Source: Acidisoma sp. L85 (lineage in GTDB: Bacteria; Pseudomonadota; Alphaproteobacteria; Acetobacterales; Acetobacteraceae). From it: 32,768 bases of DNA. This document shows, one piece after another, positions 1 to 32,768 of the stretch. Both the position numbers and the translations under genes were made by a program. The notes beneath the pieces are model-generated. The model had not been told where the DNA came from and ran no database searches. It was given only the letters and a program-made list of their open reading frames with translations. The stretch covers positions 164,412-197,179 of the forward strand of contig NZ_LMUQ01000039.1 of assembly GCF_009765865.1 (NCBI RefSeq), given 5' to 3'. Position 1 is the first letter of the stretch. Each line of letters opens with the position of its first letter.

Positions 1-409
1 TCTCCGTATGGTTCTCCACGCTATGGCCGCGCCGCACGATCTCCCGCACCAGCGCCGGATGGGCACGCGCCGCCGCGCCGATGCAGAAGAAGCTCGCTCG
101 CGCCCCGGCCGCGTCGAGCAGATCGAGCACGCGCGGCGTGACCTCCGGATCCGGCCCGTCGTCGAAGGTCAGCGCCACCTCGCCCCGCAGCGCGCTCGCT
201 GGCGGCAGCCGCCGCATATCGGGACCAAGCAACCGGCTGCCGGGCCTCATGCCGACCAGCAGAACGCCATGGTTGAGCACCACGGCGCCGAGCAGCCATC
301 CCGGTGCGATTATGCCGAGCGGCCAGGCGATCAGCGCCAGAACATGGACGGCGACTGTCAGCCGCAATGCCGTCGAAAGCGATGCCCATGCGGCGAGCGG
401 CCGCCTCAT
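1..409 (-). CDS. Polysaccharide deacetylase family protein (partial, C-terminus beyond the left edge)
   Basis: The minus-strand reading frame starts at the ATG at 409 and runs off the window, giving 136 residues. Residues about 15-55 are hydrophobic with two probable membrane segments. They are followed by the NodB-homology signature TFDDGPDP (residues 81-88), whose aspartates are the catalytic base and a metal ligand in carbohydrate esterase family 4. GHSVENHTE at the cut end is the beginning of the second metal-binding motif (HTxxH), so its last histidine is out of view. Such enzymes remove N- or O-acetyl groups from cell-envelope sugars. Its ATG overlaps the stop of the preceding COG4648-type gene (ATGA), so the two are co-transcribed and probably translationally coupled. 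The location suggests a role in modifying the head or sugar part of the APE-like lipid, which is inference. The family call is firm, the substrate unknown. Confidence 0.88.
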   Translation of the reverse strand, partial: MRRPLAAWASLSTALRLTVAVHVLALIAWPLGIIAPGWLLGAVVLNHGVLLVGMRPGSRLLGPDMRRLPPASALRGEVALTFDDGPDPEVTPRVLDLLDAAGARASFFCIGAAARAHPALVREIVRRGHSVENHTE

Positions 410-951
410 TTCAAAATCCGCGCCCGCGTCACCCGGATGCTATCCGCCAGCGTGGCCACCTCATTCGCCGGGTAGCGCCAACGGCGGTAGGCGTATTCAC
501 CGACGAACAGCAGCAGCACCAAGGGGAGATCGAGACCATTGACGAAAAGGGACCAAAGCCGCAGCGGCGCAAAGGCGAGCAACAGCCCGGACCCAATGAC
601 CTGGCCAAGGCCGAACAGCGTCCAGACCATGGTCACCCGCCGCGTATAGCGCCTGATGCGCGGCGTGAGCGGGCCCTGCACCTGCTCCGCCATCAACGTG
701 ACGAGCGGCGTCTGGCCTTTCACCAGGGAGCGGCCAAAGAGCAGCGTCAGCCCAAGATAGATCGCGGCGTGGGACACCGCCGTCACGCTCACCATGCCCC
801 AGCGCGCCTCGCGCGGCAGGCGATGCAGTCTCGCCGAGACGGTCGCGATCAGCAGGGTCACTGCGCAGCCGATAACAAGAATGGTGAGCGCAGCCGCCAG
901 GATTCGCGGCGTCAATGTCCTGCCGCGAGACCGCCTCAGCTCGGTAGACAT
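406..951 (-). CDS. COG4648-like integral membrane protein of APE/eFAS-type clusters
   Basis: This 181-residue protein is strongly hydrophobic, with about four probable membrane helices at residues 16-40, 51-72, 107-128 and 137-155. Charged loops between them contain many Arg residues, as expected for inner-membrane topology. Small membrane proteins of this kind recur in aryl-polyene and related type II fatty-acid-like clusters, and no enzymatic motif is visible. It is the first gene of the minus-strand arm, diverging from the acyl carrier protein gene, and its stop overlaps the start of the deacetylase gene. By family and position it probably supports assembly or export of the polyene lipid, perhaps as a flippase-like or scaffolding component. 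The COG4648 assignment rests on length, topology and neighbourhood, not on a diagnostic motif. Confidence 0.7.
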   Translation of the reverse strand: MSTELRRSRGRTLTPRILAAALTILVIGCAVTLLIATVSARLHRLPREARWGMVSVTAVSHAAIYLGLTLLFGRSLVKGQTPLVTLMAEQVQGPLTPRIRRYTRRVTMVWTLFGLGQVIGSGLLLAFAPLRLWSLFVNGLDLPLVLLLFVGEYAYRRWRYPANEVATLADSIRVTRARILK

Positions 952-1033
952 CGGATCATTCGGCGCAAAACCTCTAGCCTGGAATGGAAGCGTTGCGGCG
1001 CCCGTTCGGTTCGTTGTAGGGCTGCCATAGTCC

Positions 1034-1039
1034 TATAAA
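1034..1039 (+). promoter_or_regulatory. Possible -10 element of the APE-like operon
   Basis: TATAAA lies in the divergent gap, 16 bases before the GTG of the acyl carrier protein gene. No convincing -35 box sits at normal spacing; TTGTAG at 1014-1019 is only 14 bases upstream. It would place transcription start near 1046 and leave almost no leader for the GTG at 1055, or about 90 bases for the alternative ATG at 1139. Confidence 0.3.
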
Positions 1040-1054
1040 CAATGAGAAACCTTC

Positions 1055-1387
1055 GTGACCCTGCCCTCCTCGATCGCCAGCCAGACCAACGAGGAGCCGA
1101 CGGCATCCACGACCGGGATCGCGGCCGGACAGACCGAAATGGAGCAGGAACTGGCGCGGCTCATCGTCACGACGCTGCAACTCGAAATCACGCCCGAGCA
1201 GATCGTCCCGACCGAACCGATGTTCCGCGAGGGCCTCGGATTGGATTCCATCGATGCGCTCGAACTCTCGCTGGCCGTCTCCACGGAATATGGCGTCGAA
1301 CTTAAGGCGGATGACGAGCGAAATGGCGAAATCTTCGCCAGCCTGCGCAGCCTCGCCCGGCATGTGACGGAGCGGCGCACGCGATAG
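1055..1387 (+). CDS. Acyl carrier protein
   Basis: The 110-residue product carries the carrier-protein signature GLDSIDALEL, with Ser65 as the predicted attachment site for phosphopantetheine. The helical ACP core spans residues 29-110. It would hold the growing polyene chain as a thioester while the ketosynthase and dehydratases act. The start is ambiguous. The GTG at 1055 has only a weak GAGAAA upstream. The ATG at 1139 would give an 82-residue protein of normal ACP length. The 84 bases between them have GC-rich third positions and look coding, so the longer form is kept. It is the first gene of the plus-strand operon and the only ACP visible, although APE clusters usually encode two. Confidence 0.9.
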   Translation: MTLPSSIASQTNEEPTASTTGIAAGQTEMEQELARLIVTTLQLEITPEQIVPTEPMFREGLGLDSIDALELSLAVSTEYGVELKADDERNGEIFASLRSLARHVTERRTR

Positions 1388-1414
1388 CCGTCGCTTGATC
1401 CGCTTAGCCCCACC

Positions 1415-2743
1415 GTGATCCCCCTCATTGAGCGTCCGACCGATGCCGTCCTGTTCCAGGGGCCCGGCTGGGAAGTGCGGCCGCCCACGCTGCTCGCCGA
1501 TGTCGCGCGCGTCGCGGCGATGTTGCCGGAGGGCGTGACGGTCGCGAATTGCTGCCAGCAACGCTACTGGTTCGTCGTCGCCTTCCTCGCCGCCCTCAGC
1601 CGGGGCGCGGTGAGTCTACTGAGCGGCGACCAGTCCCCCGCCCGCCTCGCCGCCTTTGCCGAGAGTTATCCCGGCCTGGTCTCCATCTCGGACGATCCAG
1701 CCCTGGCCAGTCCCTTGCCGCATGTGATGATCGGCCCCCGCCCCGCCACGCACGAAAACGCGCCAATCCCGGCCATCCCCGCCGAGCAATCCGCGATGAT
1801 CGTCTTCACCTCCGGCAGCACCGGCGAGCCCTCGGGCACCGCGAAGCGCTGGGGGGAACTCGTCGCCCGCAGCCGCGCCGCTGGCGTGCAATTCGCGCTG
1901 ACCGAAGCGGCGCCCTCCGCCGTCATCGGCACCGTGCCACCGCAGCACATGTACGGCTGCGAGACCACCGTGCTGCTGCCGTTGCACGCGCCCGTTTCCA
2001 GCTGGTGCGGTCCCGTCTTCTACCCCGCCGACATCCGCGCCGCGCTGGACGCCGTGCCGGGTCCGCGCATCCTGGTCACCACGCCGCTCCAGCTCCGCGC
2101 GATCCTACGGCTGGATCCTCCGCAGCGCCCGCCGGAGCGCATCATCTCGGCCACCGCGCCGCTCGACCCCGAAACCGCCGCCGCCGCCGAGACTGCCTTT
2201 GGCAGTATCGTCGAGGAGATTTTCGGCGCCTCGGAAGTCGGCTCCATCGCCAGCCGGCGCACCACGGCGGGGCCGCTCTGGACGCTCTATCCCAGCGTCA
2301 CGCTAGGGGGCACCGAAGAGTCTCCGCTGATCACGGCACCCGGCGCCGAGCCGCGTCGCCTCAACGATGTGATCGAATTGGAGGCGGATGGTCGCCGCTT
2401 CCGCTTGATGGGCCGCAGCAGTGACCTTGTGAAGCTTGGCGGCCGCCGCGCTTCACTCGCTGGCCTCGGCCGGATCCTGACGAGCATCGAGGGCGTGGAG
2501 GACGGCGTTTTCCTCGCCCCCGATGATCTCGACCGCAACGATGCCGCCCGCCTGATCGCTTTCGTTGTCGCGCCCACCCGCGCCAGCGCCGAGATCCTCA
2601 TGGAGCTCCGGCAGTCGGTCGATCCCGTCTTCCTGCCGCGCCGGCTCATCCACCTGCCGGCTTTGCCGCGCACGCCGATGGGCAAGCTGCCGCGCCAGGC
2701 GCTGCTCGACCTGCTGGCGGAGACCTCGGGCAACGCGACGTGA
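1415..2743 (+). CDS. AMP-dependent acyl/aryl-ACP ligase (ApeH-like)
   Basis: The 442-residue protein belongs to the ANL adenylating superfamily. The ATP-binding loop FTSGSTGEPSG starts at residue 131, the aromatic/acid motif FGASEVG lies at 270-276, the hinge motif GRSSDLVK at 333-340, and the catalytic lysine is probably Lys424 in TPMGKLPR. It is somewhat shorter than typical acyl-CoA synthetases of 500 or more residues, like the ligases of aryl-polyene clusters. It would activate an aryl or fatty acid as an adenylate and pass it to the neighbouring ACP as starter unit. It begins with GTG 27 bases after the ACP gene and its stop overlaps the GTG of the next gene (GTGA). The substrate cannot be read from the sequence. 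Confidence 0.88.
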   Translation: MIPLIERPTDAVLFQGPGWEVRPPTLLADVARVAAMLPEGVTVANCCQQRYWFVVAFLAALSRGAVSLLSGDQSPARLAAFAESYPGLVSISDDPALASPLPHVMIGPRPATHENAPIPAIPAEQSAMIVFTSGSTGEPSGTAKRWGELVARSRAAGVQFALTEAAPSAVIGTVPPQHMYGCETTVLLPLHAPVSSWCGPVFYPADIRAALDAVPGPRILVTTPLQLRAILRLDPPQRPPERIISATAPLDPETAAAAETAFGSIVEEIFGASEVGSIASRRTTAGPLWTLYPSVTLGGTEESPLITAPGAEPRRLNDVIELEADGRRFRLMGRSSDLVKLGGRRASLAGLGRILTSIEGVEDGVFLAPDDLDRNDAARLIAFVVAPTRASAEILMELRQSVDPVFLPRRLIHLPALPRTPMGKLPRQALLDLLAETSGNAT

Positions 2744-3048
2744 GCGATCCGCCGGTAAGGCTCGGCCAGTTCACCATCGCCGCTGATCACCCGGCTCTCC
2801 CCGGCCACTTCCCCGGCAACCCGATCGTGCCGGGCGTCGTGCTGCTGGACCAGGCGCTCTCGCTGATCCGATCCCACACGGGCGGCAGCGCGCGCGGCCT
2901 GCGAGTGAAGTTCACCGCCGTAGTGAAAGCGGGCGAGACGATCGAGGTTTCGCTTACTACGCAAGCGCCCGGCCCACTCGGCTTTTCCGCTCTGCGCAAT
3001 GGCCGAACCGTGATGAGCGGCAGCCTGCGGCTGGACCCGCCTACGTGA
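2740..3048 (+). CDS. ApeI-like 3-hydroxyacyl-ACP dehydratase (hotdog fold)
   Basis: This 102-residue single hotdog domain shows the FabA/FabZ-type sequence HPALPGHFPGNPIVPG (residues 17-32), with His23 the likely catalytic histidine. The motif strongly resembles the ApeI subunit of aryl-polyene synthases. There the small ApeI subunit pairs with ApeP to dehydrate 3-hydroxyacyl-ACP to a trans double bond, and an ApeP-like protein is encoded later in this operon (8880-9347). It starts at GTG within GTGA, overlapping the ligase stop. Its own stop overlaps the GTG of the acyltransferase gene, so translation of the three genes is probably coupled. Confidence 0.87.
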   Translation: MSDPPVRLGQFTIAADHPALPGHFPGNPIVPGVVLLDQALSLIRSHTGGSARGLRVKFTAVVKAGETIEVSLTTQAPGPLGFSALRNGRTVMSGSLRLDPPT

Positions 3049-3941
3049 GCTGGACGACAGAGCGTGAACGCGGCAGCGCCCATCTGCTGCGCCTGACCTG
3101 CTGGCTGACGCTGACCTGCGGCTGGCGGATCGGCCGGCTGCTGCTCTACCCGATTACACTATATTATTACGTGACCGCATCGGGTCCCCGCGCCGCCTCC
3201 CGCGACTATCTCCGCCGCGTCCTCGGCCGCCCCGCCCGCGCGAGCGACGTGCTGCGGCACATCTTCACCTTCGCCTCAGTCACCCTCGACCGCGCCTTCC
3301 TGCTCTCCGGCCGCACCGAACGCTTCGCAATCTCCGTCGAGGGCCTCGACGCACTAACCGCGCTCCTCAGTCGCGGCAAAGGCTGCATCCTGCTCGGCTC
3401 CCATCTCGGCAGCTTCGACGTGCTGCGCGATTTCGGCCGAACCTCGCCGGTGCGGGTGAGCGCAGTGATGTATCGTCGCCCCGGCAGCCCGATGAGCCGT
3501 CTGATGGAGACCCTCGATCCCGACCTCTGGCGGGACGTCATCACCATCGGCAGCCCCGATGCTATGCTGCGAGTCCAAGAGAATCTCGCGCGCGGCGAAA
3601 TCGTCAGCTTCCTCGCCGACCGCGACCCGGATGCCAGACCGGACCGCATCGCCACGGTCGATTTCCTCGGCGGCCGTGCCGATTTCCCCACCGGCCCCTT
3701 TATCCTCGCGGCAGTGTTGGGGGCTCCGGTCGTGCTGTTCTACGGCATCCGCCTGGGTCCCCGCCGCTACGTCGTGCGGTTCGAGCATTTCGCCGCAACC
3801 ATCACGCTCGGCCGCGCCACCCGGCGAGATGATCTGGCGGCGCTGGTTTCGCGCTACAGTGCGAGCCTGGCGGCGCAATGCCGCGCGGCACCCTTCAACT
3901 GGTTCAACTTCTTCCCCTTCTGGAAAGACCCTTCCGCATGA
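3045..3941 (+). CDS. LpxL/HtrB-like lysophospholipid-type acyltransferase
   Basis: The 298-residue protein has the HX4D acyltransferase motif as HLGSFD (His120, Asp125), preceded by an N-terminal hydrophobic anchor (about 15-45) whose YPITLYYYV is typical of the lipid A acyltransferase family. Further family signatures are FLADRDPDARPD near residue 190 and the C-terminal FNWFNFFPFW. Members in APE-like clusters are thought to join the polyene acyl chain to a lipid or sugar acceptor at the inner membrane. It is not the housekeeping LpxL, judging by its position inside the operon (inference). The start is GTG at 3045, overlapping the dehydratase stop. The end overlaps the ATG of the LolA-like gene. 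Confidence 0.9.
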   Translation: MSWTTERERGSAHLLRLTCWLTLTCGWRIGRLLLYPITLYYYVTASGPRAASRDYLRRVLGRPARASDVLRHIFTFASVTLDRAFLLSGRTERFAISVEGLDALTALLSRGKGCILLGSHLGSFDVLRDFGRTSPVRVSAVMYRRPGSPMSRLMETLDPDLWRDVITIGSPDAMLRVQENLARGEIVSFLADRDPDARPDRIATVDFLGGRADFPTGPFILAAVLGAPVVLFYGIRLGPRRYVVRFEHFAATITLGRATRRDDLAALVSRYSASLAAQCRAAPFNWFNFFPFWKDPSA

Positions 3942-4537
3942 GTGCAGGCGCGCTCCACTTCCGCCGCCGCAGCCTGCCGGTGTTCGCCCTTCTGTTAGCC
4001 TGCGCACCCTGCGTCAGCCGTGCCAGTTCGGTGCCGCCGCTCGCCGGCATCATGGCCGATCTCGCCGCCATGCCAGACCGGCGGGCCGATTTCACCGAGG
4101 AGAAGCGGCTCTCGAGCCTCACGACGCCGCTCGTCAGCCGGGGCCAGCTGCTCTACCGCCGGCCGTCCTATCTCGAGAAAATCACGCTCTCCCCGAAGCC
4201 CGAGCGCCTCATCGTCAGCGGCGAGACGCTCATCATCCAATCCGGCAGCGCCCCGGCGCGCCAGATCGATCTCAGCGAACATCCGATAGTGCAGGCCATG
4301 GTCGACACCATCCGAGGCACCATCGCCGGCGATCTCGCCACCCTGGAGCGCTACTACACCATCACCCAGCAGGGCGACCGCTCCGCCTGGCAACTCACCA
4401 TGATCCCAACCGACCCGCGCATGGCCAAGCGGATCAAGGTGATCGAGGTTGCTGGACGCGGCATCGACGTGCAGCGCATCCGAACCACCCAGGCCAATGG
4501 CGACGAGGATCTGCTAACGATCCGAACGATCGAGTAG
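3938..4537 (+). CDS. LolA-like outer-membrane lipid carrier protein
   Basis: The start chosen is the ATG at 3938, which overlaps the acyltransferase stop (ATGA); an upstream in-frame ATG at 3878 lies entirely inside that gene. The 199-residue product opens with positively charged residues and the hydrophobic stretch LPVFALLLACAPC, then SRASS, a probable Sec signal peptide. The mature part resembles the LolA fold: DFTEEKRL near residue 45, then RGQLLYRRPSYLEKI and LIVSGETLII, the alternating strands of the half-barrel that holds acyl chains. It would ferry the polyene lipid across the periplasm after the MMPL pump encoded next. This family is a standard component of aryl-polyene clusters. Confidence 0.85.
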   Translation: MSAGALHFRRRSLPVFALLLACAPCVSRASSVPPLAGIMADLAAMPDRRADFTEEKRLSSLTTPLVSRGQLLYRRPSYLEKITLSPKPERLIVSGETLIIQSGSAPARQIDLSEHPIVQAMVDTIRGTIAGDLATLERYYTITQQGDRSAWQLTMIPTDPRMAKRIKVIEVAGRGIDVQRIRTTQANGDEDLLTIRTIE

Positions 4538-4601
4538 GATTCCCCCGCTGCCCGCCCGCTCCCGTCCCTGGCCACTACTGCTCGCGCTGATCGCCAGCGC
4601 T

Positions 4602-6890
4602 TTGTTCGCCGCCGCGATCTTCACGCACGTGCGGCTTCGCAGCGACATCTCGGCGCTACTCCCCACCGGCCGCACCGCGACGACCCGGTTCATGCTGCAG
4701 GAGGTGCAATCGGGTGTCGCCGCCAGCTTGGTGCTGATCGGCCTGGAGAGCGCGCCACCCGCCGCGCTTGCCGCGACCAGCGACCGGATGACCGAGACGT
4801 TGCGCCGAAGGGGGCTTTTCACCTTTGCCGATAATGGCCGCGACCTGGTGAGCGAGGCGGATCAGCAACGGTTATTTCGCAGCCGCTACCTGCTGTCACC
4901 CGCCACCACCGCAGCCGCTTTCGAGGTTCCAGCCCTGCGTCAGGATTTCCAGAACCTTCTGGACGAACTGCAATCCTCCGCCTCGCCGCTGGTCCAGCAA
5001 TTCGGCCTGCCCGACCCGACCGGCGCCTTCCCCGCGTTGCTGAGCCTCGCCGGAGGCAGCCAGCACGCGGCGATCCGGGATGGCGTCTGGTTCGCGCCCG
5101 ACCAAAACCGCGCGCTGCTCGTCGCCCGCCTGCGTGGCGACAGCTCCTCGCTCGCCGTGCAGGACGCGGCGCTCCACGCCATCGACCAAGCTTTCGACAC
5201 GGCACGCCAAGGAACGTCCGGACTGCGCCTTCTCGTCTCGGGACCCGCCGTCTTCGCCCGAGATGCCGCCCATGCCATCCGGGCCGATGTCATACGGCTG
5301 TCCGTTATGTCCGCGCTGCTGGTCGCCGGATTGCTCGTCTGGCGCTTTCGCAATCCGCTCGTGATCGCTGCCATCGCCGTGCCCTTGGTCCTGAGCACCG
5401 CCGTCGCGGCGCTCGCCGTGCAGCTCGTGTTTGGCTTCCTGCACGGCATCACGCTCGGCTTCGGCATGACGATGCTGGGGGTCACGGTCGACTACCCCGT
5501 GCTCCTCATTGGCCATCGCAAACGCGGCGAGGCTCCAGCGGGCACCTGGGCGCGGATCGGCCGCGCTTTCACGCTGGCGGTCGCGACGGCGGCGCTTGGG
5601 CTCAGCGGCATGGCCTTCGCGCGTTTCCCGGGCCTCGCCCAGCTCGGCGTCTTCTCCATCGCTGGGGTCCTCACGGCTGCCGCGGCGACGCGGTTCATCC
5701 TGCCGCGCCTGATCGTCGCCGCCGACCTTGCCCCGGTCTGGGCCGGCGACCCGCGCCGCCTGGACGGCATTGAGCGCCTCCGCCATGGCCGTCTGTGGGC
5801 GCTGCTGCCGGTTGCGGTCGCGGCGCTGGGGCTAGTCCTCCTCGGAGGCCCACGCTGGCAGCACGACCTCAATGCCCTCAGCCCGGTCCCCGCCGCCAGC
5901 CTCGCGCTCGACGCCAAGCTGCGCGCTGAACTGGGCGCGCCCGATGTCGGCGAGGTGCTCGTTGTCCAAGGCGCAACGGCCGAGGCGGTTCTGCAACGAG
6001 AGGAAGCGCTGCGCCCGGCGCTTGACCGCCTCACCCGGGATGGCGTCATCCAGGGCGCGCAAGACGCCGCGAGTCTTCTCCCGAGCGCCGCGCTTCAGCG
6101 TGCCCGCCAGCAGGCGCTTCCCGATGCGGCGACGCTCTCCGCCCGTGTTGCCGAGGCGGCGCAGGGTCTGCCGTTCACGCCCCAAGCCTTCGACCCCTTC
6201 AAGGCGGATGTCGCAGCGGCCCGCGCCGCAACACCTCTCGGCCCGGCCGATATCATCAACCCAGCGCTCGCCGCTCAGCTCGGTGCGCTGCTCGTTCACC
6301 GCGACGGAACCTGGATCGGCATCATCGCGCCGCGCACGGTCACCTCCTCCGCCCGCTTCGTCGCCGCCTTCGCTGGCCAACCCGACATCACCGTTCTCGA
6401 CGTGAGCGCGGAGATGCGCGGACTCGTCGCCGGCTATACGCGGCAGGCGTTGCCATGGCTTGGTGCGGGCGCCGCCGCGGCCCTGATCGCTCTGCTCGTC
6501 GGCCTGCGAGACTTTTGGCGCGTCGCCCGCGTCATCGGCGCCATCGGCGCCTCGCTGCTGGTGACCGTGGCACTACTGACAGCCTTCGGTATCCGCCTAT
6601 CGCTGATCCATGTCGTCGCCCTGCAGTTCGTGGCCGGCGTCGGGCTGGATTACGCGCTGTTCTTTGCCCGCACCCAACTCGATGGCGAGGAGCGGTCGCG
6701 AACCTTTCGGACGCTCATCACCTGCAACGCCATGGCGCTGCTCACCTTCGGCCTGCTCTACACCTGCCAGACACCCTTGCTGCGGATGATTGGCGAGACA
6801 GTGGCGATTGGCGTGGTCACAAGTCTCGTTTTCGCGTTTTTCTTCGTCGGGCCGCGTCCCGCGCGCATTACCCGGACGGACGCCATCTGA
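4602..6890 (+). CDS. MMPL/RND-family lipid exporter
   Basis: The reading frame encodes at least 762 residues with the MMPL layout: an N-terminal helix, a periplasmic domain, a helix bundle (about 225-375, with GMTMLGVTVDYPVLLIGHR), a second periplasmic domain, and a second bundle (about 620-755, with GVGLDYALFFART). The paired acidic residues in GVTVDY and GVGLDY match the proton-relay segments of RND permeases. It would extract or transport the polyene lipid in step with the LolA-like carrier encoded just upstream. The boundary given is the first ATG/GTG/TTG codon (TTG at 4602), but it cuts the first helix in half. The frame is open back to 4518, and CTG at 4548 or ATT at 4539 would restore the helix, so the true protein is probably about 780 residues. 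Confidence 0.9.
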   Translation: MFAAAIFTHVRLRSDISALLPTGRTATTRFMLQEVQSGVAASLVLIGLESAPPAALAATSDRMTETLRRRGLFTFADNGRDLVSEADQQRLFRSRYLLSPATTAAAFEVPALRQDFQNLLDELQSSASPLVQQFGLPDPTGAFPALLSLAGGSQHAAIRDGVWFAPDQNRALLVARLRGDSSSLAVQDAALHAIDQAFDTARQGTSGLRLLVSGPAVFARDAAHAIRADVIRLSVMSALLVAGLLVWRFRNPLVIAAIAVPLVLSTAVAALAVQLVFGFLHGITLGFGMTMLGVTVDYPVLLIGHRKRGEAPAGTWARIGRAFTLAVATAALGLSGMAFARFPGLAQLGVFSIAGVLTAAAATRFILPRLIVAADLAPVWAGDPRRLDGIERLRHGRLWALLPVAVAALGLVLLGGPRWQHDLNALSPVPAASLALDAKLRAELGAPDVGEVLVVQGATAEAVLQREEALRPALDRLTRDGVIQGAQDAASLLPSAALQRARQQALPDAATLSARVAEAAQGLPFTPQAFDPFKADVAAARAATPLGPADIINPALAAQLGALLVHRDGTWIGIIAPRTVTSSARFVAAFAGQPDITVLDVSAEMRGLVAGYTRQALPWLGAGAAAALIALLVGLRDFWRVARVIGAIGASLLVTVALLTAFGIRLSLIHVVALQFVAGVGLDYALFFARTQLDGEERSRTFRTLITCNAMALLTFGLLYTCQTPLLRMIGETVAIGVVTSLVFAFFFVGPRPARITRTDAI

Positions 6891-6904
6891 TAGACGCGCC
6901 TGAC

Positions 6905-8089
6905 ATGCTTCCGCTCGACATCACGCACGGTACCATCGTGAGCGCTCTCGGCCGTGGCGCCGCGGCGACCCTGGCCTCCCTGCGTGACCGCCGCACCGGC
7001 CTCGCGCCCTGCGATTTCGCGGGCGTGACGGCTGGCTATGTCGGCCAGGTCGCCGGCCTCGACGAACATGCGCTGCCCCTGCCCCTCGCCGCCTTTGATT
7101 GCCGCAACCATCGCCTCGCGGATCTGGCTCTCCGCGCGGACGGTTTCGCTGAAGCTGTCGCCGAAGCGCGCGAACGCCTTGGGCCTGCCCGGATCGCCGT
7201 CGTGGTCGGGACCAGCACCTCCGGCATCCTCGCCTGCGAGCAGGCGTTTCAGCATCGCGACCCCGCCACCGGCGCGCTTCCCGCCAGCTTCGACTATGTC
7301 CACACCCATGACATCTTCGCCCTGGCGCGTTTCGTTCGCACCGCGCTCGGGCTGCGCGGTCCGGCGATGACCGTCTCGGTGGCCTGCGCCTCCAGCGCCC
7401 GCGCCTTCATGGACGCCGCCCATCTCATCGCGAGCGGCGCATGCGATGCGGCCGTGGTCGGCGGCGCCGACAGCCTTTGCGGCATGACGCTGCGCGGCTT
7501 CGCGGCGCTCGAACTCATCTCTCCCGGCCCGTCGCGCCCCTGCGACGCGGCACGCGATGGCATTTCGATCGGCGAGGCTTCCGGCTTTATGCTGCTGGAA
7601 CGAGCCTCACGCGGACACGCCGGCATCACGCTTCTCGGCGCCGGCGCGACATCGGACGGCTACCACATCTCGGCCCCTCGTCCGGACGGTGCCGGAGCAA
7701 TCGGCGCCATGCGCGGCGCCCTGGCCGCCGCCGCGCTTCCGGCCGACGCGATCGACTATGTGAACCTGCATGGCACCGGCACTCGCGCCAATGACGCGGC
7801 CGAGGATCATGCCGTGACCGAAGTTTTCGGCCCCGGCGTGCCTTGCAGTTCCACCAAGGGCTGGTCGGGCCACACGATGGGATCCTGCGGCGTGCTGGAA
7901 GCGATGATCGCCACGCTCTGCCTCACCCATGGCTTCATCCCTGGCTGTCTCGGCGTAACCGAACTCGATTCCAGCTTTCGCTCGGGCGTTACGACCGCCA
8001 ACGAAGACCGCCCGTTGCGCCACGTCATGAGCAACGCCTTCGGTTTCGGCGGCGTCAATTGCAGCCTCGTCTTCGGCCATCGCGCGTGA
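6905..8089 (+). CDS. Beta-ketoacyl-ACP synthase (ApeO-like condensing enzyme)
   Basis: The 394-residue thiolase-fold protein has the full KAS catalytic set: Cys161 in SVACASSA, His289 in NLHGTGT, Lys318 in SSTKGWSGH, and His323. The C-terminal NAFGFGGVN is the glycine-rich oxyanion loop. It condenses acyl-ACP with malonyl-ACP to extend the polyene. The frame is open much further upstream inside the MMPL gene, but the ATG at 6905, 14 bases after the MMPL stop, gives a normal KAS length and begins just before the conserved N-terminus. The next gene encodes a shortened ketosynthase without the active-site Cys, so the two probably form a KS:chain-length-factor pair as described for ApeO and ApeC. 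Confidence 0.93.
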   Translation: MLPLDITHGTIVSALGRGAAATLASLRDRRTGLAPCDFAGVTAGYVGQVAGLDEHALPLPLAAFDCRNHRLADLALRADGFAEAVAEARERLGPARIAVVVGTSTSGILACEQAFQHRDPATGALPASFDYVHTHDIFALARFVRTALGLRGPAMTVSVACASSARAFMDAAHLIASGACDAAVVGGADSLCGMTLRGFAALELISPGPSRPCDAARDGISIGEASGFMLLERASRGHAGITLLGAGATSDGYHISAPRPDGAGAIGAMRGALAAAALPADAIDYVNLHGTGTRANDAAEDHAVTEVFGPGVPCSSTKGWSGHTMGSCGVLEAMIATLCLTHGFIPGCLGVTELDSSFRSGVTTANEDRPLRHVMSNAFGFGGVNCSLVFGHRA

Positions 8090-8889
8090 GCCGCGCCTAT
8101 ATCGCCGGTATCGGCCTTCAGGGCCCTGGCCTCGCCGGTTGGACCGATAGCCTGGGTGTGCTGCGCGGCGAGCGCCCGCGTGATGCGCTCGCCACCGCGA
8201 TCCCCATGCCGGCGCTCCTCGCCCCTAACGAACGCCGCCGCGCCGGTCTCGTCACCCGCCTTGCCCTCGCTGTCGCCGAGGAAGCGCTGCACCACGCGGC
8301 GCTGCCTCTGGACAGCGTGCGCAGCGTATTCGGAAGCGCCAATGGCGATGGTCAGGTCGTCCTGAAGCTGCTGGAAACACTGGCCGAGCCCGACCGTCCG
8401 CTCTCGCCGACGCAATTCCACAACTCGGTGCACAACGCCGTCGCGGGCTATTGGTCGATCGCCGCCGGATCTGCTCAGCCCGTGACCTGCCTCGGCGGCT
8501 ATGACGCGACCTTTGGTATCGCCCTCCTCAAAGCAGTCTCCGAGGCTATCGCCGAGCGGATGCCCGTCCTGCTTTGCCTCTACGACGCGCCCCTGCCGCC
8601 GCCATTGCCCGACCTACCCGCCCGCGATGTCATCTTCGCCGCCGCCTTCATTCTTCTGCCCGAGCGGCCGGATGCCTGCCTCGGCGCGCTCGACGTGACC
8701 TACGCGGCGGAGGCAGCAACCTTCGCCGATGCCGCGCCTCGCGATCCGAGCCTCGCCGCGCTAGCAATGAATAATCCGGCCGCGATGTCCCTGCGGCTCC
8801 TCGAGTCCCTGGCGATGGAGCAGACCGACCGCTTCGCGCTGCCGATGCTGGACGGCCGCGTGACGGTCGAAGTCTCGCCATGCCGGTGA
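8086..8889 (+). CDS. Ketosynthase-like chain length factor (ApeC-like, no active-site Cys)
   Basis: The 267-residue product is a shortened ketosynthase-like protein of the kind often named beta-ketoacyl synthase chain length factor. It starts with VSRAYIAGIGLQGPG, a KAS-like first strand. SPTQFHNSVHNAVAGYWSIA in the middle is the family hallmark, and no nucleophilic cysteine occurs in the expected elbow, so it is probably non-condensing. It would pair with the upstream ketosynthase and set chain length, as ApeC does with ApeO. The GTG start at 8086 lies in GTGA, overlapping the ketosynthase stop; the frame upstream of it is antithetic to the real gene and is not used. Its 3' end overlaps the next gene by 10 bases. 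Confidence 0.87.
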   Translation: MSRAYIAGIGLQGPGLAGWTDSLGVLRGERPRDALATAIPMPALLAPNERRRAGLVTRLALAVAEEALHHAALPLDSVRSVFGSANGDGQVVLKLLETLAEPDRPLSPTQFHNSVHNAVAGYWSIAAGSAQPVTCLGGYDATFGIALLKAVSEAIAERMPVLLCLYDAPLPPPLPDLPARDVIFAAAFILLPERPDACLGALDVTYAAEAATFADAAPRDPSLAALAMNNPAAMSLRLLESLAMEQTDRFALPMLDGRVTVEVSPCR

Positions 8890-9347
8890 TCGAGGGCGCC
8901 GCCCTCCGCGCGCTGCTACCCCATGCCGGCGCCATGTGCCTGCTCGACGAGGTTTCCGGCTGGTCCGACAAGACAATCGACTGCCGCGCGACCTCGCACC
9001 TATCGGCCAACAACCCCCTCCGACGGCAAGGCCGCCTCGCCACGATCTGCGGCGCCGAATACGGGCTGCAGGCCGCGGCACTCCATGGCGCGCTGCTGGC
9101 TGGCGGCGAGCCGCAGCCCACCGGCTACCTCTCCGGCCTCAACCTCAGCCGCATAGAAGTAGAACGCCTCGACGATCCAGCCCTCGGCGCATTGCGTGTC
9201 ACCGCGCGGATCGAATTGGCCGATAGGCGCGGTCTCATCTATGGCTTCGCTCTTCGCGATCAAAATGGGAGACTGTTGCTCGAAGGACGCGGCACTATCC
9301 TCTTTCCAGAGACGATAGCGGCAGCGGGAGCAGATGCCGGTGAGTGA
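8880..9347 (+). CDS. ApeP-like dehydratase subunit (hotdog fold)
   Basis: The 155-residue protein has the motif LLPHAGAMCLLDEV (residues 12-25), with His15 a probable catalytic residue, followed by the hotdog helix region around ICGAEYGLQAAALHGAL. The motif and length match the ApeP subunit of aryl-polyene dehydratases, which acts with the small ApeI subunit (encoded here at 2740-3048). The pair would introduce the conjugated double bonds by dehydrating 3-hydroxyacyl-ACP intermediates. The ATG at 8880 lies within the end of the chain-length-factor gene, and its stop lies 14 bases into the halogenase-like gene, showing tight operon packing. Confidence 0.88.
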   Translation: MPVIEGAALRALLPHAGAMCLLDEVSGWSDKTIDCRATSHLSANNPLRRQGRLATICGAEYGLQAAALHGALLAGGEPQPTGYLSGLNLSRIEVERLDDPALGALRVTARIELADRRGLIYGFALRDQNGRLLLEGRGTILFPETIAAAGADAGE

Positions 9348-10662
9348 CAGCCTGACGCAAGTGACGGCAATCGACGCCTGTGACGTGCTGGTGATCGGCG
9401 GTGGCCCCGCCGGTTCGACCGCCGCCGCGCTGCTCGCCTCCAAGGGCCATGACGTCGTGCTCGTCGAGAAGGAGGCGCATCCGCGCTTCCACATCGGCGA
9501 GTCACTCCTGCCGCGCAACCTCGATATCTTCGACCGGCTCGGCCTGCATGAGCAGATCGCCGCCATGGCCGTCTTCAAACCCGGCGCCGAATTCGTCGAT
9601 GACGACACCGGCGGCGCGGTCGCCTTCTCCTTCGCTCTGTCGCCGTTGCCCGGCGCGCGCCACGCCTACCAGGTCCGCCGCGACGAGTTCGACGCGCTGC
9701 TGTTCTCCGAGGCCCGCAAGCGCGGCGCCCGCTGCATCGAGCGGCTGCGCGTCACGGCCATGGAACCCGAAGGCGGTGACGGCCGCGCGCGGGTGACCGC
9801 CCTTACCGAGGACGGCGCGACCCAGGTCTTCGCGCCGAAATTCGTGCTCGACGCCTCAGGGCGCGACACTTTCCTCGCGGGCAAGCTCGGCCTCAAGGAA
9901 TCGAGCAAGCGCAACAACACCGCCGCCGCGTATGCGCATTATCGCGGCGTCGAAACGAGAGGTACCGAGCGCGCGGGCTACATCACGGTCCACCTCACGC
10001 AAGACGGCTGGTTCTGGACCATTCCGCTGCCCGACGGGATCACAAGCATCGGCTTCGTCGGCACCCAGGCCGCCTTCAAGGAACGGCACGGCGACATGGC
10101 CGCCTTCCTGGAGCAGCGGCTGCGCATGAGCCCGACCCTGCACGCCCGGATGGCGCAGGCGGAACGCGTTTCGGAGGTCTTCGGCACCGGCAACTACTCC
10201 TACCGCGCCACCGCCGCGACCGGCGCCAACCACCTGCTCATCGGCGACGCCTTCGCCTTCATCGACCCAGTTTTCTCAAGTGGCGTTCTGTTCGCGATGA
10301 CCGGCGGCGAACTCGGCGCGGAGGTCGCCTCGCGCTATCTGGAAAATCCAGCAGCAGCCCGCGCGATGGCGCGGCGGGCGGAGCGCAAGCTGCGGCATGG
10401 CATGGACCACATCGGCTGGCTCATCTACCGCATCAACCGGCCGGTTCTGCGCGCCATGTTCATGGCGCCGCGCAACGCCTTTCGCATGCGGGACGGGCTG
10501 GTTGCGATGCTCGCCGGCAATCTCGGCAGCGAGCGCGGCACCCGCCTGCCCGTGCTCGCCTTCAAGGCGACCTATTACGCGATGTCGCTTTTCGAGCGCC
10601 TCGCCCCACGCGCTGCCGCCACCGCCTTGCGGCCGCCCGTGGCACCCTCGCCCGCCGAATAG
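9334..10662 (+). CDS. Flavin-dependent halogenase-like FAD oxidoreductase
   Basis: The 442-residue protein has an N-terminal FAD-binding GxGxxG (GGGPAGS, residues 22-28) and HIGESLLP (53-60). Three halogenase hallmarks are visible: WFWTIP at 226-231 fits WxWxIP; FIDPVFSSG at 309-317 fits the FxPxSxG signature; and Lys82 in FKPGAEF sits where the essential lysine of PrnA-type enzymes lies. Such enzymes use reduced flavin supplied by a partner reductase to make hypohalous acid, which passes to the lysine. As the last gene of the operon, it could chlorinate or brominate the aryl head, as in the brominated xanthomonadins of Xanthomonas. Alternatively it could be a non-halogenating flavin oxidase. 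No partner flavin reductase is visible. Its 3' end overlaps the convergent Lrp gene by 88 bases. Confidence 0.85.
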   Translation: MPVSDSLTQVTAIDACDVLVIGGGPAGSTAAALLASKGHDVVLVEKEAHPRFHIGESLLPRNLDIFDRLGLHEQIAAMAVFKPGAEFVDDDTGGAVAFSFALSPLPGARHAYQVRRDEFDALLFSEARKRGARCIERLRVTAMEPEGGDGRARVTALTEDGATQVFAPKFVLDASGRDTFLAGKLGLKESSKRNNTAAAYAHYRGVETRGTERAGYITVHLTQDGWFWTIPLPDGITSIGFVGTQAAFKERHGDMAAFLEQRLRMSPTLHARMAQAERVSEVFGTGNYSYRATAATGANHLLIGDAFAFIDPVFSSGVLFAMTGGELGAEVASRYLENPAAARAMARRAERKLRHGMDHIGWLIYRINRPVLRAMFMAPRNAFRMRDGLVAMLAGNLGSERGTRLPVLAFKATYYAMSLFERLAPRAAATALRPPVAPSPAE

Positions 10663-11141
10663 TCTTCGGGCATCTCGCGGGGCCAGGGCTGTGCGCGCGA
10701 GGAAGCGCCAACGACGCGCCGGATCGCGAAGCTTGACCGGATCCGGGTGATGCCTGGCAGACGCGAAAGCTGGTCGCGATGAACGCGCTCGTAATCAGCC
10801 GGATCCCGCGCCTCGACCCGGACCAGGTAATCGTAATCGCCGCTCATGAGGTAGCATTCGAGGATATCGGGGCATTTCCGCACCGCCGCCTCGAAGCGCG
10901 ACAGGAACTCGACCGTTTGCCGCTCGAGCATGATCTCAACCGCGAAGACGGTGAGATGCTCCGGCGCCTCGGTATCGACCAGCGCAGTGTAACCGCGAAT
11001 GACTCCGGAATGTTCCAGCAGCCTCAGGCGCCGCAGGCAGGCTGAGGGCGACAGCCCGACGACCTCGGCGAGGCGGGCATTGCTTATCCTGCCATCCGCC
11101 TGAAGCACCCGCAGGATCTTCTCATCGATCAGGTCTGCCAT
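10575..11141 (-). CDS. Lrp/AsnC-family transcriptional regulator (AldR-like)
   Basis: The 188-residue protein begins DEKILRVLQADGRISNARLAEVVGLSPSACLRRLRLLEHSG, summarised as an AsnC-type winged helix-turn-helix with SPSACLRRLRLLE as recognition helix. The RAM effector-binding domain follows (about 65-145), with ECYLMSGDYDYLVRV typical of Lrp proteins. Divergent transcription from alanine dehydrogenase strongly suggests that it controls that gene in response to alanine, as AldR-type regulators do elsewhere. The last 40 residues form an Ala/Gly/Arg-rich basic tail beyond the usual 150-155 residues. This tail is encoded antisense to the end of the halogenase gene and may be a recent extension. 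Confidence 0.9.
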   Translation of the reverse strand: MADLIDEKILRVLQADGRISNARLAEVVGLSPSACLRRLRLLEHSGVIRGYTALVDTEAPEHLTVFAVEIMLERQTVEFLSRFEAAVRKCPDILECYLMSGDYDYLVRVEARDPADYERVHRDQLSRLPGITRIRSSFAIRRVVGASSRAQPWPREMPEDYSAGEGATGGRKAVAAARGARRSKSDIA

Positions 11142-11200
11142 GGGTTCGCAACTTCCTGCCGCGTTTTCGCAGAAAATTCAGATTTCCGCGACCTGCTCGA

Positions 11201-11212
11201 TGCTTAGAAGCA
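11201..11212. promoter_or_regulatory. Inverted repeat in the lrp-ald divergent region, possible operator
   Basis: TGCTTAGAAGCA is a perfect 5-2-5 palindrome in the gap between the Lrp-type regulator and alanine dehydrogenase. Lrp-family proteins bind short imperfect palindromes of about this size, so it is a reasonable autoregulatory operator. This is inference from location. Confidence 0.35.
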
Positions 11213-11221
11213 CGAACTGAC

Positions 11222-11250
11222 GGGTTATAGCGCCAATAATCGCATATAAT
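11222..11250 (+). promoter_or_regulatory. Putative alanine dehydrogenase promoter with a 10-bp-phased repeat
   Basis: A perfect -10 hexamer TATAAT occupies 11245-11250, 15 bases before the Shine-Dalgarno AGGAG (11265-11269). No good -35 is seen, as is common for promoters needing an activator. ATAATCG occurs twice, at 11236-11242 and 11246-11252, exactly one helical turn apart and covering the -10, so it may be a regulator-binding direct repeat. Confidence 0.4.
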
Positions 11251-11275
11251 CGTGCGTCGGAATCAGGAGCTCAAG

Positions 11276-12382
11276 ATGCTTGTCGGCGTTCCCAGGGAAA
11301 TCAAGAACAACGAATTCCGCGTCGGCCTAGTGCCGGCGGCCGTACGCGAGCTGGTGGATTCCGGCCACCAGGTTCTCGTCGAGACCCGCGCCGGCCTCGG
11401 CATCGGCTATGACGACGCGGCGTACCAGGCCGCCGGCGCCCGCATCGCCCCCTCCGCCGAGGAGGTCTTCCGCGAAGCCGATCTCATCGTGAAGGTGAAA
11501 GAGCCGCAGGAGGTCGAATGCAAGCGTCTGCGCCGTGGCCAGACCCTCTTCACCTATCTCCATTTGGCACCCGACCCGCACCAGACTGCACTGCTCCAGG
11601 CCAGCGGCGTCACCGCCATCGCCTATGAGACCGTCATCGACAAGCAGGGGCGCCTGCCGCTGCTGGCGCCGATGAGCGAGATCGCGGGCCGCATGTCGAT
11701 CCAGGTCGGCGCGGTTTCGCTGCAAAAGAGTTATGGCGGCTCGGGCGTGCTGCTCGGCGGCGTGCCCGGCGTGCTGCCCGGCAAGGTCGCGGTGCTCGGC
11801 GGCGGTGTGGTCGGAGCCAATGCCGCGCGGATGGCGCTCGGCCTCGGCGCTGACGTGACCATCCTCGACAAATATCTCCCGCGCCTCGCCGAACTCGACA
11901 ACCTCTTCGGTCCCGGGCTCAAGACCGCCTATTCGACGACCGAGGCGATCGAGAAGGCGGTGACGGAGGCCGATCTCGTGATCGGCGCCGTTCTCGTTGC
12001 CGGTGCGGCGGCGCCCCGGCTCGTCACCCGCGCCCATCTTGGCCGCATGCGGCCGGGCTCCGTGCTCGTCGATGTCGCGATCGACCAGGGCGGCTGCTTC
12101 GAGACCAGCAAACCCACCACGCATGACGACCCGACCTATGTGGTGGACGGCATCGTTCACTACTGCGTCGCCAATATGCCCGGCGGCGTCGCCCGCACCT
12201 CCACCCATGCGCTGAGCCACGCGACGCTGCCTTATGTGCTGGCGCTCGCCAATCTGGGCTGGCGCAAGGCGCTGGCGGCGGATGTTGGTTTCGCCGGCGG
12301 GTTGAATGTGCATGAGGGCAAGATCACGCATGCCGCGGTCGCCAAGGCCCTGGGGCTGGAACACGCGCCGGTCGTTTTCTGA
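11276..12382 (+). CDS. ald: Alanine dehydrogenase
   Basis: The 368-residue enzyme matches family length (about 371). It reversibly oxidises L-alanine to pyruvate and ammonia with NAD+. Canonical residues are at their standard numbers: Arg15 in EFRVG, Lys75 in KVKEPQ and His96 in LHLAPD. The Rossmann motif [12 protein letters not shown] and DVAIDQGG(C)FE are also present. The ATG at 11276 is preceded by AGGAG at six bases' distance; a GTG eight codons upstream lacks such a site. It diverges from the Lrp-type regulator gene, its likely controller. The adjacent amino-acid transporter suggests use of alanine or related amino acids as carbon and nitrogen source. Confidence 0.97.
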
Positions 12383-12440
12383 GTTAGATCGCGAATTGGG
12401 GCGCCGCTAAAGGCCGCGAGGCAACGGACAAGCGGGTAAG

Positions 12441-12470
12441 CGTCATGGCACGCTAAGGCGTGCCATGACG
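12441..12470. repeat. Palindromic intergenic element, copy 1 (single hairpin)
   Basis: A perfect 13-bp inverted repeat CGTCATGGCACGC (12441-12453) and its complement (12458-12470) surround the loop TAAG. It lies 58 bases after the ald stop. No T-run follows, so it is not a textbook terminator. The arm matches the outer arm of the longer elements at 21656-21739 and 32257-32305, so it belongs to the same dispersed family. It may still stabilise the 3' end of the ald message. Confidence 0.75.
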
Positions 12471-12561
12471 GAGTGGCGGCGAGAGGGCTCGCGCCGTTCA
12501 ACGAAACGACATCCGCGTAACCCGAACGCAAAATCTTCGCCGAGATCCTGAGCGAGTGCTT

Positions 12562-12581
12562 AACAAGCGCATTCGCTTGTT
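12562..12581. promoter_or_regulatory. Inverted repeat immediately before the ABC transporter operon
   Basis: AACAAGCG (12562-12569) is separated by CATT from its complement CGCTTGTT (12574-12581). The repeat ends five bases before the ATG of the ATPase gene at 12587. It occupies the place where a ribosome-binding site would be, and no Shine-Dalgarno is seen. It could be a repressor operator near a leaderless start, or a hairpin limiting translation. Nothing identifies the regulator. Confidence 0.4.
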
Positions 12582-12586
12582 CTAGC

Positions 12587-13369
12587 ATGGCAGCAATGCT
12601 GCCAAAGCTTGTCGAAGTGGACGGTCTGAGGAAGAGCTTCGGGCCCGTCGAGGTTCTGAAGGGCGTGTCCTTGACCGCCCGCCAGGGCGATGTCCTCGCC
12701 CTTATCGGCGGCAGTGGCTCGGGCAAAAGCACGCTGCTGCGCTGCCTCAATCTGCTTGAGATGCCCAATGGCGGCCGGCTCGTCGTGAACGGCGAGGAAG
12801 TCGCGATCCGCCACGATCGCCACAACCGCCCCATGCTCGCCGACCGCCGTCAGCTCGCGCGCATTCGCAGTGGCGTCGGCATGGTGTTCCAGAGCTTCAA
12901 CCTCTGGCCGCATCTCACGGTGCTGCAGAACGTCATGGAAGCGCCTATTCATGTCATGGGCGAAAAGCGCGCCGAGGCGACCGAACACGCCATGTCCCTG
13001 CTGGAACGCGTCGGCCTGACCGAGAAGCGGGACGTCTATCCCGGCTTTCTCTCCGGCGGCCAGCAACAGCGCGTCGCCATCGCGCGCGCGCTCGCCATCC
13101 GCCCGCGCCTGCTGTTGTTCGACGAGCCGACCTCGGCGCTTGATCCCGAACTTGTGGGCGAGGTGCTCAAGGTCATCCGCGGTCTCGCTGACGAAGGGCG
13201 CACCATGATCCTCGTCACCCATGAGATGCGCTTCGCGCGTGATGTCGCCTCGCATGTCTGCTTTTTGCGCGGCGGCGTTATCGAGGAGGAGGGACCGCCG
13301 CGCGAGCTGTTCAGCAATCCGCAGACCGCCGCCTGCCGACAATTCATCGGCACGCATCTTGCTCACTGA
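12587..13369 (+). CDS. Polar amino-acid ABC transporter ATPase (HisP/GlnQ type)
   Basis: The 260-residue ATP-binding subunit has Walker A GGSGSGKST (41-49), the Q-loop in VFQSFNLWPH, the signature LSGGQQQRVAIARAL, Walker B LLLFDEPTSALD and the H-loop VTHEM. FNLWPHLTVLQNV is characteristic of the polar amino-acid uptake family. It drives uptake together with the binding protein and two permeases that follow in the same direction with small gaps. The start may be the ATG at 12587 or the ATG at 12596; neither has a clear Shine-Dalgarno, and an inverted repeat sits just upstream. The transported amino acid is unknown. Confidence 0.95.
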   Translation: MAAMLPKLVEVDGLRKSFGPVEVLKGVSLTARQGDVLALIGGSGSGKSTLLRCLNLLEMPNGGRLVVNGEEVAIRHDRHNRPMLADRRQLARIRSGVGMVFQSFNLWPHLTVLQNVMEAPIHVMGEKRAEATEHAMSLLERVGLTEKRDVYPGFLSGGQQQRVAIARALAIRPRLLLFDEPTSALDPELVGEVLKVIRGLADEGRTMILVTHEMRFARDVASHVCFLRGGVIEEEGPPRELFSNPQTAACRQFIGTHLAH

Positions 13370-13397
13370 TCGCCTAACCTCAGAGAGGATCAACGCC

Positions 13398-14183
13398 ATG
13401 AAACGCCTGCTGCTCGCGCTCCTCGCGACGAGTGCCGTCACCGTGCTGCCGCATATCCCGGCGCGCGCCGACGCGCCCATCATCTTCGGCATCTCCGCCG
13501 AACCCTATGCGCCCTTCTCGTACAAGTCACCGGCGGGAGTTTGGGAAGGTTTCGAACCCGACCTCGCCCGCGCGCTTTGCGAGCAAATGAAAGCGCAGTG
13601 CAAGATCAGCGAAATCGCCTGGGACGGCATCATTCCCGCGCTGCTCGCGCATAAAATCGATGTGATCTTCACCTCGATGTCGATCACCGCCGAACGCGAG
13701 AAGACCGTCGCCTTCACCATTCCCTATTACGATACGCCCGTTGATGTGACGGCGCCGAAAGCGGAGGGCCTCGATGTCGCGAAGGGGGGGCTGAAGGGCA
13801 AGGTTATCGGCGTGCAGATCGGCACGATCTTCGTCAATTGGCTGAAGAAGTATTATCCGACGAACACCGTGAAGACCTACGACACGCAGGAGGAGGTGAA
13901 TGCCGACCTTACCTCCGGGCGCATCGATGCGATGCTCTGCGACGGCATCGCGGCCGACGCTTTCGCTAAAACGCCGGCCGGGCAGGGCTTCGTCACGACC
14001 ACGCTGCCGCACGACCCCCTCTTCGGCAACGGCGTCGGCGCCGGTGTTCGGCCCGACGACACCGCGCTGAAGGCGAAGCTCAGCGCCGCTATCCAGGCGG
14101 TGCGCGACAATGGAACCTACGCCAAGATCGACCGCAAATACTTCAGCATCGACGTTTGGCCGCCGCCGGCAGACTTCAAGTAA
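13398..14183 (+). CDS. Amino-acid ABC transporter substrate-binding protein
   Basis: The ATG at 13398, preceded by AGAGAGG, gives 261 residues starting MKRLLLALLATSAVTVLPH and a probable signal peptidase site after ARA (mature start near DAPIIFG). The mature sequence is a family 3 solute-binding protein: FGISAEPYAPFSYKSPAG, GFEPDLARALCEQM, EIAWDGIIPALLAHKIDVIF and SMSITAEREK are the usual landmarks. ITAEREK probably contains the Arg that holds the amino-acid carboxylate. It delivers a polar amino acid or derivative to the permease pair encoded next. Length and landmarks fit HisJ/ArgT-type proteins, but ligand identity cannot be assigned. Confidence 0.95.
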   Translation: MKRLLLALLATSAVTVLPHIPARADAPIIFGISAEPYAPFSYKSPAGVWEGFEPDLARALCEQMKAQCKISEIAWDGIIPALLAHKIDVIFTSMSITAEREKTVAFTIPYYDTPVDVTAPKAEGLDVAKGGLKGKVIGVQIGTIFVNWLKKYYPTNTVKTYDTQEEVNADLTSGRIDAMLCDGIAADAFAKTPAGQGFVTTTLPHDPLFGNGVGAGVRPDDTALKAKLSAAIQAVRDNGTYAKIDRKYFSIDVWPPPADFK

Positions 14184-14202
14184 GCCGCGCGGCTCGTAGG
14201 GC

Positions 14203-14910
14203 ATGGGCGGAATCCTCGGCTTCGGTCCCAATGGCTGGGGTCCGGCCCTGCTCTCGGGTGCTCTCGTCACCATCGAGATCACGATTGGCGCATTCATTTG
14301 CGGGCTGGTCATCGGGACACTGACGGCGGCGGCGCGGCTGAGCCGCGTGCCGCCTCTCGTCGTCCTCGCGCGCGGCTACACCACGATCTGCCGTGCCATC
14401 CCGGAACTGCTGCTGATCCTGGTGCTGTATTACCTGGGTTCGCAACTCCTCAACGAAGCGCTGCATGCGATCGGTCTCGGCGATGCGCCGATCAGCGGAT
14501 TCGCGACTGCGATCATCGTGCTCGGGCTGGTCCAGGGCGCCTATGCGTCGGAGATCATTCGCGGCGCCATCCTGGCAATTCCCTACGGTCAGATCGAGGC
14601 CGCGCATGCCTTCGGCCATGCGCGAATCCTGCTTTTCCGCCGCATTATCTTGCCGACGATGCTGCCGATGGCGATCGGCGGGTTGTCGAATCTTTGGATG
14701 GTCCTGATCAAGGACAGCGCACTCATCAGCGTCGTTGGCTACAGCGAGTTGCTCTACACCGCGAAGCAGGCGGCCGGTTACACCCAGCGTTATTTCCTGT
14801 TCTACGTCGTCGCGGCCGCCGTCTACTACGCGATGACGCTGGTTTCCAATATCGGCATCCGGTCGATTGAGGGCCGGTTCGGGCGCTGGATGCCGGTGCG
14901 CGCGCGATGA
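14203..14910 (+). CDS. Amino-acid ABC transporter permease (HisQ-like)
   Basis: The 235-residue membrane protein has about five hydrophobic helices and the cytoplasmic EAA loop EAAHAFGHARILLFRRIILP (near residues 128-147), which contacts the ATPase. The N-terminal block RAIPELLLILVLYYLG is characteristic of the HisM/HisQ family. It pairs with the downstream permease as the heterodimeric channel. The ATG at 14203 follows the binding-protein gene by 19 bases. Its stop overlaps the next ATG (ATGA). Confidence 0.94.
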   Translation: MGGILGFGPNGWGPALLSGALVTIEITIGAFICGLVIGTLTAAARLSRVPPLVVLARGYTTICRAIPELLLILVLYYLGSQLLNEALHAIGLGDAPISGFATAIIVLGLVQGAYASEIIRGAILAIPYGQIEAAHAFGHARILLFRRIILPTMLPMAIGGLSNLWMVLIKDSALISVVGYSELLYTAKQAAGYTQRYFLFYVVAAAVYYAMTLVSNIGIRSIEGRFGRWMPVRAR

Positions 14911-15602
14911 ATTTCTCCTGGTTCCTGCCGAACCTTGGGCTTTTGCTACAGGGGCTGGAATGCACGATCCTGCTCATCGCGGTGTCGGGCACACTCGGCA
15001 TCGTGCTGGCGATCGGGGTCGCGCTCGGCCGCATGTCGCGATCGCGTGTCGTCTCCTCAACCTTCGGACTCTACACGAGTGTGATTCGCGGCACTCCGCT
15101 GCTCGTGCAGATCTACATCCTCTATTACGGGCTCGGCAGCGCTTTCGCGGCGCTGCCATGGCTGCGGTGGGGACCACTCTGGCCCTATCTGCGCAACGGC
15201 TTCTGGTATGTCGCGCTCACGCTCGTGCTGAGCAACGCCGCTTATTGGGGCGAACTCATCCGGAGCGGCATGCGCGCGATTCCACCCGGCGAGTTGGAAG
15301 CCGCCTCCGCCTTTGGCATGGGCCGCATACTCACGCTCCGCCGCATCTGGCTGCCGCGCACGCTGCGCAACCTGCTGCCCGCGCTGGCCGGCGAGACGGT
15401 TATGCTGATGAAGGCGACCGCTCTCGCCTCGACCGTGGCGGTGACGGATCTGTTGGGCGCCGCCGATATCGTCCGGGCGCAGACCTTCCACGTCTATGAG
15501 CCGCTGCTGCTGGTCGCGATCGTCTACTTGCTGCTCACCTACGGCATCGAAAGCGTCTACGGCCGCGTCGAACGCGGCAAAGTGCTGCGGCCGGGCCGCT
15601 AA
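14907..15602 (+). CDS. Amino-acid ABC transporter permease (HisM-like)
   Basis: The 231-residue permease shows RGTPLLVQIYILYYGLGS, the conserved N-terminal block of the family, and the EAA loop EAASAFGMGRILTLRRIWLP. About five membrane helices are visible. It overlaps the upstream permease gene by four bases, indicating coupled translation. It ends by overlapping the stop of the convergent AstE-type gene by four bases, leaving no room for a terminator between the two. Confidence 0.94.
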   Translation: MNFSWFLPNLGLLLQGLECTILLIAVSGTLGIVLAIGVALGRMSRSRVVSSTFGLYTSVIRGTPLLVQIYILYYGLGSAFAALPWLRWGPLWPYLRNGFWYVALTLVLSNAAYWGELIRSGMRAIPPGELEAASAFGMGRILTLRRIWLPRTLRNLLPALAGETVMLMKATALASTVAVTDLLGAADIVRAQTFHVYEPLLLVAIVYLLLTYGIESVYGRVERGKVLRPGR

Positions 15603-16609
15603 GGCGAATCATCCAGCGCGCCGCCCGTGTAGCGCGCGGAAGGCCCATTACCCGTCATCTTCACCACCACCCCGCCCTTGGCGACGATACGGTCCCGATG
15701 CCGCGTCACGATACGCCCGGCCTGAGGCGCGCGCAGACTGATCCAGGGCTTGCCCGGCATCGGCAGCAGCCGCGCCACCTCCTCCCCCGCCGCGACGGTC
15801 GCGCCTAAAGGCAGCGGAAATGCGATGAGCCCGGCGGAGGGCGCGAAGATCGTCTCGATATTCTGGATCGGCACCGCGATACCCCGCCAGGGCGGCAGCG
15901 CATCGGCCCCTTCAATCGCTCCGACATGGCCGAGGAAATCGTACAGACCACGGACATCCGCTTCGGTCGTCGCGGGATCGGTATCGGCCTGGCCACGCAG
16001 CTCCACCGTGCTGGTCAAACGCTGAGGTCCCTGATGGGATAATAGCCGCGCCGCCGCGGCCTCCTCGAAGGCGCCGCTGTTGTCGAAATCCCACAGGATC
16101 GCGAGCTCGGCGCCAAAGGCTGCGCCAAGCGCCTCCGCCTTCGGCCAGAAGTCGCGGTGCACATAGATGTAGGAAATCGCCTCGGCATCCGTATGCAGGT
16201 CGAGCACGATCTCGGCCCCCTCGGACAGCGCGTAGAGCGTGCTCTGCCAAGCTGAAAAGCTGGTCGCATCGGGGTGAGCGATCGAGGCGGGAAAATGCCG
16301 GTTGAAATTGCGCGAGCCTGCCTCGTGGAAGCGCCCGAGCAGCCGGTCCTGCCGGAACTGCCTGAGTCCCAGCGGATTAGCCTGCGCCACCACCGTAACA
16401 GTGCCGCGCAACAGCCCCCGCCGCTCTGCCGTGGCGAGGCGTGGCAGAAGCTGGTCCAGCACGATCATGCCCGGAATTTCGTCGGCATGGACACCCGCTT
16501 GCAGGTGGACGACCGGGCCGCTGCCCGAACCATGGAAGCGCCAGGCGGCGATCCGCAGCACTTCGCCCGGTCCGTCTCCCGGGAAGGTCACGCTCACATC
16601 CTCGGCCAT
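15599..16609 (-). CDS. AstE/AspA-family zinc deacylase (succinylglutamate desuccinylase/aspartoacylase type)
   Basis: Starting at the ATG at 16609 the product has 336 residues. The zinc site is visible as HADE (His41, Glu44) in LQAGVHADEIPG, with His139 in VLDLHTDAE as third ligand. NPLGLRQFRQDRLLGRFHEAG and NFNRHFP are the substrate-pocket blocks typical of this M14-like family. Members cleave N-acyl amino acids: N-succinylglutamate, N-acetylaspartate, or N-acetyl-diaminobutyrate in ectoine breakdown (DoeB). The gene converges on the amino-acid ABC transporter, so hydrolysis of an imported N-acyl amino acid is plausible. Other ectoine catabolic genes (doeA, eutBC) are not present. An in-frame upstream extension exists but lacks conserved sequence. 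Confidence 0.85.
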   Translation of the reverse strand: MAEDVSVTFPGDGPGEVLRIAAWRFHGSGSGPVVHLQAGVHADEIPGMIVLDQLLPRLATAERRGLLRGTVTVVAQANPLGLRQFRQDRLLGRFHEAGSRNFNRHFPASIAHPDATSFSAWQSTLYALSEGAEIVLDLHTDAEAISYIYVHRDFWPKAEALGAAFGAELAILWDFDNSGAFEEAAAARLLSHQGPQRLTSTVELRGQADTDPATTEADVRGLYDFLGHVGAIEGADALPPWRGIAVPIQNIETIFAPSAGLIAFPLPLGATVAAGEEVARLLPMPGKPWISLRAPQAGRIVTRHRDRIVAKGGVVVKMTGNGPSARYTGGALDDSP

Positions 16610-16765
16610 ATCGCGTCTCCAGCTCCTCGCGAGCGGCGATCCTAGTCTTGATGAGCGTGTGTTCAACAGTGCCCGAAGAATGTTTTGCGCTTGAGACGCT
16701 GGCCAGGGCGCATAAGTCTCGGTCCGGCGATCTCGAACGAGGCCGCCATTCAAGGATGCGCCAGG

Positions 16766-17239
16766 ATGAGCCGCGCTTTCGTCTCCGAAGATGCCGCTGC
16801 CGCCGCTGCCGCCGTTCTGCCGGAGCGGCCGGTGAGCGCGATGCCCAACCTCGTCACCCCAAGCGGCCTCGCCGCGATCGAGGCGGAGGCGGCGAGGCTA
16901 GAAGCGCATCTCGCCGCCCTTGCGGCCGAGGATCCGGCGCGCCCCGCCCTCGCCCGCGACCTCCGCTACTGGCGCAGCAGGCGAACGACCGCGCAGCTGA
17001 CCGAGCCACCCGCCACGCCTGAAGAAGTCGCCTTCGGCACCACCGTCACACTGCGCCGAGCCAATGGCGCCACCCAGCGTTACCGCATCGTCGGCGAGGA
17101 TGAGGCCGATCCAGCGGCGGGGTTACTGAGTTGGGCCTCCCCCGTCGCCCAGGCTCTCCTGGGCGCGGTCCCGGGAGAGGTGGTGGAAACCGGAGGCGGC
17201 CGCCCGGCGATGACGGTACTGGAGATCGAAATCGCCTAG
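16766..17239 (+). CDS. GreA/GreB-family transcription elongation factor
   Basis: The ATG at 16766, preceded by AAGGA (16752-16756), gives 157 residues, close to GreB length. The opening MSRAFVSED and PNLVTPSGLAAI are typical of the proteobacterial GreA/GreB-like group. Residues about 30-75 form the antiparallel coiled coil that enters the RNA polymerase secondary channel. The C-terminal domain has VAFGTTVTLRRANGATQRY and ASPVAQALLGAVPGE, the FKBP-like fold. It stimulates transcript cleavage to rescue backtracked polymerase. It diverges from the deacylase gene and converges on rnhA 27 bases away. Whether it is GreA, GreB or a regulatory paralogue is unclear. Confidence 0.88.
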   Translation: MSRAFVSEDAAAAAAAVLPERPVSAMPNLVTPSGLAAIEAEAARLEAHLAALAAEDPARPALARDLRYWRSRRTTAQLTEPPATPEEVAFGTTVTLRRANGATQRYRIVGEDEADPAAGLLSWASPVAQALLGAVPGEVVETGGGRPAMTVLEIEIA

Positions 17240-17266
17240 GTGTCGGCGACGAACGCTCGCAGCTTG

Positions 17267-17722
17267 TTAGCCTCCCAACTTCGCCCGCGCTTCCGTCGCC
17301 AGCACATCCGCCCGCTCGTTCATCGTGTCGCCGGAATGGCCGCGCACCCAGCGCCAGTCGATCTCGTGGCGCTGCGCCGCGGCCAGGATGCGTTTCCACA
17401 AATCGATATTCGCCACCGGATCGCCCGAGGCGCTGCGCCAATTCTTGCGTACCCATCCCGTGGTCCAGCGGGTGATGCCGTTGCGCAGATATTCGCTGTC
17501 GGTATGCAGCGCGACCGTGCAGGGCCGCGTCAAAGCTTCCAGCGCTTCGGCCGCCGCCGTCAGCTCCATGCGGTTATTCGTCGTCACCGCCTCAGCGCCG
17601 GACAACTCGCGCTCCACCGTGCCGAAACGCAGGATCGCCGCCCAGCCACCGGGGCCGGGATTGGGCTTGCAGCCGCCATCGGTCCAAATCTCGACGAGCG
17701 CCAGCGCGTCCTCAGCCGACAT
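17267..17722 (-). CDS. rnhA: Ribonuclease HI
   Basis: The ATG at 17722 gives 151 residues. All four metal-binding acids are present: Asp15 in WTDGGC, Glu53 in NNRMELTAA, Asp75 in HTDSEY and Asp139 in [20 protein letters not shown] is the flexible catalytic-loop histidine region. The enzyme cleaves RNA in RNA-DNA hybrids, including R-loops and replication primers. The start overlaps the end of the homoserine kinase gene by 11 bases. This thrB-rnhA pairing is common in alphaproteobacteria and makes the operon assignment firm. Confidence 0.97.
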
Positions 17723-18671
17723 AGGACCGCACCCCCCGCGCATGATGGTGGAAGCGCAGCTTGCGGAGATATTCCAGCGGATCCTTCCGCGTCACCAGCG
17801 CGCCCTCCGGCGTGTAGAGCCAATCGTAGAGGCGGGTGAGCAGGAAACGCAGCGCCGCGCCCTGGGCCAGCACCGGCAGCGCCGCCTCCTCGGCCTCGCT
17901 CAGCGGCCGCACCGCGTTGTAGCCCGCGATGAGCGCCCGGCCACGTGTCACGTTGAAGGTGCCGTCCGTCTCGAAGCACCAGGCATTGAGGCAGACCGCG
18001 AGGTCATAGGCCAGGATGTCGGTTGCGGCGAAGTAGAAGTCGATCAGTCCGGAAATTCGGCCGTCGAGGAAGAATACATTGTCGGGAAAAAGATCGGCGT
18101 GGATATGACCGATCGGCAATCCGCTCGGCCAGTTCGCCATGACCTCCGCCACAGACCGCTCGGCCTCCGCATCCAGCCCTGCGGCGACTTCCTCACCGCG
18201 TCCAAGACTGCGGGCCAGCAACGGCGGCCAGCCGGAGGGTCCCAGCGCATTGAAGCGCGCCGGCGCATAGCCTTGACCGGCAAGATGGAGACGGGCGAGC
18301 GCCTCGCCGAGCGGCCCGCAATGCACGACCTGCGGGCGCCGTGGCCAGACGCCCGGAAGAAAGGTGGTGATCGCGGCATGGCGGCCCGCCAGCATGCGCA
18401 GCGCCTCGCCATCGCGCGCACGGACTGGCCGGGGGCAGGTCACGCCATGCTCGAACAGATGCTCCATGAGGCCGAGGAACCACGGCAGTTCCTCGGGATC
18501 GACGCGCTTCTCATACAGCGTGAGGATGAAATCGCCCGAGGTCGTGCGCAGCATGTAGTTGCTGTTCTCGACCCCCTCCGCGATGCCGCGAAAGGCCACC
18601 ATCTCGCCGATGTCATAGGCGATGAGATACTCGGCGAGCGCCTCATCCGTAACTTCCGTGTAGACGGCCAT
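17712..18671 (-). CDS. thrB: Homoserine kinase, type II (APH fold)
   Basis: The ATG at 18671 gives 319 residues, normal for the alphaproteobacterial ThrB that belongs to the aminoglycoside-phosphotransferase fold and not to the GHMP kinases. [16 protein letters not shown] and GVENSNYML are family-specific N-terminal blocks. [15 protein letters not shown] contains the catalytic HxDxxxxN, followed by GLIDFYFA with the magnesium-binding Asp. It phosphorylates homoserine in threonine biosynthesis in the cytoplasm. It is co-transcribed with rnhA through an 11-base overlap. A longer frame upstream contains no conserved sequence. Confidence 0.95.
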
Positions 18672-18742
18672 CAGCGAGAGTCCATGCGAGTGGGTAGAGG
18701 GTTGGGGCTCATGCCTTCCCCGACCCGGTTCCGTCCAGCCCC

Positions 18743-18795
18743 AAAAAAGCTTCAGGCCCATCCCCGCCCGTTACGGCGAGAATGAGCCTGAAAGC
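18743..18795 (-). terminator. Probable Rho-independent terminator of the DEAD-box helicase gene
   Basis: Read on the minus strand, GCTTTCAGGC pairs with GCCTGAAGC (one bulged T) around an internal GC-rich loop, and TTTTTT follows directly (complement of the A-run at 18743-18748). It starts about 23 bases after the helicase stop. The loop is long, so efficiency is uncertain. Confidence 0.6.
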
Positions 18796-18817
18796 CTGGC
18801 CGGTAAGACTCTTAGCT

Positions 18818-20113
18818 TTAGGCGGCCCGCGACCGGCGGCCGGAGCCGGAGCGGCGGCTGCGGCGCTTCGGTCGCTCGGCCTCCGTCTGCTGCTGCGGCG
18901 TGTGAACCGGGCGCATCGGCACCACCTCGGCGGTCGCGCCCGGCACCAGTGGCGCGGAAGGCCGCGGCCCGGCGACGTGCATGACCACACCCGTCAAGCG
19001 CTGAATGGCGCGCAGGAAGCTCTGCTCGCTCGAGTCGCAGAAGGCATGAGCAATGCCCGAGGCGCCAGCACGCGCGGTGCGGCCGATGCGATGGACGTAG
19101 CTCTCAGGCTCGTTCGGCAGGTCGAAGTTGATGACGTGGCTGATGTCCGTCACGTGGATGCCCCGCGCCGCGAGATCGGTCGCGACCAACACCCGCGCCT
19201 GGCCGTTCTTGAAGCGATCCAGGCTGCGCACGCGCGCATTCTGGCTTTTGTTGCCATGCATCGCCTCGGCGGGGATGCCGGCGGCTTCCAGGTATTCGGC
19301 GACACGATCCGCGCCGCGCTTGGTGCGGGCAAAGACAATGACGCGCGAGAAGGCCGGGTCACGTAGCAGCGTCACCAGCAGCGCCCGCTTCGCCGAAGCC
19401 TCGACGAAATGGACATGCTGCTCGATCCGGTCCGGTGTCGGCGTCTCGCTTTCGACCTGAACGCGAACCGGGTTGCGCAGCAGGCTGGTGGCGAGCTTGG
19501 CGACTTCGGTCGGCATCGTGGCCGAGAACAGCATCGACTGACGCTGCGCCGGAAGCGCAGCCATGATCGTCCGGATATCGCGGATGAAGCCTAGGTCAAG
19601 CATCTGGTCGCCCTCGTCGAGGACGAAATGGCTCACCTGGTCGAGCAACAGCTCCCTAGTGCTCATCAGGTCCTTGATGCGGCCCGGCGTGCCGACGACG
19701 ACGTCGGTGCCGCGCTGCATCTTCTGGACCTGCGGGCTACGGCCGACGCCGCCGAGAATGGCGACGGTGCGGATGCCGGTACCGGCCGAGAAGCGGCGGA
19801 TGCTCTCCTCGATCTGCAGAGCGAGTTCGCGCGTCGGCGCCAGAATCAGCGCGCGGGTGCCGTAGGGCTTGGGCCGGCGCTTGTCGGCGAGGAGGTGCTG
19901 GATGATGGGCAGGGCGAAGGCGCCGGTCTTGCCGGTACCGGTCTGCGCGACGCCGAGCAGGTCACGCCCTTCGAGCAGTTTGGGGATGGCGCCAGCCTGG
20001 ATCGGCGTCGGCGCGGTGAATTTCAGATCGGTCAGGATGCGGCGCAGTGGCTCGATAAGGCCGAGCGTATCAAAGCTGCCGTCGGTGGTCGGTGGTGATT
20101 GGGTAGAAGACAA
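18818..20113 (-). CDS. DEAD-box RNA helicase, RhlE-like, with a DEGD motif II
   Basis: The product has the helicase motifs in order: Q motif FTAPTPIQ, motif I AQTGTGKT, Ia PTRELALQI, Ib TPGRI, motif II LDEGDQMLDLGF, III SAT, IV VIVFARTK, V ATDLAARGIHV and VI HRIGRTARAG. The arginine-rich C-terminal tail (RPKRRSRRSGSGRRSR) probably binds RNA. Motif II is DEGD instead of DEAD (codons at 19607-19618); the metal-binding acids are kept. Such helicases remodel rRNA and mRNA, often in the cold. The start is uncertain: TTG at 20113 has GGAGAG seven bases upstream (431 residues), and GTG at 20128 lacks such a site. The frame stays open to 20290 without conserved sequence. Confidence 0.93.
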   Translation of the reverse strand: MSSTQSPPTTDGSFDTLGLIEPLRRILTDLKFTAPTPIQAGAIPKLLEGRDLLGVAQTGTGKTGAFALPIIQHLLADKRRPKPYGTRALILAPTRELALQIEESIRRFSAGTGIRTVAILGGVGRSPQVQKMQRGTDVVVGTPGRIKDLMSTRELLLDQVSHFVLDEGDQMLDLGFIRDIRTIMAALPAQRQSMLFSATMPTEVAKLATSLLRNPVRVQVESETPTPDRIEQHVHFVEASAKRALLVTLLRDPAFSRVIVFARTKRGADRVAEYLEAAGIPAEAMHGNKSQNARVRSLDRFKNGQARVLVATDLAARGIHVTDISHVINFDLPNEPESYVHRIGRTARAGASGIAHAFCDSSEQSFLRAIQRLTGVVMHVAGPRPSAPLVPGATAEVVPMRPVHTPQQQTEAERPKRRSRRSGSGRRSRAA

Positions 20114-20336
20114 AGCAAGACTCTCCACGCCGCCGGGGCCAAGTGCGCCGGCGGGTCGTGTCCGTGCTCCCCGCGCGATGCGGAGTGGAACAGGTTCAGG
20201 GAGATTGCCCGGAAGAGATGAGGTCCGAACTGGCCGCCGCCTGTATGGCGAGGCCCAAGCGGGCTCAAGGTTCGCGCGCCTCGCGAACAATCATGGCTGG
20301 CTTATGCCGCAGCGCAGCATGGAATGCAATCTATTT

Positions 20337-20726
20337 TCAACCGGTGATGCCGGTGAACACCAAAACGATACCCAGAGTTGCAACGGCGTAGCAGAGCGAG
20401 CGCGCATAAGGCACGCCGCCGACATAAAGGGGCCAATAAACAATCCTGCCCCAAAAATAGAGATAGCACCCGATGACAGTCTGCGCGCCATGTCGTTGCA
20501 GGAAGGCGCCCGCCAGCACGACGACCGCGAAGAACGGAAAGGTCTCCATAAAATTGGCGAAGGCCCTGACGACGCGCCCCTCCCACCCGGTGATCGGCCT
20601 TTGATCGTCCCGCGCGCCCGACGTGAAGGTAACGCCGCGCTGCCGCATGACCGCGACGCCGGTCGCCACCGATTGGACAAGGCCGAACAGAACGGTCCAG
20701 AGGAGCAGTCGGATTTCGATCGTCAC
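20337..20726 (-). CDS. MAPEG-family membrane protein
   Basis: The 129-residue protein has four hydrophobic helices (about 5-25, 55-77, 82-100 and 108-127). The MAPEG pattern is RVVRAFANFMETFPFFAVVV, then GCYLYFWGRIVYWPLYVGG. The family includes glutathione-dependent membrane enzymes; the bacterial members are mostly of unknown substrate. It starts with GTG at 20726, preceded by AGGAGG seven bases upstream, a strong site that decides the start. It stands alone between the helicase gene and a divergent lipid pyrophosphatase gene. Confidence 0.88.
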   Translation of the reverse strand: MTIEIRLLLWTVLFGLVQSVATGVAVMRQRGVTFTSGARDDQRPITGWEGRVVRAFANFMETFPFFAVVVLAGAFLQRHGAQTVIGCYLYFWGRIVYWPLYVGGVPYARSLCYAVATLGIVLVFTGITG

Positions 20727-20813
20727 GCGGCGGCCTCCTGAGCTTCAGGGGAGCGGGACATCCTCGTGGCACTCCGCTAAAATGCAACCTATCGGCGGCG
20801 GGGAAGGGCTGTG

Positions 20814-21602
20814 ATGACAATCCTAGGGGTCCCGCTCGGCTGGCGGCGCGTTGTAACGGGCGCTCTCGCGCTGGTGGCGGTCTTCGCGCCTATCATTTTC
20901 CTGGGGGCGGCGACCGATCCGAATATCCTGTGGAAGATCGTTCATAACCGCTGCGTGCCCGACCAGCTGCATGTCGGCAGCCCGCTGCCCTGCACCCGCG
21001 TCGACCTCAAGGGCGGCTATGCGATCCTCAAGGACATCGTCGGCCATACGCAGTACCTGCTGATCCCGACGGCACGGCTGACCGGGATCGAGAGTCCCGC
21101 GTTGCTCACGCCGGGGGCACGGAACTATTTCGGCGACGCCTGGACTCAGATTGGCTTCGTCCGCGCTCAAGCCGAGGAGGATCTGCCGCGCCAGGATCTC
21201 AGCCTCGCGATCAACTCGATCTATGGCCGCAGCCAGCAGCAGCTTCATATTCACATGGACTGCATCCGCATCGATGTCCGGAATGCCCTGGCCCGCCATG
21301 CGGCGACGATCGGCACTACCTGGGCGCCCTTTCCAGAGCCGCTCGTCGGGCAGCCCTACCGCGCGATGCGGATCATGGGGATGAGCCTCGAGCGGCAGAA
21401 CCCGTTCAAGCTGCTGGCGACCGGCGAACCAGGCGCCTCGGCCGATATGGGCCGGCATACGCTGGTCGTCGCGGGCGAGAATTTCGCTGGGGGCGCGCCA
21501 GGTTTCATTTTGCTCGACGGCCTGGCCGAACCGGCGAAGGGAAACATGGGCAGCGGCGAGTACCTACAGGACCACAACTGCGCGGTGGCGAAAGCGCCTT
21601 AA
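20814..21602 (+). CDS. cdh: CDP-diacylglycerol pyrophosphatase
   Basis: The 262-residue protein has an N-terminal hydrophobic anchor (about residues 10-33), then NRCVPDQLHVGSPLPC and NSIYGRSQQQLHIHMDCI. The last contains the HxHxD histidine-triad-like catalytic motif of the Cdh family. It hydrolyses CDP-diacylglycerol to phosphatidate and CMP at the periplasmic face. GGAAGG lies seven bases before the ATG at 20814, which is preferred over the GTG one codon upstream. It diverges from the MAPEG gene, with 87 bases between. No partner gene is seen nearby. Confidence 0.93.
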   Translation: MTILGVPLGWRRVVTGALALVAVFAPIIFLGAATDPNILWKIVHNRCVPDQLHVGSPLPCTRVDLKGGYAILKDIVGHTQYLLIPTARLTGIESPALLTPGARNYFGDAWTQIGFVRAQAEEDLPRQDLSLAINSIYGRSQQQLHIHMDCIRIDVRNALARHAATIGTTWAPFPEPLVGQPYRAMRIMGMSLERQNPFKLLATGEPGASADMGRHTLVVAGENFAGGAPGFILLDGLAEPAKGNMGSGEYLQDHNCAVAKAP

Positions 21603-21655
21603 GAGCAGGCAGTCCCTTGATGATCTGATTCTGAACCGTGATCCAAAAGATCCCT

Positions 21656-21739
21656 CATGGCGCGCGAAGGCGTGCCATCCACGCCTTGCCTTCGGGACGC
21701 AGCAAAGGCGCGGATGCTCGGCCTTCGCCGAGCATGACG
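21656..21739. repeat. Palindromic intergenic element, copy 2 (with internal insertion)
   Basis: This element lies between the convergent cdh and cbpM genes. Its right half holds a perfect 9-bp hairpin, ATGCTCGGC (21714-21722), loop CTTC, complement 21727-21735, followed by the CATGACG end. The block 21712-21739 is the exact reverse complement of 32257-32284. The left half (CATGGCGCGCGAAGGCGTG) matches the other arm of that copy with one change. About 35 bases at 21675-21710 are inserted between the arms and contain a degenerate second copy of the CCACGCCTT part. Confidence 0.8.
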
Positions 21740-21773
21740 AATCGACCACAGATTTAGCGATATCCACGCCCCC

Positions 21774-22046
21774 TCACCCCTCACTCACCGGCCGCACCCC
21801 CCGCAGCGCGCGGCGCAGGCCATGGATTTGGTCGATCAATTGGAGAATGAGGGCGACGCCTTCGTCGTTCACGCCCATCTCCTCGCGGAGATCCTGGATG
21901 AGATGCGCCCGCGCCACATCGACCTGGGTGAAGCGCCGCGCCGGCGCGCCGGCCTCAGGCACCAGCCAGCCTTCCGCGACCCAGGTCTCCAACGTGATGA
22001 CATCGACCCTTGTGATTTGCCGCATTTCCTCAAGGTCGAAGCTCAT
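21774..22046 (-). CDS. cbpM: Chaperone modulator CbpM
   Basis: The 90-residue protein starts at the ATG at 22046, which overlaps the CbpA stop (ATGA). MSFDLEEMRQITRVDVITLETWVAEGW and RRFTQVDVARAHLIQDL are MerR-like helix-turn-helix elements typical of CbpM. DLREEMGVNDEGVALILQLIDQIHGL is its hallmark central helix. CbpM binds the J domain of CbpA and inhibits its co-chaperone activity. The gene order cbpA-cbpM matches Escherichia coli. It ends the minus-strand operon that begins with the glycosidase gene. Confidence 0.92.
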   Translation of the reverse strand: MSFDLEEMRQITRVDVITLETWVAEGWLVPEAGAPARRFTQVDVARAHLIQDLREEMGVNDEGVALILQLIDQIHGLRRALRGVRPVSEG

Positions 22047-22954
22047 ACGCCCATCTCCCGCCTTGGCGCTTGGTCGCGCCCTGCTTCCCAACCTTCGACG
22101 AAAGCCTCCAGCGCCGGATCTGGCGCGTCAGGCAGCACGATTTTGAGCGTGATGTAGACATCCCCCCGACCGCCCTCCGGCAGCGGAACCCCGCGCCCAC
22201 GCAGGCGCAACACCCGCCCGGTATTGGTGCCAGGCGGCAAATTCGCGTTGACCGGACCGGCTGGCGTCGGGACCGCGATCTTTCCGCCAAGCACCGCCTC
22301 GTTGATCGAAATCGGAACATCGAGGCGCACGTCGTTCCCATCCCGCACATAAAACGGATGCGGCCGCACCGAAACCTCGATGAGGGCATCGCCCGGCGGA
22401 CCCTCCCCCGGACTGGGCTCGCCCTTGCCCTTCAGCCGCAGCGCCTGGCCTTCCCGCGTGCCGGGCGGAATGGTGATGTCGAGTGCCGCACCATCCGGCA
22501 TCGTCACCCGCCGCGTGACACCATTCACCGCGTCGAGGAAATCGAGATCGAGGTGATACCGCAGATCGCCACCTCGCATATGGAAAGGCCGCCGCCCGCG
22601 ATTGGCGAAGATGGCGGAGAGAAGGTCGTCATCCTCGCTCAGATCGGCGAAGCCCGCGCCGGTGTCATAGGCGTGGCCCGGCCCCTCCGCCCCCGCATAG
22701 TCGCGGTAATATCGCCGCTGCGGCACCTCGACCCCCGCCGCGTCGATCTCGCCGCGATCGAAACGGCCGCGCTTTTCCTCATCGCTCAGCAGCGCATTGG
22801 CTGAGGCGATTTCCTTGAACTTCCGTTCCGCTTCCTTGTCGCCTGGATTGAGATCGGGATGCAGCTTCTTGGCGAGGGCGCGATAGGCTTTCTGAATGTC
22901 CTTTTGGGAGGCATCCTTCGCGACGCCGAGCAGCTTATAGGGATCCGTGCTCAT
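22043..22954 (-). CDS. cbpA: Curved DNA-binding protein/DnaJ-class co-chaperone CbpA
   Basis: The ATG at 22954 gives 303 residues. The N-terminal J domain (MSTDPYKLLGVAKDASQKDI, then HPD at residues 32-34) stimulates the ATPase of DnaK. A short glycine-poor linker leads to two beta-barrel substrate-binding domains: VTMPDGAALDITIPPGTREGQALRLKGKG and GKIAVPTPAGPVNANLPPG. There is no zinc-finger domain, so it is CbpA and not DnaJ. It lies 13 bases after a small unknown gene and is followed by its modulator CbpM. A further upstream reading frame overlaps that small gene and is not used. Confidence 0.94.
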   Translation of the reverse strand: MSTDPYKLLGVAKDASQKDIQKAYRALAKKLHPDLNPGDKEAERKFKEIASANALLSDEEKRGRFDRGEIDAAGVEVPQRRYYRDYAGAEGPGHAYDTGAGFADLSEDDDLLSAIFANRGRRPFHMRGGDLRYHLDLDFLDAVNGVTRRVTMPDGAALDITIPPGTREGQALRLKGKGEPSPGEGPPGDALIEVSVRPHPFYVRDGNDVRLDVPISINEAVLGGKIAVPTPAGPVNANLPPGTNTGRVLRLRGRGVPLPEGGRGDVYITLKIVLPDAPDPALEAFVEGWEAGRDQAPRREMGV

Positions 22955-22967
22955 CGCCGTGTTCCTG

Positions 22968-23309
22968 TCAAAGTCCAAGCTCCTCCCGCAGATGTCCAAA
23001 ACGATCGGGATCGAGGTAGCGCCCGTCCTCATACAGCACGCGCAGCGCCGCCAGTCCCGTCTGCGTGAAATAGGCACGGCGCCCGAGGTCTTCAGCGGGC
23101 ATGTCCATGATTCCACGCGCCACCAGACCGGCGAGAACCGGCGGCACCTTGGGCTCGCCTTTGCGCGGCCCCGTGGTCCAGACCGCGACGCCGATGCCCT
23201 GTGCCAGGGATTTGCGATGACCGAAGGCCGCCCCGAGTTCCTGCCGCAGGAAGCTCCGCTCGCTCGGCGAAAAGGGCAGCGTTTGCGGTTCTCGGGACGC
23301 GTCGCTCAC
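22968..23309 (-). CDS. Conserved small protein of unknown function in the glycosidase-cbpA operon
   Basis: This 113-residue protein starts at GTG (23309), overlapping the stop of the glycosidase gene (GTGA), and ends 13 bases before cbpA. I recognise no enzyme motif. It opens with [37 protein letters not shown] and contains [16 protein letters not shown] and [14 protein letters not shown]. The layout of helices with a short basic turn resembles a winged-helix, MarR-like small DNA- or protein-binding fold, which is a weak inference. Its tight linkage makes it a genuine gene, possibly a regulator or partner of its neighbours. Confidence 0.75.
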
Positions 23310-25942
23310 AGTGCCGCGTCCCGGATCAGCAAGGCCACCAGACCTGTCCAGCCGGTCTGATGACAGGCGCCGCAGCCCCGGCCGGTATCGCCGTTGAAGT
23401 ATTCATAGAACAGCGGCAGGTCGCGGAAATGCGGGTCGTTCTGTAGCAGCGGGTGGTCACCATGCACCGGCCGGCGCCCATCGGCATCCCGCGTGAACAG
23501 CGTGGTGAGCCGCCGCGACAGCTCATTCGCGACCTGCTCCAAGGTCATCATCGTCTTCGATCCGGCCGGGCAAGGAACCTGGAACTCATCGCCATAATAG
23601 TTGTGAAACTGCCGCAGACTGTCGATCAGAAGATAATTCACCGGCATCCAGATCGGGCCGCGCCAATTCGAGTTACCGCCAAACAGGCCCGACCGTGATT
23701 CCGCCGGCCAATACGGCAATTCGAATGTCTCGCCGTTCCACTCGAAGACATAGGGATCGCCCTCATGCGCCTTTGAGACGCTGCGCACGCCATGCGGCGA
23801 AAGAAACTCTTCCTCATCCAGCATCCGCCACAGCAGCCGGTTAACGCGATGGCCGCGCAGCATGGAGAGCAGTGCCGTCTCCTCCATACCCGGCACATTC
23901 CAGTGCGACACGAGATCGGCGAGGTCCGGCCGGTGCTCCAGGAACCAATGCATGCGCTGCGCGAATTCCGGCAGCTTCGGCGCATCGGTCACATGCAGCA
24001 CATCGACCGCGAAGAGCGGCATGAGCCCCACCATCGTGCGGCTGCGGATCGGGATCGCCTCGCGATCGGGAAGATTGAGCTGGTCGTAGAAGAACTCGTC
24101 CTGATCGTCCCACAACCCGCCATGCTTGGCGGCCGCCTCGGCGATATACAAGAAATGCTCGAAGAATTTCGCCGCCATCGATTGATAAACGCGATCAACC
24201 ATCGCGATCTCGATCGCCATGCGCATGAGGTTCAGCGCATACATCGCCATCCAGGCCGTAGCATCCGATTGGCTGAGCTGCCCGCCCATCGGCAAGGGCT
24301 TCGAGCGATCGAAGATACCGATATTGTCGAGCCCCAGAAAACCGCCCTGGAAGATATTGCGCCCATCGGCATCTTTGCGGTTCACCCACCAAGTGAAATT
24401 GAGCGCGAGCTTGTTAAAGATGTGCTTGAGGTAGTCGATATCGCCGACGCCCCGCATCTCCCGGTCCATCTGATACACACGGAAAGCGGCCCAGGCCTGT
24501 AGCGGCGGGTTGGCGTCGCCGAAGGCATATTCATAGGCGGGAAGCTGGCCGTTCGGATGCATGTAATTGTCATGCGTCACCATCCGCACTTGCTCTTTCG
24601 CGTATTCGGGATCGACCATCGCGAGCGGCAGGGCATGGAAGGCGAGATCCCAGGAGGCGTACCAGGGATATTCCCACTTGTCAGGCATCGAGATGATGTC
24701 CTCGTTCCGCACATGACCCCAATCGGCATTGCGGCCGTGGAAACGGCTTTCCGGCGGCGGCGGCTGGCCTTCGTCGCCCTTCAGCCATTCCCGAACATCG
24801 TAGTGATAGAGCTGCTTCGACCACAGCATGCCGGCCAGCGCCAGGCGCTGGACATGTCGCGCATCCTCGTTGGTCACGCCGTCCTGAACCACGGCATAGA
24901 ATTCCTCGGTCTCCGCGATGCGGGCAGCGAAAACCTTGTCGAAATCCTCGAAGGCGTCGCCGATGACCGTCGCCGGGCGGAAGCGCAGCCGCAGCACTTG
25001 CTCCCCTCCGGCGGCTACCGTGACCAGGTGATCCGCCGCCACCTTGGTGCCGCGCGCATCGGCATTGATCGCCTCCCGCTTGCCGCCCACCAGGAAGTCG
25101 TTGATGCCGTCCTTGAAAGTGCCGGTGGCCGCATCGCCGAAAAGCTTCGGCCGGTTGGTTTCATTCTCGCAGAACAGCATGCGCGCTTCCTGCCCCAGAT
25201 GAAGCCGCATCTCCGGCAATTCGGGATGCCGCGCCGCCGCCTCGCGCGGCGACAGCCCCTGCACCACCGGTTTGGCATGACCCGGATTCCAGCTCCAGAT
25301 ATTGCGCGCCCAAAGCTGAGGCAGAACATGCAGCGTCGCGGCGTCCGGGCCGCGATTGGCGATGGTGATGCGCATCAGGATGTCGTCTGGCGCCGCCTTG
25401 GCATATTCCACGAAGATGTCGAAGTAGCGGCTCTCGTCGAAAAGCCCCGTGTCGATCAGCTCGTATTCGAGTTCCTCGTAGCCACGGCCGGCATTCTCAT
25501 GCACCAGATGGTCGTAGGGGAAGGCTGCCTGTGGATATTTGTAAAGCATCCGCATGTACGAATGGGTCGGCGTACCATCGAGGTAATAATACAGTTCCTT
25601 GACATCCTCGCCGTGATTTCCCTCCTCGTTGGCGAGACCGAACAGCCGCTCCTTGATGATCGGGTCCTCGCGGTTCCACAGCGCGAGGCCGAGGTTCCAG
25701 CGCAGATAGCGCTCACCGAAGCCGGCCAGCCCATCCTCGCCCCAGCGATACGCGTGGCTGCGCGCCTGGTCATGGGTGAGATAGGTCCAGGCATCGCCGT
25801 TCGGGCTGTAATCCTCCCGCACCGTTCCCCATTGGCGTTCGCTGAGATAGGGACCCCACTGCCGCCACGCCTCGTCATCGCGTGCGGCAACCAAACGCTT
25901 GCCTTCGGCGGTCGCAAAGAAAGGCGAGGGATCGGCGGGCAT
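23306..25942 (-). CDS. GH63-like (MGH1-type) glucosidase
   Basis: The 878-residue protein begins [27 protein letters not shown]. The (alpha/alpha)6 barrel landmarks are [15 protein letters not shown] (near 440), [15 protein letters not shown] (near 550) and [20 protein letters not shown] (near 775). These are typical of the GH63 mannosyl-oligosaccharide glucosidase-like enzymes, whose bacterial members cleave terminal glucose from oligosaccharides or glucosylated small molecules. No signal peptide is visible, so it acts in the cytoplasm. The minus-strand ATG at 25942 is preceded by GGAG. It is the first gene of an operon ending in cbpA-cbpM. Trehalose- or glycogen-related genes, which would hint at the substrate, are not nearby. 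Confidence 0.88.
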
Positions 25943-26059
25943 GGCGGTCTCCGAAAAACGCCCTCCAGCTATATCCGCGCCGGGCCGAAGCGGAAACCTG
26001 GGCCATGGACGGGACCGCGCGCTGGCGGCAGGGTGCGGCGCTTACTAACCAGGGGTTGC

Positions 26060-26953
26060 ATGATGCCGAAGACCCGAGACATCCAGGCGCTGCCGATCTG
26101 GAAGGGCCGCGCCACACTTGGCGAGGGCTTGCTCTGGTCGCCCAGCCGGAACCGGCTCTTCTTCGTCGATATCCTGGGAAAGCGCGTCCTCTCCTGCGCG
26201 ATCGACGGTTCCGGGGTTCAGCAATGGGCGATGCCGCGCCGCGTCTGCTGGCTCGTCGAATGCGCGGGCTCGGGGGATTTTCTGGTCGGGCTGGAAGACA
26301 GCATCGTCTACGCCAGCTTCATTCCGGGCGCCCCAGTCGAAATCCTGCGGAACCTCGACTGGCGGTTGGCGCTGCCACCCACTGCTCGCTTCAATGACGC
26401 CAAGGCCGATGCGACCGGCCGTGTCTATTGCGGCACCATGGATGACAAGGAAAGCGCCCCCATCGGCGCGCTCTTCACCATAGCGCCGGGCGGCGCGGTG
26501 GCTCAGCTCGACGCCGGCTATACCGTCACGAACGGGCCAGCCATCAGCCCAGACGGCGCGACGCTCTATCACACGGATTCTCCCGCCCGCACGGTCTACG
26601 CCTTCAAACGGGCGCCGGGCGGCATGCTCTCGGCAAAGCGTCCGCATATCCACTTCGCCGAGGCGGACGGCTATCCGGACGGCATGACCTGCGATGCCGA
26701 GGGCGGGCTGTGGGTCGCGCATTGGGATGGCGGCCGGGTGAGCCGGTTCCATCCGGACGGCAGCTTTGACCGCGGCATCACGGTGCCCGCTTCCCGCGTG
26801 ACCTCCTGCACCTTCTGCGGCCCAAACTTCGACCGCCTCGCGATCACCACCGCCGCTTACGAGCGCGAAAGCGAACCCCTCGCCGGCGCGCTCTTCATCG
26901 CCGACCCCGGCTGCGTAGGGCTTGCCGCAGGCCGCTACGGCTTGGCGGCATAG
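26060..26953 (+). CDS. SMP-30/gluconolactonase/LRE-family hydrolase
   Basis: The 297-residue six-bladed beta-propeller has the four metal and catalytic positions of the family: Glu in LGEGLLWSP, Asn in ARFNDAKAD, Asn in VTNGPAISPDG, and Asp in DGYPDGMTCD. FYFxD-type strand ends such as LFFVDI and LWVAHWDGGRV mark the blades. These enzymes open sugar lactones, for instance arabino- or glucono-lactone. ATG at 26060 follows AGGGG (26051-26055); the next codon is also ATG. It diverges from the glycosidase gene across 117 bases. A sugar-acid pathway is likely, but the lactone is unknown. Confidence 0.93.
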   Translation: MMPKTRDIQALPIWKGRATLGEGLLWSPSRNRLFFVDILGKRVLSCAIDGSGVQQWAMPRRVCWLVECAGSGDFLVGLEDSIVYASFIPGAPVEILRNLDWRLALPPTARFNDAKADATGRVYCGTMDDKESAPIGALFTIAPGGAVAQLDAGYTVTNGPAISPDGATLYHTDSPARTVYAFKRAPGGMLSAKRPHIHFAEADGYPDGMTCDAEGGLWVAHWDGGRVSRFHPDGSFDRGITVPASRVTSCTFCGPNFDRLAITTAAYERESEPLAGALFIADPGCVGLAAGRYGLAA

Positions 26954-27062
26954 GCGGCCGCTGCCGGGCCTTTCGAGACTGTTTCAGGGACGCAGAGCCT
27001 TCTCCCCCCTGCATGGGAGTGCAGAGATCACGCCCCGCGGCGAGTGCCATGCAAACGCATGC

Positions 27063-27091
27063 CTTCGGCTTACAGCCTCGGCTGCTATAAG
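27063..27091 (+). promoter_or_regulatory. Weak promoter candidate before the Bcr/CflA gene
   Basis: TATAAG at 27086-27091 is a fair -10; CTTCGG at 27063-27068 is 17 bases upstream but poor as a -35. The 236-base gap 26954-27189 also contains small palindromes (CGGCATGCCG at 27108-27117 and CTGCA/TGCAG near 27008-27023). I see no gene there. Confidence 0.25.
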
Positions 27092-27189
27092 ACGGCGATG
27101 GCTGCCTCGGCATGCCGTGAACCCGATCCGGCTTCGGCCACTCCTGCATTCCGCGGTGCGATGCCGCGCAGCTAACCGAGGCGCTCTTC

Positions 27190-28392
27190 ATGGCCGGCCC
27201 GTCCCTCTATCGCCGCGCCATCGTACTCGGGCTTCTCATCGCCATCGGCGCCTTCGCGATCGACATGTACATCCCAGGCTTCGCCGCCATCGCGGCGGAC
27301 CTGCACACGGATCCCGGCACCGTCCAGCTCAGCATGACGAGCTTCTTCGTGGCGCTCGGGGCGGGGCAGATCATCTACGGCCCGGTGTCGGACAGCATCG
27401 GCCGCCGGTTGCCCATCTTCGTCGGCCTCGGCATCTTCGCCATCGCCTCCGTCAGTGCTGCCTTCGCCCCCTCCATCGAAACGCTGATCGTCTCGCGTTT
27501 CTTCCAGGGCCTTGGCGCGGCCGCCGCCTTCGTGGTTCCCATGGCGGTGATCCGCGACGAATATACCGGCCCGGATGCCGCGCGGCTGCTCTCCCTGGCG
27601 ATGCTCTCGCTCAGCGTCTCGCCCATCCTGGCGCCGGTCTTCGGCGGATTCCTGGTCCAGTACACCAGCTGGCGGCTGATCTTCGGCGTGCTGATCGTGA
27701 TCTGCGCCGCGGTCACGGTGATGGTCTGGTTTCTGCTGCCGGAAACGCTGGCACCGGCTGACCGCGTCAGCGCGCGGCCGACGCTGATCCTGCTGACCTA
27801 CGGGCGCCTGCTGCGAAACCGCACCTTCATGGCACCGATCATGATCGCGGCTTTCGCCCAGGCGATTCTCTTCACCTTCATCTCGGGCTCGCCCTTCGTC
27901 ATCGTCACGCTGTATCACCTGTCGCCGACAACCTTCGGCGTTCTCTTCGCCTGCCACGCCATCGCATTGATCGGCATCAGCCAATTCAACGCGCCGATGA
28001 TGCGCAAGTTTGGCACGCCCCGGCTGCTCGGTGGCGCAGCCTTCGCGACGGCCATCGCGACGATCACGCTCGCCGTCCTGGTGTTTAGCGGCATGACCCT
28101 GCTCTGGCCGTTCGTCGCGCTGACCCTCTTCATCTTCACCTGCCTCGGCCTGATCCTGGCCCCGGCCTTCCTCACCGCCATGGAGCCGATGGGCGCCATC
28201 GCGGGCGCCGCCGCCGCCATCGGCAGCTGCGTCGAATTCGCCTGCAGCTCGGTCATAACGGCGCTGATGGGTCTTTTGGCGGATGGCACAGCGCGGCCGA
28301 TGGTCGGCTTCCTGGCGTTTTCGGCCTGCGGGATCGTCGCAAGCTGGATTGTCTTCATCCGAACGCCACATCGTTCCCCTTCTGTCCCTTGA
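27190..28392 (+). CDS. Bcr/CflA-family drug efflux MFS transporter
   Basis: The 400-residue protein has twelve probable membrane helices. IAIGAFAIDMYIPGFAAIAADL is the opening signature of the Bcr/CflA drug:proton antiporters. Motif A is GPVSDSIGRR between helices 2 and 3, and LSVSPILAPVFGGFL is motif C, the antiporter hallmark, in helix 5. It exports drugs or metabolites using the proton gradient at the inner membrane. The ATG at 27190 stands after an apparently untranslated 236-base gap. It is probably a single-gene unit, with the DUF2934 gene starting 74 bases after its stop. Confidence 0.93.
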   Translation: MAGPSLYRRAIVLGLLIAIGAFAIDMYIPGFAAIAADLHTDPGTVQLSMTSFFVALGAGQIIYGPVSDSIGRRLPIFVGLGIFAIASVSAAFAPSIETLIVSRFFQGLGAAAAFVVPMAVIRDEYTGPDAARLLSLAMLSLSVSPILAPVFGGFLVQYTSWRLIFGVLIVICAAVTVMVWFLLPETLAPADRVSARPTLILLTYGRLLRNRTFMAPIMIAAFAQAILFTFISGSPFVIVTLYHLSPTTFGVLFACHAIALIGISQFNAPMMRKFGTPRLLGGAAFATAIATITLAVLVFSGMTLLWPFVALTLFIFTCLGLILAPAFLTAMEPMGAIAGAAAAIGSCVEFACSSVITALMGLLADGTARPMVGFLAFSACGIVASWIVFIRTPHRSPSVP

Positions 28393-28466
28393 CGCCGCCG
28401 CCCCTCATCCGAATCTCCATGGCGCGGAGCCGGCCGAGAATCCGGCGCTCAGGAGGGGGAAAGCCG

Positions 28467-28724
28467 ATGTCTGACAGCCAGGATCGTGAGAGCCGGATCC
28501 GGGAACGTGCCTACGCCCTCTGGGAGAAGGAGGGATCGCCCGAGGGGCGTGAGGAAGAATTCTGGGTGCGCGCGGAGATGCTGGAAGACGACTACGAGCT
28601 TCTTCCAGATGCGCCACCCGAGCCGATGGAGGAAAAGGAAGGGATCGACGTCGACCTCGACCACAGCTTTCCCGCCAGCGACCCACCGTCATTCACGCCG
28701 ACCAAGGCGGGGGGCGCGGAGTAG
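28467..28724 (+). CDS. Small DUF2934-domain protein
   Basis: The 85-residue acidic protein starts at the ATG at 28467, preceded by a strong AGGAGGGGGA. RIRERAYALWEKEGSPEGREEEFW is the DUF2934 hallmark (IR.RAY.LWE..G.P.G). The C-terminal DVDLDHSFPASDPPSFTP is a second motif often found with it. These proteins are widespread in alphaproteobacteria and have no established function. An upstream in-frame ATG exists but lacks a ribosome-binding site. Confidence 0.87.
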   Translation: MSDSQDRESRIRERAYALWEKEGSPEGREEEFWVRAEMLEDDYELLPDAPPEPMEEKEGIDVDLDHSFPASDPPSFTPTKAGGAE

Positions 28725-28734
28725 CCGTTTTTCT

Positions 28735-28834
28735 CCTCCCTGCAAGGGAGGGGCTGGGGGTGGGTGCTTGCGGCGACAGGTCGAGCTGACAGCGCCCGAA
28801 CGAACCCGCCCAACCCCTCCCTTGCAGGGAGGGG
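28735..28834. repeat. Long inverted repeat of self-palindromic G/C-rich arms between convergent genes
   Basis: The left arm (28735-28753) and right arm (28816-28834) are perfect reverse complements over 19 bases, and each arm is itself palindromic (CTCCCT-GCA-AGGGAG). The match continues imperfectly inward (TGGGGGTGGGT against ACCCGCCCA). The gap lies between the DUF2934 gene and a convergent SDR gene. There is no T-run, so it is not a standard terminator, but it could end transcription from both sides. Confidence 0.75.
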
Positions 28835-28867
28835 AAAGCTACGCGCTTCGGATAATACAGACTCGCC

Positions 28868-29650
28868 TTAGCCGAAGGAGGCGTTGAATGCTCCGCCGTC
28901 GAGGAGCAGATTTTGGCCCGTGATGTAGCCGGACGACGCCGCGCACAGAAAAGCGCAGGCCCTGGCGAACTCGTCTGGATCGCCGAAACGCCCTGCCGGC
29001 GACTGCGCGGCGCGCTGAGCCGAAATCTCGTCAACGCTCTTACCTGCAGCCTTCGCGGCCCCCGCCATCGTCGTTTTCAACCGATCGGTCAAAAACGGAC
29101 CCGGTAGCAGATTGTTGATCGTCACGTTGTGACGCGCGACCTGCCGCGACAGGCCACCGACAAATCCCGTCAGCCCGGACCGTGCGCCATTACTCATGCC
29201 GAGGTTAGGGATCGGTGACTTCACCGAAGCCGAGGTGATGTTCACGATCCGCCCGAACTTCCGGTCGATCATCCCATCCACCACCGCCTTCATCATGGCG
29301 ATCGGCGCCAGCATATTGGCGTCGAGCGCCTTGATCCAATCCTCGCGCTCCCAGTCCCGAAAGTCGCCCGGCGGCGGGCCGCCCGCATTATTCACCAGAA
29401 TATCGGGCGAGGGGCAGGCGCTCAGCGCGGCGGCGCGGCCCGCCTCGGTCGCGATATCGCCGGGCGCGAACAGCACCACCGCGCCGGTCGCGGATCCGAT
29501 TTCCGCCGCCGTCGCCTTCAGCCGAGCCTCGTCGCGGCCGGTGATCGTCACCGCGACCCCTTCGCCCGCCAATACCAGGGCGCAGGCGCGGCCCAGCCCC
29601 TTGCTCGCGGCGCAGACGATTGCGCTCCGCCCTTGAAGACCGAGGTCCAT
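28868..29650 (-). CDS. Atypical short-chain dehydrogenase/reductase-like protein without YxxxK
   Basis: The ATG at 29650 gives 260 residues. The Rossmann nucleotide-binding site is modified: AIVCAASKGLGRACALVLA instead of TGxxxGIG, followed by ILVNNAGGPPPG (NNAG) and NITSASVKSP with the catalytic Ser position. The expected YxxxK is replaced: the aligned segment LGMSNGARSGLTGF has Ser at the Tyr place and Arg at the Lys place. FabG-like proteins with a SNGAR segment form a recognised subgroup of unknown activity. Fold and cofactor binding are likely, but normal reductase chemistry is doubtful. It diverges from the mannitol dehydrogenase gene, 105 bases apart. Confidence 0.88.
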   Translation of the reverse strand: MDLGLQGRSAIVCAASKGLGRACALVLAGEGVAVTITGRDEARLKATAAEIGSATGAVVLFAPGDIATEAGRAAALSACPSPDILVNNAGGPPPGDFRDWEREDWIKALDANMLAPIAMMKAVVDGMIDRKFGRIVNITSASVKSPIPNLGMSNGARSGLTGFVGGLSRQVARHNVTINNLLPGPFLTDRLKTTMAGAAKAAGKSVDEISAQRAAQSPAGRFGDPDEFARACAFLCAASSGYITGQNLLLDGGAFNASFG

Positions 29651-29755
29651 CGGTGTCTTCTCTCCCCGCCGCCGGTTATGACCGGCACAGATCAAGCGGC
29701 GGCCCGCCCACCTGTCAACCTCGACGGCGGCGAGGCGTGCTTAGGGGAGAGATCC

Positions 29756-31237
29756 ATGGTCACTTTGAGCAACGCAACCCTGACGTCGCTGCCCTCAGCC
29801 GTCGCGGTGCCGCGCTATGTCCGCGGGCGCCTGCGCCCCGGCATCGCGCATTTCAGCGTCGGCAATTTCCACCGCGCCCATCAGGCGGTCTATCTCGACA
29901 AGCTGATCGCCGCCGGCGGCCATGATGACTGGGCGCTGCTCGGCATCGGCCTGCTCGACAATCCGCCCGAGCGCGCCAAGGCGGCGGCCTTCCCCGAGCA
30001 GGACTACCTCTACACCATCACCGTTTGTCCCCCCGCGGCACCGCCCGAAATCGCAGTCGTGGGCTCGATCGTCGACTATCTCTTTGCGCCAGCCGATCCC
30101 GAGGCGGTGCTGAAGCGCCTCGTCGATCCCGCGATCCGCATCGTCACGATGACGCTGACCGAGGGTGGCTACAACATCGACGATGAGACGCATAAGTTCC
30201 GGCTCAACGCGCCGGATATCGTCCACGACCTCGCCAATCCCACCAACCCGCGCACTGCTTTCGGCTTCGTCGCCGAAGCGCTGTCTCGCCGGCGCGCGCA
30301 GGGCATCGCACCCTTCACCATCCTCTCCTGCGACAATCTCCGGCACAACGGCGATGTCGCGAAGCTCGCATATACCAGCTTCGCCCGCGCCCGCGACCCC
30401 AAGCTCGCGGATTGGATGGAAGCCGAGATCGACTTCCCGAACAGCATGGTCGATCGCATCACGCCCGCGACCAGCGAGGCGGATCGCGGCCGCCTCAACA
30501 CCGCCAGCGGCATCGACGACGCGATCCCGATCTTCTGCGAGGATTTCGTCCAGTGGGTGATGCAGGATCACTTCCGCTACGGGCGCCCGAAGTTCGAGAC
30601 CGTCGGTGTGCAGATGACGAACGACGTCTGGGCCTATGAGCAGATCAAACTCCGCATGCTCAACGCGTCACACAGCATGCTGGCTTTCCCCGGCACCGTC
30701 GCCGGCTACCGGCTGGTCCATGAGACTGTGGCGGACCCGCAGATCGCGGAGCTGCTGCGGCAATTCTGGGATCGCGATGTGATCCCGCTGCTCGCGGCCC
30801 CGCCGGGCATGTCGCTGACCGGCTACCGCGACAAACTCCTCGAGCGCTACCTCAACCCCGCGACACGCGATCAGACGATCCGCATTGCTTCGGATGGTGC
30901 GTCACGCATTCCGATCTTCGCGGGCGATACGATCCGCGCCGTTATCGAGAAGGATGGCGATCCGCGCCGCCTCGCCTTCCTCCTCGCCGCCTTTGCCCGC
31001 TGCCTCGGCGGGGTGGACGACAAGGGCGAGCACTTCACGACGCCCGAGCCCAGACTGACCGATGCCGAGCGGGCCACCGCGAAAGATCCCGATCCCGCGA
31101 GGTTCCTGTCGCTGCCGGTTTTCGCTGGCCTCGGCATGGATCGCTCTCAACGCTTCCGCGAGGCTTTCGAGGCGAGCCGCCGTTCGATCGCCGACCGCGG
31201 CGTGATCGCGACGCTCAAGGATCTTCTGGCGAAATAG
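29756..31237 (+). CDS. Mannitol 2-dehydrogenase-family polyol dehydrogenase
   Basis: The ATG at 29756, preceded by TAGGGGAGAG, gives 493 residues, the usual length for the long-chain polyol-specific dehydrogenases. HFSVGNFHRAHQAVY is the N-terminal nucleotide-binding region. The catalytic K-x4-N-x2-H motif is KLRMLNASH (Lys298, Asn303, His306). It oxidises mannitol or a similar hexitol to a ketose with NAD+. A long upstream reading-frame extension is not supported. The gene is followed 38 bases later by a ketose 3-epimerase-like gene, so the ketose product is probably epimerised. The substrate could be mannitol, arabitol or altritol. Confidence 0.93.
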   Translation: MVTLSNATLTSLPSAVAVPRYVRGRLRPGIAHFSVGNFHRAHQAVYLDKLIAAGGHDDWALLGIGLLDNPPERAKAAAFPEQDYLYTITVCPPAAPPEIAVVGSIVDYLFAPADPEAVLKRLVDPAIRIVTMTLTEGGYNIDDETHKFRLNAPDIVHDLANPTNPRTAFGFVAEALSRRRAQGIAPFTILSCDNLRHNGDVAKLAYTSFARARDPKLADWMEAEIDFPNSMVDRITPATSEADRGRLNTASGIDDAIPIFCEDFVQWVMQDHFRYGRPKFETVGVQMTNDVWAYEQIKLRMLNASHSMLAFPGTVAGYRLVHETVADPQIAELLRQFWDRDVIPLLAAPPGMSLTGYRDKLLERYLNPATRDQTIRIASDGASRIPIFAGDTIRAVIEKDGDPRRLAFLLAAFARCLGGVDDKGEHFTTPEPRLTDAERATAKDPDPARFLSLPVFAGLGMDRSQRFREAFEASRRSIADRGVIATLKDLLAK

Positions 31238-31275
31238 CGCCAAAACCGCCGCCCTAACCGGAGAACGCCTAAAAC

Positions 31276-32160
31276 ATGAACCCCATCGGCATCCATGCCT
31301 TCGTCTGGTCGGCCGGCTCGACCCCTGCGGATCTCGATCGCGCGCTCGAACGCTCCTCGGAGCTTGGCTACACGCTGATCGAATTCCCTCGTCTCGACCC
31401 GAAGAAATTCGATGTGCCCTCCTTCGCCCGCAAGATGGCGGAGCGGAAAATAGGCATCGCCGTGACGATGGGACTGCTGCCCGCGAACGACATCTCCAGC
31501 GAGGACGCAAGCGTCGTCGCGGCGGGCGAGCGCGTGTTGCTGGAAGCGGTGTCGGTCGCCCGCGATCTCGGGGCCAAGAAGCTCGGCGGCATCCTGTTTT
31601 CGGCCCATAGCAAATACATGACCATGCCGACGGCGCGCGGCCGGCAGAACAGCATCGACACCATCCGCAAAGTCGCGCGCGCCGCGGCTGCCGCTGGCGT
31701 CACCCTCAACCTCGAAATCGTCAATCGCTTCGAGAGCAACCTGCTGAACACCACGGCCCAGGGTCTCGCCTTTCTCGAAGAGGTCGGCGAGCCGAATGTC
31801 TATCTCCATCTCGATGTCTTCCACATGAACATCGAGGAGGCCAACCCCGCCGACGCCATTCGCGCCGCCGGTGACCGGCTCGGCTATTTCCATATCGGCG
31901 AAAGCAATCGCGGCTATCTCGGCGCCGGCACCATCGAGTTTCCGCCAATTTTCGATGCGCTGCTCGACAACGGCTATACCGATACCGTGACGTTCGAATC
32001 TTTTTCCTCCGCTGTGGTGGACAAGGATCTCTCGATCATCACCGGGATCTGGCGCAACACCTGGGACGACAATATCGATCTCGCGCGCCACGCCCACGCC
32101 TTCATCACCGACCAGTTGACCAGCGCGGAGCGCCGCCGCCGGATCACCCGCACGCCCTGA
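31276..32160 (+). CDS. Ketose 3-epimerase-like sugar isomerase (DTE/DPE family)
   Basis: The 294-residue TIM-barrel protein matches D-tagatose/D-psicose 3-epimerases. Its metal ligands Glu147 (LNLEIVNRFE), Asp180 (HLDVFH), His206 (YFHIGES) and Glu241 (TFESFS) have the spacing known from the Pseudomonas cichorii enzyme, shifted by five. Glu147 and Glu241 would also be the proton-transfer pair. It would interconvert ketoses at C3, such as fructose and psicose. It begins 38 bases after the mannitol dehydrogenase gene, in the same direction, and the two probably form an operon for a rare polyol or ketose. Confidence 0.9.
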   Translation: MNPIGIHAFVWSAGSTPADLDRALERSSELGYTLIEFPRLDPKKFDVPSFARKMAERKIGIAVTMGLLPANDISSEDASVVAAGERVLLEAVSVARDLGAKKLGGILFSAHSKYMTMPTARGRQNSIDTIRKVARAAAAAGVTLNLEIVNRFESNLLNTTAQGLAFLEEVGEPNVYLHLDVFHMNIEEANPADAIRAAGDRLGYFHIGESNRGYLGAGTIEFPPIFDALLDNGYTDTVTFESFSSAVVDKDLSIITGIWRNTWDDNIDLARHAHAFITDQLTSAERRRRITRTP

Positions 32161-32256
32161 CAATTGGTAGCAAGCGCGGGGCGTGGTGCGCGGCTCCGCC
32201 GGTCTAATTCAGGGGGTGAAGTCACATCTCACGAGTTTGAGCCGGGCCTTCCCCCA

Positions 32257-32305
32257 CGTCATGCTCGGCGAAGGCCGAGCATCCACGCCTTCGCGTGCCA
32301 TGACG
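32257..32305. repeat. Palindromic intergenic element, copy 3 (complete two-hairpin form)
   Basis: The 49-base element has an outer stem CGTCATG (32257-32263) pairing with CATGACG (32299-32305) around two hairpins. Hairpin 1 is ATGCTCGGC (32261-32269), loop GAAG, complement 32274-32282. Hairpin 2 is CACGC (32284-32288), loop CTTC, GCGTG (32293-32297). Outer stem and hairpin 1 share two base pairs at their junction. It is the simplest of three related copies in this window and lies about 100 bases after the epimerase stop. Confidence 0.8.
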
Positions 32306-32342
32306 AACCACGGGGCAGCGGCTCAGCATTAGATCATCACGT

Positions 32343-32381
32343 TTAGTCAAGGCGGCTCTCAAACGCTCACCGGCTGACTAA
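32343..32381. promoter_or_regulatory. Separated inverted repeat upstream of the SulP leader
   Basis: TTAGTCA (32343-32349) and its complement TGACTAA (32375-32381) are 25 bases apart. As half-sites they are spaced too far for one dimer; as a hairpin they would form an imperfect stem with CGG/CCG inside. It may be a terminator for the epimerase operon or a regulator site for the SulP gene. No T-run follows. Confidence 0.3.
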
Positions 32382-32410
32382 GCGCCACTTATGTTGCACC
32401 GCCGCAAAAC

Positions 32411-32561
32411 CTAGGTTACGGTCCAGGCATTCGCCTCGGACCCGGTGTAAATCCGGGTGGCTCTTCCGGCCGCCAATCCGCCGGACAACGCATACGACAC
32501 GAGTATCGAGCATCGGGGCAGCCGATGCCGCCCTCGCGCGCTTACTGCGGACACCCCGATG
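32411..32561 (+). ncRNA. Candidate structured 5' leader (cis-regulatory RNA) of the SulP gene
   Basis: At least three strong hairpins precede the start codon: GGTCC-AGGC-ATTC-GCCT-C-GGACC (32420-32442), ACCCGG-TGTAAAT-CCGGGT (32440-32458, overlapping the first), and TCCGGC...GCCGGA (32465-32485). Two further pairings exclude each other: GCATCGG (32510-32516) with CCGATGC (32522-32528), and CATCGGGG (32511-32518) with CCCCGATG (32554-32561), the latter burying the ATG at 32559. This is the layout of a translation-controlling switch. The sulfate-permease-associated alphaproteobacterial sul1 RNA is one possible identity; I cannot confirm the match from memory of its consensus. Confidence 0.55.
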
Positions 32562-32768
32562 AACACACACGCGTTGTCTCGCTACCGTTCCGAATGGTTC
32601 ACCAGCTTCGGCGATCTCCGGCGCGAGGTTCTCGCCGGGATGGTGGGCACCTTCGCCCTCATCCCCGAGGTCATCGCCTTCTCTTTCGTGGCGGGCGTCG
32701 ACCCTGAGGTTGGGCTCTTTGCCTCCTTCATCATAGGCATCGTCATCGCCTTCACAGGCGGCCGTCCC
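32559..32768 (+). CDS. SulP-family anion transporter (partial, C-terminus beyond the right edge)
   Basis: Seventy residues are visible from the ATG at 32559. They read [39 protein letters not shown], then [13 protein letters not shown], which is the start of the SulP membrane domain; helix 1 has the family proline in [10 protein letters not shown] and [10 protein letters not shown] matches the usual GVxPxxGLYA. SulP proteins carry sulfate, bicarbonate or other anions across the inner membrane. GCGGA lies eight bases before the ATG as a weak ribosome-binding site. The start codon is inside a potential base-paired element of the leader, so translation may be controlled by RNA structure. Confidence 0.85.

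What the first reader, a model, noticed from the sequence alone, without database searches (positions are those of the whole stretch)
32411..32561. Switch-like structured leader before a SulP transporter gene
The segment CATCGGGG can pair either locally (7 bp with 32522-32528) or, over 8 perfect pairs, with the sequence containing the start codon (32554-32561). Upstream are three hairpins that could form a ligand-binding domain, also with a mutually exclusive choice at 32438-32445. This is the classical arrangement of a translational riboswitch. It could be the sul1 motif or something undescribed.
Basis: partly seen in the sequence, partly recalled or inferred. Interest (0 to 1): 0.7.

Follow-up and report, generated by a model that had tools for sequence, protein, structure and literature searches.

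The report
sul1 RNA leader of SulP gene
The stretch holds a copy of sul1, an RNA element already catalogued in front of transporter genes in alphaproteobacteria, and comparison with relatives suggests that it controls translation through a different base-paired stem from the one first proposed.

Summary
The leader is a full-length member of Rfam sul1 (RF03058): window 32435-32490, 78.5 bits, cut-off 36.2. The arm 32420-32424 of the other alternative lies in the -10 box of a promoter conserved in 113 of 134 leaders. What covaries is a stem, here called P3, pairing the bases right after sul1 (32489-32492) with those over the ribosome-binding site (32546-32549): z -10.1, 0 of 2000 permutations. 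I read it as a translational OFF switch; polarity and ligand are inferred. Sulfate as ligand is doubtful: the closest solved transporter is SLC26Dg, assayed with fumarate; about 25 of 85 loci have a Usp gene next; eight sul1 copies precede glycosyltransferase, acyltransferase or methyltransferase genes. Known kind; modest interest.

The parts
32394..32399 (+). -35 box TTGCAC of the conserved promoter
   Evidence: TTG-N18-21-TA found upstream of sul1 in 113 of 134 leaders, against 5 of 132 and 3 of 132 in two control stretches and 8.5 on average in shuffles; the single-sequence promoter scan reported no + strand site in 31500-32768
32417..32422 (+). -10 box TACGGT; transcription start inferred at about 32429-32430
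   Evidence: TA lies 19-21 nt before GGACCC in 101 of the 113 leaders with the motif, 21 nt in the window; start site inferred, not measured
32435..32490 (+). sul1 RNA (RF03058), full 56-position match
   Evidence: cmscan 78.5 bits, gathering score 36.2; one match in the genome
32440..32458 (+). sul1 hairpin P1
   Evidence: Rfam structure line; in the outer part one pair with changes on both sides (2 cells) among 31 sequences; the innermost pair fails in 22 of 31
32459..32474 (+). candidate pseudoknot GGC 32459-32461 with GCC 32472-32474 (proposed here)
   Evidence: 31 of 31 sequences keep the three pairs, but nearly invariant, so no covariation test
32465..32485 (+). sul1 hairpin P2 with conserved loop CGCCnAUCC
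   Evidence: Rfam structure line; two pairs with changes on both sides, 8 cells; outermost pair fails in 4 of 31
32489..32492 (+). 5' strand of P3 (CGCA), 3 nt after P2
   Evidence: own-against-permuted pairing with the pre-start region: z -10.1, 0 of 2000; P3 is not in the minimum-energy fold of the window alone
32498..32538 (+). inner stem CACGAG 32498-32503 with CTCGCG 32533-32538, one A-C mismatch in the window
   Evidence: inner region e8-26 against -40..-15: z -7.6 over 135 leaders, 0 of 2000
   Evidence: sequence; local hairpins of unlike sequence seen by eye in other leaders listed
32546..32551 (+). TGCGGA: 3' strand of P3 (TGCG) overlapping the ribosome-binding core GGA, 7 nt before the ATG
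   Evidence: TGCG in 58 and TGCGGA in 44 of 136 leaders at -18..-4; TGCG together with CGCA after sul1 in 52 of 139 leaders
32559..32768 (+). start of the SulP (SLC26-like) transporter gene; runs past the window end to G000:C59:198523 (position 5524 of L031)
   Evidence: Pfam Sulfate_transp and STAS on the 363-residue C-terminal piece; the N-terminal 61-residue piece matches Sulfate_transp below its cut-off; closest solved relative 5da0, E 4e-116

Best explanation
It is a sul1 cis-regulatory RNA that controls translation of one SulP anion transporter. Transcription starts at about 32430, just before sul1. The sul1 fold (P1, P2 and probably a GGC/GCC pseudoknot) is the sensing domain. Directly after it, a stem (P3) pairs the 3' edge of sul1 with the bases at and just before the ribosome-binding site, with an inner stem and a variable hairpin closing the loop. 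Because P3 starts 3 nt after P2 and does not compete with it, the likeliest mode is that the ligand-bound aptamer stacks on and steadies P3, hiding the ribosome-binding site: an OFF switch. Shown: family membership, conserved promoter sequence, covariation of P3 and of the inner stem. Inferred: transcription start, ligand binding, polarity, translational rather than other control.
For: sul1 match 78.5 bits. P1/P2 plus pseudoknot in 31 sequences: 93.3% of cells paired, 11 cells with double changes against 1.7 in shuffles, 0 of 500; a rival hairpin inside sul1 shows none. P3: z -10.1 and inner stem z -7.6, both 0 of 2000 permutations; controls with unrelated stretches z -1.1 and -1.3. P3 changes as a unit: CGCA/TGCG (window and many others), CACAACG/TGTTGTG in three Sphingomonas, ACATCA/TGATGT in Novosphingobium (L133), ACCCTG/CAGGGT in L143 and L153, TCCAG/CTGGA in two Devosia and two Microvirga, CAGC/GCTG in L038 from the window's genus. 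Conserved promoter directly upstream: 113 of 134.
Against: No binding, expression or start-site data. By a plain threshold (4 or more pairs, 2 or more G-C) P3 is met by 92 of 136 leaders against 68 on average and at most 80 in permutations, so a third of leaders lack it by that measure. Permutations do not correct for relatedness, and start codons were picked by a rule that favours GGA-like sites. In the window P3 is only 4 pairs. P3 does not overlap the invariant aptamer core, so how a ligand would move it is conjecture. The strict promoter form TAnnnT is met by only 28 of 134, and the consensus scan saw no + strand promoter.
Confidence: 0.57

Rival explanations
1. One reading: 32511-32518 chooses between the local hairpin and the start codon (32554-32561), at least in this genome.
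For: Both pairings exist; the long one is in the minimum-energy and centroid folds; 1% of shuffles have such a start-codon complement.
Against: No covariation: z -0.2 and +0.8 over 136 leaders; perfect complements of 7 or more over the start codon in 1 of 136, 6 or more in 8 of 136. L038 from the same genus keeps only CATCG/CGATG by eye.
Confidence: 0.11
2. ON switch: without ligand the UCCGC of P2 (32477-32481) pairs with GCGGA (32547-32551), opening P2 and hiding the ribosome-binding site; ligand closes P2 and frees it.
For: The complement is exact in the window and TGCGGA precedes the start in 44 of 136 leaders.
Against: sul1 is near invariant there, so no covariation test is possible. Where the ribosome-binding site departs (GCGAAG in L124, GCGAA in L108, GCGAG in L098), CGCA/TGCG is kept but the UCCGC complement is lost. 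40 of 136 leaders have no GGA at -16..-4.
Confidence: 0.15
3. sul1 is not a riboswitch but a protein- or small-RNA-bound leader, or an RNA stability element, and P3 is a plain structural cap.
For: No ligand is named in anything I read; the targets fall into two unlike groups (SulP/Usp, and transferase genes of surface-polysaccharide type).
Against: Compact core with invariant loop and possible pseudoknot, fixed place between promoter and ribosome-binding site; Rfam types it as a riboswitch.
Confidence: 0.15

Closest known systems
sul1 RNA, Rfam RF03058
   Same: Full-length match at 78.5 bits, same P1/P2, upstream of a SulP gene like 143 of 157 non-duplicate loci; by their titles nearly all the named relatives are alphaproteobacteria (two are titled only Proteobacteria), with one oddly labelled exception, L062.
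   Different: Nothing in the core. The conserved promoter and the P3 platform described here lie outside the 56-position Rfam model; whether the original description mentions them I could not check (paper not held).
Riboswitches that hide the ribosome-binding site in or next to the aptamer pseudoknot (preQ1-II, SAM-II type; recalled)
   Same: Works like: short, possibly pseudoknotted domain next to a stem that reaches the ribosome-binding site.
   Different: No family relation found: Rfam gave no other family in 32300-32768 at E up to 1. No ligand shown.
SLC26Dg (5da0), fumarate-transporting SLC26 protein
   Same: Closest solved relative of the transporter's 363-residue C-terminal piece, E 4e-116; the next different transporter, 6ki1 (listed as low affinity sulfate transporter; BicA by recall), is at 1e-21.
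   Different: Substrate of the window's protein untested; SLC26Dg is from Deinococcus geothermalis (passages of PMC6497670).

Membership tests
sul1 (RF03058) | covariance-model score over the curated cut-off, full length | tested here: met
   78.5 bits against 36.2, positions 1-56 of 56
sul1 (RF03058) | P1 and P2 supported by covariation in relatives | tested here: met
   31 of the 43 distinct model-found rows: 93.3% of cells paired, covariation 0.111 against 0.051 shuffled, 0 of 500; weak for the inner part of P1
sul1 (RF03058) | located upstream of a SulP-type transporter gene | tested here: met
   SulP start codon 68 nt after the end of sul1; Pfam Sulfate_transp and STAS
riboswitch | binds a small ligand directly | not testable with these tools
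   needs in-line probing or equilibrium dialysis
riboswitch | conserved link from aptamer to an expression platform | tested here: met
   P3 between the 3' edge of sul1 and the pre-start region, z -10.1; link to ligand state not tested; P3 absent from the window's own minimum-energy fold
   z -0.2, 829 of 2000 permutations as good

The most novel reading that the evidence does not exclude
sul1 does not sense sulfate for sulfate uptake but a signal shared by two responses, an SLC26Dg-like anion transporter (often with a Usp stress protein) and surface-polysaccharide modification, through a P3 stem over the ribosome-binding site that is not part of the family model.
Probability: 0.35. Interest if true: 0.6.

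Novelty: new member of a known kind. Interest (0 to 1): 0.33.

Why it matters
sul1 has no ligand in anything I could read. Knowing where its transcript probably starts and which stem reaches the ribosome-binding site makes it directly testable with reporters and probing, and the second group of target genes (glycosyltransferase, acyltransferases, methyltransferases) argues for screening signals beyond sulfate. For this window itself the result is ordinary: a good copy of a catalogued RNA.

Tried and rejected
Upstream alternative at 32438-32445: rejected on the conserved promoter. Pairing of the AUCC loop of sul1 with GGA of the ribosome-binding site as a general rule: dropped, since 40 of 136 leaders have no GGA at -16..-4. 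A rival hairpin inside sul1 (32456-32462 with 32468-32474), favoured by the fold of 32405-32580 and by RNAalifold on 40 leaders, keeps 96.3% of cells paired but has no double change, and the fold from 32430 shows P1 and P2 instead. The same RNAalifold run gave CGCA/TGCG but not Rfam's P1 and P2, and did not resolve the hairpin part, which does not align. Other Rfam families in 32300-32768: none at E up to 1. sul1 in the phage collection: no match. A polysaccharide flippase after sul1 in Lichenicoccus (L006/L146) and an acyltransferase in L136 were set aside as probable rearrangements: by eye the leader runs into a SulP-like N-terminal remnant and a transposase-like frame is near. A genome-wide control for how common TGCGGA is before starts could not be made and was dropped. 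Papers: searches that named the RNA or its accession gave PMC7371854 (passages read, lists the family) and, seen in listings only, PMC10636060 and the plant review PMC8933713; one search gave none, and of the 12 papers (10 listed) I looked into one, PMC7266159.

Full report
What is there. The fold of 32405-32580 beats shuffles (z -2.40, 7 of 200 as good); the fold from the inferred transcription start, 32430-32575, does not (z -0.73, 44 of 200). Both contain the 8-pair helix. Against simple shuffles of the window an 8-pair start-codon complement is found 1% of the time, but some 8-pair perfect helix is found in 19% of shuffled leaders.

What it is. Rfam finds one family in the whole window at its gathering score, sul1 RF03058, at 32435-32490 on the + strand, 78.5 bits with a cut-off of 36.2, all 56 positions. 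It is the only match in the genome, and one SulP-like protein was found there with a 363-residue piece of the transporter as query. The start codon 68 nt after sul1 opens a SulP transporter with a STAS domain; the window cuts it, and a stretch of it just beyond the window is masked. The closest solved relative of the 363-residue C-terminal piece is SLC26Dg (5da0, E 4e-116), well ahead of 6ki1 (1e-21). SLC26Dg is assayed as a fumarate transporter (passages of PMC6497670).

Relatives. A model search found sul1 in 37 of 395 genomes of the order and in 11 of 385 drawn from the class, 9 of these 11 over the cut-off, the window's own genome counted in both. After removal of duplicates 157 loci remained, of 168; 143 have a SulP start downstream and 14 do not. 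The 14: L041, L168 and L169 are probably false (one barely over the cut-off and inside an open frame by eye, two below the cut-off); L142 is cut off after 179 nt but looks like SulP by eye; L006 and L136 look rearranged; L039 and L072 have no clear target; L054, L085, L112, L076, L125 and L128 precede methyltransferases or acyltransferases.

Aptamer. On 31 of 43 distinct model-found sul1 rows (near-duplicates left out by hand, one row empty) the Rfam P1 and P2 plus a GGC/GCC pseudoknot that I propose give 93.3% paired cells and 11 doubly changed cells against 1.7 in shuffles, 0 of 500. P2 carries clear exchanges (C-G for G-C in L040, L165, L167; A-U in L033; G-C for C-G in four rows). The pseudoknot is kept in 31 of 31 but hardly varies, so it is not proven. 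The outermost P2 pair fails in 4 and the innermost P1 pair in 22 of 31. A rival hairpin within sul1 (32456-32462 with 32468-32474) that some folds prefer is 96.3% paired with no double change. The fold from 32430 shows P1 and P2.

Promoter. TTG-N18-21-TA lies directly upstream of sul1 in 113 of 134 leaders, against 5 of 132 and 3 of 132 in two stretches further upstream and 8.5 on average in shuffles; the TA is 19-21 nt before GGACCC in 101 of the 113. The stricter form with TAnnnT is met by 28 of 134 against 0 of 132 and 0 of 132. In the window this is TTGCAC 32394-32399 and TACGGT 32417-32422; the simple scan did not report it.

Platform. For 136 leaders of 143 (those with 50-115 nt between sul1 and start) I compared pairing energies of each leader's own two segments with those after permuting partners among leaders. 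Segment just after sul1 against -18..-4: own -4.49, permuted -3.12 (sd 0.14), z -10.1, 0 of 2000. Wider cut: z -6.8, 0 of 2000. Inner stem: z -7.6, 0 of 2000; it also holds within the 53 leaders with CGCA/TGCG (z -4.5), and P3 and the inner stem hold in the rest (z -4.8, -4.7). Controls: upstream DNA against pre-start z -1.1; post-sul1 against coding z -1.3. Identical segment pairs were dropped before each test (n 130-136 for the full set, as printed). Limits: permutation ignores relatedness, and start codons were chosen by a rule that likes GGA-like sites. By a plain threshold 92 of 136 leaders have a P3 of 4 or more pairs against 68 on average and 80 at most after permutation; 75 of the 92 overlap -14..-6; 39 different P3 sequences occur. 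In the window alone the energy model does not choose P3.

Mechanism. P3 begins 3 nt after P2 in the window, so it can coexist with the folded aptamer; ligand binding that steadies the P2-P3 stack would hide the ribosome-binding site. I therefore favour an OFF switch. The ON alternative (UCCGC of P2 against GCGGA) is possible in the window but is lost in leaders that keep CGCA/TGCG with GCGAAG, GCGAA or GCGAG. Ligand, polarity and the level of control are inferred.

Targets and ligand. Next to the SulP gene, about 25 of 85 loci with a complete SulP frame have, by my reading of the translations, a universal stress protein directly downstream; three of three scanned match Pfam Usp, and annotated plasmids show the same order (in 48 away from the sul1 match). 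By eye no sulfate-assimilation gene stood out among the next frames, many of which are spurious frames. Among plasmids, 140 records hold a sul1-like stretch, many of them strains of one species. Of nine regions that I picked by hand and fetched, eight are annotated: six have SulP next, one a GT4 glycosyltransferase whose likely start is about 60 nt after sul1, upstream of the annotated one (Cereibacter sphaeroides 2.4.1 plasmid pDE), and one an acyltransferase (Paracoccus marcusii pMARC4). With the six cases above (for the second Inquilinus copy, L085, from the reading of its frame only) that makes eight loci in five genera. That these transferases act on surface polysaccharide is inferred from their families; a methyltransferase like that of L112 could do other work. 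Several of these loci have long leaders, and P3 was not tested there. This weakens a simple sulfate sensor but names no ligand.

Literature. Rfam types sul1 as a riboswitch. The describing paper (Weinberg and others 2017, recalled) is not held; from recall it linked sul1 to sulfate transporters. PMC7371854 lists sul1 among riboswitch families (passages); the orphan-riboswitch review PMC7266159 has no occurrence of sul1 (find). I found no paper with a ligand; the library lacks most subscription journals.

Verdict.

Noticed in passing
L176:6001-7333 (Cereibacter sphaeroides 2.4.1 pDE), L178:6001-7400, L128, L054, L085, L112, L076, L125: sul1 copies in front of a glycosyltransferase, acyltransferases and methyltransferases instead of SulP; in Inquilinus limosus Inq and Methylobacterium longum a SulP-linked copy exists as well (L156, L119).
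   Followed up: partly
L175:6126-8486, L177:6102-8451 and about 25 loci: SulP followed, in most of these loci within about 20 nt, by a universal stress protein gene, suggesting a SulP-Usp operon under sul1.
   Followed up: partly
L040, L165, L167: A divergent sul1 subtype with P2 rebuilt (GGCCCGG...CCGGGA) and a shortened P1 loop, same conserved loop CGCCUAUCC.
   Followed up: no
L164:1501-1564: sul1 copy 8 nt longer than the model, in the P1 loop, with a changed P1 (ACCCGC...GCGGGT).
   Followed up: no
window upstream of sul1, about 32394-32407, and relatives: By eye many leaders continue the -35 TTGC with a near-palindromic TTGCaatGCAGCAA-like stretch, which might be a regulator site overlapping the promoter; a base count made covered only 7 leaders and settles nothing.
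   Followed up: no
G389 (same genus as the window's genome): No sul1 match in this congener, while G283, G378 and the window's own genome have one each.
   Followed up: no
L062 (same locus as L015, G336): A record titled Solirubrobacterales carries a sul1-SulP locus identical to that of a genome placed in the window's own family, so the title is probably wrong.
   Followed up: no
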